The translations under genes and the position numbers were made by a program. Below, piece after piece: positions 1-64,000 of a DNA stretch of 64,000 nucleotides. Every line of letters starts with the position of its first letter. The first letter of the stretch is position 1. The stretch comes from an uncultured Eggerthellaceae bacterium. GTDB taxonomy: Bacteria; Actinomycetota; Coriobacteriia; Coriobacteriales; Eggerthellaceae. The notes beneath the pieces are model-generated. The model saw only the letters and a list, made by a program, of their open reading frames with translations, did not search any database and was not told the DNA's origin. The stretch covers positions 1 through 64,000 of the forward strand of contig CAJOIP010000004.1 in NCBI GenBank assembly GCA_905234785.1, written 5' to 3'.

Positions 1-48
1 CCCACCGACGGCGCCCTTTACTGCTTCGTCAGCAGGGATTGCGAGAAG

Positions 49-249
49 ATGAAGCTCTTGCGCTTCGAGACCAACGGCTGGTGCCTCTACTACGTCCGCC
101 TCGCCGAGGGAGGGTTCCGCTGGGTCCACCGCGAGGACGGCGACGTGGCGCTGCAGATCGAGCGCAGGCAGCTGATATGGCTGCTCGACGGCCTCGACTT
201 CGAGCAGCCGCAAGCGCCGCAACCGGTCACCGCCAAGGCGGTCCTCTGA
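49..249 (+). CDS. tnpB: IS66 family accessory protein TnpB (C-terminal part; start may lie upstream of the window)
   Basis: KLLRFETNGWCLYYVRLAEGGFRWV...LDGLDFEQPQ is typical of IS66 Orf2/TnpB. Confidence 0.75.
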   Translation: MKLLRFETNGWCLYYVRLAEGGFRWVHREDGDVALQIERRQLIWLLDGLDFEQPQAPQPVTAKAVL

Positions 250-294
250 CCTAAATATGGTTGTTGACCTGCGGATACATGGGATAATATACCC

Positions 295-2089
295 ATGAGA
301 AAGAAGCCTTCCGCAAACGTTTCCCCCACACCGGAGCAGCAGGTCGCTACGCTGCGCTCGCAACTGGAATCGCTCGCGCGCGACAACGAGGCGCTCGCCG
401 CCGACAACGCCAGGCTGGCCCGCGAGGCCGCCGAGAGCGCGGCGGCGGTGGCCGACATGTCGGCGAAGGTGCAGGACCTCGAGGGCAAGATGGCCCGGCT
501 CGTGGAGATGATGAAGCTCGCCAACATGCGCTTCTTCGGCAGCAAGTCCGAGAAGGTGGTTCCCGAGCAGCTCTCCCTGTTCAACGACGCGGAGGCCGAC
601 GCGGACCCGTCCGTTCCCGAGCCCGGGCTCGCCTGCGGCGGAGATTCCCCCGCGAAGCCCAGGAGGCGGGGCGGAAAGCGCCGCATCGACACGTCCAAGC
701 TCGAGCGCGTCGTCGTCGAGCACGTCATGGAGGACGCGTCCTGCCCGCGCTGCGGGGAGGCCATGTCCGAGATGAAGGTCGAGGTCACCGAGGTCATCCG
801 CCTGGTGCCCGCGCACCTGGTCGTCGAGGAGCACCGCCGCCACGTCTACAGGTGCAAGCCCTGCTGCGACGACAACGCCGCGGGCGGCGAGTCGAAGTCG
901 CAGATCGTGCGCGCCCCGATGCCGGCGCTCACGCCCATCCCCGGCTCGTTCGCGACGGCGTCCATGCTCTCCTACGTGATCAACGCGAAGTACGCCAACT
1001 CCATGCCCTACTACCGGCTCGAGGAGGACTTCCGCAGCATAGGCGCGGAAGTCAGCCGCCAGGACATGGCGAACTGGACGATCAACGCGCACGAGCGGTG
1101 GCTGTCGCTGATACATGCCCGCATGAAGGAGAAGCTCCTGGAATGCAGGTACCTGAACTGCGACGAGTCGGAAGTGCAGGTAGGAGGCCAAGCAGAAGTC
1201 CTACATGTGGCTGTTCAGGAGCGGCCCGCACGAGACGCCCAACTGCATATTCGAATACCACCCGACCCGCTCGGGCGACGTGCCGCGCGCCTTCCTCGGC
1301 GAGGATTGGTCGGGATACCTCACCACCGACGGGTACGAACCCTACTTCAACCTGGGGATAGAGGGCGTCACGAACACGGCGTGCCTCGTGCACGTGCGCC
1401 GCAAGTTCGCCGAGATCGTCAAGGTCGCAGGCGGCGACGCCGTGTGCGAGGGAGCCGATTCGGTCGCCTTGGAGGCCCGCCGCCGCATAGACCGCATGTT
1501 CCGGATCGACTCCAAATTCGACGAGATGGACCCGGAGGCCCGCCGCAAGGCGCGCGAGAAGAAGCTCCGACCACACATGAAATCGTTCAAGGCGTGGGCC
1601 GAGGCGGCGGTCGCGAAAGTCGTGCCGAAGATGCCGCTGCACGACGCGCTGCTCTACGCGCTCAAGTACTGGCCCTACGTCATGAACGTGCTGAAGGACG
1701 GCCGCCTCGGCCTGGACAACAACATCAGCGAGCGCGCCGTCAAGGCCTTCGTCATCGGGAGGAAGAACTGGCTTTTCTCCGATACGACCAGGGGCGCCGA
1801 CGCTTCCGCGGCCATCTACTCGATCGTCGTCACCGCCAAGCTCAACGGGCTCAACCAACGCGCCTACCTCGAATGGCTCCTGACGGAGATGCCCAACGAC
1901 GACGGGCTCGGCGAACCTGGGCGCATCGACCGCTACCTGCCATGGTCCGAAGACGTCCCCGCGAATTGCCGCCTGAGCGCCGAGAGGGCCGAGGAGGCCG
2001 CCGAGATGCCCGACGAGCCGATCGTGGACGCAGAGACCCTGGAAGCGGCGTTGGAAAGCTCCAATAGCTTTACAACCGCCGTCCAATAG
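295..2089 (+). pseudogene. tnpC: IS66 family transposase TnpC, disrupted by a frameshift near 1180-1200
   Basis: N-terminal half in frame 295 up to ECRYLNCDESEVQV; continuation KQKSYMWLFRSGPHETPNCIFEYHPTRSGDV... only in the frame of ORF 1205..2089. The residues expected between EVQV and KQKSYMW are missing. Confidence 0.8.
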
Positions 2090-2136
2090 GATTCCAGTTG
2101 TCACTTGGAATACTCCAATAGCTTTCCAACTACGCG

Positions 2137-2880
2137 GTGGTTTTGGCGCTTACGATGCTCGTGCGGTCGCGGGTCGGCGAGGTGTACATGACCATCGACG
2201 GATTCGAGGAAACGCATAACGCCCGCCGCGTTTCCGCTGTCGGCCTCAACTCAGCCGCCAAGCTGTTCGTGAAGCATGGCATCAAAGCCTCCGCGACCAT
2301 GAACGTCGACAAGGTGAACTGGCCTCAGTTCCACGACCTGCGCGACATGCTGCGCGAGGAAGTGGGAATCGACCTTCATGCTGGGCGCCTGTGCGACTAC
2401 GGCTACTTCTTCGGCACGCGCGACTTCAAGAAGCCCGCCTTCGACTTGTTCGAGCACGACGAGTATTCGCGCCTCGTGCACGACGAGTTCGTCCTCGGGG
2501 GATATGACGCAGAGAAGCTCCGCGACTTGCTCAGCCCGGTTCCGCGGTTCTGCAACGGCCAGCGCCACAACTACTACATCATCGACACGCTAGGCGATGT
2601 GTACATGTGCGATGGCTATATCGGCGAGCAGGACCATGTCGTGTTCAACGTGAAAGACGAGCCGGCGGGCGAGTGCCTTCGCATGGTGAGCCACGACCCG
2701 TACGAAAGCGAACAATGCCGCGCTTGCCACTTGCTTCCCATATGCCAGGGCAACTGCGATTGGGAGCGTCGCGCAACCGGCATGCAGTGCCATCCGCTCT
2801 TGACGACGATGCCCGATTACCTCAACGATTACCGTTCGTGTTTCGGAGAACGAGAAGGCCATTACCAGCGCTTCGCGTAA
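2137..2880 (+). pseudogene. Radical SAM/SPASM domain protein, 5'-truncated next to IS66
   Basis: VYMTIDGFEETHNARR..., CNGQRHNYYIIDTLGDVYMCDGYIG and CRACHLLPICQGNCDWE SPASM-type cysteines; the N-terminal CxxxCxxC radical SAM motif is absent and the IS66 element sits immediately upstream. Confidence 0.7.
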
Positions 2881-2932
2881 CATGGCAACTGATCGGTCTT
2901 TGGCAAACCGCCGTTACTCCATCGGGGAAGCG

Positions 2933-2952
2933 AAGGCCTGATGACAGGCCTT
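2933..2952 (+). terminator. Possible terminator hairpin after the radical SAM fragment
   Basis: AAGGCCTG-ATGA-CAGGCCTT perfect 8-bp stem; no clear U-tract. Confidence 0.3.
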
Positions 2953-3697
2953 ACGAGATCAAGAACCGTTAATCAGCATTACTTGGTTTCATATATCACA
3001 ACTTTACATAACGTAGATTATCAGAAATACGTAACATAAAAGTCTTTGCGTGAATGGTAGCTCGGATTGGCCTACGAACGGTTTAAACGCATTTTACATC
3101 ACGTTATTGTTGCTGTTCTTAGGTTCTCTCCCTTGTGGTTGATTCCCACATGCTTCCAGCTATTCATTCCTCGCATTCATATCTCTAAGGTTTGCTGTAA
3201 ATCTCTTAACTTTCAAACTGTTAGATTCAAGCATTCGCTCATACAGTCGATATTTATGCTTCGTGCAGCAAATTTTAAGTTTCATGCAGCGATATCGGCT
3301 CCATGTGTATCAATCTTTCTTGAATTGTTGGAATACGGTGCACATGTGCATCGTATCTATCATTTTCGATATACATGGACCTGATATGGCTGCATGAAAA
3401 TCGAAAAATGCTGCAAATGGCCTATTACGGGCAAGAAATAACTTTGAAGCGCTCGATTTCACGATATCTTAGTCGACTGTGGTTGAAAACGGGCCTTAGA
3501 ATGGCTCTCAGCGATTTTAAGCCTATGACCTGCTGAAACACATACATCACTATCGAATTATCTCGAAAGAAGAACGGAAATGACCGTTCAGGGGCATAAT
3601 GTGCCGCTCGTGCATTCCATAGCAATTCGCTTCGTTGACTTGGAATGCGTTCGGCTCAAGAATCGAAGCGTTAAACATGCGCATGAAAGGAACTGAC

Positions 3698-4072
3698 ATG
3701 AAGATCGCCATCCCAAGCGAGACAGCTGAAGGACTTGCTTCTGCGAGAAGCGGGCATTTCGGGCATACGCCGTATTTCACGATTGTCGAATACGATGACG
3801 GTATGAACATCGTCTCGGCAGAGCCGGTCAAGAACGTCGATCATGACCAATACGGGTGCGGCGGCGTTATTCAGTACGTGCTGGGGCTTGGCGTCGATGG
3901 AATCCTGACTGCCGGCATGGGCATGCCGCCGCTGATGCGGTTCACGGAAAACGGCGTGACCGTGTACGGCGAATTCCAGACGCCGAATGTCGGAGACGTC
4001 GCGAAGCTATTTGCCGAAGGCCGCGTCGAGCGCATGTCGCCCGAAGACGCCTGCAACCACCATAACCATTAG
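3698..4072 (+). CDS. NifB/NifX-type dinitrogenase iron-molybdenum cofactor biosynthesis family protein
   Basis: MKIAIPSE...SGHFGHTPYFTIVEYD...YGCGGVIQYVLGLGVDGILTAGMG...; RBS GAAAGGA upstream of ATG 3698. Confidence 0.85.
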   Translation: MKIAIPSETAEGLASARSGHFGHTPYFTIVEYDDGMNIVSAEPVKNVDHDQYGCGGVIQYVLGLGVDGILTAGMGMPPLMRFTENGVTVYGEFQTPNVGDVAKLFAEGRVERMSPEDACNHHNH

Positions 4073-4100
4073 AACGCGCGAAACTTCACCCCGTTAGCAA

Positions 4101-4167
4101 AGGAGCCAGCTGACGTTCGCATCAGCCGGCTCCTATGTTCGATGTTGTTCGATTTAAAAATCGAACA
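4101..4167. terminator. Convergent terminator region with two inverted repeats
   Basis: AGGAGCCAGCTGA...TCAGCCGGCTCCT and TGTTCGATTT-AA-AAATCGAACA between convergent genes. Confidence 0.6.
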
Positions 4168-4173
4168 TATGTA

Positions 4174-4887
4174 TTATACGCTATAACCGGTCTTCAGGAG
4201 CTCTTGGGCTTCGTCGTACGTGACCCAGCCGTCAGGTAGCTCCACGTTTTCATGCTCATGGCACGCCGTGCAAACGATCGTGGACGCACGATGTCCCTTA
4301 TGGCAATCGTTGCATTCGAGCGAAAGCGCCTGATGATGCTGTTCATGCGGGTTGAACGCGCGGCTCGAAGTCGACTGGGCGAGCTTGGCGTAGCTCAGCT
4401 GCCCATCGTCACCGAGCAAGTACACATGGCAGTTCTCGTTCGCGCAGAAGCTCTCCCCTGTCTTGCCGTCCCACGACTGAAGGCCCGAAAGCGTTCGCTC
4501 GTTACGCGGCATAGGGTAGTTGCCTGTGACATAGTTCATGCCGTCGTGCGCGAGTTCCACGAAGTTCGGGACATGGCAATCGACGCACACGATCTCCGGC
4601 TTCGCAGTCGACTTGGTGTTGCGGTGCAGCACGGCCATCATGGCGTTGGTGTTCGAAACCTCGTTGCCGTACTTATCGGTTCCCGCGACACCTTGCTCTT
4701 GCATGTAGTTGTCGACATAGGTGCCTTCGATATGGCACATGGTCGAGCAGAAGCTCGGCTGTTCGTGCCAGATCATCATGCCGGCGCCAACCGCCACGAG
4801 CACGACGACGATGACGCCGACAATGGCGAGTTTCTTATGGCCCTTTTTCTTGGGGGCCGGCTGATTGTCTTTTCGTTCTTCGCTCAT
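4174..4887 (-). CDS. nrfH: Cytochrome c nitrite reductase small subunit NrfH (NapC/NirT family)
   Basis: Single N-terminal TM and Cys-His motifs CSTMCH, CVDCH, CANENCH, CNDCH, CTACH; next to nrfA. Start at MSEERK after AAGGAG. Confidence 0.85.
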   Translation of the reverse strand: MSEERKDNQPAPKKKGHKKLAIVGVIVVVLVAVGAGMMIWHEQPSFCSTMCHIEGTYVDNYMQEQGVAGTDKYGNEVSNTNAMMAVLHRNTKSTAKPEIVCVDCHVPNFVELAHDGMNYVTGNYPMPRNERTLSGLQSWDGKTGESFCANENCHVYLLGDDGQLSYAKLAQSTSSRAFNPHEQHHQALSLECNDCHKGHRASTIVCTACHEHENVELPDGWVTYDEAQELLKTGYSV

Positions 4888-4920
4888 GCCGCGCTCCTTC
4901 CGACACGTCAAAAGGGAATT

Positions 4921-6396
4921 TTACGCGGCTACCGAAGACATGCCAAGCAGGGCGTCGGCTTCGTCAAGGAGCTCGTTGCCCTTGTCGAGGCAGTAACGGT
5001 AGTACGTCGGGTTGTGGGCTCCTTCGCTGTTTTCAGCAGCAGCAAGGTTCCAGTAGTAGCATGACGCGCGCTGCAGCCATTGCAAGCGCTCGAGCGTTGC
5101 GGAGTCAATGCCGTTTTTGGCGGCAAAATCAGCATCGAGCGTAAGGACCTTCTCGCCGTCCTTGTCTTGCTCGGTGGCCACCTTCGTCTCGAGGTTCTTG
5201 ATGTAGCGCTCGCAGCGCTCTCCGAGCTTCGTCGTGGCGGGGTCGATCTCGTTTTGCCAAGCGCGGACCTCGGCCTTGATGTCGGCGTGGCATGTGCTGC
5301 AGTCGCGGTCGATGAGCTCTTGGTTGTCGAGCGGGCTGACCCACTCGTGGCTGGCGTACGTCGTGCCGTCAGCGGCGGTCGTGGTGGCCATGTGGCAATC
5401 GTTGCAGTCGTAACCGAGGTTCTGCATATGCGAGCCCTGGGGCAGGATCTCGTTGTCGCCGCCGTAGACGAACTCGTATTCGGCATGGCGGATGGCGAGC
5501 ATCTTGGCGCCGGTGGAAGCATACGTCCAGTCGACGAAATCGTGGTCGTCATACCACTGGAGGGCCTTTTCAGGAACCATGTCGCTACGCCCGTTGTCGT
5601 ACGGGCTCGTGGGAATGGAGGTGCCGGGTGCCATGGAGTAGTCGCAATGGCACTGGCCGCAAACCTCGCCGTTGATGGTGTTGCCGGCGTCGTCGCCCAT
5701 CGAGCGGACCCACTCGGCGCGATCGACTTCGAGGTACACCTCGCCGTTCAACATGGGCGTGTTGGCATGGCAGCTGGCGCAGCTGATGTTCTCGTCGAGG
5801 TCCCCGATGACCTCGTTGAACGGCAGGGCATGCACGCGCTCGCCTTCCATGTCGACCAGGTTCGAGTACTGCGGCGACTTGCAGGTGATGCAAGCAGCCT
5901 TGGTTTTCGTGCCGTCGGCGACGCGGCCGTTATGCGTGACCGTCCAAAGCGAGTAGACATGGCTTGCGGGTTCGGTGTAGTACTTGGCATAACCATAGCC
6001 CTTGCCGAGCGTCTTGATTTCGGGATTGGTCTCGAGATAGTCCATCTTGTTTGCATCGGCGTACTCGTAATCCTCGGGAAGCGCGCTCGTCACGTCCTCT
6101 GTTTCAGAAGCATAGCCTTCCGCGCAATACGGGTTCTCGAGGTAATCCGTTGCAGGAGGTGTGTTCGAGGCGTTGGCGAGATACGACTCATACTCGTATG
6201 GGTACGCCTCGGCCCATTGTGCCGCCTTGACCACTCCGTATTTGTCAGGCGTGGGCGTAATGTCGGCCTGGGCGACGTTTGGCGTGGGGTTTCCGACCTG
6301 AGTCGTGTTCGCCTTGGGAGCGCACGCGGCAAACCCTGCGACCACTGCCACGATGGCCACAACGCATACCGTGATTACGAGCTTCTTGTTCTTCAT
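4921..6396 (-). CDS. nrfA: Ammonia-forming cytochrome c nitrite reductase NrfA
   Basis: Signal peptide with a cysteine near the end of the hydrophobic stretch (VAGFAACAPK), CITCK active-site heme plus CASCH, CGQCH, CNDCH, CSTCH. Confidence 0.95.
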   Translation of the reverse strand: MKNKKLVITVCVVAIVAVVAGFAACAPKANTTQVGNPTPNVAQADITPTPDKYGVVKAAQWAEAYPYEYESYLANASNTPPATDYLENPYCAEGYASETEDVTSALPEDYEYADANKMDYLETNPEIKTLGKGYGYAKYYTEPASHVYSLWTVTHNGRVADGTKTKAACITCKSPQYSNLVDMEGERVHALPFNEVIGDLDENISCASCHANTPMLNGEVYLEVDRAEWVRSMGDDAGNTINGEVCGQCHCDYSMAPGTSIPTSPYDNGRSDMVPEKALQWYDDHDFVDWTYASTGAKMLAIRHAEYEFVYGGDNEILPQGSHMQNLGYDCNDCHMATTTAADGTTYASHEWVSPLDNQELIDRDCSTCHADIKAEVRAWQNEIDPATTKLGERCERYIKNLETKVATEQDKDGEKVLTLDADFAAKNGIDSATLERLQWLQRASCYYWNLAAAENSEGAHNPTYYRYCLDKGNELLDEADALLGMSSVAA

Positions 6397-6571
6397 GGAA
6401 GGCCCTCTCTCGTGAACCTATACCCAGATATGAGCATTCTATGACGGCGATAACAATTGGGAAATATACACTTTGCGGCCAAAAAGTCAGGACACTTTTG
6501 ACCTGCATACTCGCCTAAACTGTATTGCAAGTTAAAGCGATAACAATACGTATTCGTTTCGAAGAGGATCG

Positions 6572-7819
6572 GTGCCAATGCCATCGCTCGACAGGAACAG
6601 CCCGGTTCCGTACTACCAGCAGGTATACGAGCAGATATCTGAAGGTATCGAGAGCGGCGTTTACCCAGCTGGGAAAAGGCTGCCCTCCATCCGTGAATGC
6701 GCGCGCGAGCTCGGCGTTTCCAACACGACGATAGAGCTTGCCTATCAGCGGCTCGTCGAAGAGGGCTACATCGAAGCTAAGCGCGGTAGCGGATTCACGA
6801 TTTGCGAAATCGGCATTGGCCCCGATAAAGCGTTCGCGGAGTATTCGGAGGAATACCGGCAGGAGCGCGAGAAACTCGAAGCGCACTCGCGCGAACTGTC
6901 TCGGCAGGCGAAGCCGACGTTCGATTTCGCCTATGACTCCGTCGACGCATCGACGTTTCCCTTCAATGCCTGGGCGCGCAAATGCCGAGACGTGTTTTTC
7001 AGCGAAGGCGCTCAAGCGGCATGCTTGCACAACGACCGTCAGGGCCTCGCGGATCTGCGCGAGCAGATTTCGCATTACCTGCAAAGCGAGTACGGGGTTA
7101 CCTGCACGCCTGAGCAAGTGCTCGTCATGCCGACGACAAAAGACCTTGTTACAGAGATAACCATGTTGTTCGATCCCGAGGACACCGTTGTGGCCATGGA
7201 AGAGCCCGGCTACGACGAGGTCGGAAAGCGCATGCGCGAACGGGGGTGCGACGTGCGCTTGGTGCCCGTTTGCCCCTACCCTGCCGAAGAGGAAGCCGAA
7301 AAGCTCTTGCAGGGCGTATCGCTTTTATTCGCCACGCCCGCATGCCAGTTCCCAACGAACCACGTCATGCCCATCGATATGCGAAAGTCGCTTGTAACGT
7401 GGGCTAGCGAACACGGCGCCTACGTAATAGACGATGAATACGGATGGGAGTTTCAGTCGGGTGTAGCGCGCATGCCGTCGTTGGCGGCCCTCGACGACGC
7501 CGGACACGTCATCACCATTGGAACGTTCTCGAACTCGTTTACGCCGGCTGTAAGCCTCAGCTATGCCACGTTGCCGCCGAAGCTCATGCTGAAATGGCGC
7601 GAAACGCGCCGCGATGCGCATACTCAGGTTCCGTGGCAGACGCAAGCTGCGATGGCGCAATTCATGTCAGAAGGCCATTGGCGCACGCACATCCGCAAGC
7701 TGAGGACCTCGGTGCTGAACAAGCGCGAAAGGGTCCTGAAGGCGATTCGAGGGCATATGGGCGATGCGGTCGATGAGGTTATGCTGGCATATCCGCCGAG
7801 AGAATCGATGCAGGCATAA
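6572..7819 (+). CDS. MocR-type GntR/aminotransferase-like transcriptional regulator (likely C-terminally frameshifted)
   Basis: wHTH PLDRNSPVPYYQQVYEQISEGIESGVYPAGKRLPSIRECARELGVSNTTIELAYQRLVEEGYIEAKRGSGF followed by a PLP aminotransferase fold. Confidence 0.85.
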   Translation: MPMPSLDRNSPVPYYQQVYEQISEGIESGVYPAGKRLPSIRECARELGVSNTTIELAYQRLVEEGYIEAKRGSGFTICEIGIGPDKAFAEYSEEYRQEREKLEAHSRELSRQAKPTFDFAYDSVDASTFPFNAWARKCRDVFFSEGAQAACLHNDRQGLADLREQISHYLQSEYGVTCTPEQVLVMPTTKDLVTEITMLFDPEDTVVAMEEPGYDEVGKRMRERGCDVRLVPVCPYPAEEEAEKLLQGVSLLFATPACQFPTNHVMPIDMRKSLVTWASEHGAYVIDDEYGWEFQSGVARMPSLAALDDAGHVITIGTFSNSFTPAVSLSYATLPPKLMLKWRETRRDAHTQVPWQTQAAMAQFMSEGHWRTHIRKLRTSVLNKRERVLKAIRGHMGDAVDEVMLAYPPRESMQA

Positions 7820-7847
7820 AGGCCCTGGCAGAAGCGTGGGATGTGTA

Positions 7848-7911
7848 GCAATCAATCACCTCGGAGGAAACTGATTATGAATAATCAGTTTCCTCCGAGG
7901 TGATTGATTGC
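7848..7911. repeat. Perfect 31-bp-arm palindrome (bidirectional terminator or inserted palindromic element)
   Basis: GCAATCAATCACCTCGGAGGAAACTGATTAT-GA-ATAATCAGTTTCCTCCGAGGTGATTGATTGC between convergent genes. Confidence 0.85.
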
Positions 7912-7921
7912 CCGAACGGCG

Positions 7922-8104
7922 CTATTCCGTTTTCTTCGCAATGGCCTCTTCGAGCAGGGCCATTTGCTCTTCGGTCTTCTTCAGGCCGCGCACGACGATG
8001 ATGACGTACACGAGCAACGCGAGCCACACGATGGCGTACGCGCCGATGATGAACGGGGCCGACGGGATGACGGTGCTGTACATGTCTGCAAGAATCGGGT
8101 TCAT
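7922..8104 (-). CDS. CcmD-like small membrane protein
   Basis: 60 aa, one TM followed by a charged tail (VRGLKKTEEQMALLEEAIAKK), immediately downstream of ccmC. Confidence 0.6.
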   Translation of the reverse strand: MNPILADMYSTVIPSAPFIIGAYAIVWLALLVYVIIVVRGLKKTEEQMALLEEAIAKKTE

Positions 8105-8143
8105 TATGATTCCCTTCCTAACGTGGTGGGTAAACGTGCCGGG

Positions 8144-8911
8144 TTAATCTTCAAGCTGGTCTTTAAGGGCCTGCATGCGCTCGGCCAGTCGCAGTTGGCG
8201 GAAGCGCAGGCGGTAGAGCGCGAACGCGACGAGCAGCATGCCCACCATGATGAGCGCCACGGTGAGCGCCATGTCGGGCGCCATGCCGCCTTCGCGCGTG
8301 ACGACTGGGTGGATGCTCGACGGGATGAGCCGCGTGATCATGAAGCAGATGGGCACGTCGACGAGCGCGATGATGCTGATGACGCCCGAATACGTCGCGC
8401 GGCGCTCGGGGTCGTCCACCGCGTTTCGCAGCACGAAGTACGCGATGACGATGAGCATGAGGATGAGGTACGTCGTCAGGCGCGGCTCCCATGTCCACCA
8501 CACGCCCCATTCGAAGCGCGTCCACAAATCGCCTGTCACCATGGTGAAGATGACGAACAGCAGCGCCACCTCCATGGCCGCGCGCGAGCACGTGTCGAAG
8601 CGCGCCTCACGCGTCATGAGGAAGCGGATGCCGTAGTACACCGCAAGGATGAGCGCAACGAACGACACGATGGCCACGGGCATGTGGAAGTAGAAGATCT
8701 TCTGGCTTAAGAGCTGCTGGTTCGTCACCATGTTGTCGCCGACGAGTTGCGGCGTGCTGAGCGCGGCCCCGTTCACGGGCGCGGCGTACAGAAACGCCAT
8801 GAGGAACCCAACCGTGGTGAGCACCGCGCCGGCGACGAGCGCGGGCAAAAGCACCTTGTCGGGCCACTGCCCGGCTTCGGGCGCCGTTACCTTCTTCCTG
8901 GCTTTTTCCAT
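8144..8911 (-). CDS. ccmC: Cytochrome c biogenesis heme transporter CcmC
   Basis: Six-TM protein with WGVWWTWEPRLTT heme-handling motif. Confidence 0.9.
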   Translation of the reverse strand: MEKARKKVTAPEAGQWPDKVLLPALVAGAVLTTVGFLMAFLYAAPVNGAALSTPQLVGDNMVTNQQLLSQKIFYFHMPVAIVSFVALILAVYYGIRFLMTREARFDTCSRAAMEVALLFVIFTMVTGDLWTRFEWGVWWTWEPRLTTYLILMLIVIAYFVLRNAVDDPERRATYSGVISIIALVDVPICFMITRLIPSSIHPVVTREGGMAPDMALTVALIMVGMLLVAFALYRLRFRQLRLAERMQALKDQLED

Positions 8912-8924
8912 CCTTCGATCCTTT

Positions 8925-9629
8925 CTACGCCGATACGACGAAATCGTAGAGAACCCAGCAGACGAGCAGCATGACGATGTCGTAGCCGCACGCGAGCACG
9001 AGCGGCATGACGTAGAAGTCGGTCCAGAACTCGGTGCCCGTGATGGCGGCCGTCGTCGCCGTCACGCATGCGTAGAGCAGCGGGTAGATGATGGGAATGA
9101 ACAGCACGGCCAGAAGCACGTCCTTCGAGCCCGTGTTGATGGTGATGGTCGAGAGCATGGTGCCGATGCCCGCCATGCCGACAGTTCCGACGAGAAGCGG
9201 CACCACGATGGCCGGCAACGTGGGCGCCGCAGGTTCGCCCGTCATGAAGAAGAAGTAGAAGAGCGGCACGGCGATGACCTCGACCGCGAGCATAAACAGG
9301 ATGTTCGCGGTGGCCTTGGCGAGGTACACCACCGATCGGTCGAGCGGCACGAGCAAGATGCCCTCGAGGCAGCCCTGCTCCTTCTCGTGCGCGAACGAGC
9401 GCCCGAGGCCGAGAAGCGACGTGAACACGATGAGCACCCACAGCAGCCCGCCGCCCATGTGCGCGATGTCGATGCCGCGCGCCGTGAGCGCGAGCGCGGC
9501 GCCGTACACGATGATGACGAGGAGCGCGTAGATGCCCATGGAGGTGAGCATCTCGCGCGTGCGGAACTCCTGGCGCAGGTCCTTTTTCAGCAACGTGACG
9601 TACTGCCTAAACGTCGAGGGCGTGTTCAT
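8925..9629 (-). CDS. ccmB: Heme exporter permease CcmB
   Basis: Multi-TM CcmB-like sequence between ccmA and ccmC. Confidence 0.85.
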   Translation of the reverse strand: MNTPSTFRQYVTLLKKDLRQEFRTREMLTSMGIYALLVIIVYGAALALTARGIDIAHMGGGLLWVLIVFTSLLGLGRSFAHEKEQGCLEGILLVPLDRSVVYLAKATANILFMLAVEVIAVPLFYFFFMTGEPAAPTLPAIVVPLLVGTVGMAGIGTMLSTITINTGSKDVLLAVLFIPIIYPLLYACVTATTAAITGTEFWTDFYVMPLVLACGYDIVMLLVCWVLYDFVVSA

Positions 9630-10340
9630 TCAGGCCACCCCCATGCCGACGGTTTCGCGGTACAGCGTCGCGAACGACTCGAAGTCGAGCTCGTCTTTGG
9701 GTGCGAACGTGACGACGCGGCCGCGCGCCATGACGAGCGCATGCGTGCACATGCCGTAGCCTTTAGCGAGGTCATGGCTGACCATGATGAACGTGCGGTC
9801 CTCGCGCGCCGACTGTATGAGCTGGTCGAATATCTCGACCGCATGAGGGTCGAGGCCCGAATACGGCTCGTCGAGGAACACGACGCGCGGGTCGTGCACG
9901 AGGGCGCGCGCGATCGAGACGCGCTGCGTCATGCCCCGCGAGAACGTGCGCACCTGGTCGAGGCGCCGGTGCGCGAGCCCCACGGCGTCGAGCAGCTCCC
10001 CCACCCTCGCCCGCGGGTTTTCCACGCCGTACAGCTCGGCGTACAGCATGAGGTTCTCCTCGGCGGTGAGGTCCGGGTAGAGCATCGGGGAATGCGAGAT
10101 CATGCCGATGAGCCCCCGCGCCTTGTCGGCGTCTTCCCTCAAGTCGATGCCGCAGATGGTCGCTTCTCCCCCGCTCGGCCGCGCAAGCGTGGACAGAACG
10201 CGCAGAAGCGTGGTCTTCCCCGCCCCGTTCGGCCCGAAAATGGAAAGGAAGGCTCCTTCCGGCAAATCGAACGTCACGTCATCGACCGCCTTGCGCGTGC
10301 CGAAGGCCTTGGTCAACCCGCGAACCTCGACAGCGTTCAC
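9630..10340 (-). CDS. ccmA: Heme ABC exporter ATP-binding protein CcmA
   Basis: Walker A GPNGAGKTT, signature FSRGMTQRV, Walker B VVFLDEP; GTG start overlaps the ccmF stop (GTGA). Confidence 0.9.
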   Translation of the reverse strand: MNAVEVRGLTKAFGTRKAVDDVTFDLPEGAFLSIFGPNGAGKTTLLRVLSTLARPSGGEATICGIDLREDADKARGLIGMISHSPMLYPDLTAEENLMLYAELYGVENPRARVGELLDAVGLAHRRLDQVRTFSRGMTQRVSIARALVHDPRVVFLDEPYSGLDPHAVEIFDQLIQSAREDRTFIMVSHDLAKGYGMCTHALVMARGRVVTFAPKDELDFESFATLYRETVGMGVA

Positions 10341-12475
10341 GATGCGTCCCGCCCCTTCGTCCGCCCAGCGCGGGCGGCTTTCCGCGGCATGACAAGAGCG
10401 CAGAGCGTGCCGATCATCAGCATGCCGAAGCCAGCCCATACGAACAGGATGAACTGGTTCACGCGCGCGTCGAGCGAGAAATCGCCGTTCGCGTTGACGC
10501 CGCGGTACACGACGAACAGGTCCTCTTCGGGGAAGCTGATGACACCTGCATTGAGCTTCTGCTGTTGCGTCATGACGTCGAGCTGAATGGACGGCTTCAC
10601 CTGGCCGACGTACGCATCGTGCTTGTACACGTCGAACACGACGTCGTAGAGCGCCGTGTTGTTGGCCTCGACGTTGTCGGTGACCGATTCGCTGACGAAT
10701 TCGAGCCGGTACTCGTTCACGTAAAACGGTTCGGCCGTTTTTGTTTCCTCGTCGAAAGCCATGTAGCCCGATTCCTCGTACACGTACATGTTCGAGCCGA
10801 TGAGCCCGATGAGGATGACGGCCATGGCGACGTGCGCGAACGAGCCCCCGATCGCCGCACCGCGCTTATGCGGCATGCGGATGTTGCGCGCGAACATGAA
10901 CGCCGCATTGAAGAACAGCAGGCTTGCCACGAGCAGCCCCACGAGCGCGAGGCCGTTGTAGTACCAGGCGGGGCCCGCTTCGAGCAGCGTCTGCGAGTTC
11001 GAGTTGCCCTTGGCCATCATGGCGTCGTACACCGGCACGAACTGCGTTGCCCACCAGAACGCCAGAAACGCGAAGAGCACGACAGCGCAAACGGCCGGCA
11101 CGCGCGCCTGCTTGAAGAACTTCTTCGGGTCGGTCTTGCCCCAGGCGAGCAGCGGGCACACTGCGAGGATGAGCAGGTAGATGATGCCCAGAGGCCGCGC
11201 GATGGCCTCGTAAGCGGTCGTGCCGAGCGCATCGCCGCCGAACGGCAGCCAACGCGGCAGCGCCGAGCTCACCGTCATGTACGTGAGCAGCAGCGTAAAC
11301 GCGATCATGATGACGTTGTTGAAGTAATAGGCGGCGTCTTTCGAGAGCATGTTCTCGATATCGTCGGCGCCCTCGGTGTCGGGCCCGAACGATTTCCAGC
11401 GCATCACGATGCCGATGAGCGGAATGACGATGGAGGCGACGATGAGGCCGCCGAACAGCGCGAGCGAAACCGGGTCGCCCGCGAACGCATGCACCGACTC
11501 GACGATGCCCGAGCGCGTGATGAACGTGGCCACGATGACGAACGTGAAGGCGAGGCATGCGCACATGATGGCCCACCGCTTGAAAGCCCCGCGCTGCCGG
11601 TACACCGTGAGCGTGTGCACGAGCGCCACGCAAACGAGCCAAGAAAGCAAGCTGGCGTTCTCGACAGGGTCCCAGCCCCAGTAGCCGCCCCAGCCAAGCA
11701 CCACGTAGGCCCACACCGCGCCAAGTCCGATGCCGGCTCCCAGGAACAGCCAGCTTGCCAGGACGAATCGCGTCACGCGCTCGACCCACAGCTTCGTCGA
11801 GTCGTTCATGACGAGCGCCGCCATGGCGTATGCGAACGGAACGGTGAGGCCCGCATAGCCTATGAAGAGCATGGGCGGGTGAATGGCCATGGCCCAATGC
11901 TCGAGCAGGCTGTTCACCGACATGACCGACGCGGCGGCGGAAAGCTCGCCGTTTGCGTCGAAGTAGCGCTCGGGCGTCGGCTCGAACGGCATGTTGCCGT
12001 CGGAGAACAGCAGCAATCCGCAGAACACGGCGACGACGGCCGACACGACCAGCATGGCTATGTTGTCGAGGCGATAGGCGCGGTTCGCGTCGTTTGCGCT
12101 GATGCTGGAATCGCGCGAATCGAAATAGGAGCGGCCCAAGATGACGGCGTTGAACAGCGCGATGAGGAACGTCCAGAACAGAAGCGATCCGGAGCGTCCC
12201 GCCCAAAGGCCGGAAAGCCTGTACAGCCACGCCATGCCGTCGGTCGAAAGGGAGCGCTCCTCGAGCACGTACAGAATCGACACGTCGCCGCTCATGAAGC
12301 AGACGACGAGGATGGTGCAGCAGACGAGCAGGGACAGCGCGGTTGTGAACACCGCCCCCCTGCCGATGCGGTTTGCGATGCTGCTTCCCGAGAAGTGGCC
12401 GACGATGAGGAGGACGACCGCCGCAAGCGCCGCGCCGAACGCGACGATGAGGAACGCGAAGCCAGACGTCGCCAT
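10337..12475 (-). CDS. ccmF: Heme lyase CcmF
   Basis: 712-aa multi-TM protein with WGGYWGWDPVENASLLSWL. Confidence 0.95.
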   Translation of the reverse strand: MATSGFAFLIVAFGAALAAVVLLIVGHFSGSSIANRIGRGAVFTTALSLLVCCTILVVCFMSGDVSILYVLEERSLSTDGMAWLYRLSGLWAGRSGSLLFWTFLIALFNAVILGRSYFDSRDSSISANDANRAYRLDNIAMLVVSAVVAVFCGLLLFSDGNMPFEPTPERYFDANGELSAAASVMSVNSLLEHWAMAIHPPMLFIGYAGLTVPFAYAMAALVMNDSTKLWVERVTRFVLASWLFLGAGIGLGAVWAYVVLGWGGYWGWDPVENASLLSWLVCVALVHTLTVYRQRGAFKRWAIMCACLAFTFVIVATFITRSGIVESVHAFAGDPVSLALFGGLIVASIVIPLIGIVMRWKSFGPDTEGADDIENMLSKDAAYYFNNVIMIAFTLLLTYMTVSSALPRWLPFGGDALGTTAYEAIARPLGIIYLLILAVCPLLAWGKTDPKKFFKQARVPAVCAVVLFAFLAFWWATQFVPVYDAMMAKGNSNSQTLLEAGPAWYYNGLALVGLLVASLLFFNAAFMFARNIRMPHKRGAAIGGSFAHVAMAVILIGLIGSNMYVYEESGYMAFDEETKTAEPFYVNEYRLEFVSESVTDNVEANNTALYDVVFDVYKHDAYVGQVKPSIQLDVMTQQQKLNAGVISFPEEDLFVVYRGVNANGDFSLDARVNQFILFVWAGFGMLMIGTLCALVMPRKAARAGRTKGRDAS

Positions 12476-12478
12476 CCG

Positions 12479-13153
12479 TTAGCCCTCCAAGGCAACGACG
12501 GTGGCCGTGAACAATCCCGACGCGCCAATAGAGCCGGTCAGAATGACGGAAGAGCCCTCGGCCGTGTCGTCGGATAGGGCGCCGTCGTATTCGACGTGCA
12601 GCTCGTCGCCTGTCTCGTCGTCGACGATGACGAAGCGCTCGGCCGCGTCGACGCCTGCGAGCGTGCCCGCTTTCATGACGCCCGACACCTTGACGGGCTT
12701 GTCGAGAACGGAATCGCCGTAGCCGAGCAAATCGGCGATTGTGAGCGAGCCCTCGGCGTTCTCGTACTTCGAGGGGCATTTCGTCACGAGCTCGGAACAA
12801 TTCAGCACGCCGTCAGCCGTCTTCTTTCCGGTGCAGATGGCGGTGACGTCGTTGCCGAACGTCGCGGAAACGCCGCCATCGTAGCGCACGTCGAGCAACT
12901 GGGCGCCGGCAGGGTCGGTTTCGGTGTCGTAAATCTGAAACGTCAGCACGTCGCCGTCGATGGCAAACGAGTTCTCGGCTACGTTTCCCGTCACCTGAAT
13001 CTTCGCATCGTCTTGAATCTCGAGCGCCTCGGCAACTGATACGGTGCGCGCGGCTGTGTTGCCACCCACGATGGCAAGCACTAAGACGAGCACGATGACG
13101 ATGATTCCCGTCACGGCGGCCATGCGGCGTTTGGCTTTGGAGTTCATGGACAA
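12479..13153 (-). CDS. ccmE: CcmE-like heme chaperone, CxxxY variant
   Basis: N-terminal TM, OB-fold-like repeats, LVTKCPSKYEN where classic CcmE has HxxxY; first gene of the ccm cluster. Confidence 0.85.
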   Translation of the reverse strand: MSMNSKAKRRMAAVTGIIVIVLVLVLAIVGGNTAARTVSVAEALEIQDDAKIQVTGNVAENSFAIDGDVLTFQIYDTETDPAGAQLLDVRYDGGVSATFGNDVTAICTGKKTADGVLNCSELVTKCPSKYENAEGSLTIADLLGYGDSVLDKPVKVSGVMKAGTLAGVDAAERFVIVDDETGDELHVEYDGALSDDTAEGSSVILTGSIGASGLFTATVVALEG

Positions 13154-13259
13154 TTCCGCTTTCTTTTAAGGGACAGTTTCTAGCCCCGAACTGCGATTTC
13201 ACGTTATTTTACTTCAAATTGCCATCCATGAATCTATACACTTTGTTATTAGCGCCTCG

Positions 13260-13453
13260 TTAGGCCCGCTTGCGCCAGTCGACGAGGAAGAGGACGCCCG
13301 TGAGGGCAAGCGCCACGCCGAGGCGACGGACACGATGAGCGCGACGGCGTCGTCGATGAGGGGAACGCCCATGACGATGGCGCCGCTGATGACGAGCCCC
13401 ACAATGGAAACCGCAACCAGCTCGCCTTTTCCGCATGGGCAGAGCAGCAGGAG
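13260..13453 (-). pseudogene. Remnant of a membrane transporter C-terminus (DMT/EamA-like), frameshifted
   Basis: VWLLLLCPCGKGELVAVSIVGLVISGAIVMGVPLIDDAVALIVSV in one frame continues as RLGVALALTGVLFLVDWRKRA* in another. Confidence 0.35.
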
Positions 13454-13503
13454 CCAAACGTACTTTAGTCAGCTTAATTATAGGCCATGCGCGCACTGCG
13501 GCG

Positions 13504-15492
13504 TCACAGCGTGACGGTGCGCGTGCACATGGCGCCGACCTCAAACGAGACGATTCCGTCTTCGTTCGTCGAAAAGCGGCTCGTCTCGCGCGCGGCCTTG
13601 CACGCGAACGCGGGCAGGGCGAGGTCTTGCGAGAGCATGTCGACGGTCAGTGACGCGGGCTTGCATGATCGGTTCGCCGCCGTCAGGGACACTTCGCCTG
13701 TGGCCTCGTCAGCGCGCACCACGCAAAGGGCGTCTTCGCTGAGCGCCATGCAGTTCATGGCGCCTTGGCGAAGCGCCTTCGACCGCTTCCTCATGACGCC
13801 GAGCTGCCGGTAGCAATCGGTGAGGTCTTCGCCGCAATCGGCGCGTTGCGCGCGTGCGTAGCTGCTCCACGGCAACGTTCCGCGGCAAAACGGGTCGCTT
13901 CCGCCGTGCATCCCGCGTTCGTCGCCGTAGTAGATGCAGGGGCATCCCGGCAACGCGAACTGAAGGCCGGCGACCATCATCTGCAGCTGGGCGCCGCGAG
14001 CGTCTTGGGTTGGCGTGATTGCCCTAACGGTTGAATACTGCTCTTCCCGTGCGAGATGACGCAGCTCCTTGCCGGCGGAAAGCACCGATCGGACGCGTTC
14101 GACGTCGTGCGACGAGACGAGGTTCATGAGGCATCGGTACATCTCGGGCGGATAGTTCGAGGCCTGGAGCTTCAGGAAGGTCGCAAGCTGATACGCGTCG
14201 GAAAGGCCGAGCGCGAACTTCAGCAAGGCGTCGCGCAAGGGGTAGTTCATGACGGAATCGAGGGAATCGCCCAGCGCATACGTGCGCTCCTCGCCGTAGC
14301 TGACCTTCGTCGTGGCGTCTTCCCACACTTCTCCGATGAGAACCGCGTTGGGGTCGGCTTCCTTCACGGCTTCGCGGATGTAGCGCAGCACCTCGTCGGG
14401 TATCTCGTCGGCGACGTCGAACCGGTAGCCTTTCGCGCCCAGGCGTATCCACATGGGCAAGATGGTTCCCAGGATGTAATGCTGCCATGTGCGGTTGCGC
14501 TCATCCACTTCCGGAAGGGACGGATCGCCCCACCAGCAGCGATAGGGCGCCCCACCCTCTTGAGGTGTGAAATCGTACCAGCTGCGGTACGGCGACGACT
14601 CGCTTTGGGCGGCGCCGAGCTCGTCATAGGCGCCCTTCGCGTTGAAATACCGGCTGTCGTCGCCCGTATGCGAGAGCACGGCGTCGAGCACGATGGAGAT
14701 GCCCAGCTCATGCGCCTCGTGCGCAAGCGCCTCGAAATCCCCGTTCGTGCCGAGGAGCGGGTCGATGTGCTCGTAGTCGGCGGTATCGTAGCGGTGGTTC
14801 GAGCGCGCTTCGAACACGGGGTTCAAGTACAGCGTCTCGACGCCAAGCGAGGCGAGGTAGCCGAGACGCTGCCTTATGCCCTCGAGCGTTCCGCCGAAGA
14901 AATCGACGGAGTCGTAGGGCTGCCCGGCTTCCCAGCCGATCACATCGTCCCAAGAGCTATGCACATGAACGGGTCGCCCCATGTCTTCGTGATAGCGGAT
15001 GCCTTCGGCGCTCACGCCGCCCGACCCCCGCGCGAACCTATCGGGAAACGCCTGGTACATGACCGTGCCCGCAAACCACTCGGGCGTTTTGAAGCCGGGC
15101 GCGAACACGCTCACCTGAAACCAGCTTGCCGTATCCGGCTTTTCCGCGATCAGTTCGCCGGATGTCGAGCGGCCGTCGAGTTTCGGCACGTACCAAAACG
15201 TCGTTTCCCCAGCGCAGGAAAGCTCGAAGCAGTACCGCGCGACATGCGCTTCGGCTAGAAGCTCGAGCGATGCGCTGAAACGCCCGATTTCGGCTTCCAT
15301 GGGCTGGCGGCGCGTTTCGCCATGCTCGGCGACGAGGATGGCGACCGAATCGACAAGGCCGCCGGCAAGCTCGTCGACGCGAAGCGAAAGCCGCACGACC
15401 TCGCCGATGGGAGCCGCGCCTTTTGGCTGGCGGTCCCCCTCCCTGCACGGGTCATGGGCTATGCACCACTTGAGCTCGTCGATTTCAGCCAT
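13504..15492 (-). CDS. GH13 alpha-amylase family glycosidase (neopullulanase/maltogenic-amylase-like)
   Basis: GH13 signatures DAVLSHTGDDSRYF, GYRFDVADE, IGEVWED, NLVSSHDVER. Confidence 0.9.
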   Translation of the reverse strand: MAEIDELKWCIAHDPCREGDRQPKGAAPIGEVVRLSLRVDELAGGLVDSVAILVAEHGETRRQPMEAEIGRFSASLELLAEAHVARYCFELSCAGETTFWYVPKLDGRSTSGELIAEKPDTASWFQVSVFAPGFKTPEWFAGTVMYQAFPDRFARGSGGVSAEGIRYHEDMGRPVHVHSSWDDVIGWEAGQPYDSVDFFGGTLEGIRQRLGYLASLGVETLYLNPVFEARSNHRYDTADYEHIDPLLGTNGDFEALAHEAHELGISIVLDAVLSHTGDDSRYFNAKGAYDELGAAQSESSPYRSWYDFTPQEGGAPYRCWWGDPSLPEVDERNRTWQHYILGTILPMWIRLGAKGYRFDVADEIPDEVLRYIREAVKEADPNAVLIGEVWEDATTKVSYGEERTYALGDSLDSVMNYPLRDALLKFALGLSDAYQLATFLKLQASNYPPEMYRCLMNLVSSHDVERVRSVLSAGKELRHLAREEQYSTVRAITPTQDARGAQLQMMVAGLQFALPGCPCIYYGDERGMHGGSDPFCRGTLPWSSYARAQRADCGEDLTDCYRQLGVMRKRSKALRQGAMNCMALSEDALCVVRADEATGEVSLTAANRSCKPASLTVDMLSQDLALPAFACKAARETSRFSTNEDGIVSFEVGAMCTRTVTL

Positions 15493-15513
15493 GGGTACGC
15501 GCTCGAAGATGAC

Positions 15514-17946
15514 CTACAGATGCCAAATCTGCTCGTTGTAGTCCTGAACGCAACGGTCCGAGCTGAAGAAGCCGGCCTTCGCCGTGTTAATGACGGCGCT
15601 CTTCAGCCATCGGTCCCGATCGGCATATGCCTTCATGACGTCGGCGAAGCGCTCGTCATACGGGCCGAAGTCGAGCATCACGAAGTACTGGTCGTCGTTG
15701 CGAAGCGAATAGTACAGGTCCTCGAAACGGCTGCCGTCGGACGTGGGGAGGCTGCCGTCGACCAAATGCTCGAGCACGCGCGCAAGGCGCGGGTTCCCAT
15801 CGAGGATGGCTCCCGTGTTGTACGAGTGCTCGGCGTTGATACGGGAAAGGTCGTCGACCGTGGCGCCGAAGATGAAGATGTTATCAGGCCCCACTTGCTC
15901 GGCGATTTCGACGTTTGCGCCGTCGAGCGTTCCGAGGGTGAGCGCGCCGTTGAGCATGAACTTCATGTTGCCCGTGCCTGACGCCTCCATGCCCGCGGTC
16001 GATAACTGCTCGGAGATGTCCGCCGCGGCAACCAGGTGCTGCGCTGCCGTCACATCGTAATTCTCGAGGAACACGACGGGAATGCGGTCCCGCGTGCGCT
16101 CGTCAGACGCGATGAGCGCGGATATGGCGTTGATCAGGCGGATGATGTCCTTGGCGCGCCTGTAGCCCGGCGCCGCCTTGGCGGCGAACACGAACGTGGT
16201 GTTCGGCATGTCGATGTCCTCGCCGTCGACGATGCGGTCGTACAGGGAGAGGATGTGCAGCGCTTTCATGAGCTGGCGCTTGTACTCGTGCAAGCGCTTG
16301 GCCTGGGCGTCGATGACCGTGTCGGGGTTCAGCTCGGCACCGCGGCTGACGTGCATCCATTCGGCGAACGATTTCTTGTTTGCGGCTTTCACCTCGGCGT
16401 AAGCCTTGCGGAATGCCGCGTCGTCCGCGTACGGCACGAGCTCTTCTATCTTTCGCCAGTCGTTCATGAACCCCTCGCCGATGGTGTCGTCGACGAGGTG
16501 GCGCAGACCGGGATTGGCCACGCCAAGCCAGCGGCGCTGGGTGACGCCGTTCGTGATGCCGCAGAAACGCTCGGGGTACGCCGTGTAGAAGTCGCGGAAC
16601 AGCGTCGTGCGCAAGATCTGCCCGTGCAGCTGCGACACGCCGTTCACGTGCCCCGATGCGAGCACGCAAAGGTTCGCCATGCGAACTTGGCCCGCGTGGA
16701 TGATGGCCATGCGGTGGACGCGTTCGGCGTCGCCCGGATACTGGGCCCAAATGCGCTCGCGGAACCGCGCGTCGATGGTCTCGATGATGCGGTAAATGCG
16801 CGGCAGCAGGCGCTGCAAGGTGGCGGCGGGCCACTTCTCGAGCGCCTCGGGCATGATGGTGTGGTTCGTGTAGTTGAAGGTGCGGCTCACGATGTCGACC
16901 GCCTCTTCCCACGTGAAGCCCTCTTCGTCGGTGAGGATGCGGATGAGCTCGGGTATGGCGAGCGCCGGGTGCGTGTCGTTGATCTGGATGGCGAGCTTGT
17001 CGGGCAGCGAGTGCAAATCGCCGTAATGCCGCTTGTGCGCGTCGACGAGCGATTGCATGGTGGCCGACACGAGGAAGTAGAACTGGCGCAGGCGCAGCTC
17101 CTGGCCGCGTTCGTGGCTGTCCTCGGGGTAAAGCACCTTCGAAATCGACTCCGCGAGGTCCCGCTCGGCGGTCGCGCGCTCGTAGTCGCCCTGGTTGAAC
17201 CGCGCGAGGTCGAGCTGCTGCGGCGAACGTGCGCGCCAGAGGCGAAGCGTTGCCGGCAGCTTGCTCTCGTAGCCGACGATGGGCATGTCGCACGCCTCGG
17301 CGAAGACCGACTGGGCGTTATGGTGCACGACGGTGAGCTTGCCGTCTTCACTCCAGCATTCCTCGACATCGCCGCCGAACTTCACCTCGAACACGCGGTC
17401 GGCGCGCTCGACCGACCACACGTCGCCGCCGAGCGTCCAGTTGTCGGGGACCTCGACCTGCTGGCCGTCGTGGATTTCCTGGCGGAAGAAGCCGTACTCG
17501 TAGCGGATGCCGAAGCCCATGGCGGGCATGTCGAGCGTCGAGAGGCTGTCGAGGAAGCATGCTGCCAAGCGGCCGAGGCCCCCGTTGCCGAGGCCGGCGT
17601 CGGCTTCTTGCTCCTCGACGTCGCCGAGATCGTAGCCCATTTCCGCCAGGGCCGCCGCGTACGTGTCGTACAGGTCCAGGTTCACGAGGTTGTTCGAGAA
17701 CGCGCGGCCGATGAGGAACTCGGCGCACAGGTAAATGACGCACTTGTCGCCAGAGGTCTGCGAACGTTCGCGCTCGGCGGCGAACATGTCCATGACCTCG
17801 TCGCGCACGCAAAGCGCGGCTGCTTGGTAGATCTGCGAGATGGCGGCGTTTTCCGCAGTGACGCCGAACTCGCGGCGCACGCGGGCCTCGATGCGCTCGC
17901 GCACCTCGGCAACTTGTTTGCTGGTCGGTTTTGTTTCCTTGCTCAT
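15514..17946 (-). CDS. glgP: Glycogen/starch/alpha-glucan phosphorylase
   Basis: EASGTGNMKFMLNGALTLGTLDGANVEI PLP-site signature; 810 aa. Confidence 0.95.
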   Translation of the reverse strand: MSKETKPTSKQVAEVRERIEARVRREFGVTAENAAISQIYQAAALCVRDEVMDMFAAERERSQTSGDKCVIYLCAEFLIGRAFSNNLVNLDLYDTYAAALAEMGYDLGDVEEQEADAGLGNGGLGRLAACFLDSLSTLDMPAMGFGIRYEYGFFRQEIHDGQQVEVPDNWTLGGDVWSVERADRVFEVKFGGDVEECWSEDGKLTVVHHNAQSVFAEACDMPIVGYESKLPATLRLWRARSPQQLDLARFNQGDYERATAERDLAESISKVLYPEDSHERGQELRLRQFYFLVSATMQSLVDAHKRHYGDLHSLPDKLAIQINDTHPALAIPELIRILTDEEGFTWEEAVDIVSRTFNYTNHTIMPEALEKWPAATLQRLLPRIYRIIETIDARFRERIWAQYPGDAERVHRMAIIHAGQVRMANLCVLASGHVNGVSQLHGQILRTTLFRDFYTAYPERFCGITNGVTQRRWLGVANPGLRHLVDDTIGEGFMNDWRKIEELVPYADDAAFRKAYAEVKAANKKSFAEWMHVSRGAELNPDTVIDAQAKRLHEYKRQLMKALHILSLYDRIVDGEDIDMPNTTFVFAAKAAPGYRRAKDIIRLINAISALIASDERTRDRIPVVFLENYDVTAAQHLVAAADISEQLSTAGMEASGTGNMKFMLNGALTLGTLDGANVEIAEQVGPDNIFIFGATVDDLSRINAEHSYNTGAILDGNPRLARVLEHLVDGSLPTSDGSRFEDLYYSLRNDDQYFVMLDFGPYDERFADVMKAYADRDRWLKSAVINTAKAGFFSSDRCVQDYNEQIWHL

Positions 17947-17989
17947 AACATGCTCCGTTTAGGTTAATGGTCCGTAAATCATCGTATAA

Positions 17990-18043
17990 GCGCGACGAAT
18001 CGCGCCCGCTTTGCGACGTTGACGGGCGCGACGAATCGCGCCC
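17990..18043. repeat. Two direct copies of a small palindromic repeat
   Basis: GCGCGACGAATCGCGCCC at 17990-18007 and 18026-18043; each can fold as GCGCGA-CGAA-TCGCGC. Confidence 0.8.
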
Positions 18044-18051
18044 CTGCGTGT

Positions 18052-19500
<1,449 letters not shown>

Positions 19501-19620
19501 GGTCATGGTCCTTTCTCATTTGCACCAGTGGCGCACAAACACTTGATGATAACGCAATGCCCACACCATGCGCCGAACTCGACGCTTACTCCACGTACAT
19601 GTTGTGTGTGTCTGCGATGA

Positions 19621-19654
19621 GCGGTCCAACGGGGCCTCGTCCCCGTTGGACCGC
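19621..19654. repeat. Perfect 14-bp-stem hairpin in the glgD-glgA spacer
   Basis: GCGGTCCAACGGGG-CCTCGT-CCCCGTTGGACCGC; no obvious U-tract. Confidence 0.6.
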
Positions 19655-19665
19655 CTCTTGGATCA

Positions 19666-20793
19666 TTATTCCACCTTCAGGCCCTTGCGGATGACGGTGA
19701 GCGTGTCGGGGGTTCCGATAACGCGCGCTCCGGGCGCCACGATGACTTCCTTGTCGATGATCGCGTTGCGCAGGTACGCGCCCTCGCCTATGACCGAGTC
19801 CTGCATGATGACGCAATCCTGCACGTCGGCGCCTTGCGCGATGCTCACGCCGCGGAACACGACGCTGCCGCAAACGCGGCCGCGCACATCGCACCCGTTG
19901 CCGAACACGCTGTTCTCGACTTCGCAGCCCTTCGCGTAACGGACGGGCGGCGCGTCGGCGACGCGCGTGTACACGGGTCCATGCGCGAAGAACAGGTCGT
20001 TGCGCACGGCGGGGTCGAGCATGTCGCGCGTCATGTCGAAATACGACTTGACCGTCGTGAGCCGTCCGGCATAGCCCTTATGCTCGAGGGCCGCGACCTT
20101 GTAGTTCGGCAACGCCGGCTCGATGATGTCGGTGACGAAGTTGTAGCGACCTTCGGCGCAGGCGTCTTCGACGAGCTTGACGAGCAAGTCCTTTTCCATG
20201 ATGCAGGCACCGAGGTTGTAGCACCCGCCGCCTGCCCCGCGCGGGCCGAAGTCGCCGCCGGTAACCCATCCGTCATCGTTGATGTGAAGGTTCGCGATAT
20301 GCGTCGGATCGCCCTCGCCGAGCCGCAATTCGCGGGAGTACAGCACCGTGATGTCGGCCTCGGTTTTCAGGTGGTGCGCAAGCAGGTCGTTGTAGTCGGC
20401 GCGGTACACCATGTCAGAAGCCAGCAGCAAGCAGTACTTGGAGCGTTGGTGGTCCAGGTAATACCGTTTCGCGAACAAGGCGTCGCCGAAGCTCTGGTAC
20501 AGGCCCGTGCCGAGCCCCTGGTCGAACGGGGTGAGCAGCGCCACACCGCCGTTCTTGGAGTTGAGGTCCCATGCGTCGCCGGAGCCGATGTGCTCGACGA
20601 GCGATTGGAAGTTGCGCTGCATGATAACGCCGACGTTGCGGATGCCGCTTTGCGAGATGTTCGACAGCAGCACGTCGATGGTGCGGAAACGACCCGCCAG
20701 CGGAAGGGCGGAAACGGCCCTGTGCGCGATGAGGTCGCCGAGGAGCGGGTCGCCGTGACCGGCAAAGACCATTGCGAAGGTATCGTTCATCAT
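19666..20793 (-). CDS. glgD: Glucose-1-phosphate adenylyltransferase subunit GlgD
   Basis: GlgC-like nucleotidyltransferase with FAGHGDPLLGDLIAHRAVSALPLAGRFRTIDVLLSN, degenerate catalytic motif typical of GlgD. Confidence 0.9.
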   Translation of the reverse strand: MMNDTFAMVFAGHGDPLLGDLIAHRAVSALPLAGRFRTIDVLLSNISQSGIRNVGVIMQRNFQSLVEHIGSGDAWDLNSKNGGVALLTPFDQGLGTGLYQSFGDALFAKRYYLDHQRSKYCLLLASDMVYRADYNDLLAHHLKTEADITVLYSRELRLGEGDPTHIANLHINDDGWVTGGDFGPRGAGGGCYNLGACIMEKDLLVKLVEDACAEGRYNFVTDIIEPALPNYKVAALEHKGYAGRLTTVKSYFDMTRDMLDPAVRNDLFFAHGPVYTRVADAPPVRYAKGCEVENSVFGNGCDVRGRVCGSVVFRGVSIAQGADVQDCVIMQDSVIGEGAYLRNAIIDKEVIVAPGARVIGTPDTLTVIRKGLKVE

Positions 20794-20800
20794 GCGCCCC

Positions 20801-21988
<1,188 letters not shown>

Positions 21989-22010
21989 GCTCCCCTCCTT
22001 TTAAGCTGCG

Positions 22011-23915
22011 TTATTGCTTGAACGTGTAATACAACGCCGACAGCGGCGGCAGCACCAGCGAGGCGCTGCAGGGCTTATCGGAGAACGGCTCTTCAACGGC
22101 TTTCGCCGTCTTCTTGACCTTGGTTCCGGTGCCGCCGTAGCATTCGTCATCGCTGTTGAGCGCAAGGTGCAGGGTCCCCTTTCCGGGAAGGCCGACTTTG
22201 AACCCGTCGAGCGCGTTGGGCGTGAAGTTGAAGCAGCACAGAACCGGCTGGCTGCCGTCGTTCGCATAGCGCATGAACGCGATGGCGCTCTCGTCGCGGT
22301 CGTCGACGTTCGCCCAGCCGAAGCCCGCCCATCCGTCGTCGACCTTCCAGAGCGCGGCGTGCTCGCGATAGAAGCGGTTGAGCTTCGCCGCGTATGCCCG
22401 CATGCCGTCGTGTACCGGGTACTCGAGCAAGAACCAGTCGAGCTGCTTTTTGAAGTCCCACTCGATGAACTGCGCGAATTCCGAGCCCATGAACGTGAGC
22501 TTCTTGCCGGGGCGCCCGAACTGGAAGCCCATGAGCGCACGCAGCGTGGCGAACTTCTGCTCGTAGGAGCCGAACATCTTGTTGACCATCGACGCCTTGC
22601 CGTGCACGACTTCGTCGTGGCTGAACGCGAGCACGTAGTTCTCGGAGAACGCGTACATCATGCCGAACGTCAGCTTGTCGTGGTTGCCGCTGCGGAAGAG
22701 CGGGTCCATCGCGCAGTATTCGAGCATGTCGTGCATGAACCCCATGTCCCACTTGAACGTGAAACCGAGGCCGCCGGCGTATGGCGGGCAGGTGACGAGC
22801 GGGAAGGCCGTCGATTCCTCGGCGATCATGACGGCGCCGGGGAAATCGGAGAGCACGGCCGCGTTGAGCTTCTGCAAGAACGCGACGGCTTCCTTGTTGA
22901 TGTTGCCGCCCTCGTCGTTGCGCACCCAATCGGTGCGCGCGTAGTCGAGGTAGAGCATCGAGGACACCGCGTCGACGCGGATGCCGTCGATGTGGTAGAC
23001 GTCGAAGAAGAACGTCGCGGACGACACGAGGAAGCTCTGCACCTGGGGCTTCGCATAGTCGAACACGAGCGTGCCCCACTCGGCATGTTCGCCCTTGCGC
23101 GGGTCGGCGTACTCGTACAGGGGCGTTCCGTCGAACTTGGCGAGCGCGAACGCGTCTTTCGGGAAGTGCGCCGGCACCCAGTCGAGGATGACGCCGATGC
23201 CGGCTTGGTGAAGCGTGTCGACGAGGTACATGAAGTCCTGCGGCGTGCCGTAGCGCGACGTCGGCGAGAAATAGCCCGTCGCCTGGTAGCCCCACGATTC
23301 AGGAAGCGGGTACTCGGTTACGGGGAGCAGCTCGACGTGCGTGTAGCCCATGTCCTTGCAATACGCGGCAAGCTCGTCTCCCATGACGCGGTAGTTCGGG
23401 TACACCTCGCCGTCGGGGACGCGCCACGAACCGAGCTGCAGCTCGTAAATGGAAACGGGGCTGTGCAGGACGTCTGCGCTCTGACGCGCTTCGAGCCAGC
23501 GGGCGTCGTGCCAGTCGTAGCCTTCAAGGCGCCAGACCTTCGATGCGGTGGCGAGGCCGTTTTCCGCATGGAACGCGAAGGGGTCGGCCTTCAGCTGGAC
23601 CGTGCCATCGGGGCCTTCCACGGCGTACTTGTACGTGGAGCCGTCTTCGAGCCCCGCGACGGCGCCGACCCAGATGCCGGGTTGCTCCTGGCGCATGGGA
23701 TCGGCCTGCGCGTTCCAGCCGTTGAAGTCGCCGATGATGTGGACCGACTTGGCGTTCGGGGCCCAAACGGCGAACCGGAACAACGGCTCGTCCCCATCGG
23801 GGTTTTCAACCTCGTGGCACCCGAACACCAGGTATGCGCGATGCGCCTCTCCCCTGCCGAAAAGGTACAGGTCAGCTTCGGGTAAGGCGGTGGGATTGTT
23901 CACTGAATTATCCAT
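22011..23915 (-). CDS. glgB: 1,4-alpha-glucan branching enzyme
   Basis: CBM48 plus GH13 signatures DWVPAHFP, DGIRVDAVSSMLYLDY, IAEESTAFP, LAFSHDEVVHGKASM; start MDNSVNN. Confidence 0.95.
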   Translation of the reverse strand: MDNSVNNPTALPEADLYLFGRGEAHRAYLVFGCHEVENPDGDEPLFRFAVWAPNAKSVHIIGDFNGWNAQADPMRQEQPGIWVGAVAGLEDGSTYKYAVEGPDGTVQLKADPFAFHAENGLATASKVWRLEGYDWHDARWLEARQSADVLHSPVSIYELQLGSWRVPDGEVYPNYRVMGDELAAYCKDMGYTHVELLPVTEYPLPESWGYQATGYFSPTSRYGTPQDFMYLVDTLHQAGIGVILDWVPAHFPKDAFALAKFDGTPLYEYADPRKGEHAEWGTLVFDYAKPQVQSFLVSSATFFFDVYHIDGIRVDAVSSMLYLDYARTDWVRNDEGGNINKEAVAFLQKLNAAVLSDFPGAVMIAEESTAFPLVTCPPYAGGLGFTFKWDMGFMHDMLEYCAMDPLFRSGNHDKLTFGMMYAFSENYVLAFSHDEVVHGKASMVNKMFGSYEQKFATLRALMGFQFGRPGKKLTFMGSEFAQFIEWDFKKQLDWFLLEYPVHDGMRAYAAKLNRFYREHAALWKVDDGWAGFGWANVDDRDESAIAFMRYANDGSQPVLCCFNFTPNALDGFKVGLPGKGTLHLALNSDDECYGGTGTKVKKTAKAVEEPFSDKPCSASLVLPPLSALYYTFKQ

Positions 23916-23962
23916 GGCACCAGTATACGTCAAGCCCTTTGTTCGCATGCGGTAACAAGTCA

Positions 23963-23989
23963 TGATGTGTCGAAAGGACAGGCCTTTTG
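23963..23989. terminator. Possible terminator hairpin in the ackA-glgB spacer
   Basis: GTGTCGAAAGG-ACAGG-CCTTTTGACAC near-perfect stem. Confidence 0.35.
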
Positions 23990-24010
23990 ACACGCGCCGT
24001 TCCTGCGGCG

Positions 24011-25225
24011 CTAATGCAATTGGCTGACCAGGTTGTCGGTCTCGCGCGCGATGCGCATCTCCTCGTCGGTGGTCACGACGCAGATGCGGATGGGGCTGTC
24101 GTCGATGCTGATGATGCGGTTCGCGCCGATCTGGCCCGTGAAGTCGTTGCGCTCCTTGTCGAGGATCATGCCCATGTGCGCCAGGCCCGCGAATATGCGC
24201 TCGCGGAGCTTGGCGGAATTCTCGCCGATGCCCGCCGTCATGACGACGGCGTCGGTGCGGGTCATGGCCGCGTAGTATCCCCCGATGGCCTTCTGGATCT
24301 TGTACACGTACATGTCGATGGCCAGAGCCGCGCGCTCGTTCCCGGCGTCGGCGGCCTCCAGCACGTCGCGCATGTCGCCGCCGACGCCCGAGATGCCGGC
24401 GATGCCCGACTCCTTGTTCAGGATCTCGTCCATGTCGTCGAAGGTCTTGCCTTCGCGGCGCATGATGTACGTGACGATAGCGGGGTCGATGCTGCCCGAG
24501 CGCGTTCCCATCATGAGGCCCTCGAGCGGCGTGAAACCCATCGTGGTGTCGATTGACTTGCCGTGGTTGACGGCCGTGATGGAGCCGCCGTTGCCGAGAT
24601 GGCACGTGATGAGGCCGAGGTCGCGCAGCGGCCTGCCCAAAAGGTTGGCGGCCTGCTGGGCTGCGTAGCGATGCGAGGTTCCATGGGCGCCGTACCGGCG
24701 GATATGGTATTGCTCGTAGTAGCTCCACGGCAGCGGGTACATGTAGGCCTTCGGCGGCATGGTGGTGTGGAACGCGGTGTCGAACACGGCAACCTGGGGA
24801 GTATCGGGCATGAGCTTTCGCATCATGTCGATGCAGGCATCCGCCGCCGGGTTGTGCAGCGGCGCGAGCTCTTCGCACTTCGCCAGGTTCTCGCGCGCTT
24901 CGTCGTCGATGAGCGCCGCCTTCGTGAAGTATTCGCCGCCGGCCACGATGCGGTTGCCGATGGCGTCGATCTGCCCGAGGCCGCTGATGGGCGATTCGGG
25001 ATCGTCGGCCATGACGTCGAGCAGCTTGGCGAGGCACTGGGCAACTGAAAGCCCGGCAGCGTTGTACGTGACCTTCTGGAAATCGGGTGCGAACGAGACG
25101 TTCATGTACGCCTCGTCCGTTCCGACCTTCTCGGCCAGGCATTTCATGCGGCAAACCTTGCCTTCGGTTTCGATGAGCTGGGATTTGAGGCTGGAAGAGC
25201 CTGCGTTCACGACGAGTACGAGCAT
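24011..25225 (-). CDS. ackA: Acetate kinase
   Basis: MLVLVVNAGSSSLKSQL and GFTPLEGLMMGTRSGSIDPAI. Confidence 0.95.
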   Translation of the reverse strand: MLVLVVNAGSSSLKSQLIETEGKVCRMKCLAEKVGTDEAYMNVSFAPDFQKVTYNAAGLSVAQCLAKLLDVMADDPESPISGLGQIDAIGNRIVAGGEYFTKAALIDDEARENLAKCEELAPLHNPAADACIDMMRKLMPDTPQVAVFDTAFHTTMPPKAYMYPLPWSYYEQYHIRRYGAHGTSHRYAAQQAANLLGRPLRDLGLITCHLGNGGSITAVNHGKSIDTTMGFTPLEGLMMGTRSGSIDPAIVTYIMRREGKTFDDMDEILNKESGIAGISGVGGDMRDVLEAADAGNERAALAIDMYVYKIQKAIGGYYAAMTRTDAVVMTAGIGENSAKLRERIFAGLAHMGMILDKERNDFTGQIGANRIISIDDSPIRICVVTTDEEMRIARETDNLVSQLH

Positions 25226-25276
25226 GGCGGTGCCTTTCTTTCGGAATGGCACCATTGTAAACCTTGCGCAATGAGG

Positions 25277-26104
25277 TTACAGCGTCTCGTTCATACTCCC
25301 CGTGCGGTATCCCTGAAGGTCGAGCGAAACGTACGCGAAGCCTATTTCTTTCAGCTTGTCGGCGATGTCCGTCCTGAGGCTTTCGCTGGCGAGCCGCTCG
25401 ATATCCGATGAAGGCACTTCGATGCGCGCGGTTTCACCCTGCATGCGAACCCGCACTTGCGAAAACCCCGCGTCGCGAATGACGTCTTCGGCTTGGTCGA
25501 CCATCATGAGCCGTTCGCTCGTGATGAGGTCCCCATAGGCGAAGCGCGTGTTCAGGCAGGCAAAGGCAGGCTTGTCCCAGACGGAAAGGCCGAGGAAACG
25601 CGCCAGGTTTCGAACGTCGGCTTTCGTGAGGCCGGCCGCGCGCAACGGGCTTACGATGTCCATTTCGGCTATGGCCTTGAAACCGGGGCGGTAATCGCCT
25701 TCGTCGTCGAGGTTTGAACCCTCGGCGATGGTCCAGATGTCGTGGGCCGCCGCCTCGCGCCGTATGCAGTTGAACAGCTCGCGCTTGCAGTGATAGCAGC
25801 GGTCGACGGGGTTGTGGTCGAACCCTTCGATATCGAACTCGTGGGTTTCCACGAGAAGGTGCCGTACGCCCTCGTCGCGGCAGAACCGGCGCGTTTCTTC
25901 GACTTCGCGCGTGGGAATGGAGGGGCTGCAGCCTGTAACGGCGACGACATCGTCTCCCAGCACGTCATGGGCCACCTTCAGCAGCAGCGTCGAGTCCACT
26001 CCGCCGGAAAACGCCACGGCCAAGCGCCCGTGGGCGCCCAGCGTTTCGCAGAGGATGTCGAATTTGTCGGCCAGCTCCTCATCCAGCTTGAATTCACGTT
26101 CCAT
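25277..26104 (-). CDS. larE: ATP-dependent sulfur transferase LarE (three-cysteine type)
   Basis: PP-loop VAFSGGVDSTLLLKVA, CYHCKRELF, and KPAFACLNTRFAYG. Confidence 0.88.
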   Translation of the reverse strand: MEREFKLDEELADKFDILCETLGAHGRLAVAFSGGVDSTLLLKVAHDVLGDDVVAVTGCSPSIPTREVEETRRFCRDEGVRHLLVETHEFDIEGFDHNPVDRCYHCKRELFNCIRREAAAHDIWTIAEGSNLDDEGDYRPGFKAIAEMDIVSPLRAAGLTKADVRNLARFLGLSVWDKPAFACLNTRFAYGDLITSERLMMVDQAEDVIRDAGFSQVRVRMQGETARIEVPSSDIERLASESLRTDIADKLKEIGFAYVSLDLQGYRTGSMNETL

Positions 26105-26182
26105 TGTTAACTCCGTTAGTCGTAGTTGTTCCCGTGCATTATAATGCGCTCCTGTAAACAGTGGTTATACGAAAGATGCACG

Positions 26183-27100
26183 ATGGCGCTCTACTTGATT
26201 GACAATTCCTTCGATTACGGGCTATTCGACGGCGCTTCATGCGCATTCGGCGTCTTCGATGGCTTGCATACCGGCCACCAATACCTTTTGCGATGCGCCA
26301 TCGAGACGCGGCCTGCCGCGGGGCGCTGCATTGCCATGACGTTCGACATCGACCCTGACGAAGTCTTTCACCCCGATCGGCTGAAGAAGCTCATGCGAAA
26401 CGCCGACAGGCTCGCTGCGCTCGAAGCGTCAGGCGTCGATGACGTCGTGGCGTTTCCATTCACGGAAGAACTGTTCACGCTCGATCCCGAGGGCTTCCTC
26501 GAAACCGCCTTTCCCGCTGGCGTGCCGGCGCATGTGCATGTCGGCGAGGATTTCCGGTTCGGCGCGAAGGCTGCGGGCACCGTTGAAACCTTGCGGGAAT
26601 GGGGCGGGCACGTCGGCTGCGCCATCCACGCGCATCATCTCGTAAGCGCCGACGGAAGGCCCATTACCGCCACGCGCATCAGGATGCTGCTCTTGGAAGG
26701 CAACGTACGAGAAGCGGCGAGGTTGCTGGGGCGCCCTTACTCCCTTCGGGAGACCGTGCGAAAAGGCCGCGGCGAAGGGGCTGACTTCGGGTTTGCGACC
26801 GCGAACCTCGTCGTGAAGCCGCATGACAGGGTGCTCGGTGAAGGCGTGTACGCGGCGTATGCGCTCGTCGGAAGCGAAACGTACAAAGCAGCCGTCTCGG
26901 TCGGCGTCTCCCCCACCTTCGAATCTTCCTCGACGGCGAATGTGGAAGCCCACATCCTCGATTTTGCGGGAGACCTCGTCGGCCAGGACATCGTCCTTCA
27001 GTTCGTCGAATACCTCAGGCCCATGATCAAGTTCGACTCGACAGACGAGCTCATCGCGACGGTGATGTCGAACATCGAATGGGTGCGCGAAAACCTTTAG
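26183..27100 (+). CDS. ribF: RibF-like bifunctional riboflavin kinase/FAD synthetase (divergent RFK motif)
   Basis: FGVFDGLHTGHQYLL nucleotidyltransferase motif; TATRIRMLLLEGNVREAARLLGRPYSL; GFATANL. Confidence 0.8.
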   Translation: MALYLIDNSFDYGLFDGASCAFGVFDGLHTGHQYLLRCAIETRPAAGRCIAMTFDIDPDEVFHPDRLKKLMRNADRLAALEASGVDDVVAFPFTEELFTLDPEGFLETAFPAGVPAHVHVGEDFRFGAKAAGTVETLREWGGHVGCAIHAHHLVSADGRPITATRIRMLLLEGNVREAARLLGRPYSLRETVRKGRGEGADFGFATANLVVKPHDRVLGEGVYAAYALVGSETYKAAVSVGVSPTFESSSTANVEAHILDFAGDLVGQDIVLQFVEYLRPMIKFDSTDELIATVMSNIEWVRENL

Positions 27101-28350
27101 CGGCAGCCGGCTTCGATTCTCAGCGTCAGCATGGCTCCGGTGTCGTATGCGACGCTGCCCGGTTCGTCCTCGTCGCATACGAGGTTGAAGCCGACGAGGC
27201 GACGCTGCTTTCCCTCGCGATGCTCGAAGATGTACACGACCGTCATGTCGTCCGTCTCGCGCACTTCCACGGTCCGCTCGGGCGTGACGTCCATGGTGCC
27301 GGCGGAAATGAACAACGTGCCGTTCACGGCGATGGTGTTCGTCGGAATCGAGCCCTTGAACGCGCATGCTTCATCGGGATTGTCGCCGGCGAGCTCGGCT
27401 GCGATGGCGGCACCCGCAGTCGCTCCTTGCAGCGCGGCGTTCTTCCAGATTCCCACGATGCGCTTCTCGCCCGATATCAGCTCGGTTGCCTGCGCGACAT
27501 CGCCCGCCGCATACACGTCCGGGTCGCTTGTGCGCATGAATTCGTCGACGACGAGGGCGCGATCGGTTTCCAAGGCCCCCTCGGCAACGAAGTCGAGGTT
27601 TGATTTCATGCCGTGCGCAACCGAGATCTCGTCGAACACGTCGGTGTCGCCTGACGAGAACGTGACCTCGAGCTTGTCGCCGACGCGCTTCACGGCTTGA
27701 ATGCTCTGGCCCAACCTGAGTTCGACGCCCTTTTCCCGCAAGCCCATCTCGAAGCGGATGGCGGCCTGTGGGAGCGCGTTGAAATCGAGCACATGGGGGT
27801 TTATTCCCACGAGCGTGCATTCGAGTCCGTGGTTCAAGCATGCCTCGAGCGTTTTAAGGGCCACCATCGACGCGCCGCTGACCAGGACGCGTTTAACGCC
27901 CGGACGCTCGAGGGCGCCTTTCAGGCGCTGCGCATCGGCCATCGAACGCAGGACGAGCGGGCGGTAGTCTACGTCGCCTTCGACTTCGGGGAACCCCCAG
28001 CACATGGGCGTTGCGCCTGTGGCGATGACGCACTTGTCGTACGCATACGTTCCTTTGGCGGTCGCAATGGCATGAGCGGCGGTGTCGAGCGCTTCAACCG
28101 GCTCGCCGTAGCGTATGTCGAGGTTCAGGTCGGCGACCTCTTCGGCGCTCCACGGGAAGCACTCTTCGTACGTCTTGTCGCCCCACGCGTAATACGACGT
28201 GAGAATGGGGCTGTATGGCAACGTGTCGATGTTGGAAAACACGAGCACGCGGCCGTCGTATCCGGCGTTGCGCAACGAGATTGCCGCATTCATGCCCGCC
28301 GTGCCGAAGCCGATGATCGCAACCGTCTTCGAATTCGATTGTTCTGCCAT
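27097..28350 (-). CDS. FAD-dependent pyridine nucleotide-disulfide oxidoreductase family protein
   Basis: AIIGFGTAGMNAAISLRNAGYDGRVLVFS FAD-binding and VYAAGDVAQATE motifs. Confidence 0.85.
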   Translation of the reverse strand: MAEQSNSKTVAIIGFGTAGMNAAISLRNAGYDGRVLVFSNIDTLPYSPILTSYYAWGDKTYEECFPWSAEEVADLNLDIRYGEPVEALDTAAHAIATAKGTYAYDKCVIATGATPMCWGFPEVEGDVDYRPLVLRSMADAQRLKGALERPGVKRVLVSGASMVALKTLEACLNHGLECTLVGINPHVLDFNALPQAAIRFEMGLREKGVELRLGQSIQAVKRVGDKLEVTFSSGDTDVFDEISVAHGMKSNLDFVAEGALETDRALVVDEFMRTSDPDVYAAGDVAQATELISGEKRIVGIWKNAALQGATAGAAIAAELAGDNPDEACAFKGSIPTNTIAVNGTLFISAGTMDVTPERTVEVRETDDMTVVYIFEHREGKQRRLVGFNLVCDEDEPGSVAYDTGAMLTLRIEAGCR

Positions 28351-28399
28351 GTCTATCCCCCAAGCCGCAAAGCCGCGTTATTGCCGTTGATTCGGTCCG

Positions 28400-29599
28400 C
28401 TATGCGAACACGCTTGCAAGCCAAGCTCCGTACTCTCCCGACCACATGCTTCCGAGCTGGTAGAAGACGAGGCTCCAATCGAACTGGCTTTCGAACATGA
28501 GCTCGGTGTAATGCTTGTTCTGGATGTCGCGCGGAGCGCTCATGAGGCGGTACGCATAGGTGTACGTGCAGGTGGGGCACATCGTGATGACGGTGGAACC
28601 GTCGGGCGCGAACGACATCTTGCTGTCGGCCTGCTGTGCCTGCCGGTCGGGCTGGAAGGCGCTCACCGCGCCGCCCGCGCCGCAGCACCCGTGGAATATG
28701 GAAGGCGTCGCCGGGTCGATTCCGAGCACGTCGCACGTTTGCCGCAGGTACGTGCCATCGCGGTCTTGGCATGATTTCGAAAGGTACAGGTCCCCCTCGG
28801 GAGCTGGGCGTTTCGATTTGAACCCGTGATCGGAAAGGAACGCCGCAAGGGAGACGACCTCGATGTCGGCACCGCGAACCGACAGGGCCTTCGCCATGTC
28901 GTTGGCGCAACCGGGACACACGCACACGAGCTGCCTCACGCCCGATTGCACGAGCTCGTCGATGTTGCGCTGGCAGAGGTTCTCGGCACGGTCGAAGAAG
29001 CCGGCGCTCTTCAGGGACGACCCGCAGCAACTGTCGAGCATGGTCGCCTTCTCGCACATGCCGTCGATCGTGTCGAAGATTTCGCGCGTGAGCTCGGGCC
29101 CGTATGCGGCGAGCGAGCACCCCGGCATGAAGGCGACATCGCAATCGGCCGAGGCCTCGTGGTGTTCGTTGGCGATATGGCGCGTGAGGTCGACGTAGCC
29201 GATTCCGTGGATGGCGCGATACGCCTTGAAGATGTCCCATTCCTCGTCGACGAGAACGCTCGACCAGGCTTCGCGTTCAATGAGCCCGAGGCTCTGGAAG
29301 TCGACGCGTGCGTGGTAGATGAGGTCGCACACGTCGTTGTGGGCGAAGCACGTGTTCTTGCAAGACGTGCAGAAAAAGCAACCGCGCACCGCTTGCACGA
29401 GTTGCGGGTTCATTGCGATGTTCAGGCGCACGTCGTCTTCCGATTCCGCACCGCGCTCGACCTCGAGCATGGCTTTCGCGATATCGCCAAGCGTCATGTC
29501 AGCTGCGACGAGAGACGTGCAGGCGCCTTTGCAATGGCCGCATTCCGTGCACGTGCCGGAAAACGAGCGATACGTATCAGAGCATTTGAGAATACCCAT
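28400..29599 (-). CDS. (Fe-S)-binding heterodisulfide reductase HdrD/GlpC-like protein
   Basis: CTECGHCKGAC and CFFCTSCKNTC ferredoxin-like clusters plus two CCG motifs (CCGSSLKSAGFF, CCGAGGAVSAF). Confidence 0.85.
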   Translation of the reverse strand: MGILKCSDTYRSFSGTCTECGHCKGACTSLVAADMTLGDIAKAMLEVERGAESEDDVRLNIAMNPQLVQAVRGCFFCTSCKNTCFAHNDVCDLIYHARVDFQSLGLIEREAWSSVLVDEEWDIFKAYRAIHGIGYVDLTRHIANEHHEASADCDVAFMPGCSLAAYGPELTREIFDTIDGMCEKATMLDSCCGSSLKSAGFFDRAENLCQRNIDELVQSGVRQLVCVCPGCANDMAKALSVRGADIEVVSLAAFLSDHGFKSKRPAPEGDLYLSKSCQDRDGTYLRQTCDVLGIDPATPSIFHGCCGAGGAVSAFQPDRQAQQADSKMSFAPDGSTVITMCPTCTYTYAYRLMSAPRDIQNKHYTELMFESQFDWSLVFYQLGSMWSGEYGAWLASVFA

Positions 29600-29641
29600 G
29601 GCAATTCCCTTCCCTATGGGCAAGTCGTTCCGCTTAAGGCG

Positions 29642-30172
29642 TTAACCCCACGTCGATGAGCCCGGAGAGTTTGTCGAAGGCGCTGAACCCGTCAAAGCCC
29701 CGAGGTCGGTTCCCTGAAGGGTTTCCATAACTGCAGGATACAAGAATACAAGGGCGATGATGTTCAGGACAAGGGCGAAAGCGGCGATGGCTATGACGAT
29801 TGCGCCCGAGCGCCTGATGACGTGCTGCAGTTCTGGGTCGCCGCCCCGGTTTACCGCAAGCTGATTGAGCTTAGCGTATGCGACGCAACCAAGCGCGACG
29901 GCGATAGAGCTGAGGAGGACACCCCCGAAGAACAGCGAGAAGACCGCGGTGACCTGAGATGCCGTGATGTAGTTACGGGCGCTTTGGAACACCTTCTGCT
30001 CGTCTGCGCTCAGGTCGAATGCAACCCTGCCGATGACGGCATAAGCCGCATGTGACGCACCCTGGCGGTTGGGCGCCTGGTTTTCATTAGATGGCTCGGT
30101 TTGGCCGGGTTCCCCGGGGTTTTCGGGGTTCCAACGAGCAGGAGGCTCGGGCCTGTTTTCACTGTCGCCCAT
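29642..30172 (-). CDS. Hypothetical membrane protein (two predicted TM helices)
   Basis: 176 aa; start adjoins the dut stop codon; polar/proline-rich N-terminus. Confidence 0.6.
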   Translation of the reverse strand: MGDSENRPEPPARWNPENPGEPGQTEPSNENQAPNRQGASHAAYAVIGRVAFDLSADEQKVFQSARNYITASQVTAVFSLFFGGVLLSSIAVALGCVAYAKLNQLAVNRGGDPELQHVIRRSGAIVIAIAAFALVLNIIALVFLYPAVMETLQGTDLGALTGSAPSTNSPGSSTWG

Positions 30173-30622
30173 TTAAGCGCTGACGCCGCTGCTGCCGAAG
30201 CCGCCTGCGCCCCGCTGCGTCTCGGAGAGCTCGTCTGACTCTTCGAGCGTGACGGTGGGAACCGCCATGATGACCAGCTGGGCGATGCGGTCGCCGTGCT
30301 CGATTGCGAAATCGTTTTCCGGGTCGAGGTTGACGAGGATTGCTTTGATTTCACCGCGGTAATCGCTGTCGATGAGGCCGGGCGCGTTGACGATGGAGAT
30401 GCCGTGCTTCGCCGCCAAGCCGCTGCGTGGCAACACGAAGCCCGCATAGCCGCGCGGGATGGCGATGGAGATACCGCAGGAAACGAGCTTGCGCTCAAAC
30501 GGCTTGAGAACAGCCGACTCCGCAGCGCGAAGGTCGAGCCCGGCATCGCCCGGATATGCGTAGGCGGGCATGTCGAGCGTGGCGTCGAGCCGCTTGATGG
30601 GAAGCGTTACCTGGTCGGCCAT
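30173..30622 (-). CDS. dut: dUTP diphosphatase
   Basis: YAYPGDAGLDLRA, PRSGLAAKHGI, NAPGLIDSDYRGEI, RGAGGFGSSG motifs. Confidence 0.95.
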   Translation of the reverse strand: MADQVTLPIKRLDATLDMPAYAYPGDAGLDLRAAESAVLKPFERKLVSCGISIAIPRGYAGFVLPRSGLAAKHGISIVNAPGLIDSDYRGEIKAILVNLDPENDFAIEHGDRIAQLVIMAVPTVTLEESDELSETQRGAGGFGSSGVSA

Positions 30623-30623
30623 G

Positions 30624-31070
30624 CTATCGGAGCTCCTCGAGGGCGGCGGCGAACTCCTCGATGTTCTTGAAGTCCTTGTACACGCTGGCGAAGCGGACGT
30701 ATGCGACGTCATCGAGCGATTCCAGGCGCTCGAGCACCTTCGTGCCGAGGTTCTTCGACGTGATCTCGTTGCGGGGCGCCGCGCGCAGCTCGGATTCGAT
30801 GTCGTCGATGAGGCCGGTGATCTGGTCGGGGGAAATCGGGCGCTTAGCGCAGGCGAGCGTGACGCTGCGCAGCAGCTTGTTGCGGTCGTAGGTTTCGGAT
30901 GAGCCATCGGACTTGGTGACGAGCAGGGGGCTGTCGCCCAAACGCTCGTAGGTCGTGAAGCGATGCTTGCAATCGAGGCATTCGCGGCGGCGACGAATCG
31001 TTGCGCCATCGTCGGACGGGCGCGAGTCTACGACTTTTGATTCGGGGAAACCACAAGATGGGCAACGCAT
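30624..31070 (-). CDS. nrdR: Transcriptional repressor NrdR
   Basis: MRCPSCGFPESKVVDSRPSDDGATIRRRRECLDCKHRFTTYER zinc ribbon plus ATP-cone. Confidence 0.95.
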   Translation of the reverse strand: MRCPSCGFPESKVVDSRPSDDGATIRRRRECLDCKHRFTTYERLGDSPLLVTKSDGSSETYDRNKLLRSVTLACAKRPISPDQITGLIDDIESELRAAPRNEITSKNLGTKVLERLESLDDVAYVRFASVYKDFKNIEEFAAALEELR

Positions 31071-31154
31071 GGTGCATACTCCTTCGTTTAAACTACGTTG
31101 CCCATAGAATACCACGTATATGAGGGAATTAATCTACAAATACAATATATTGAT

Positions 31155-31493
31155 TCATGCTCCGAGGGCGAGGGAAATGACCGCGATGGCCCCAGAGCAA
31201 GCGGACAGGATGGCAATTCCCTGCTTGGTAAACAGGTTGTACGGGCACCCGAGCATGCTTTCGAGCTTCAGGCTGCAGTACATCTCGCTGGATTCGAGGA
31301 TGCGTTTTACCGTGGGCCGCTTGTGTTCTGCGGCTGGCCTTTCCTGCGCGTGCGTGCGGGCAGTGTTGGTGGCGGGTGCATTGTTCCGCGTCGGGAACAT
31401 GATGATCTTCGCATCTTCGGGAGTTTCGGCCCATCGGGGCATCTTCAACGCGGCGGTGCCGTTCGTGTACGCATTGAAATTTCTCTTGCCCAT
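31155..31493 (-). CDS. Small protein with C-terminal TM helix, divergent from lexA; candidate SOS-induced protein
   Basis: 112 aa; strong RBS (GCAGGAGGAAAAATG); C-terminal hydrophobic GIAILSACSGAIAVISLALGA; TTGACA-N17-TATTAT promoter containing a LexA-like operator. Confidence 0.75.
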   Translation of the reverse strand: MGKRNFNAYTNGTAALKMPRWAETPEDAKIIMFPTRNNAPATNTARTHAQERPAAEHKRPTVKRILESSEMYCSLKLESMLGCPYNLFTKQGIAILSACSGAIAVISLALGA

Positions 31494-31507
31494 TTTTCCT
31501 CCTGCAC

Positions 31508-31583
31508 TTGCACAGAACCTTTGTTCGTGTGTATAATAAGCCGAACAAAAGTTCTTGTCAACGAAAAATCAAACATTTGTTCT
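31508..31583. promoter_or_regulatory. Divergent SOS promoter region with three LexA-like operators
   Basis: GAACctttGTTC (31515-31526), GAACaaaaGTTC (31543-31554), AAACatttGTTC (31571-31582). Plus-strand TTGCAC-N18-TATAAT and minus-strand TTGACA-N17-TATTAT. Confidence 0.8.
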
Positions 31584-31596
31584 GAAAGGATGAGAC

Positions 31597-32229
31597 ATGG
31601 CTGATAAGTTGACGAAACGCCAGCAAGCAGTGATGGACAGCATCGAGAAGAGCATACGCGAGAAGGGCTACGGTCCCACCGTGCGTGAAATCTGCGCAGA
31701 TCTGGGCCTCTCTTCGCCCTCCACCGTTCACGTGCACCTGAAAACGCTCGAGCAGAAGGGCTATATCGTCCGCGACCCGCTGAAGTCACGTTCCATCTCG
31801 TTGCCATCGCATGCCGAGGAAACGCCCTCGAACGTCATTCGCCCCAGCTTCAGCAAGATCGTCGATGTGCCCCTCGTCGGCAACGTGGCTGCGGGCGAGC
31901 CCATCCTCGCCGAGGAAAACATCACCGACACCATCTCGCTTCCAACCGACATCGTCGGCGATGCGCCTTCGTTCATGCTGTCGGTGCGCGGGGAATCCAT
32001 GATCGAAGCGGGCATCAACGACGGCGACTACGTGGTCGTCAAGGAACAGCCCGTGGCGAACAACGGCGACATCGTCGTCGCCATCATAGAAGACGGCGCC
32101 ACGGTGAAGCGCTTCTACAGGGAACGCGACCACATTCGCCTGCAACCGGAAAACTCTTCGATGAGCCCCATCATCACGACCGACTGCACTATCGCAGGCA
32201 AGGTCGTCGCCGTGTTCCGCAGAATCTGA
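31597..32229 (+). CDS. lexA: LexA repressor
   Basis: LTKRQQAVMDSIEKSIREKGYGPTVREICADLGLSSPSTVHVHLKTLEQKGYI wHTH plus S24 peptidase domain. Confidence 0.97.
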   Translation: MADKLTKRQQAVMDSIEKSIREKGYGPTVREICADLGLSSPSTVHVHLKTLEQKGYIVRDPLKSRSISLPSHAEETPSNVIRPSFSKIVDVPLVGNVAAGEPILAEENITDTISLPTDIVGDAPSFMLSVRGESMIEAGINDGDYVVVKEQPVANNGDIVVAIIEDGATVKRFYRERDHIRLQPENSSMSPIITTDCTIAGKVVAVFRRI

Positions 32230-32250
32230 CAGAGGCATTTGCCTCTGTCA
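32227..32250 (+). terminator. lexA terminator hairpin overlapping the stop codon
   Basis: TGACAGAGGC-ATTT-GCCTCTGTCA perfect 10-bp stem. Confidence 0.5.
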
Positions 32251-32337
32251 TCCTGAGCGGAGCGCGAAGCGCGTAGTCGAAGGATCTCCCCCGTCTCAAT
32301 TGGAGGAGATCCTTCGGGTTTCACCCTCAGGATGACA
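32246..32337. repeat. Nested inverted repeat, candidate dispersed (REP/MITE-like) element
   Basis: TGTCATCCTGAG...CTCAGGATGACA outer arms and GAAGGATCTCC...GGAGATCCTTC inner arms. Confidence 0.75.
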
Positions 32338-33604
32338 TGTAGTCGGCAAACATATGAGCACAATCGGGCGGCGCGTACAGCATCATGTGCGTGCCGTCCT
32401 CTTCATGGGCCTCGTTGATGATATGGCAGCGTTTGTGCGCCATCGCGACGAGGTCGCCGCGCACGTACGGAACCACCACGCTCAGCAGGTCATCGCGCGA
32501 GGCGGCGACTTTGGCGATGCGCTCGATCAGTTCGTCGATTCCCTCCCCGGTTTGCGCCGACACCAAAATGGCGTCCGGATGCGTTTCCGATAATCGGCGC
32601 TCGGCATCAGCCGATTCAAGCAAGTCCTTCTTGTTGAAGACGGTAAGGCGCTCGATCTTCTCTGCCCCTATCTGGTGAAGCACCTCTTCGACGGTTTCCA
32701 TCTGATAGGCCAGCTCGTCCGATGACCCGTCCACGACGTGTAAGATGAGGTCGGCGCCGTTTATCTCGTCGAGCGTCGACTTGAAGGACTCCACCAACGT
32801 GGTCGGCAGCTTCCTGATGAAGCCGATGGTGTCAGTGACGGTGACCTCGCGACCTTCGGGCAGCCTGAGCTTGCGAGTGGTCGGGTCGAGCGTTGCGAAC
32901 AGCTTGTCGTAGCTGAGCACGTCGGCATCCGTCAGCCGGTTGATGAGGCTCGATTTGCCCGCATTCGTGTAACCTGCCAGGGCTATTTTGAAGGTACCGC
33001 TCTTATAGCGTCCCTCACGTTGAACGGAGCGTATCTCGTCGAGCCGGGCGAGCTCGCGTTTAATCGACGATATGCGCTTCCTGACCATGCGCCTGTCGAC
33101 TTCGAGCTGGCTTTCGCCTTCTCCGAAGCGCGAGCCGACGCCGCCGCCCATGCGATTGGAGGCAAGATGCGCCCACATGCCGCGGAGCCGCGGATACAGG
33201 TACTCGTTTTGCGCCAACCGCACCTGAAGGCGCCCTTCTTTCGTCGTGGCGTGAAGGGCGAAGATATCGAGGATGAGCGCCGTGCGGTCGATGACCTTCA
33301 CGTCTCTATCGACGATCTTCTCGAGGTTTGCCTGCTGGGAAGGCGTCAGCTCGTCGTCGAACACGACAAGGTCAGCGGCGTGCGCTCTGCACATGTCGGC
33401 GATTTCTGCGGCCTTGCCAGAGCCGACGAACGTACGGGGGTTAGGCGCGTCGAGCCGTTGGGTTGTCATGGCGATCGTCTCGGCGCCGACGGTGTCGATG
33501 AGCCGGGCGAGCTCCTCTAACGACGACTCGACTGGCCATGGCGACCCCGGCCAGTCGATTCCAACGAGTATTGCCCGTTCTTTGACCTCAACGATTTCCT
33601 GCAT
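32327..33604 (-). CDS. hflX: GTPase HflX
   Basis: GYTNAGKSSLINRLT, DTIGFIRKLPTTLVESF. Confidence 0.95.
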   Translation of the reverse strand: MQEIVEVKERAILVGIDWPGSPWPVESSLEELARLIDTVGAETIAMTTQRLDAPNPRTFVGSGKAAEIADMCRAHAADLVVFDDELTPSQQANLEKIVDRDVKVIDRTALILDIFALHATTKEGRLQVRLAQNEYLYPRLRGMWAHLASNRMGGGVGSRFGEGESQLEVDRRMVRKRISSIKRELARLDEIRSVQREGRYKSGTFKIALAGYTNAGKSSLINRLTDADVLSYDKLFATLDPTTRKLRLPEGREVTVTDTIGFIRKLPTTLVESFKSTLDEINGADLILHVVDGSSDELAYQMETVEEVLHQIGAEKIERLTVFNKKDLLESADAERRLSETHPDAILVSAQTGEGIDELIERIAKVAASRDDLLSVVVPYVRGDLVAMAHKRCHIINEAHEEDGTHMMLYAPPDCAHMFADYMSS

Positions 33605-33621
33605 GCCTTAATGATAGACGT

Positions 33622-34500
33622 TTACAAGGCAAATGTTCCCTTGAACGATTCTTCTGCGGGGCCGGTCATGAGGACGCTTCCGCCTGGGGTGTAGGCGATA
33701 TGAAGCGTGCCGCCGCGCAGGACGAGGTCGTTTTCAGCCCCTGCCCTGCCTGTCAGGTAGGCGGCGACGCCCGTTGCGCATGCGCCGGTTCCGCATGCGA
33801 GCGTCTCGCCGCAGCCCCGCTCGTACACGCGCATGTGAATGCCATCTTGCTTGACGGCGGCGAATTCGATGTTCGCCTTTTCGGGGAACGCATCGCAGCT
33901 TTCGAAGTACGCTCCTACATGGTCGATGTCGATTGCCTCGCAATCGTCCACGAACGTGACGGCATGGGGGTTGCCCATCGACACGCATGTGAAGTCGAAG
34001 GCGCCATGAGGCGATTCGATCGAAGCGTCCTTCACGAACGCCTCCCCAAGGTCGGTCAGCGCGTTGAACGCGAGCTTCGTCGGCACGAGGCGGGGGCTTA
34101 GGATCGGCGCGCCCATGTCGACCGTCGCCGTGAGCAGCTTCCCATCGTCGTCGGCTGTGTAGCTGATGGTTTTGACGCCCGCTCGCGTCTCGACGTTGAG
34201 AAGCGGCGTGTTCTTCTCGACGATGCCGTAATCGACGAGGTACTTCGCAAAGCAGCGCACGCCGTTGCCGCACATTTGCGCAATGCTCCCATCGGCGTTG
34301 CGGTAATCCATGAAACCGGAGTTGCCTTCGTTTCGAGGGGGCCTCACGAATATGACGCCGTCGGCTCCGATGCCGAAATGCCTATCGCATATCCGGGCGA
34401 CTTCGGAGGACGAGAGGTCAATTCGGTTTTCCAGATCCTCGATGAACACGAAGTCGTTGCCGGCTCCGTGAAGCTTTACGAAATCATAGGCGGTGGGCAT
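33622..34500 (-). CDS. dapF: Diaminopimelate epimerase
   Basis: FVKLHGAGNDFVFIED, MCGNGVRCFAKY, ERGCGETLACGTGACA. Confidence 0.95.
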   Translation of the reverse strand: MPTAYDFVKLHGAGNDFVFIEDLENRIDLSSSEVARICDRHFGIGADGVIFVRPPRNEGNSGFMDYRNADGSIAQMCGNGVRCFAKYLVDYGIVEKNTPLLNVETRAGVKTISYTADDDGKLLTATVDMGAPILSPRLVPTKLAFNALTDLGEAFVKDASIESPHGAFDFTCVSMGNPHAVTFVDDCEAIDIDHVGAYFESCDAFPEKANIEFAAVKQDGIHMRVYERGCGETLACGTGACATGVAAYLTGRAGAENDLVLRGGTLHIAYTPGGSVLMTGPAEESFKGTFAL

Positions 34501-35462
34501 GGCGGCTCTCCTTCTCGGTTGCCGTCGATTGTAGCAACGATGCCAAGCGCCTCTTCGAGCATGTAATCCAGATTTAACGCGTCGGCGTTTATCCAGCGAA
34601 TGCGGGGGTCTTTCCTGAACCACGTACGCTGGCGCTTCGCATACCGCCTCGTTGCGAGCTTGATTTGCCCGATTGCCTCGTCTAGCGAAATCTCGCCGTC
34701 CAATGCGGCGACGATTTCCTTGTACCCGATGGCCTGCGGAGCCGTGATGCCCTCCCTGAAGCCCTCATCGAGCAGCAGCTTCACCTCTTCGACTAATCCC
34801 GATTCGACCATTTCGTCGACGCGGGCGTCGATCCGCGCTTTCAGCACGTCCGCGTCCACTGAGAGGCCGATGAGCATCGCTGGGACGCGCTGCGGTATAT
34901 CCGCGAGCGTCTCCTTGCGCTTCGCGTAGCTCTCCCCCGCTTCGAGCATCTCGAACGCCCTCACGACGCGCTTCACGTCGTTTTCGGAAATGACTGCCGC
35001 GCTGTCGGGATCGGCCTCTTCGAGGAGCTTCCACAGCTCGTGGGCGCCGCGTTCGTCGGCTATCTTCATGTAGCGTTCCCGTGTCGGGTTGCCGACCTGC
35101 TCGCCTTCGGCAAAATCGTAGTCGTCGATGGCGGCTCGAACGTAAAAACCCGTCCCGCCGCAAAGAAGCGGCCGTTTGCCCCGTGACTGGATGTCTGCGA
35201 AGCACTCGCGTGCGTACGATTGGAACAGCGCAGCCGAGTACGGCTCTCCGGGGTCGACGAGGTCGAGCCCGAAATGCGCCACGACGCGTTGGTCGGGAGG
35301 CACTTTGCCCGTGCCGATATCCATGCCCCGGTACACCTGCATGGAATCTGCGCTCACGATTTCGCCTTCGAGCGACTGGGCGAGCTTTATGGCAAGCGAT
35401 GATTTCCCCGAAGCCGTCGGCCCGACGACGCATATGACGCTGTTTCGAGGCTGAGGTTCCAT
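34476..35462 (-). CDS. miaA: tRNA dimethylallyltransferase
   Basis: VGPTASGKSSLAIKLA, DSMQVYRGMDIGTGK. Confidence 0.95.
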   Translation of the reverse strand: MEPQPRNSVICVVGPTASGKSSLAIKLAQSLEGEIVSADSMQVYRGMDIGTGKVPPDQRVVAHFGLDLVDPGEPYSAALFQSYARECFADIQSRGKRPLLCGGTGFYVRAAIDDYDFAEGEQVGNPTRERYMKIADERGAHELWKLLEEADPDSAAVISENDVKRVVRAFEMLEAGESYAKRKETLADIPQRVPAMLIGLSVDADVLKARIDARVDEMVESGLVEEVKLLLDEGFREGITAPQAIGYKEIVAALDGEISLDEAIGQIKLATRRYAKRQRTWFRKDPRIRWINADALNLDYMLEEALGIVATIDGNREGEPPCPPPMIS

Positions 35463-35467
35463 GTGCG

Positions 35468-36832
35468 CTATGCGAGCGTGCCGCGAAGGTACCAGGTTTT
35501 CGCCTCGTCGACGCGGACGTTGGCAATCGAGCCTGTCAGGGATTCGGCGCTCACGCCGTCAGGCAGGGGCACGTTCACCGTGATGTTCTCGGGGCTGCGA
35601 CCCGTGACGATGCGCGCGTCTTTCTTCGAGGCGCCCTCGAAAAGCACGGGAACGGTTTTCCCCGCCTGCGCTTGGTTGAAATCGTATGCGCCCTTCTCAA
35701 CCGCCACGCGCAGCCTGTCGAATCGGTCTTGTATGACCTCGCGGGGCGTATCGTCTGAAAGCTTCGCGGCGGGCGTGCCCTCCCGTTTAGAGTAAATGAA
35801 CGTGAAGACCTGCGAATACCCGATGTCCTCGACGAGCTTGTACGTTGCCTGGAAGTCCTCTTCCGTCTCGCCTGGGAAGCCGACGATGATATCCGTGGAC
35901 ATCGAGATGCCCGGACAAGCATCGCGGAGCTTCGCGACTAGTTTCCGATAATGCTCGACGGTATAGGAGCGGTGCATCGCCTTCAAAATGCCGTTAGACC
36001 CATGCTGCGCGGGCAAGTGCAAGGCGGGCATGAGGTTCTCAACGTTCCCGAATTTTGAAATGACCTCGTCTGTGAGGTCTTTGGGGTGGCTTGTGGCGAA
36101 CCTCAACCGCTCGATTCCCGTATCTGCCACAGCCTGAAGGATGTCGGCGAAACGGGGGCTCCCGTACAAGTCGCGGCCATAGGAATTCACGTTTTGCCCG
36201 AGGAGCGTGATCTCCTTGACTCCCGAGGCCACGTACCCTTCTGCTTCGCGGACGATGTCCTCGAACGGGCGCGATTTCTCCCGTCCCCGGACATACGGCA
36301 CGATGCAGTACGTGCAGAAGTTGTTGCACCCGATCGTGATGGGAAGCCATGCGGCCCAGGAATGCTCGCGCGTCGTGGGAAGCTCGGTTGGGAACGCTTC
36401 AGATTCCTCGACGGTTTCCGACGTGCGCGATCCTCCGTCGAGCACGGATTCGAGCAAGCTTGGGAGCGATGCGAGGTTGTTGGTTCCGAACACGACGTCG
36501 ACATGAGGGAGCTCGTCGAGGAGCTTTCCCCCATCGCGCTGGCCGATGCATCCGCCGATGGCGACCATGCGCTTGCTCAAGGGGCTCGCATCGCGGAGCG
36601 GAACGTTCTTCATGCTCGAAACCTGGCCCATGAGGCGCACGTCCGCCGCCTCGCGCACGCAGCATGTCATGAACACGACGATGTCCGCTTCTTCGACGGT
36701 GTCGACGCAAAGCGCCCCCAGCGCTTCGAGCATGCCGGTGACGCGTTCGGAATCGTGCTTGTTCATCTGGCAGCCAAACGTCTGCACGTGGAACGTGAGG
36801 TCCCAAAAAGCGCCCGATGACAGGTTAGACAT
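35468..36832 (-). CDS. miaB: tRNA-2-methylthio-N6-dimethylallyladenosine synthase MiaB
   Basis: TFGCQMNKHDSERVTGML, CNNFCTYCIVPYVRGREKSR, TRAM domain. Confidence 0.93.
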   Translation of the reverse strand: MSNLSSGAFWDLTFHVQTFGCQMNKHDSERVTGMLEALGALCVDTVEEADIVVFMTCCVREAADVRLMGQVSSMKNVPLRDASPLSKRMVAIGGCIGQRDGGKLLDELPHVDVVFGTNNLASLPSLLESVLDGGSRTSETVEESEAFPTELPTTREHSWAAWLPITIGCNNFCTYCIVPYVRGREKSRPFEDIVREAEGYVASGVKEITLLGQNVNSYGRDLYGSPRFADILQAVADTGIERLRFATSHPKDLTDEVISKFGNVENLMPALHLPAQHGSNGILKAMHRSYTVEHYRKLVAKLRDACPGISMSTDIIVGFPGETEEDFQATYKLVEDIGYSQVFTFIYSKREGTPAAKLSDDTPREVIQDRFDRLRVAVEKGAYDFNQAQAGKTVPVLFEGASKKDARIVTGRSPENITVNVPLPDGVSAESLTGSIANVRVDEAKTWYLRGTLA

Positions 36833-36840
36833 TGACGGCC

Positions 36841-37185
36841 TTAATCGAGCAGCGTCGTGTTGAAGCCGTCGACGTCGTAGTCGGCGGCACCGCGGAGGTA
36901 TTGCGCCTTGATGGCGAAATGGATCGCCGTGCGGTATTCGCCATCGATGATGATGTCTGCAAACGATGGAATGCAGGCGATTTCTATGCCTACAGGGGAC
37001 AGGAAGCCGCGCGAGATCGCAATGGCCTTGATGGCCTGATTAACGGCACCTGCGCCGACGGCCTGCATTTCCACTGGCACGCCGTCCTTCACCATGCCCG
37101 CAATGGCACCAGCAACGGAAGCCGGAGATGATTTCGAGGAGACCTTCAGGCAGTTGACGCCAGAGTGCTGTTCGCTAGTCTGCAT
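36841..37185 (-). CDS. spoVS: Stage V sporulation protein S (SpoVS) family
   Basis: LKVSSKSSPASVAGAIAGMVKDGVPVEMQAVGAGAVNQAIKAIAISRGFL. Confidence 0.92.
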   Translation of the reverse strand: MQTSEQHSGVNCLKVSSKSSPASVAGAIAGMVKDGVPVEMQAVGAGAVNQAIKAIAISRGFLSPVGIEIACIPSFADIIIDGEYRTAIHFAIKAQYLRGAADYDVDGFNTTLLD

Positions 37186-37337
37186 ACCATTCCTTTTGCG
37201 TGTTAGCGTTTCGAGAGCGAAAATGGTTCGTTCGATATGCTATTACGTTTACGATTCGTTTATTCTAGCCGCAACGAGCCAGCATTTCAACGGGCAGATA
37301 TTCCGCCCAAAGCAGGTCAGAGCGGCATATTTTGGGT

Positions 37338-38420
37338 TCACGGACGCTTGACGATGGGAATCGATATGAGGATGCGGTGCTTCGAGCTTCTGATGGACGG
37401 CTCGACGCCCTCTTCCAGGTAGTATCGTTGCGCGATATCCGAGAAGGCTTCTGAAACGGTTGCGGCAAGATGCGCAGCGTCTTCTTTCGCCAGCTTGAAC
37501 GAGCGCGCGTCTTCCATGCGCGGCGCCTTGCCGTTTCGCCTGGGCTGGTTTTGCCCGTGTCGGACGATCGACACCCGTTCCAGGATCGGCTCGAGCCCGT
37601 CTAGTTCCCCGTCGATGATCCTACGGGCGCTCCTCGGCGAAACGTCGAGCCCCATGGCCGATGCCACCTCGGAGAAGGACTCGGGATCTGCCGTGGCGGC
37701 GAGCCGTTTCACCAGCGGAAGTTGGAACGCGTCTTTGCAGAACGCCCTGTCGATGGCCGAGAGCGCGGATAGCCCGTACGCGTAAAGGGATGCTGCGATT
37801 TCCACGGGTGAGCCGATGTACACCGCGCACGAATCGCGCGATTCTATGGCGAATTCGCATGTCGTCCTCAGGATGTTCTTCGGCCCGCGGACGTTCACGC
37901 TTCCCGATTCCGCCAATTCGAATGTCGGGAAGCTCGATTGGTCCTTCCGCTCCGGAAGGTCTTTCACGTTCGTCTCCACGCGTATGGAGCACCCCAGCGA
38001 AGGGGCCGAATCGGCAACACGAGCGTCTTGCGCGTTGACGCGAATGGAATAGAGCGCCATGCCGCGCCCGTGCATGCCCCAAGCGTCCATATGGCTCGTG
38101 TCGAGCTTCGAGGTGACGCGGGGCTCGAACACATGGTCATGCATGTCTTTGGGAATGCCGTCTCCGTTGTCGACGACGACCAGCTGGCGCTTGTCTCCTT
38201 CCCTCGACATGGCGACGTAGATGCGGCTTGCGTGGGCATCGCGCGAGTTTCGAAGGAGCTCGAGCACGATGCTCTCGGAGTTTCGGATGTCCTGGGCCGC
38301 TTGCCTTCGTTCGGCTTCAGACGTCCTGAGACGAACGAAGCCACCACCGAAGTCGTGTTCGACTCGGAGGTGGCTTTCGCCGTTGACAGATGCCACAAAG
38401 CCCGTGAGCGTCTGATCCAT
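37338..38420 (-). CDS. GHKL (Hsp90/MutL/histidine kinase-like) ATPase domain protein of unknown function
   Basis: N-box VLELLRNSRDA, G1 DNGDGIP, G2 GMHGRGMALYS; starts 4 nt after the rny stop. Confidence 0.85.
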   Translation of the reverse strand: MDQTLTGFVASVNGESHLRVEHDFGGGFVRLRTSEAERRQAAQDIRNSESIVLELLRNSRDAHASRIYVAMSREGDKRQLVVVDNGDGIPKDMHDHVFEPRVTSKLDTSHMDAWGMHGRGMALYSIRVNAQDARVADSAPSLGCSIRVETNVKDLPERKDQSSFPTFELAESGSVNVRGPKNILRTTCEFAIESRDSCAVYIGSPVEIAASLYAYGLSALSAIDRAFCKDAFQLPLVKRLAATADPESFSEVASAMGLDVSPRSARRIIDGELDGLEPILERVSIVRHGQNQPRRNGKAPRMEDARSFKLAKEDAAHLAATVSEAFSDIAQRYYLEEGVEPSIRSSKHRILISIPIVKRP

Positions 38421-38424
38421 GGGC

Positions 38425-39960
38425 TTACTTCGCAATGCCGATGGCGCGGCTTTCCCTGATGACGACGACCTTCACTTGGCCGGGGTACTGAAGCTCGTTT
38501 TCAATGCGGCGCGCGATGTCGTGCGCCAACACGACCGTTCGCGCTTCGTCGACCTTCTCGGGTTCGACCATGACGCGTACCTCGCGGCCAGCCTGGATGG
38601 CGTAGGTGCGCTCGACACCCTCGTAGGACATGGCGATTTCCTCGAGCTTCTCGAGGCGCTTGATGTAGGCGTCCAGCGTTTCCTTGCGCGCGCCGGGACG
38701 CGCTGCGGAAACGGCATCGGCGGCCTGCACGAGCACGTCGAGGACACTGTTGGGCTCGACGTCGTTATGGTGCGCCTCGATGGCGTGGACGATGGCGTCG
38801 TTCTCGCCGAAGCGACGGGCAAGGTCGGCGCCGATGACGGCATGGTTGCCTTCGACCTCGCGGTCGATGGCCTTGCCGATGTCGTGGAGCAATCCGGCGC
38901 GTTTCGCGGGAACCGGGTCGAGGCCGAGCTCGCTTGCCATGACGCCGCAGAGGTAGGCGACCTCGAGCGAGTGGTTCAGGACGTTTTGCCCGTACGATGT
39001 GCGGTAACGCAAACGTCCGAGCGTTTTGACGAGTTCGGGGTCCATGTCGTGGATACCCGTGTCGAATGCCGCCTGCTCGCCAGCTTCGAGCACGCGTTGG
39101 TTCACGAGCTTCTCCGCTTTGGCGAACATCTCTTCGATGCGCGCAGGATGGATTCGGCCGTCGGAGATGAGGTTCTCCATCGTCACACGGCCGATTTCGC
39201 GACGCACGGGGTCGAAGCAGGAGATGGTGACGCATTCGGGCGTGTCGTCGATGATGAGGTTCGTTCCGGTGATCTGCTCGAACGAGCGGATGTTCCTGCC
39301 CTCGCGCCCGATGATGCGGCCTTTCAGGTCGTCCGAGGGAATCTGGATAGTGGAAACAGTGTTCTCGACCGTGAATTCGGATGCGATGCGCTGCATCGCC
39401 TGGCTGAGAATCGAACGGGCCGTCTTGTCGGCTTCGGCCTTCGTGCGAGCCTCCGAATCGCGGATGATAGCCGCGCTCTCGTGTGCGACGTCGTCCTTCA
39501 GGTTGTTCAGGAGCTCTTCCTTGGCTTCCTCGGGAGACATGCCGGCCACGCTCTCGAGCCTGCGGTTGATTTCATCTTCGGCATCGTCGAGTTCGCGCTG
39601 GCGCTTCTCGACTTGCCCCTGCAGTGACGAGATCTGATGCTCGCGTTTGTCGAGGGAGTCGGTGCGACGATCGAGCGATTCCTCGCGCTGCTGGACACGA
39701 TGCTCCGCTTCGCGGACTTCGCGCTGGCGCTCCTTGCGTTCAGATTCGATTTCGGCGCGCATCTTGTACGCCTCGTCCTTGGCTCCGACCTCCGCTTCGC
39801 GCTTGATGGTTTCAGCTTGACGGCGTGCGTCAGCAAGGATGGATTCTGCTTCCTCGGTCTTCTTCTTTGCAGATGCGTTAGCAAGGTAACGTGCGATCAC
39901 GAAGCCAAGGAGAACGCCGATGATGATTGCTACGATTCCGACGATTACGCTGGTGATCAT
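38425..39960 (-). CDS. rny: Ribonuclease Y
   Basis: N-terminal TM, coiled coil, KH domain (GRIIGREGRNIRSFEQITGTNLIIDDTP), HD domain (LLHDIGKAID). Confidence 0.96.
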   Translation of the reverse strand: MITSVIVGIVAIIIGVLLGFVIARYLANASAKKKTEEAESILADARRQAETIKREAEVGAKDEAYKMRAEIESERKERQREVREAEHRVQQREESLDRRTDSLDKREHQISSLQGQVEKRQRELDDAEDEINRRLESVAGMSPEEAKEELLNNLKDDVAHESAAIIRDSEARTKAEADKTARSILSQAMQRIASEFTVENTVSTIQIPSDDLKGRIIGREGRNIRSFEQITGTNLIIDDTPECVTISCFDPVRREIGRVTMENLISDGRIHPARIEEMFAKAEKLVNQRVLEAGEQAAFDTGIHDMDPELVKTLGRLRYRTSYGQNVLNHSLEVAYLCGVMASELGLDPVPAKRAGLLHDIGKAIDREVEGNHAVIGADLARRFGENDAIVHAIEAHHNDVEPNSVLDVLVQAADAVSAARPGARKETLDAYIKRLEKLEEIAMSYEGVERTYAIQAGREVRVMVEPEKVDEARTVVLAHDIARRIENELQYPGQVKVVVIRESRAIGIAK

Positions 39961-40186
39961 CGCTGCTCCTTTCTTAGTGCGTACAGATAATGCCCGACGC
40001 ACACATGCGCGGGGCATGAGAACAGGATCTCGTTTCGGTGTCGATATTCAACTGGTTATATAAACACCCTAGCGGGTTCGTATTCTCATACGAAGTCAAT
40101 AATAAGCGCAGATAGGATGCAAGAACATGAAATGGCGCCTATCGACATAAAAAGTGCGGGAACGTAAGCGGCGCGTAACGCGCTGG

Positions 40187-40765
40187 CTATACGCGAGTTC
40201 CCTCTTCCCAGATCCTGGCTGCTGACGAAGCGACTGCGCTCGGGTAGCCTCTTTGAACGAGCTTCCGATAGGCGCCTTCGCGCTTGTTTTTCGAGCGGGG
40301 CGGCTTGCTGCCGAGAATGCCGAGCGCACGCGAAAGCTCGTCGTCGAACTCGAGGGGGAACTCATCAGGCCAACCGGGAACCTCGTAGGGGTCGATTCCG
40401 TTATCGGAAAGCTCGCGGGCTATGAGCACGCTTCCTTTCCCCTGGGAGATGCGGCTGCGCACAAGCACTTCGCCAAAGCGGACATCGTCGATGAACCCGC
40501 ATTCCTTGGCGCGAATGACGGCCTCTTCGATTTCCCCTTCCGTGAATTCGTCGCGTGAAAGACGCTCTCGGATTGCCTTCTCGGAACGGTCGCTGACGTT
40601 CACGAGCGCGATGATCTTCTTGAAGGCGTCGCGTTCCTTCATGTCCTCAGAAGCGGGACGATCGGGACGCGACGCTTTCTTTCTTGCGCTTCCCAGGTTG
40701 CCATCGTCGCATTCGAGCGAGCGAATGTCGGCTTTGAGTTGCGCTATGAGATCGCTTCTTGCCAT
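40187..40765 (-). CDS. recX: Regulatory protein RecX
   Basis: Repeated helical RecX motifs; immediately downstream of recA. Confidence 0.88.
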   Translation of the reverse strand: MARSDLIAQLKADIRSLECDDGNLGSARKKASRPDRPASEDMKERDAFKKIIALVNVSDRSEKAIRERLSRDEFTEGEIEEAVIRAKECGFIDDVRFGEVLVRSRISQGKGSVLIARELSDNGIDPYEVPGWPDEFPLEFDDELSRALGILGSKPPRSKNKREGAYRKLVQRGYPSAVASSAARIWEEGTRV

Positions 40766-40773
40766 TGAGGGCG

Positions 40774-41832
40774 TTAGCGCTTCTTCGTGGGCTTTTCCGC
40801 GGGCGTGATGGCGTCGGCTTCTTCGGCGGAGCGGGAGATGATGGGGATATCGAAGTGCTCGCGCACTTTCGTTTCGAGCTCGCGAAGCAGGTCGGGGTTG
40901 TCGTGAAGCGTCTGCTTGGCGGCTTCGCGGCCCTGACCGAGGCGTTCTTCCCCGTAGGTGTACCAGGCGCCGCTCTTCTTGGCAACGCCCGCTTCGACGG
41001 CCATGTCGATGACGCAGCCTTCTTTCGAAATGCCCTGACCGTACATGAGGTCGAATTCAGCCTGCCTGAACGGAGGCGCGACCTTGTTCTTGACGACCTT
41101 GGCGCGAACGCGGTTGCCCACCACTTCCCCGTTGAGCTTGATGGAGTCGATTCGGCGAATGTCGATGCGCACGCTGGAGAAGAACTTCAGCGCACGGCCG
41201 CCCGTGGTGGTTTCGGGATTGCCGAACATGATGCCGATCTTCTCGCGGAGCTGGTTGATGAAGATGCAGGTCGTGTTCGATTTCGAAAGAGAGCCAGCGA
41301 GCTTGCGCAGGGCTTGCGACATGAGGCGCGCCTGGAGGCCGACCGTCGTATCGCCGATTTCGCCTTCGATTTCAGCGCGCGGGACGAGCGCCGCCACCGA
41401 GTCGATGACAATGCAATCGATTGCGCCGGATCGCACGAGCATGTCGCAGATTTCAAGCGCTTGCTCGCCGGTGTCGGGCTGCGAGATGAGCACTTCGTCG
41501 ATGTCGACGCCGAGGCGGGCCGCGTAAACGGGATCGAGCGCGTGTTCCGCGTCGATGAACGCGACGATTCCGCCGAGCGCCTGCGCTTCGGCGAGGATCT
41601 GCAGGGCAAGCGTGGTCTTGCCGCTGGATTCGGGACCGTACACTTCGATGATGCGACCACGCGGCACGCCGCCGATGCCGAGCGCGGCGTCGAGCGGGAG
41701 GGCTCCGGTGGGGATGGCGTCTACCTTCAAGTCGACGCCGGCGTCACCGAATTTCATGATGGAGCCCTTGCCGAACTTTCCTTCGATCTGGTCTGTCGTG
41801 AGCTTGAGCGATTTCAGTTTTTCTTCGTTCAT
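40774..41832 (-). CDS. recA: Recombinase RecA
   Basis: [28 protein letters not shown], full-length 352 aa. Confidence 0.98.
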
Positions 41833-41864
41833 GTTGCCTTCTCTCGTATGGTTACGACGAACTC

Positions 41865-41892
41865 ATTATACCGAACAGATGTTTGTGGTCAA
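41865..41892 (-). promoter_or_regulatory. recA promoter with LexA-like operator
   Basis: CGAAC-AGAT-GTTTG (41872-41885) between minus-strand TTGACC and TATAAT. Confidence 0.65.
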
Positions 41893-42051
41893 GAGTTCAA
41901 TTCAACAATGGGGACATGCTACCAATGCGATGTCGCGGCTTATGCGACAAAATGGGCACAGCATCATCCGAAGAGTTCAGCGTCAACGCCCGTGCGCGCT
42001 AATGATTTCCGGCACACTTGTCACGATATTCACTCGCAAAGGGGCATGCAC

Positions 42052-43191
42052 CTAGCCGATTTCCGACAGAAACGCCTCAAGCGCCGCATCGACGGTGCTT
42101 TTGCGCACGTCGTCCCTATCGCCCTCGAAATGGAACAGGCGCGCTTTCGTGGAATCCTGAGTCGAAACGCCCATCCACACCGTGCCCACGGGCTTCCCGG
42201 GCTCTTCCCCGCCGGGGCCTGCAATGCCCGTCACCGACACGGCGATGTCGGCGCCGATGAGCCTTCGCGCGCCATCCGCCATCTCGAGCGCGCATTCTTC
42301 GCTCACCACGCCAAAGCTTTCAAGCGTTTCGGGCGCAACGGACAGGACGCCTTGCTTGACGGCCTCCGCATAGCTCATGACGCCGCCCAAGAACACGTCT
42401 GACGAGCCGGGCACCTCTGTAATGGACGCGCCGATCAGACCGCCTGTGAGGCTCTCGGCGGTCGCCAGCGTCACATGCCGTTCCCGGGCGGTTTCGACCA
42501 GTTTAAGGGCAAGCGACCGCTCCTCATCCGGGATGGCTGCGACGTTCGCGCCGTTTCCGAGGCCGATGATGTCGCGCGCCTTCACGAGGTAGTCGATCAT
42601 CGAGGCGATCGTCAGAATGACCGCTATCAGCATGACGACCCAGCTGAACACCCACAACGTGTCGCTGAACGCCTCTCCGATGTCGCCGACCATATGAGAT
42701 CCCTTGATGGTGAACAGCACGATCGCGATCATCTGGAATACGGTCTTGAATTTCCCGATCATGCTCGCGGCGATGACGACGCCCTTGCTCGCAGCCATCA
42801 TGCGCACGCCCGATACGATGAATTCCCGGGCGAGGATGATGAGCACGACCCATGTCGGCAAAGACCCGAGTTCGACGAGCGCGATGAGGGCGGCGGCCAC
42901 GAGGATCTTGTCGGCGAGAGGGTCCATGAACTTCCCGAAATCGGTCACCTCGTTGCGGGAACGCGCAAGGTACCCGTCAAGCCAGTCAGTGCACGATATG
43001 AGCACGAAGATGCCGGCGGCGATGATCGACTTCCAGTCGTTGCTGAATGCCGCGTTCATGCCGAACCATTCGGGCCAAGGGGCCAGCAGGGCCGCCACGA
43101 ACACGGGTACGAGCAAAATGCGCACGATCGTTATGACGTTCGACGGCGTCCAGATCGTCTGATTCCCGTTGTCCCCGTTTGCAGCGCTCAT
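42052..43191 (-). CDS. pgsA: Fusion: CDP-diacylglycerol-glycerol-3-phosphate phosphatidyltransferase (PgsA) + CinA C-terminal (PncC nicotinamide-nucleotide amidase) domain
   Basis: DWLDGYLARSRNEVTDFGKFMDPLADK (CDP-alcohol phosphatidyltransferase) then in-frame TLATAESLTGGLIGASITEVPGSSDVFLGGVMSYAEAVK...GIAGPGG. Confidence 0.9.
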   Translation of the reverse strand: MSAANGDNGNQTIWTPSNVITIVRILLVPVFVAALLAPWPEWFGMNAAFSNDWKSIIAAGIFVLISCTDWLDGYLARSRNEVTDFGKFMDPLADKILVAAALIALVELGSLPTWVVLIILAREFIVSGVRMMAASKGVVIAASMIGKFKTVFQMIAIVLFTIKGSHMVGDIGEAFSDTLWVFSWVVMLIAVILTIASMIDYLVKARDIIGLGNGANVAAIPDEERSLALKLVETARERHVTLATAESLTGGLIGASITEVPGSSDVFLGGVMSYAEAVKQGVLSVAPETLESFGVVSEECALEMADGARRLIGADIAVSVTGIAGPGGEEPGKPVGTVWMGVSTQDSTKARLFHFEGDRDDVRKSTVDAALEAFLSEIG

Positions 43192-44507
43192 GAGAGCACC
43201 GTTCCTTCCAGCTCGTACATGAGCGAGTCCTCCAAGCGGACGCGCACGACATCGCCGGGCTTCCCGCCGTCGACATACGTCACGCCGTCGACATCGGGAG
43301 CTTGGCACATGGCACGGCCGAAGAGCTGCCCGTCTTCCTCGACGCCGCACACGAGCACGTCGACTTCTTGGCCTATGCGCGCAGCCATGCGCGGTGCGCA
43401 TACCGCATCGGCAAGGTCCCTTATCTCCTGCGCTCGGGCCAGCTTCTCGTCTTCGTCGACCTGGCCTTCGAGGCCATATGCGCGCGTGCCCTCTTCCCGA
43501 GAATACGGGAACACGCCGATGTAATCAAGGTCGGCCTGTTCGACGAAGTCTTTCAGCTGCTCGAATTCCTCGTCCGTTTCCCCGGGGTAGCCGGCGATGA
43601 GGGTCGTCCTGAGCGTCGCATCCGGAATGGCCTGCCTAATCTTGTCCAGCAATTCCAGATGCGTTTCAGCAGACCCGCGGCGGTTCATCGACTTGAGGAT
43701 GGCCTCGTTGGCATGCTGGAACGGTATGTCGAAATAGTCGCACACGTTGTCATGGGACGCCACTGCCGCTATGAGCTCGTCAGTCACACCTTCGGGTTGT
43801 ATGTACATGATGCGGAACCAGAGCTGCGGATACGCCTCGGCGACATGCGCCACGAGCTCAGCCAACGTCGAAGGCTGCTCGAAATCGGTTCCCCAACGGC
43901 CCGTGTCCTGCGCGATGAGCACGATTTCGCGCGCCCCTTGCGCTGCGACGCGCTCGATCTCGGCCGTGATGTCCTCGAGGCTGAAGGAGTGGTACCGGCC
44001 GCGAATGTGGGGAATCGTGCAGTATGCGCAAAAACGATCGCACCCGTCGGAAATCTTGACGTATGAAGAGACGCGCTCGCTTCCGCCCACGAGCTCGAAC
44101 GCGAAGTCGGAGCCGGGCACGCGCTCTACGCCGAGCAGGCCATCCACGACATCGACGATCGTCGTCTCGTCGGCGCAGGGAACAAACGCACCCGCTTCGG
44201 GCAGCTCTGCCGCGAGGTCGTCTCCGTAACGTGCCGGCATGCATCCGGCCACGACGAGGTGAGCCGCCCCACTCGCAATGGAAGGGTACCCCGCGACGTC
44301 CAGGATGGCCTCGATGCTCTCCTCGGTTGCGGCTTGAATGAACGAGCACGTGTTGACGATCACCACGTCAGCCGATTCGGGATCGTCAACAAGCCCGTAT
44401 CCCGCCCTGAGGAGGCGATCGCCCATGTGGTCGCTATCGACTTCGTTCTTCGCGCACCCCATGGTGACGAAGGACACGGTTCCCATTGCGGACTTGTTCT
44501 TGGGCAT
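43188..44507 (-). CDS. rimO: Ribosomal protein S12 methylthiotransferase RimO
   Basis: VTMGCAKNEVDSDHMGDRL, CDRFCAYCTIPHIRGRYHS, TRAM domain. Confidence 0.93.
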   Translation of the reverse strand: MPKNKSAMGTVSFVTMGCAKNEVDSDHMGDRLLRAGYGLVDDPESADVVIVNTCSFIQAATEESIEAILDVAGYPSIASGAAHLVVAGCMPARYGDDLAAELPEAGAFVPCADETTIVDVVDGLLGVERVPGSDFAFELVGGSERVSSYVKISDGCDRFCAYCTIPHIRGRYHSFSLEDITAEIERVAAQGAREIVLIAQDTGRWGTDFEQPSTLAELVAHVAEAYPQLWFRIMYIQPEGVTDELIAAVASHDNVCDYFDIPFQHANEAILKSMNRRGSAETHLELLDKIRQAIPDATLRTTLIAGYPGETDEEFEQLKDFVEQADLDYIGVFPYSREEGTRAYGLEGQVDEDEKLARAQEIRDLADAVCAPRMAARIGQEVDVLVCGVEEDGQLFGRAMCQAPDVDGVTYVDGGKPGDVVRVRLEDSLMYELEGTVLS

Positions 44508-44512
44508 GCGGC

Positions 44513-45010
44513 TTACCGGTAGTTCACGTACTGGAGGGGCTGGCCGTAGTCTTGGCCCTTCAGAAACGCGATGACGTCCTGAAGCGTGTCGCGCGAAGCG
44601 GAGCTCACGCGCAGGTGGTCGCCTTCGATTTGCACTTTCACCTTCAGCTTCAGCGCCTTGATGTCCTTGTTGATGGAACCGGCCGTGTCGCGGTCTATGC
44701 CTTCCACGATCGAAGCCGTCTTGGTGACGGACTGCCCCGCCGAAGCAACCGAATCGCCCCAATGGACGGCGGCAAGGTCGATCTTGCGCTTCACGAGCTT
44801 CGATGAGATGACGTCGATCACCTGGCCGGCGGTGAAATCGCTCGGCGCCTTCACGGTCATCGTCTTCCCCGCCTTGTCGAAGCTGATCTGGGCGCCAGAG
44901 TCCTTCAAGTCGTAACGCTGCGTCAGCTCTTTCTTCGCCTGCTGAAATGCATTGTCGACTTCCTGAAAGTCGATGGTCGACACGATGTCGAAACTCGATT
45001 CCTTAGCCAT
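44513..45010 (-). CDS. yajQ: YajQ family nucleotide/cyclic-di-GMP-binding protein
   Basis: SSFDIVSTIDFQEVDNAFQQAKKELTQRYDLKDS. Confidence 0.93.
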   Translation of the reverse strand: MAKESSFDIVSTIDFQEVDNAFQQAKKELTQRYDLKDSGAQISFDKAGKTMTVKAPSDFTAGQVIDVISSKLVKRKIDLAAVHWGDSVASAGQSVTKTASIVEGIDRDTAGSINKDIKALKLKVKVQIEGDHLRVSSASRDTLQDVIAFLKGQDYGQPLQYVNYR

Positions 45011-45051
45011 ATACGACCCTTTCGGCGTAGTTCGCGTTTACAGATGCAATG

Positions 45052-46332
45052 TTATTCCTCTTCGGAGCTTTCTTCTTCGTACTCCCCGTCTTCATCGGAT
45101 TGCTGCTCTTGCTCTTCGGCAACTGGCTGCGCCGGCTGAGCGGCGGCTTGGTTCGCGCTGCTTTCCGCTGTCGCGACCGCAGCTGAGCGTTGCGCTTCCT
45201 TCGACGTGTGGGTAGCGCGCCAGTTCTCGAGAATCTTGGGGAAGTCGACCGTGTAGGTGTACATGCCGTTGTACTCGTCGTTCGAGGTGAGCTCGACTTC
45301 GGCCCCATCGACTGTGACCTTCACGTATTCGGGCGTCCACGTGGCAATGGTGAGAACGGTGGTGACCTCGATGTTCTCCTGGGCAGGTCCTGTCAGCATG
45401 TACGGCGTCGTCGTGTTGTTGTCGCCATACGTTTCGAGGTAGCACTCTTCGCCCTGCTTGACGCTCAGGACGACGCGGGAACTCGACGGCGCGACTTCTA
45501 CGAGGCCTGTTGCGCTGTCGTCGTCTGCCGTTCCGGTCGTATCGCTTATCCCCGAAACAGGCAGCTTCGTGACGTCCTCTTCCACGGGCGCGTTCCTGTT
45601 TCCGAGCACGACAAAGGCAACGATTGCGATTATCGCAACGATCACGACAACGGCAATTCCGAGGACAAGCCTGGATTGAAGGAAGGACGGCATGCGCGAC
45701 GCGCTGTATTCCATCGGCGTTTGACCGACGTGCACGGGCCGCACGGTCGACGGCGTCTGAGATCCGACAGAGCCGTAGTCGGTTGCGGAATAACCTGAAT
45801 GGTGGCTCATGAAGTCCCGTTCGGATTTCCCCGGGCGTTCGGCGCGTTCGCGCGTGATTCCATAGCCGTCATGGGAAAACGGCGTGCGGTCATCGTAGAG
45901 AGCTCGCGTGTAGCGGGCGCCTCCGTCGGTGTAGGCCTGCCTGATGGAGCCCTGCCCTTCGTCGACTGCCGGGTTGTTTCCGGTGCCCGTGACATCGCGA
46001 AGGCCACGGGCCCTCCGACTGGCTGCCCGGCGGCTCGTGTCCACCGAGAACGCGCCCGCCGGTTCGCGGCCCCTCGCCTTTTCGACTTGGGCCGCGTAGG
46101 CTTCGTCGAGGTACATGTTCACGATCTCGGTCGGATTCAGGCCGAGAAGGCGCGCGTAAGCGTTGACCATGTTGCGCGTGTATCCGCGCGGCGGCATGCT
46201 CGCGAAATCGCCGGCTTCGATTGACCTGAGAATATCGGGCCTGATGCGAAGGCGGCGTGCAACCGTGTTGAGGTCGTATCCCTTGCGCTCGCGGGTTTCG
46301 CGGAGCACTTTGCCGGACATCATCTGAGTCAC
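45052..46332 (-). CDS. RodZ-like helix-turn-helix membrane protein
   Basis: GKVLRETRERKGYDLNTVARRLRIRPDILRSIEAGDFASMPPRGYTRNMVNAYARLLGL; single TM; C-terminal DUF4115-like domain. Confidence 0.85.
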   Translation of the reverse strand: MTQMMSGKVLRETRERKGYDLNTVARRLRIRPDILRSIEAGDFASMPPRGYTRNMVNAYARLLGLNPTEIVNMYLDEAYAAQVEKARGREPAGAFSVDTSRRAASRRARGLRDVTGTGNNPAVDEGQGSIRQAYTDGGARYTRALYDDRTPFSHDGYGITRERAERPGKSERDFMSHHSGYSATDYGSVGSQTPSTVRPVHVGQTPMEYSASRMPSFLQSRLVLGIAVVVIVAIIAIVAFVVLGNRNAPVEEDVTKLPVSGISDTTGTADDDSATGLVEVAPSSSRVVLSVKQGEECYLETYGDNNTTTPYMLTGPAQENIEVTTVLTIATWTPEYVKVTVDGAEVELTSNDEYNGMYTYTVDFPKILENWRATHTSKEAQRSAAVATAESSANQAAAQPAQPVAEEQEQQSDEDGEYEEESSEEE

Positions 46333-46348
46333 GTCTACTCCTTACGGT

Positions 46349-48859
46349 TTACTCGTCGGCTTCCTCGAAGGCCTTGAGCGCTTCGAGTTCCATGGCGTCG
46401 ACGAGAACATCGCGGGGCTTGCTTCCGTTCGGGGGCCCCACGACGCCCTTTTCCTCGAGCATGTCCATTATACGGCCGGCTCGCGAGTACCCGACTTTCA
46501 GCTTGCGCTGTATGTTGGACGTCGAGCCGAGGCCGCTCGCGACGACGATTTCGGCCGCCTCCCAAATGAGCGGGTCGTCCGAGCCGCCGGACCCACCCGA
46601 TCCGTCGGGCATGGAATCGCCGATGGTGATGAGGTTGGTCTTCAGGATCTCGGAATGGTAGTCGGGTTCGCCTTGGGCCTTCACCGCTTCGACGACGGCG
46701 GCGATTTCCTCGTCGGACGTGTAGCAGCCCTGAACGCGCAGGGGCTTCGGATACTCGGGCTTGGACAGCAGCAGATCGCCGTTGCCGATGAGGCTTTCGG
46801 CGCCGGACGTGTCGAGGACGACGCGGCTGTCGAGGCTCGAGGCCACGTTGAACGCGATGCGGTTCGTGATGTTCGCCTTGATGAGGCCCGTGACCACGTT
46901 TGCAGACGGGCGCTGCGTCGCCACGATGAGGTGGATGCCGGCGGCTCGGGCAAGCTGCGCAATGCGGCTGATGGAGAACTCGACCTCTTTGCCGACGTTC
47001 ATCATGAGGTCCGCAAGCTCGTCGATGACGATGACGATATAGGGCATCGGCTCGTCGATGTACTGCTGTTGCGGCAAGTCGGTTTGCTTGATGGAGCCGT
47101 CTTCTATCATGCCTTTCAGCTTGCCTGATGTGACGAGCTCGTTGTACGAGCCGATGTTGCGCACGCCGACTTTCGAATACGTCTTCAGGCGCAGCTCCAT
47201 CTCCGCAACGCCCCACGAAAGCGCGCTCGCGGCTTCCTTGGGCTCGGTTACGACGGGAACGTACAGATGTGGAATATCGGCATACGGCGCGAACTCGACG
47301 CGCTTCGGGTCGATCATGATGAAGCGGACTTGGCTGGGCGTGGCGCGCATGAGCATCGACATGATCATGGCGTTGATGCCGACCGACTTGCCCGAGCCGG
47401 TGGTGCCGCCGATGAGCAGGTGCGGCATCTTGGCCAGGTCGCAGATAATCGCATTGCCCTCGACGTCCTTGCCGATGGCCATCTCGAGCGGCCCGCCATG
47501 GACGTCCTTGAGCACGTCGCCAAGCAGCACGTTCTCGCGCGTGGCGTTCGGCACCTCGATGCCGACGTAATGCGTTCCGGGGATCGGCGCGAAAATGCGC
47601 ACGCCGGGAGCGGCGAGTGCGAGCGCGATGTCGTCGTTGAGTGCCGTGATGCGGCTGACGCGCACGCCGGATGGCAATTCGACTTCGAACAAGGTGACCG
47701 TCGGGCCCGCGACCCAATCAACGACGGTTGCCATGATGCCGAAATCCTCGAGCGTCTGCTGAAGGCGGGCGGCGGTTTCCTCGAGCTCGTTCTCGAATGC
47801 CTTGGTCTTGCGCTTTCCCTTCCCCACCTTCAGCAGGGACATGCTGGGAAGCTCGAAGGTATCGCCCGGTATGGCGCCCGAAGCGGGCTCGTCGGCCTTG
47901 CTCGGCTTTGCGCTGGAACCCGCCTTCTTTTCGGGGAGCGGAACGGTGTCGTCGTTTCGCCCATCGCGTGACCCGAGCTTGCGCGTGAGCTGTTGCGTGG
48001 CGCCTGCGGGCGTCGACGGCGTGGTCCTGCCGCCTGATATGCGGTCGGAGAGCCTTCCCGACGGGCCCGGTGCCATTGACGGCTGGCCCGGTTCGATGAG
48101 CTGAGTGCGTGCCGAGCTGCTGACGTTGCCGGAATTGCGGGAGCGCCTTGCGGTCATGGGGACATACGGCTGGTCGGGAGCGACGCCCAGCTCCTCCTCT
48201 TCCCTGAGCAGCGCTTCCTCGCGCCTGCGGTTGACAGCTGATACGACCTTGCGCACCGAAAAGCCGATGATGACGAGCCCGATTGCGATGACGCCGATGG
48301 CGATGATGACCGAAACGGGAAGCCCGAGGAGCATGAGCCCCAGATAGGCTGGCCCGGCACCGACGTAACCGCCGCGGTAGACGACTTGGCCCTCGTCGAA
48401 TATCGCCAGCGTGACATTTCCGCTCGCGTCGAGCGCATCAGGTGTGAACAGGGCGAACAGAATAAGCAATGCTATGTATATGAGCGCAAGCCCGATGATC
48501 ACGCGCGTCGGGACGCGTTCTGATTCGAATCGCGCGATGAACGTGCCCGCCACGATGATGAGGAGAATAGGCAGGATGTAAGCGCCGATGCCAAGACCGC
48601 GGCGCAACACGAGCGAAAGGAACGAGGTGACGACGGCGTTCGTCGGCCATGCGACGATGAGGATGAGCGCCAAGGCCACGACGGCGCATACGATGCCGAT
48701 GATGTTGCGCTTCGAATTGTCGTCGATGAGGGGCGCGGGCGCTGCAGGCTCTGTAACGCGCTTGCGTCCGCTCTTCTCTGCGGGCGATGCGGCGCGCTTG
48801 CGCTGAGCGGCCTGTCCGCTGCTTGCGCCCTTCGAACCGGGTGATGAAGACTTGGCCAC
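46349..48859 (-). CDS. ftsK: DNA translocase FtsK/SpoIIIE
   Basis: 4-TM N-terminus, GGTTGSGKSVGINAMIMSML, C-terminal gamma domain. Confidence 0.96.
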   Translation of the reverse strand: MAKSSSPGSKGASSGQAAQRKRAASPAEKSGRKRVTEPAAPAPLIDDNSKRNIIGIVCAVVALALILIVAWPTNAVVTSFLSLVLRRGLGIGAYILPILLIIVAGTFIARFESERVPTRVIIGLALIYIALLILFALFTPDALDASGNVTLAIFDEGQVVYRGGYVGAGPAYLGLMLLGLPVSVIIAIGVIAIGLVIIGFSVRKVVSAVNRRREEALLREEEELGVAPDQPYVPMTARRSRNSGNVSSSARTQLIEPGQPSMAPGPSGRLSDRISGGRTTPSTPAGATQQLTRKLGSRDGRNDDTVPLPEKKAGSSAKPSKADEPASGAIPGDTFELPSMSLLKVGKGKRKTKAFENELEETAARLQQTLEDFGIMATVVDWVAGPTVTLFEVELPSGVRVSRITALNDDIALALAAPGVRIFAPIPGTHYVGIEVPNATRENVLLGDVLKDVHGGPLEMAIGKDVEGNAIICDLAKMPHLLIGGTTGSGKSVGINAMIMSMLMRATPSQVRFIMIDPKRVEFAPYADIPHLYVPVVTEPKEAASALSWGVAEMELRLKTYSKVGVRNIGSYNELVTSGKLKGMIEDGSIKQTDLPQQQYIDEPMPYIVIVIDELADLMMNVGKEVEFSISRIAQLARAAGIHLIVATQRPSANVVTGLIKANITNRIAFNVASSLDSRVVLDTSGAESLIGNGDLLLSKPEYPKPLRVQGCYTSDEEIAAVVEAVKAQGEPDYHSEILKTNLITIGDSMPDGSGGSGGSDDPLIWEAAEIVVASGLGSTSNIQRKLKVGYSRAGRIMDMLEEKGVVGPPNGSKPRDVLVDAMELEALKAFEEADE

Positions 48860-48931
48860 GAATGGCCTCCTTTTTGCTGCGATTATGCTTCGTTTAAACA
48901 GGACGATTATATATCTTTCAGCCCCTCAAAC

Positions 48932-48960
48932 CAAATGGGGCAGGCCTTAGGACCTGCCCC
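48932..48960 (-). terminator. Rho-independent-type terminator of rnj
   Basis: GGGGCAGG...CCTGCCCC stem followed on the minus strand by ATTTGGTTT. Confidence 0.6.
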
Positions 48961-48985
48961 AACGCCGTTCTTTATCGGAAATCCG

Positions 48986-50899
48986 TTAGACCTCCAGAAT
49001 CGTTGCGATGGCCATGGGGCGCTGCTTCGTGCGCTCCCACAAAAGGTTCAGCAACGTGTCGCGCCCGACCTTGCGAAGCTCGACGGCTGTCGCGCCCTTG
49101 CCGAGCTGGCGCTTCAGGGCTGCTTCCACCGCTTCCTGGGCCTCGATGGCGACATACGGGTCGTCGCCGCCGGTGATGCCGTGCATCTCGATGGAAACAG
49201 GTGCGGCAAGCTTGCGTTCGGACATGGAAACCGCGGCAGACATGGCCGCAAACCCCTGGGCGCCGAGCGTGACGCGCTCGTCGAGCACGTCTTGGGACGT
49301 GTCGCCAACCGACAACCCGTCGACGTACACGACGCCGCTTTGCACATGCTCGCCGGGTTTCACGCCGTTCGCGTCGAGCACGAGGCTCTCTCCGTTCTCG
49401 CAGATGAAGATGTTGTCTGCGGGAACGCCCGTCTGCTCGGCCAAGGCGGCGTGGGCGCGAAGATGCGTCGCCTCGCCATGCACGGGCATGAACGCGCGTG
49501 GATGCGTGATCGACAGCACGAGCTTCAGCTCCTCGGCGCCTGCGTGACCAGACACGTGAACGAGCGCCCGCGACTTGTCGTACACGTCGGCGCCGATCTT
49601 CGAAAGCATGTTGATGACGCGCGTGACGGCCTTCTCGTTGCCGGGAACCGGCGTCGCGGAAATGATGACGGTGTCGCCTTCGTCGATCTCGATCGTCTTG
49701 TGAAGGCCGCCCGCGATGCGGGAAAGCGCCGAAAGGGGCTCGCCTTGGCTGCCCGTGCACATGACGACGACCTTCTCGGGCGGAATGCCCGACAGTTCGT
49801 AGGCGTCGACGAGGTCCTTGTCATCGATGCTCAGGTAGCCGAGCTTGCGGGCGATGTCGGTGTTCTGGATCATGGAACGCCCCGTCACCACGACCTTGCG
49901 CCCGTTGGCGACCGCAGCGTCGCATATCTGCTGCATGCGGTGGATATGGCTCGCGAACGAGGCGATGACGACGCGACCCTGCGCTTGCGAGATGATCTTG
50001 CTGAGGGTCTTGCCGACTTCGCTCTCGGATTTCGTGAAGTTCGGGTTGTTCGCGTTCGTCGAGTCCGAAAGCATGAGGTCGACGCCCTCGTCGCCGAAGC
50101 GCGCAAGCGCCCCGAAATCGGTGTGCACGCCGTCGATGGGGCTCTGGTCGAGCTTGAAGTCGCCCGTGTGCAGGACGTTTCCAGCGGGGCTGCGGAAGAA
50201 CACGCCCACGGCGCCGGGGATCGAGTGGTTCACGGCGAAGAACTCGGCTTCAATGCATCCGAGGTTGATCTTGTCGCCGGGTTTTATCTCGATGAGCTTA
50301 GCGTTCTTGATGCGATGCTCGGCGAACTTGCCCTCGATGAGGCCGAGCGTCATCTTCGTACCGTAAATGGGAACCTGCTTATCCAAGTCCTTGTACAGGT
50401 ACGGCAAGCTGCCCGTGTGGTCCTCGTGACCGTGCGTTATGACGATGCCGCGCAGCTTGTCGGCGTGCTCGAGGACGTACGTGTAGTCAGGCAGGATGAG
50501 GTCGATCCCGGGATGGTCGTCGTCGGGAAACATAAGGCCGGCGTCATCGAGCACGATGTCGTTGCCGCACTCGAATACGGTCATGTTCTTGCCGATGGCG
50601 TCGAGTCCGCCGAGCGGTATGACCTTCAGCTGGGCGCCCTGTTTCTTTTTCTCGCCCGAGCTACCGCGCTTGCGATGGGCCTTCTTCTGCTCGCCCTTCG
50701 AGAGATCGCGCGTGAGAGCAGGGCGCTCCTTCTCGAGCTTCACGAACTTGACGGATTGCGTTCCGCGCTTCTTCTTCTGGTTGCCCTGCTGCTGGGTGGG
50801 CTGTTTTTGCTTTTCCTGCCCGACGTTCTGGACTTTGCCGTTTTCGGGCGCAGATGCATGACGCCGCCTGGGCGTTCTGGCATTATCTGAATCTGCCAT
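48986..50899 (-). CDS. rnj: Ribonuclease J
   Basis: LGGLDAIGKNMTVFE, THGHEDHTGSLPYL metallo-beta-lactamase/beta-CASP motifs. Confidence 0.93.
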   Translation of the reverse strand: MADSDNARTPRRRHASAPENGKVQNVGQEKQKQPTQQQGNQKKKRGTQSVKFVKLEKERPALTRDLSKGEQKKAHRKRGSSGEKKKQGAQLKVIPLGGLDAIGKNMTVFECGNDIVLDDAGLMFPDDDHPGIDLILPDYTYVLEHADKLRGIVITHGHEDHTGSLPYLYKDLDKQVPIYGTKMTLGLIEGKFAEHRIKNAKLIEIKPGDKINLGCIEAEFFAVNHSIPGAVGVFFRSPAGNVLHTGDFKLDQSPIDGVHTDFGALARFGDEGVDLMLSDSTNANNPNFTKSESEVGKTLSKIISQAQGRVVIASFASHIHRMQQICDAAVANGRKVVVTGRSMIQNTDIARKLGYLSIDDKDLVDAYELSGIPPEKVVVMCTGSQGEPLSALSRIAGGLHKTIEIDEGDTVIISATPVPGNEKAVTRVINMLSKIGADVYDKSRALVHVSGHAGAEELKLVLSITHPRAFMPVHGEATHLRAHAALAEQTGVPADNIFICENGESLVLDANGVKPGEHVQSGVVYVDGLSVGDTSQDVLDERVTLGAQGFAAMSAAVSMSERKLAAPVSIEMHGITGGDDPYVAIEAQEAVEAALKRQLGKGATAVELRKVGRDTLLNLLWERTKQRPMAIATILEV

Positions 50900-51054
50900 T
50901 AATACCTCGTTTCTGTTGCAAATCCTATGAGGCCGCATTCGGCCTGTTTGTTATAAACACGCCCCGAGGGCGTTCCGTCCTATATGAAGCGTGGAACAGG
51001 TGCTGGGAATGCGTCCCGCGCATGGCGACGGTTCCACGCTGTTCGGCAGCCTGC

Positions 51055-51948
51055 CTACTGCAGCACGCCGACTTCGCGCATGATGGCGGCCAGGCGCTCC
51101 GATTGCTCGGAAGTCGCGTCGACGAGCGGCAAGCGCACGCCGCCAACCGGGAACCCGCACAAAGCGAGCGCCTCTTTCACGAGAATCGGGTTCGTCGTCT
51201 CGAACAGCCCGTTCATGAGCGGCAGCAGGCGTTCGTTGGCATCGGCTGCCTCGTCCCACTTCCCAGCTGCGCACAAATCGACGATTTCCTTCATGCGGGC
51301 CGTGGCGACATTCGAAATAGTCGAGATGACGCCGACGCCGCCCGCCTGCATGAGCGGGTAGGTGAACGAGTCGTCGCCGGAATACACCGAGAAGCCCTCC
51401 GGGGCGCCCGCGACGATTGCCTTCACTTGCTCGATGTCGCCAGAGGCCTCTTTGATGGCCACGATGTTGTCAAGCTCGTTCGCGAGGCGCAGCGTCGTCT
51501 CGGCCTTCATGTTCACGACGCAGCGACCCGGGATGTTGTACAGGATGATGGGCAGGTCGGTCGATTGCGCGATGGCCTTGAAGTGCTGGTAGAGGCCCTC
51601 CTGCGGCGGCTTGTTGTAGTACGGCACCACGCACATGAAGCCGTCGACGCCGAGCTTGCTGACGTCCTGCGCAAAGTCGATGGTGTCGGCCGTGCAGTTG
51701 TCGCCGACATTGGCGATGATGGGCACGCGACCGCCGGCGGCTTCGATGACGCGGCGGATGACCTCGATTTTCTGCGGGTAGAACACCGTCGGGCTTTCGC
51801 CGGTCGTGCCGCACACGATGATGGAATCGGTGCCGCCTTCGATGAGGCGGTTCACGAACTCGTCAGTGCGCTTCAGGTCGATGTCGCGGTTCTCGTCGAA
51901 CGGCGTGATCATCGCGGTTATGAGTCGGCCGAATTGAGGCTCAGGCAT
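51055..51948 (-). CDS. dapA: 4-hydroxy-tetrahydrodipicolinate synthase
   Basis: GTTGESPTV, YNIPGRCVVNM, KEASGD. Confidence 0.95.
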   Translation of the reverse strand: MPEPQFGRLITAMITPFDENRDIDLKRTDEFVNRLIEGGTDSIIVCGTTGESPTVFYPQKIEVIRRVIEAAGGRVPIIANVGDNCTADTIDFAQDVSKLGVDGFMCVVPYYNKPPQEGLYQHFKAIAQSTDLPIILYNIPGRCVVNMKAETTLRLANELDNIVAIKEASGDIEQVKAIVAGAPEGFSVYSGDDSFTYPLMQAGGVGVISTISNVATARMKEIVDLCAAGKWDEAADANERLLPLMNGLFETTNPILVKEALALCGFPVGGVRLPLVDATSEQSERLAAIMREVGVLQ

Positions 51949-51969
51949 CTGGTGCTCCTTTTCTTGCGC

Positions 51970-52734
51970 TTACCGCATGAAACTCTCGAGGCCAATGATA
52001 AGGCCACTCTTGTCGCCGACGTTGCGGATTCCCAACAGAACGCCCGGCATATACGACGAACGGTCCCAGGAATCGTGCTTGATGGTGAGCGTTTGGCCCA
52101 TCGAGCCGAAGATGACCTCCTGCGTGGCGACGAAGCCCATCGAGCGGACCGAATGAACGGGAACGCCGCTCACAAGCGTGCCGCGCGCGCCCTCGCACCC
52201 GGCGATTTCCGTTTCCTTGCCGGGCGCCGTGCTTTCGAAATCGCGCGAATCGGCAATCATCTGAGCCGTGCGAACAGCCGTGCCGGACGGTGCGTCTTTC
52301 TTGTTGCAGTGGTGGAACTCGATTACCTCGGCTTCGGGGAAATACGGGGCAGCCGCCTTCGCGAACTGCATCATGAGCACAGCGCCCGTCGTGAAGTTGG
52401 GGGCGTAGAACAGGCAGGTTCCCTCGGGCGCCAACGCTGCGAGCTGTTCGAGCCTCTCGTTGGAAAGCCCCGTGGTGCCCACCACGCAGTCGATGCCCGC
52501 GGGAAGCGCGACTTCCAGGTTTCCCGCAACCACGCTCGGCTGCGTGAAATCGACGAGCACGTCGAACGTTGCGCCGTCGATGGCCTCGGCGACGGTTGCG
52601 AACGTCGGGAAATCGACGGGTTTTCCGAAGGGATCGATGCCGCACGCGACTTCCATGTCATCGGCAGCGGTAACGGCTTCGACTACCGCCGACCCCATGC
52701 GCCCCGCGTACCCTGCAACGGCTACTCGTATCAT
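51970..52734 (-). CDS. dapB: 4-hydroxy-tetrahydrodipicolinate reductase
   Basis: VAVAGYAGRMGSAVVEAV, EFHHCNKKDAPSGTAVRTA. Confidence 0.95.
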   Translation of the reverse strand: MIRVAVAGYAGRMGSAVVEAVTAADDMEVACGIDPFGKPVDFPTFATVAEAIDGATFDVLVDFTQPSVVAGNLEVALPAGIDCVVGTTGLSNERLEQLAALAPEGTCLFYAPNFTTGAVLMMQFAKAAAPYFPEAEVIEFHHCNKKDAPSGTAVRTAQMIADSRDFESTAPGKETEIAGCEGARGTLVSGVPVHSVRSMGFVATQEVIFGSMGQTLTIKHDSWDRSSYMPGVLLGIRNVGDKSGLIIGLESFMR

Positions 52735-52755
52735 GTTAGCGCCTTTCTCTTGTCC

Positions 52756-52870
52756 GCCGGTTTCGCCGTGAACGGTGTCGGCCTACGGCTGCTCGGCGGT
52801 ATGTCGTAATTCAACCAGCATCATTGCCGCCGCCTGCGCACGCGGCCGACACCGTCTCGGCGAAACCGGC
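52756..52870. repeat. Structured inverted-repeat element copy 1
   Basis: GCCGGTTTCGCCGTGAACGGTGTCGGCC / GGCCGACACCGTCTCGGCGAAACCGGC outer arms enclosing CCTACGGCTGCTCGGCGG...CCGCCTGCGCACGC. Confidence 0.85.
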
Positions 52871-52894
52871 TACCGTGACAACCAGACATTATGT

Positions 52895-53015
52895 AGCTCC
52901 CGAGAAAGCGATGGGGCTTGCTGCCGCTTGCGCAGGCGGACAACCCCCATCCTTTCCTTCAGATGTCCCCCGCCGAGCAGCTGTAGGCGCAGGCCCCATC
53001 GCTTTCTCGGGAGCG
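52895..53015. repeat. Structured inverted-repeat element copy 2 (opposite orientation)
   Basis: GCTCCCGAGAAAGCGATGGGGC perfect outer arms; the reverse complement of the interior carries CCTACAGCTGCTCGGCGG...CCGCCTGCGCAAGC. Confidence 0.85.
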
Positions 53016-53033
53016 GACGTTCAGTGCTATTGG

Positions 53034-55220
53034 TTACGCCTCGTGGCTGCGGCGGGGCTTGCGGTCGCGGTTGTTGTTGCGACCGGGCTTGCTGTCGTCG
53101 CGCTCGCGACGAGCCGGAGCGGAGCCAGCAGGCGCATCGGGCTTGTCGAGGCGGTCGAGCGAGATCTTGCCGGTCTTCTCGTCAACCTCGAGCACCTTCA
53201 CCTTGATGACGTCGCCGAGGTTCAGCACGTCTTCGACCTTGCCCACGCGGCCGTTGGCCACGCGCGAGATGTGCAGCAGGCCATCCTTGGCGGGCGTGAG
53301 CTTCACGAACGCGCCGAAGTCCTTGATGCCGACGACTTCGCCTTCGTATTCCTCGCCGACCTCGGGCTCTTTCACGATGCCGAGGATCATCTTCTTGGCA
53401 GCCTCGCCAGCCGGGCCCTGAACTGCGGCGATGTGGATGGTGCCGTCCTCCTGGATGTCGATGCTCGCGCCGGTTTCCTCCTGGATGCCGCGGACGACCT
53501 TGCCGCCTGAGCCGATGACGTCGCGGATCTTGTCGACGGGAATGTGAATGGTCTCGATGCGCGGAGCGTAGTCGGAAAGCTCGGGACGCGGCTCGGCGAT
53601 CTGCTCGAGCATGGCCGACAGGATGTGGGCGCGGCCACGCTTGGCCTGCGCCAGCGCTCGTGCGAGGATCTCGACCGACAACCCGCGGGCCTTGTTGTCC
53701 ATCTGGAGGGCGGTGATGCCGTTCTCGGTGCCCGTCACCTTGAAGTCCATGTCGCCGAGGAAGTCCTCGATGCCCTGGATGTCGGAAAGGATGACGACGT
53801 CGTCGCCTTCCTTGATGAGTCCCATGGCGATGCCGGAGACCGGCGCCTTGATGGGCACGCCGGCGTCCATGAGCGCGAGCGTGGAACCGCACGTGGAAGC
53901 CATGGAAGAGGAGCCGTTCGACTCGAGGACCTCGGAAACCACGCGGATGGCGTAGGGGAATTCGTCTTCAGAAGGCAGCACCGGGATGAGCGCGCGCTCA
54001 GCCAGGGCGCCATGGCCCACTTCGCGGCGCTTCGGAGCGCCCATGCGCCCGACTTCGCCCGTGCAGTAGGGCGGGAAGTTGTACTGGTGCATGTAGCGCT
54101 TGCCCTCGACCGGCTCGATGGTGTCGAGACGCTGCCATTCGTTGAGCATGCCGAGCGTGGCAATGGAGAGCACCTGGGTCTGGCCGCGCTGGAACAGGCC
54201 CGAACCGTGCACGCGCGGCAGGTAGCCGGGAACGATGTGCAGCGGGCGGATCTCCTCGGGGGTGCGGCCGTCGGCGCGCTCGCCCGTCTCGATGACCATG
54301 GCGCGCATCGCGTGCTTCTCGAGCAGCTTCAGCTCGGCGGCGATGTCGGCGCCCCAAGCCGCGCGCTCTTCCTCGGTGAACTGCTCGGCCTTGATGCGCT
54401 CCTTGAGCTCTTCAACCTTGCCCATACGGGCCAGCTTGTCAGCGTCCTTCAGGGCTGCGGACATCTCGCCTGCGAACGGCGTGATGCGCTCGGCGATGGA
54501 AGGGTCGGCCTGGTGAACCGGCCATTCGCGTTTCTCGATGTCGCAACGGTCCAGGAAGCGCGCTTGAGCCTCGCAGAACTTGGCGATGGCCGTCTGGCCG
54601 AACTGCATGGCCGCGAGCATGTCCTCTTCGGAGATTTCCTTCGCGCCTGCCTCGATCATCGAAATGTAATCGGCCGTGCCGGCGATGATCAGGTCGAGGT
54701 CGGAATTCGCCTGTTCCTCGTACGTGGGGTTGCAGATGAAGTCGCCCGTGTCGATGTCGCGTGCGACGCGCACGCAGGCGCAGGGGCCGTCGAACGGCGC
54801 ATCGCCGAGCATGAGGGCGGCGGAAGCGCCCATGACGCAGATGTTGTCGATGGGGTTGACCTGGTCGGCGACGAGCGTGGTGGCGACCACGTGCACCTCG
54901 CGCTTGAAGCCCTCGGCGAAACCGGGGCGAATGGGGCGGTCGATCATGCGGGCCGTGAGCGTGCCCTTCTCGCTGGGCCTCGCCTCGCGCTTCAGGTAGC
55001 CGCCCGGAATGCGGCCGACGGCGTACATCTTCTCGATGTAGTCGACGGTCAGCGGGAAGAAGTCGTAGTCTTTCTCCTGGTTGGAGATGACGGCGGTCAC
55101 GAGCACCGTGGTGTCGCCCTGGCCGACGAGCACCGCGCCCGTTGCCTGCTTGGCCAGCTCGCCCGTTTCGAGGCGGTACTCCTTGCCGTACAGTTCGAAC
55201 TTCTCGACGATCTTTTCCAT
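53034..55220 (-). CDS. pnp: Polyribonucleotide nucleotidyltransferase
   Basis: Two RNase PH domains, KH (IGSGGKVVRGIQEETGASIDIQEDG) and S1 domains. Confidence 0.97.
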   Translation of the reverse strand: MEKIVEKFELYGKEYRLETGELAKQATGAVLVGQGDTTVLVTAVISNQEKDYDFFPLTVDYIEKMYAVGRIPGGYLKREARPSEKGTLTARMIDRPIRPGFAEGFKREVHVVATTLVADQVNPIDNICVMGASAALMLGDAPFDGPCACVRVARDIDTGDFICNPTYEEQANSDLDLIIAGTADYISMIEAGAKEISEEDMLAAMQFGQTAIAKFCEAQARFLDRCDIEKREWPVHQADPSIAERITPFAGEMSAALKDADKLARMGKVEELKERIKAEQFTEEERAAWGADIAAELKLLEKHAMRAMVIETGERADGRTPEEIRPLHIVPGYLPRVHGSGLFQRGQTQVLSIATLGMLNEWQRLDTIEPVEGKRYMHQYNFPPYCTGEVGRMGAPKRREVGHGALAERALIPVLPSEDEFPYAIRVVSEVLESNGSSSMASTCGSTLALMDAGVPIKAPVSGIAMGLIKEGDDVVILSDIQGIEDFLGDMDFKVTGTENGITALQMDNKARGLSVEILARALAQAKRGRAHILSAMLEQIAEPRPELSDYAPRIETIHIPVDKIRDVIGSGGKVVRGIQEETGASIDIQEDGTIHIAAVQGPAGEAAKKMILGIVKEPEVGEEYEGEVVGIKDFGAFVKLTPAKDGLLHISRVANGRVGKVEDVLNLGDVIKVKVLEVDEKTGKISLDRLDKPDAPAGSAPARRERDDSKPGRNNNRDRKPRRSHEA

Positions 55221-55279
55221 GTTTACTTTTCTCTCTTCCTCTTTATCCTCTTGCCGGACGGGGCTTTCCCGCACGGCAT

Positions 55280-55308
55280 TTTTAAAAGAACCCGCTTGAC
55301 GCGGGTTC
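55280..55308 (-). terminator. rpsO terminator
   Basis: GAACCCGC-GTCAA-GCGGGTTC stem followed by TTTTAAAAA on the minus strand. Confidence 0.75.
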
Positions 55309-55315
55309 CGTCTAC

Positions 55316-55603
55316 CTAGATGTTGTCGCGGATGCCGAGCTTCTTCACCAGCGCGCGGTATTCGTCGATATCGCGGTTCTTGATGTACTTCAGAAGGCCA
55401 CGACGGCGACCGATGAGCTTCATGAGGCCGCGGCGCGTGTGGTTGTCCTTCTTGTGCACCTTCAAGTGCTCGGTGAGGTTGCGGATGCGCTCGGTCAGGA
55501 TGGCGACCTGAACCTCGACGCTGCCGGTATCGTTCGCGTCCTTGCCGTATTCCGCGATGAGCTCGGCGGTGCGCTCCTTGGTGATGCTGAGCTTGTCTGC
55601 CAT
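55316..55603 (-). CDS. rpsO: 30S ribosomal protein S15
   Basis: [51 protein letters not shown]. Confidence 0.97.
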
Positions 55604-55783
55604 TTCTTCCACCTTTCATTTTCCCTTGCGGGCATGCCTTGGCTTCCAACTGGGCAGCATGCGGTGGCGCATGACGGCCAAGTAGAAAGTCACCGCGCGT
55701 TTGCGCAGCTTGTCCATTCTATGGAAGCCGGCTCACCCATTCAAGGAAAACCCCGCTCCCCCACAGTTTCTGCATTTCAGAAG

Positions 55784-56551
55784 TCAGAATAAGCCCGACG
55801 AGAAGATGAAATCGAGGGACTTCAGGTTTTTGCCCACATGCACGCGCGACCATTGCTGCAAAAGCTGAAGGACCGCGAAGAGCGTTTGCAGGCTGGCGTC
55901 ATACGTTACGACGTCTTCGAAGCGGGAACGCATGAGGGCGTCGGACCATCGGATGGTCTCCGCTTCCACCCTGATGCAATCAGATGGCCGTGAACATGAC
56001 GTGCAATACGAGCCGCCGTCGGCGATCGAGAACATGACGTGGCTATCGACGTCGGCGATTGCGGGTTCGCCGCATGACACGCAGTTGTGAAAACTGGGCC
56101 TGAACCCCGTGTAGGCAAAGGTTTTCAAGAGCGCAGAGCACGTGAGCTTAAGCGCGTTGCGCGCATCTGACCCGGCTATCTCCCTGAACGCCGCACATGC
56201 CATGAGGTACAGGCGATCATGTGGAAGGTCCTCTTGGGCCACCAACGACAGAAGCTCAGCAAGCCCTGAAGCGCATGCGGACTGCTCGATTCCGAAACCG
56301 GCCTGAGCGCTTCCCGGGGCGAGCTTTGCGCTCGTGATGACGTCGAGGCTCTTCCCCTCGGCGCACATGACGTCGGCAATCGAGAAGAGCTCGAGTCGCG
56401 CCGCGTACGAGCCTCCGGGCTTTCGGGCGCCTTTGGCGACAGCGCGCCTGAGCGAGCCCGACTCGTCGAGCATGGTGACGATGAGGTCCTTTTCCCCGAG
56501 TTTCGTCTTGCGGAGAACGATGCCCTTTGTCTTGTACGTCTTGCCGGTCAC
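55784..56551 (-). CDS. recO: DNA repair protein RecO
   Basis: KTKGIVLRKTKLGEKDLIVTML OB fold and CVSCGEP...CTSC zinc site. Confidence 0.9.
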   Translation of the reverse strand: MTGKTYKTKGIVLRKTKLGEKDLIVTMLDESGSLRRAVAKGARKPGGSYAARLELFSIADVMCAEGKSLDVITSAKLAPGSAQAGFGIEQSACASGLAELLSLVAQEDLPHDRLYLMACAAFREIAGSDARNALKLTCSALLKTFAYTGFRPSFHNCVSCGEPAIADVDSHVMFSIADGGSYCTSCSRPSDCIRVEAETIRWSDALMRSRFEDVVTYDASLQTLFAVLQLLQQWSRVHVGKNLKSLDFIFSSGLF

Positions 56552-56553
56552 GC

Positions 56554-57975
56554 CTACGAGATGCTCGCGACCTCGTTGGCGGCAGTGTAGGTAATCACGC
56601 CGGAAACCTTCTGCGGGTCGCCTTCGACGTACACGCCGAAGAACACAGTGTAAGGACGCGCCGTAACCGTGAAGGACACCTGGTCGCCATCGATGTACGA
56701 AACGTCGTCGAGCGAGCTGACGATGTAGTTCGTGCCGTCTATCGCAAGCTCGTAGCCGGGCGTGATCAGCTCCTTGGTCAGCTGCGTGAGCTGAGCGCCG
56801 CGAGCCCGTGCGACATTGACGACGACGACGGTGTCGCTCTTCACCTTGGCGCCAGCTTCAGGGCTCGTTCCAAGAACCGTTCCCTCGGGATAGTCCTGCG
56901 TTTCCACATATGCGATGTCGTAAGGCAACCCGGCATCCTGAATGGCCGCAATCGCATCGTTCAAGCTCATAGACGATGTATCCGGCACCGTGTACGGCTC
57001 TGCGACCTTTACGGTGACGGCAACGGTGCTCTTGGCGCGGGTGCCGGCTTCGGGCGAAACGGACAAGACCGTGCCCTCGGCGGCATCCGACCGCTCCTTT
57101 TCGTAGCTGACGTTCTCATAGCCCTCTTCGGCGAATGCGGCCTTGGCTTCTTCCTCTGTTTTGCCGACCACCGCCGGAACCTCTCGTGCGGTGGCGATGT
57201 GGATGACGACCTCATCGCCCTCATTAGCGCGAGCTCCCGCAGTCGGGTCTGTTATGAGCACGAGACCCTCGGTGTCATCGCTCTTCACCTGCGTTGTTCT
57301 AACTTCGAACCCGCTTTCCTCGAGTACGCTCGTCGCGTCGGCCTCGGTCATGCCGCGCACATCCGGCACGGCTTTGCCGCCCCATAGCTGCATTTGATAC
57401 GTCGCGAACGCGATTATCGCGACGACCGCCACCACGGCCACGATTATGCCCGCGATCAACTTCACGTTGCGTTTCTGCTTGGTCGTCGTAGAGGCGAGGA
57501 AATCCCTGCTGCGCGGCGCCTCGTCGCCTTCCACGCGCGGCATTTGCATGGTGTTCCCATCGCGCCAATTAGGTTGGGGGTTCTGGAAGTCGGCGCCGAC
57601 GACGCGCTCGCCGTACTCCCCTTCGATCTGGTCGAATCCGCTGAAATCGGTGCTCAACACAGCGGTGATGTCGGGCGCCGGCGCCGAATCGGGGGCACTC
57701 TCGATTGGCTCTTCGACGGGTTTGTCCTCGGGGGCTTTCTCAATTGCGTCTTCTGGCGACTCTTCCCCGCCATCCTGAGCGCTATCGACAGCTTCCACGA
57801 TTTCAATGGCCTCTGTGACGTCTGGTTCCGGAAGGCCCGCTCCTTCATCATCGCCTTGGGTGTCGGCTGCCATTTCCGCGGCGCGCGCGGCGATGGCCCC
57901 CGTGAGCGGAAACCCGCATTCATCGCAGAACTTAGCGCCGTCTCGGTTTTCGGTTTCGCAGTTCGGGCACAACAT
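56554..57975 (-). CDS. Zinc-ribbon and PASTA-repeat membrane protein without a kinase domain
   Basis: MLCPNCETENRDGAKFCDECGFPL; one TM (LIAGIIVAVVAVVAIIAFATY); about three PASTA repeats (VPDVRGMTEADA..., VPAVVGKTEEEA..., VPDTSSMSLNDA...). Confidence 0.85.
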   Translation of the reverse strand: MLCPNCETENRDGAKFCDECGFPLTGAIAARAAEMAADTQGDDEGAGLPEPDVTEAIEIVEAVDSAQDGGEESPEDAIEKAPEDKPVEEPIESAPDSAPAPDITAVLSTDFSGFDQIEGEYGERVVGADFQNPQPNWRDGNTMQMPRVEGDEAPRSRDFLASTTTKQKRNVKLIAGIIVAVVAVVAIIAFATYQMQLWGGKAVPDVRGMTEADATSVLEESGFEVRTTQVKSDDTEGLVLITDPTAGARANEGDEVVIHIATAREVPAVVGKTEEEAKAAFAEEGYENVSYEKERSDAAEGTVLSVSPEAGTRAKSTVAVTVKVAEPYTVPDTSSMSLNDAIAAIQDAGLPYDIAYVETQDYPEGTVLGTSPEAGAKVKSDTVVVVNVARARGAQLTQLTKELITPGYELAIDGTNYIVSSLDDVSYIDGDQVSFTVTARPYTVFFGVYVEGDPQKVSGVITYTAANEVASIS

Positions 57976-58049
57976 GTTTAATCCCCTTCGAGGTTGGTTA
58001 ACCACATATTGTATCTGAATGGAATTGCGAATGTGGACTTACATTTGAA

Positions 58050-58967
58050 TTACGCGCCGTCGCCATAGCCGAAGCGGCGAATCTGGCTGGCATCGCGGCG
58101 CCAGTTCTTCTTCACCTTCACCGACAAGTCGAGGAACACCCGCGTTCCGAGTATGCGCTCGAGGTCCTCGCGCGCCTCGGTTCCGATGCGCTTGATGGCC
58201 GCCCCGCCCTTGCCGATGATCATGCCCTTTTGGCTGTCGTGCTCGGTGTAGACGATTGCCCGGATGCGGTGCAGGTCCTTCTTGCGCACGTAGTCCATCT
58301 CCTCGGTTTGCACGCCGATGGCATGGGGAATCTCGTCGCGGAAGCTGCGCAGGATCTTCTCGCGGATGAACTCCGCCACGATCACCTCGAGCGGTTGGTC
58401 GGTTTCCATGTCTTCGGGGAACCATTGCGGGCCTTCGGGCAAAAACCCGACGAGCGTGGAAACGACGTCGTCGACGCCTTCGAGCGATTCCGAAGAGCAC
58501 GTGACGACGGCATCCCATTCCGCGAGCTTTTCCGCGGCGGCGCGCTGTTCGGCCAGCAAGCCCTCGTCGACGAGGTCGGTTTTCGACAATACGAGCACTT
58601 TTGGCGTGCGAACGTTCTTCACCTGGTTTGCGACCCACTCGTCGCCCGTGCCGACCGGTTGCGACGAATCGACGAGCATGGCGACGACGTCGACGTCTTC
58701 GAGCGCCTTGAGGGCCGATGTGTTCAGCTCTTCGCCGAGGGCATCGTGAGGCTTATGGATGCCGGGAGTGTCGACGATGACGAGCTGGTAGTCCTCGGTC
58801 GTCTTCACGGCGCGAAAACGGTGGCGCGTGGTCTGGGCCGTGCTCGATGTGATGGCGATCTTCTTGCCCATGATGGCGTTGAGCAACGTCGACTTGCCGG
58901 CATTCGGACGGCCCACGAACGTCGCAAAGCCCGACTTGTACCCGTTGAACATACCCGCAAACGACAT
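58050..58967 (-). CDS. era: GTPase Era
   Basis: VGRPNAGKSTLLNAIMGKKIAITSSTAQTTRHR; C-terminal KH domain. Confidence 0.96.
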   Translation of the reverse strand: MSFAGMFNGYKSGFATFVGRPNAGKSTLLNAIMGKKIAITSSTAQTTRHRFRAVKTTEDYQLVIVDTPGIHKPHDALGEELNTSALKALEDVDVVAMLVDSSQPVGTGDEWVANQVKNVRTPKVLVLSKTDLVDEGLLAEQRAAAEKLAEWDAVVTCSSESLEGVDDVVSTLVGFLPEGPQWFPEDMETDQPLEVIVAEFIREKILRSFRDEIPHAIGVQTEEMDYVRKKDLHRIRAIVYTEHDSQKGMIIGKGGAAIKRIGTEAREDLERILGTRVFLDLSVKVKKNWRRDASQIRRFGYGDGA

Positions 58968-58976
58968 GAGCGCCCC

Positions 58977-59342
58977 TTACATGAACAAGGAAAAGAACTT
59001 CGGCACGATGATGATGGCCTCGACGATGACGGAAGCGATTGCGCATACGAGAACGCCGCCAGCCGCGCAGTCTTTAGCGCGTTTCGCAAGCTCGTGGTAA
59101 TCGGGCGAGACGAGGTCGACGATGGCCTCGATAGACGTGTTCACGCATTCGCCGCCGAGCACGCACCCCATGCAGATGATGATGGCGAGCCACTCATGCG
59201 GCTCGATCTTGAACGCGAATCCGAGGACGATCGCCGCAACGGCGAAGCACAGCTGCACCTTGAAGTTTCGCCCCTCGCGAAACGTTTGCGCTATGCCGGA
59301 AAAGGCGTACCCGAACGACTTTATGAACGTGGCCCTGCTCAC
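58977..59342 (-). CDS. dgkA: Diacylglycerol/undecaprenol kinase DgkA family
   Basis: GIAQTFREGRNFKVQL...GGECVNTSIEAIVDLVSPDYHELAKRAKDCAAGGVL. Confidence 0.92.
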   Translation of the reverse strand: MSRATFIKSFGYAFSGIAQTFREGRNFKVQLCFAVAAIVLGFAFKIEPHEWLAIIICMGCVLGGECVNTSIEAIVDLVSPDYHELAKRAKDCAAGGVLVCAIASVIVEAIIIVPKFFSLFM

Positions 59343-59830
59343 AGCCCTTCCCTCTCAGCTGCCGAGCGGGCGAACGGCTCTCCCCAGAACTCACTGAGCA
59401 ATTCGCGTTCCCGCGCTTCCATTTCGACCGCTTCATCGTCTTCCATATGGTCGTAGCCGCACAAGTGCAGAAGGCCGTGCGTGATGAGCAGGCTCATCTC
59501 GTGCTCGAACGAAAGGCCGTACTGCGGGGCTTGGGCTTCGGCGACATCCGGTGCGATGACGATATCGCCGAGCTCGAACGCCTCCCCCTCTTCCCAGGGC
59601 ATATCGTCTTCGAACCCGTCGCATTCGAACGAGAGGACGTCGGTCGGCCTGTCGACGCCGCGCCATTCGCGGTTGAGCTCGTGGATGCGCTCGTCGGTCA
59701 CGAAGCTGATGGAGACCTCGGTTTCGCCCGGCTTTCCCTCGTGCGTGACGACGAGCCGCGCGAGCGCCTCGACGTCGATAAGGTTCCGCATGTCGTCTTC
59801 GCGGTAATCGTAGTTCACGTAGATTTCCAT
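59339..59830 (-). CDS. ybeY: Endoribonuclease YbeY
   Basis: LNREWRGVDRPTDVLSF and HGLLHLCGYDH. Confidence 0.95.
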   Translation of the reverse strand: MEIYVNYDYREDDMRNLIDVEALARLVVTHEGKPGETEVSISFVTDERIHELNREWRGVDRPTDVLSFECDGFEDDMPWEEGEAFELGDIVIAPDVAEAQAPQYGLSFEHEMSLLITHGLLHLCGYDHMEDDEAVEMEARERELLSEFWGEPFARSAAEREGL

Positions 59831-59834
59831 AAGG

Positions 59835-60785
59835 TCATTCCTCGTATGCTGCGACGATGCGCGCGACAAGGGAATTCCGGACAACGTCGGCACCTGAAAG
59901 CTCGCAGAACGCGATGTCGTCGATTCCGGACAGCTTCTCGCGTGCACTTCTAATGCCGGCAGGCCCCTTCGGGTTATCCGACTGCGATTCGTCGCCCGTG
60001 ATGACCATGCGCGACCCGAAGCCGAGGCGCGTGAGGAACATCTTCATCTGGTCGGGCGTGGTGTTCTGCGCCTCGTCCAAGATGACGAAGCTGTCGTTGA
60101 ACGTGCGCCCGCGCATGAACGCGAGCGGCGTGATCTCGATCGTGCCGTTTTCGATGGCGTGCTGCGCGCGGTCGGTGTCCATCATCTCGAAGAGCGCGTC
60201 GTACAGAGGGCGGATGTAGGGGTCGACCTTTTCCATCATGGTGCCGGGAAGGAAGCCGAGGCTCTCCCCCGCCTCGACGATGGGGCGCGTCAGGACGATG
60301 CGGCCGACTTCCTTTCGCTGCAACGCCGCAACGGCCATCGCGCATGTGAGGTAGGTTTTGCCCGTACCCGCAGGGCCGAGCCCGAACGTGATGGTGTTAG
60401 AGCGGATGGCGTCGACGAATCGCTTCTGCCCCGCCGTCTTCGGGCGAATCGCCTTCCCCCTGTACGTGAGCAGCACGTCTTCGCGCAGCTCGCTGGGCGA
60501 GAGCTCGGCAGTGCGCAAAAGCCCGATGAGGCGCCCGACCGATTTCTCGTCGGGGACGCCGCCGCCTGCGACTTCCTTGAACAAATCGGCGAACAGCAGC
60601 TCGAGCGATTTCACAGCCGCCGCATCGCCCGAAAGGGAAACCTCGTCGCCCCGTACTGAAACGAGGGCGTCGAAGCTGTCTTCCACAAGCCGCAAAAGCG
60701 AATCTGCGGGCCCCGTGACGAGCGCCATGTCGACGCCATGGGGCGCCTTCAATGAGATGGAAACGTTATCAGCCATGTGCTTCAT
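59835..60785 (-). CDS. phoH: PhoH family ATPase
   Basis: GLGPAGTGKTYLTCAMAV, FVILDEAQNTTPDQMKMFLTRLG. Confidence 0.94.
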   Translation of the reverse strand: MKHMADNVSISLKAPHGVDMALVTGPADSLLRLVEDSFDALVSVRGDEVSLSGDAAAVKSLELLFADLFKEVAGGGVPDEKSVGRLIGLLRTAELSPSELREDVLLTYRGKAIRPKTAGQKRFVDAIRSNTITFGLGPAGTGKTYLTCAMAVAALQRKEVGRIVLTRPIVEAGESLGFLPGTMMEKVDPYIRPLYDALFEMMDTDRAQHAIENGTIEITPLAFMRGRTFNDSFVILDEAQNTTPDQMKMFLTRLGFGSRMVITGDESQSDNPKGPAGIRSAREKLSGIDDIAFCELSGADVVRNSLVARIVAAYEE

Positions 60786-60832
60786 TGTACCCGATATGCG
60801 GAGCGGGGCGGATACCGGGTTCGCGTTCCGCA

Positions 60833-62032
60833 TTACAAGGTCATGCGCACAAGGTCGCCTGGTTTGCAGCCTGCGGGCGCTTCGATCTCGTGATAGCTTT
60901 CGCTCAGGCACATCGCGCCCTCGACAAGGCAGTATTCCGAAGAGCCCTTCCTCGATTCGAGATCGCGCCGGGCTAAATCGGATCCGATATGGCGAAGGAT
61001 CGCAGCACGGTCCTTCTTGGTTTCCGATGCGACCTGGTCTGGTCGCTCGGCTGCCGGCGTTCCCGCCCGGCGGGAATAGGGGAACACGTGCAGGCGCATG
61101 AAGCCGCAATCCTTGACGAGGTCGCACGTTTCCCCGAACTCCGCGTCGGATTCACCCGGGAAGCCCACGATGACGTCGGTCGACAAGGCGATTGAGGGAA
61201 CATCGGCCCTGAGCTTTCGGACAAGCGAGCGGTACTCTTGCGCCGAATACGGGCGGTCCATCTCGCGAAGCACCTTCGAGCTGCCCGACTGCATCGGCAC
61301 ATGCAGATGGCGGCAGAGCCTTCCGTTCGAGGAAGCGAGGATTTCGATGAGCCCGTCGTCGATGCTGCGGGGCTCGATGCTCGAAATGCGGATGCGGGCA
61401 GGCGCATCGCCGGTCGCGCAAGCGCGGTCGGCTTCTTCGAGCAGCACCCTGACAAGCTCGGTTATCCCGCGATGTTCATGGCAGTAGGCCCCGATGTCGA
61501 TGCCCGTGAGCACGATTTCCTTCACGCCGGCTTGGAAATACGCGCGCGCTTCGCGCACGATGTCCTCGAATCTGGAGCTTCGCGCCTTTCCGCGGGCGAC
61601 GTGGACGATGCAGTACGTGCAGGCATGGTCGCACCCGTCTTGCACCTTGAGGCCAACGCGCGTCCTGAAACCGTCGCCTATGCGGAGCTGAGGGGTGCGG
61701 ACTTCGGAGGCAAGCTCCCCTTCCAATTGGGCCTTCCCCACAACGCGCACGCGCGGGCTCATGGCCTTGAACGCGTCGGCTGAAATCGCCGCCGCGCAAC
61801 CGGTGACGACGACATCTGCCAGGGGGTTCGCCGCCAGGGCATGGTGAACGGCCTTGCGCGCTTTCTTGTCGGCTTCGGCCGTGACCGTGCAGGTGTTCAC
61901 GATGACGAGGTCGGCAGCCTCTTCCGGCGCATATGAAGCTCCCTGCGCGATGAGCGCGGCATGCATCGAATCCGCTTCGACGCGGTTCACCTTGCACCCG
62001 AGGTTTACGATGTGAAAGCTAATTGAAGGCAT
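60833..62032 (-). CDS. mtaB: tRNA t6A37 methylthiotransferase MtaB
   Basis: [36 protein letters not shown]. Confidence 0.9.
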
Positions 62033-63155
62033 CGCGCAAGCGCTCGAGCGGCGACCTCGACTGGGCATAGTCCTCGCCGAGATCCTCTGCGAGCTTCTCG
62101 AGCAATTCGCGTTGCGTCTTCGTCAGCTTCTTGGGAATCATGACGTCGACATGGACGTAAAGGTCGCCCCTCATGTCGCTGCGGAACTTGGGCATGCCGT
62201 GGCCCTTCACGCGCAGCACCTGGTCGTTCTGACAGCCTTCGGGAATGCGCACCGTCACCTTCTCGTCGGGAAGGATGCCGTCGATTTCGATTTCAGCGCC
62301 GAGCGCCGCCTGCGTCATGGAGATTTTCGCCATGGCATGCAGGTTGTCGCCTTCGCGCTCGAAGAAGTCGTGCGGCTCGATGCGGCACGTGACGATGAGG
62401 TTGCCCGACGTCGCGCCACGCAAGCCGGCCTCGCCGAAACCGGTGATGCGCAGCTGCTGGGAGTCGCGTATGCCCGCGGGAACTTCGACCGTGACGCGTT
62501 GGCGGTCGGGCACGCGGCCCTGGCCTTCGCATTCGGGGCAGGGGTTTTCGATGGTGTGCCCGGTGCCGCCGCAGCGTGTGCAGGTCGACGTCGTGCGCAT
62601 GTCGCCGAGGAACGTGCGCTGCACGGAGTACACGCGCCCGGAGCCGTTGCAGTCAGGGCACGTGACTTCGCGGCCGCCTTCGCCCAAGCCCGTGCCATCG
62701 CAGTCGGCACAAGGAGCCAGCCGGTCGTAGACGATTTCCTTCTTCGCGCCCGTCGCGACTTCCTCGAGGGTGAGACGCAGGCCGACGCCCATGTCGCGGC
62801 CCTCTCGACGCGCCGTCGCGCCCCCACCCATTCCGCTGAAGAACGAGCTGAAGATATCGCCCATGCCGCCGAACCCGCCGCCGAAGATATCCTCGAAGTC
62901 AACATAGCCCGTGCCGTACGGGCCAGCTCCGCCTGCGGCGCCGGGAGTCGACCCTGTACGGTCGTAATAGGCGCGCTTGTTCGGGTCTGATAGCACGTCG
63001 TAGGCTTCGTTGAGCTCCTTGAATTCCTCTTCGGCATTCGGAGACTTGTTGACGTCCGGATGCAGTTTCCGCGCTTGCTTGCGGAACGCCTTCTTGATCT
63101 CGTCGTCAGTCGCGTCGCGCGAAACCCCGAGAACTTCGTAGAGGTCCTTAGCCAT
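62019..63155 (-). CDS. dnaJ: Molecular chaperone DnaJ
   Basis: J domain (HPDV), Gly-rich region, four CxxCxGxG repeats. Confidence 0.97.
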
Positions 63156-63163
63156 GACCGTGC

Positions 63164-63904
63164 TTACCTTTCCTCTTGTTGCGGCGGTTCGTTGCCGAGC
63201 GTCTTACTGGCAATGCGCACTGCCGCAAGCGCCTTAGTGTAGTCCATTCTCGTGGGGCCGATGACGGCGACGATGCCGCCATCGGGGCCGATGCCGTACC
63301 GACACGCGACGACCGACACGCCCGCGAGTTGCTCCGCTTCGTTTTCGCGGCCGATGCGCACTTGGGGTCCGTCGTCGGAAGGAGCCGTGGCGTCGAGCAC
63401 GTGGAGCAGCACCGTGTCGTCTTCGAGGACCTGCATGACAGGCAGGAGCGACTCGGTGTACGTGAATTCGGGCTGCCTCATGAGCGACATGATGCCGGCG
63501 CGGCTGGGATGGTCGTAGCCGGGAGGCGTGACGACCGACAGGCAGTCGGTGAATTGGGAAAGCGCCTTCGAGGTGCGATCTAACAGCTCGTCGAGCTCGC
63601 GCGCCGATTCGCGCAAGCGCCCGATGGCCTCGCCGGCTTGCTCGTCTTGGGAAACGGCGCCGGATTCTATGAGCTCGTCGACAAACGTGCGGTAGCCGAA
63701 ATCGGTGGGAATGCGCCCTGCCGACGTATGCGGCTGCGATATGTAGCCTTCGTCTTCGAGCGCCGAAAGCTCGTTTCTGATGGTGGCCGGACTGACGCCG
63801 AAGCGGTAGCGCTCGGTGAGCGTGCGCGACCCGACGGGCAATGCGCGCGCCACGTATTCCTCGATGAGCGCAGCGAGCACGCGCTGACGCCTATCCGAGA
63901 GCAT
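63164..63904 (-). CDS. hrcA: Heat-inducible transcription repressor HrcA (short form)
   Basis: w[31 protein letters not shown]...[36 protein letters not shown]-terminal YGIG...[10 protein letters not shown]. Confidence 0.93.
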
Positions 63905-63943
63905 TCCGACCTCCTCTACGGTTTCTATCCCAACTTAGCTATT

Positions 63944-63970
63944 CTAGCAGCCTCAACCGTCGAGTGCTAA
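63944..63970 (-). promoter_or_regulatory. CIRCE-like HrcA operator upstream of hrcA (one degenerate half)
   Basis: CTAGCAGCC-N9-GAGTGCTAA versus consensus TTAGCACTC-N9-GAGTGCTAA. Confidence 0.7.
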
Positions 63971-64000
63971 CACGTTACTCAAGCGTCAATGATGCTGGTA

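Follow-up and report, generated by a model that had tools for sequence, protein, structure and literature searches.

ChiZ (Rv2719c) of Mycobacterium tuberculosis, a lexA-linked and SOS-induced protein, consists of a disordered cytosolic tail of 64 residues, followed by a helix, a periplasmic linker and a LysM domain; the tail and helix are enough for filamentation and FtsZ-ring mislocalisation, and the protein contacts FtsQ and FtsI (PMC7355643). The LysM domain of ChiZ is, according to a review, apparently unnecessary (PMC3989709). In YneA of Bacillus subtilis, which is LexA-controlled and adjoins lexA, the single membrane helix binds TM7 of FtsW and is enough for septal localisation, but without LysM it fails to block division, so that LysM is required (PMC13396833). 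SosA of Staphylococcus, divergent from lexA, LexA-controlled and devoid of LysM, has an essential outer C-terminal segment, and DivS, the lexA-linked SOS division suppressor of Corynebacterium glutamicum, is named as the exception without LysM (PMC6851548). SidA of Caulobacter, a minimal membrane protein of 29 aa induced by the SOS response, blocks division via an interaction with FtsW (PMC4211646). A search of the open-access literature yielded nothing on LexA control or on SOS division inhibitors in the Coriobacteriia, a major gut group.

The window designates the whole stretch of DNA that was analysed, i.e. 64,000 nucleotides from an uncultured Eggerthellaceae bacterium. The locus considered here comprises the following features, with the basis of each assignment in brackets:

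30173-30622, minus strand: dUTPase-like ORF (ORF list)
30624..31070, minus strand: nrdR, co-directional with the 112-aa ORF (domain matches, locus map)
31155..31493, minus strand: 112-aa ORF, candidate LysM-less protein of ChiZ/YneA type (sequence, homologs, profiles, dN/dS, AlphaFold2)
31158..31226, minus strand: predicted membrane helix, codons 90-112, ending at the stop codon (AlphaFold2 helix 90-111 and family comparison)
31359..31493, minus strand: N-tail, codons 1-45, common to LysM-bearing proteins found at the same place in sister families (tail profiles, HHalign)
31508..31513, plus strand: -35 element TTGCAC of the lexA promoter (sequence)
31515..31526, unstranded: putative LexA box GAACCTTTGTTC, within the lexA promoter spacer (sequence and conservation)
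31532..31537, plus strand: -10 element TATAAT of the lexA promoter (sequence)
31533..31538, minus strand: -10 element TATTAT of the ORF promoter, sharing bases with the lexA -10 (sequence)
31543..31554, unstranded: putative LexA box GAACAAAAGTTC, within the ORF promoter spacer (sequence and conservation)
31556..31561, minus strand: -35 element TTGACA of the ORF promoter (sequence)
31571..31582, unstranded: third LexA-box-like site AAACATTTGTTC, with one mismatch, 5' of lexA (sequence and conservation)
31597..32229, plus strand: lexA, DNA-binding domain and S24 peptidase (domain matches), the only LexA in the genome

The 112-aa ORF starts with ATG, has AGGAGG shortly 5' of this start and diverges from lexA; its stop lies 84 bases from the start of nrdR. 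A previous examination of the letters alone (hereafter the sequence-only reading) had assigned these same positions to the ORF and its ribosome site, to the two promoters and to the three boxes. The promoter elements are separated by 17 bp for the ORF (TTGACA to TATTAT) and by 18 bp for lexA (TTGCAC to TATAAT). Since the two -10 elements overlap and each spacer holds one box, LexA could close both promoters. LexA-type control of the ORF, as proposed in that reading, is supported by two exact boxes and one near box, conserved and located in or beside the overlapping promoters. Putative boxes in the promoter of the ORF are also what is found in the YneA/ChiZ class.

The 2.26-Mb genome contains 19 copies of the exact pattern GAAC-N4-GTTC, against 32 of a reversed control pattern; a single box therefore carries little weight, and the genome-wide count was discarded as uninformative on a regulon. 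The significance of the boxes rests on their clustering and conservation rather than on single sites: an exact box was found in the intergenic regions of 86 of 88 relatives vs 0.13% of shuffles, three sites with near-constant spacing were found in 70 of these 88 regions, and the boxes are nearly invariant across Eggerthellaceae loci. Elsewhere in the window, recA (41026-41814, minus strand) has a LexA box with one mismatch, GAACAGATGTTT, at 41873-41884, just 5' of its start. In locus L262, around position 1501 (G000:C15:34140), an intergenic AGAACAAGTGTTCG was seen about 20 bases 5' of an ORF that by eye looks RhuM-type and is a possible further SOS gene.

The 112-aa ORF is a real gene under purifying selection at the protein level, with a dN/dS of 0.10 relative to its closest relative and of 0.10-0.46 over nine close family pairs. 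Its product, put forward in the sequence-only reading as a candidate unrecognised SOS checkpoint protein, gave no match in Pfam or NCBIfam, including the NCBIfam YneA model (NF010723). AlphaFold2 predicted the tail with low confidence and a single helix with good confidence (residues 90-111, block mean pLDDT 84-94), in agreement with the single C-terminal hydrophobic helix ending at the stop that had been noticed in that reading. Hydropathy, this helix and a positive-inside count (over 88 family members, a mean of 3.1 K/R in the 20 residues preceding the helix and 0.01 following it) predict a single-pass protein with its N-terminus inside, and on average 0.5 residues extend beyond the helix in these 88 members. 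The cytosolic tail bears the motifs GTAAL and KIIMFP, and SEMYCSLKLESMLGCPY forms the juxtamembrane segment. The IIxFP motif was considered as a mimic of the FtsZ C-terminal peptide; this idea was dropped, as sister proteins carry VIEGG there.

Conservation was surveyed in 110 lexA-upstream regions of Eggerthellaceae, using lexA as anchor. Of the other 14 genomes in the window's genus (close relatives of which come mainly from ruminant guts according to record titles), 11 contain homologs (32-87% identity), and weaker matches were found in other genera, two of them adjoining lexA. The sequence-only reading had named absence of the ORF from close relatives as a point against itself; a divergent membrane ORF is kept in 97 of the 110 loci, adjacent to and divergent from lexA, and the lexA-ORF-nrdR arrangement (the slot) is conserved in the family. 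Three loci were left unclassified for the ORF (L119, L121, L130). Most sampled genera have retained the ORF with its promoter and ribosome site. Eighty-eight of the 97 ORFs encode 58-188 aa (median 106 aa), start about 100-130 bases before lexA and end with the hydrophobic helix; two are of 33-34 aa (one genus) and seven of 23 aa (Adlercreutzia). The helix is the sole element found in every slot ORF of the family: the 58-aa protein of L028 has kept the helix and juxtamembrane segment and lost the GTSAL tail, and those of L047 and L054 (75 aa) have kept the tail and lost the juxtamembrane segment.

The Adlercreutzia ORF (e.g. MARYEFPIAFALSTIASFVIFFA) contains little beyond the helix and occupies the same position, with a ribosome site and promoter and under the same LexA boxes, its start lying about 111-115 bases before lexA (Adlercreutzia-type loci L059, L060, L066, L070, L071, L074 and L092). 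Because variable sites among its eight distinct versions are distributed as 12/5/20 over codon positions 1/2/3, and because its length is constant despite three different stop codons, this 23-aa ORF is probably translated; its derivation from the long form is proposed on the basis of position and promoter, not of sequence similarity.

Ten of the 110 loci, including one from the window's genus, have no ORF, and the slot gene is thus dispensable. The -35 element of the ORF promoter was present in 91 of the 97 ORF-bearing loci vs 1 of the 10 ORF-less loci (Fisher p = 1.3e-8, a value that is only indicative, as loci were sorted manually into categories and are related to one another). In L034 (G127), a close relative from the window's genus, the ORF and its -35 are both lost, and two LexA boxes are kept for lexA. 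A locus that kept the promoter without the ORF would be transcribed directly into nrdR. In the window, the 112-aa ORF, nrdR and the dUTPase-like ORF follow each other in one direction with short gaps (30173-31493, minus strand), and the SOS promoter, from which nrdR is probably transcribed as well, may drive nucleotide-metabolism genes too.

The slot proteins were compared with those of sister families, i.e. the other families of the same order, which we take to be of Atopobiaceae/Coriobacteriaceae type, judging from the composition of the order. Between lexA and nrdR, these families encode proteins of 136-191 aa made of a tail, a membrane helix and a LysM domain, the tail following for example the pattern Y-x-V-x-G-T-S-A-L-x(n)-F-x-V-I-E-G-G. 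Three of these proteins were scanned, and matched LysM at 1e-7 to 9e-9 and NF010723 at 2e-16, 9e-14 and 5e-13 (48.8-59.6 bits for a cut-off of 60, the best falling narrowly under it). With a profile of Eggerthellaceae N-tails, 14 of the 20 tails from sister families reached at least 8 bits vs 0 of 4000 shuffled tails, and the converse profile of sister tails retrieved 55 of 82 Eggerthellaceae tails vs 2 of 4920 shuffled ones; aligned against each other with HHalign, the two profiles gave a probability of 95.8%. When 1132 ORF fragments were ranked with full-length profiles, slot proteins came at the top. The homologous part of the tail is a short stretch of about 45 residues, recognised through profiles, and the helix alone is insufficient to prove descent. 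As the tail profiles and the ranking link it to the LysM-bearing slot proteins, the window protein is best interpreted as the product of this same gene, minus the LysM domain.

A domain scan detected no LysM in the 112-aa protein, nor anywhere in the window genome. Relicts of LysM beyond the stop codon or in the upstream region were searched in the 88 ORF-bearing family loci and none was detected, whereas 20 of 20 sister loci scored; a relict beyond the stop or elsewhere in the genome was thus rejected. Among 70 sampled Eggerthellaceae genomes, 9 have a LysM (61 have none), in contrast with sister families, and wherever its position was listed it lies away from lexA. As deeper outgroups of the class have a LysM protein in the slot, parsimony makes the form with LysM the ancestral one. 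In a LexA tree, the Eggerthellaceae form one branch (100/98), and a second pair of LysM-less proteins with the tail kept (L145 and L273, 97-98 aa) is nested in an Atopobiaceae-type clade (99/94). LysM was thus lost independently at least twice, with the tail and helix retained. In other families of the class (L274, L280, L284, L295, L296), the slot ORF has 29-38 aa, with a short segment and one helix in place of a LysM protein, and these are possibly further independent reductions.

The window protein resembles ChiZ in its layout, i.e. linkage to lexA and a cytosolic tail followed by one helix, but lacks the periplasmic linker and LysM; ChiZ is SOS-induced, whereas induction of the window protein would follow from its LexA boxes. 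The inverted topology initially suggested for it does not hold, since the cytosolic tail of ChiZ also precedes its helix (PMC7355643); the orientation is shared, and what the window protein lacks is just the outer part with LysM. With YneA, it shares putative LexA control, a position adjoining lexA and a single membrane helix, but YneA has LysM and needs it for the block, and the window protein falls outside NF010723. Like SosA, it is divergent from lexA, under predicted LexA control and without LysM, but its chain stops in the membrane where SosA keeps its essential outer segment. It can be likened by description to DivS, lexA-linked and without LysM; the LysM-type region formerly attributed to DivS is contradicted by the literature (PMC6851548). 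The 23-aa form of Adlercreutzia is similar in size to SidA, which belongs to another phylum, and no common descent is claimed.

Several explanations of the ORF are compared below, of which we favour, with a probability of roughly 0.7, that it encodes the Eggerthellaceae counterpart of the division inhibitors of the ChiZ/YneA class, which are linked to lexA and repressed by LexA, here pared down to tail and helix. That an unrelated protein has instead replaced the usual inhibitor at the slot, as the sequence-only reading proposed ("positional but not homologous replacement"), would agree with the lack of single-sequence similarity to known families, but is very improbable: the profile evidence for a common tail (14/20 vs 0/4000 shuffled, HHalign 95.8%) speaks strongly against it, as do the leading rank of slot proteins among the 1132 fragments and the fact that tail-bearing LysM-less homologs arose also inside Atopobiaceae-type genomes. 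It is likewise unlikely that the homology to YneA-type proteins of sister families, in tail and in slot, conceals a small SOS-induced membrane protein of different function, whether as a TisB-like depolariser or persistence factor, as an adaptor for a protease, or as a nucleotide-metabolism regulator acting with the nrdR and dut-like genes. Roles of this kind are known for small hydrophobic SOS peptides, such as TisB of E. coli, and nrdR and the dUTPase-like ORF do lie downstream in the same direction.

Decay was also considered: after the loss of LysM, the protein would bind the septum without blocking division any longer, and would be disappearing. YneA without LysM localises and is yet inactive (PMC13396833), several lineages have lost both ORF and promoter, and Adlercreutzia is down to 23 aa. 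We nevertheless hold an inactive remnant to be improbable, given dN/dS values of 0.10-0.46, an ORF retained with promoter and ribosome site in most genera sampled, and a 23-aa form which is itself conserved in codon-position pattern (12/5/20), in length and across three stop codons.

The candidate status as an SOS checkpoint protein is thus upheld as plausible. Under the favoured reading of a pared-down ChiZ/YneA-class inhibitor, DNA damage would activate RecA, LexA would undergo self-cleavage and the divergent promoter region common to both genes would open; the 112-aa protein would insert with its N-terminus inside, and its helix would dock on the septal wall-synthesis complex, either FtsW (the window genome has 3 matches to the FtsW/RodA family) or FtsI/FtsQ as reported for ChiZ, so that division would pause until repair is complete. 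The tail may tune the strength or stability of the inhibitor. Action by the helix, with or without the tail, on FtsW, FtsI or FtsQ is inferred from what is known of YneA, ChiZ and SidA and from a layout that is that of ChiZ minus LysM; conversely, as YneA needs LysM and SosA its outer segment, a form without LysM might be inactive or act otherwise. More tentatively, the membrane helix might itself be the inhibitor, in a series going from tail, helix and LysM to tail and helix, then to the 23-residue helix of Adlercreutzia, shorter than the 29-aa SidA; the helix would pair with FtsW in the membrane and stall septal wall synthesis.

The literature is split on the working part of such brakes, YneA needing LysM (PMC13396833) and tail plus helix being enough for ChiZ (PMC7355643). 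As LysM was lost family-wide while the gene, its LexA boxes and selection were kept, with sizes down to 23 aa, the Eggerthellaceae make this question directly testable, and nature may already have run the truncation experiment on ChiZ/YneA-type brakes.
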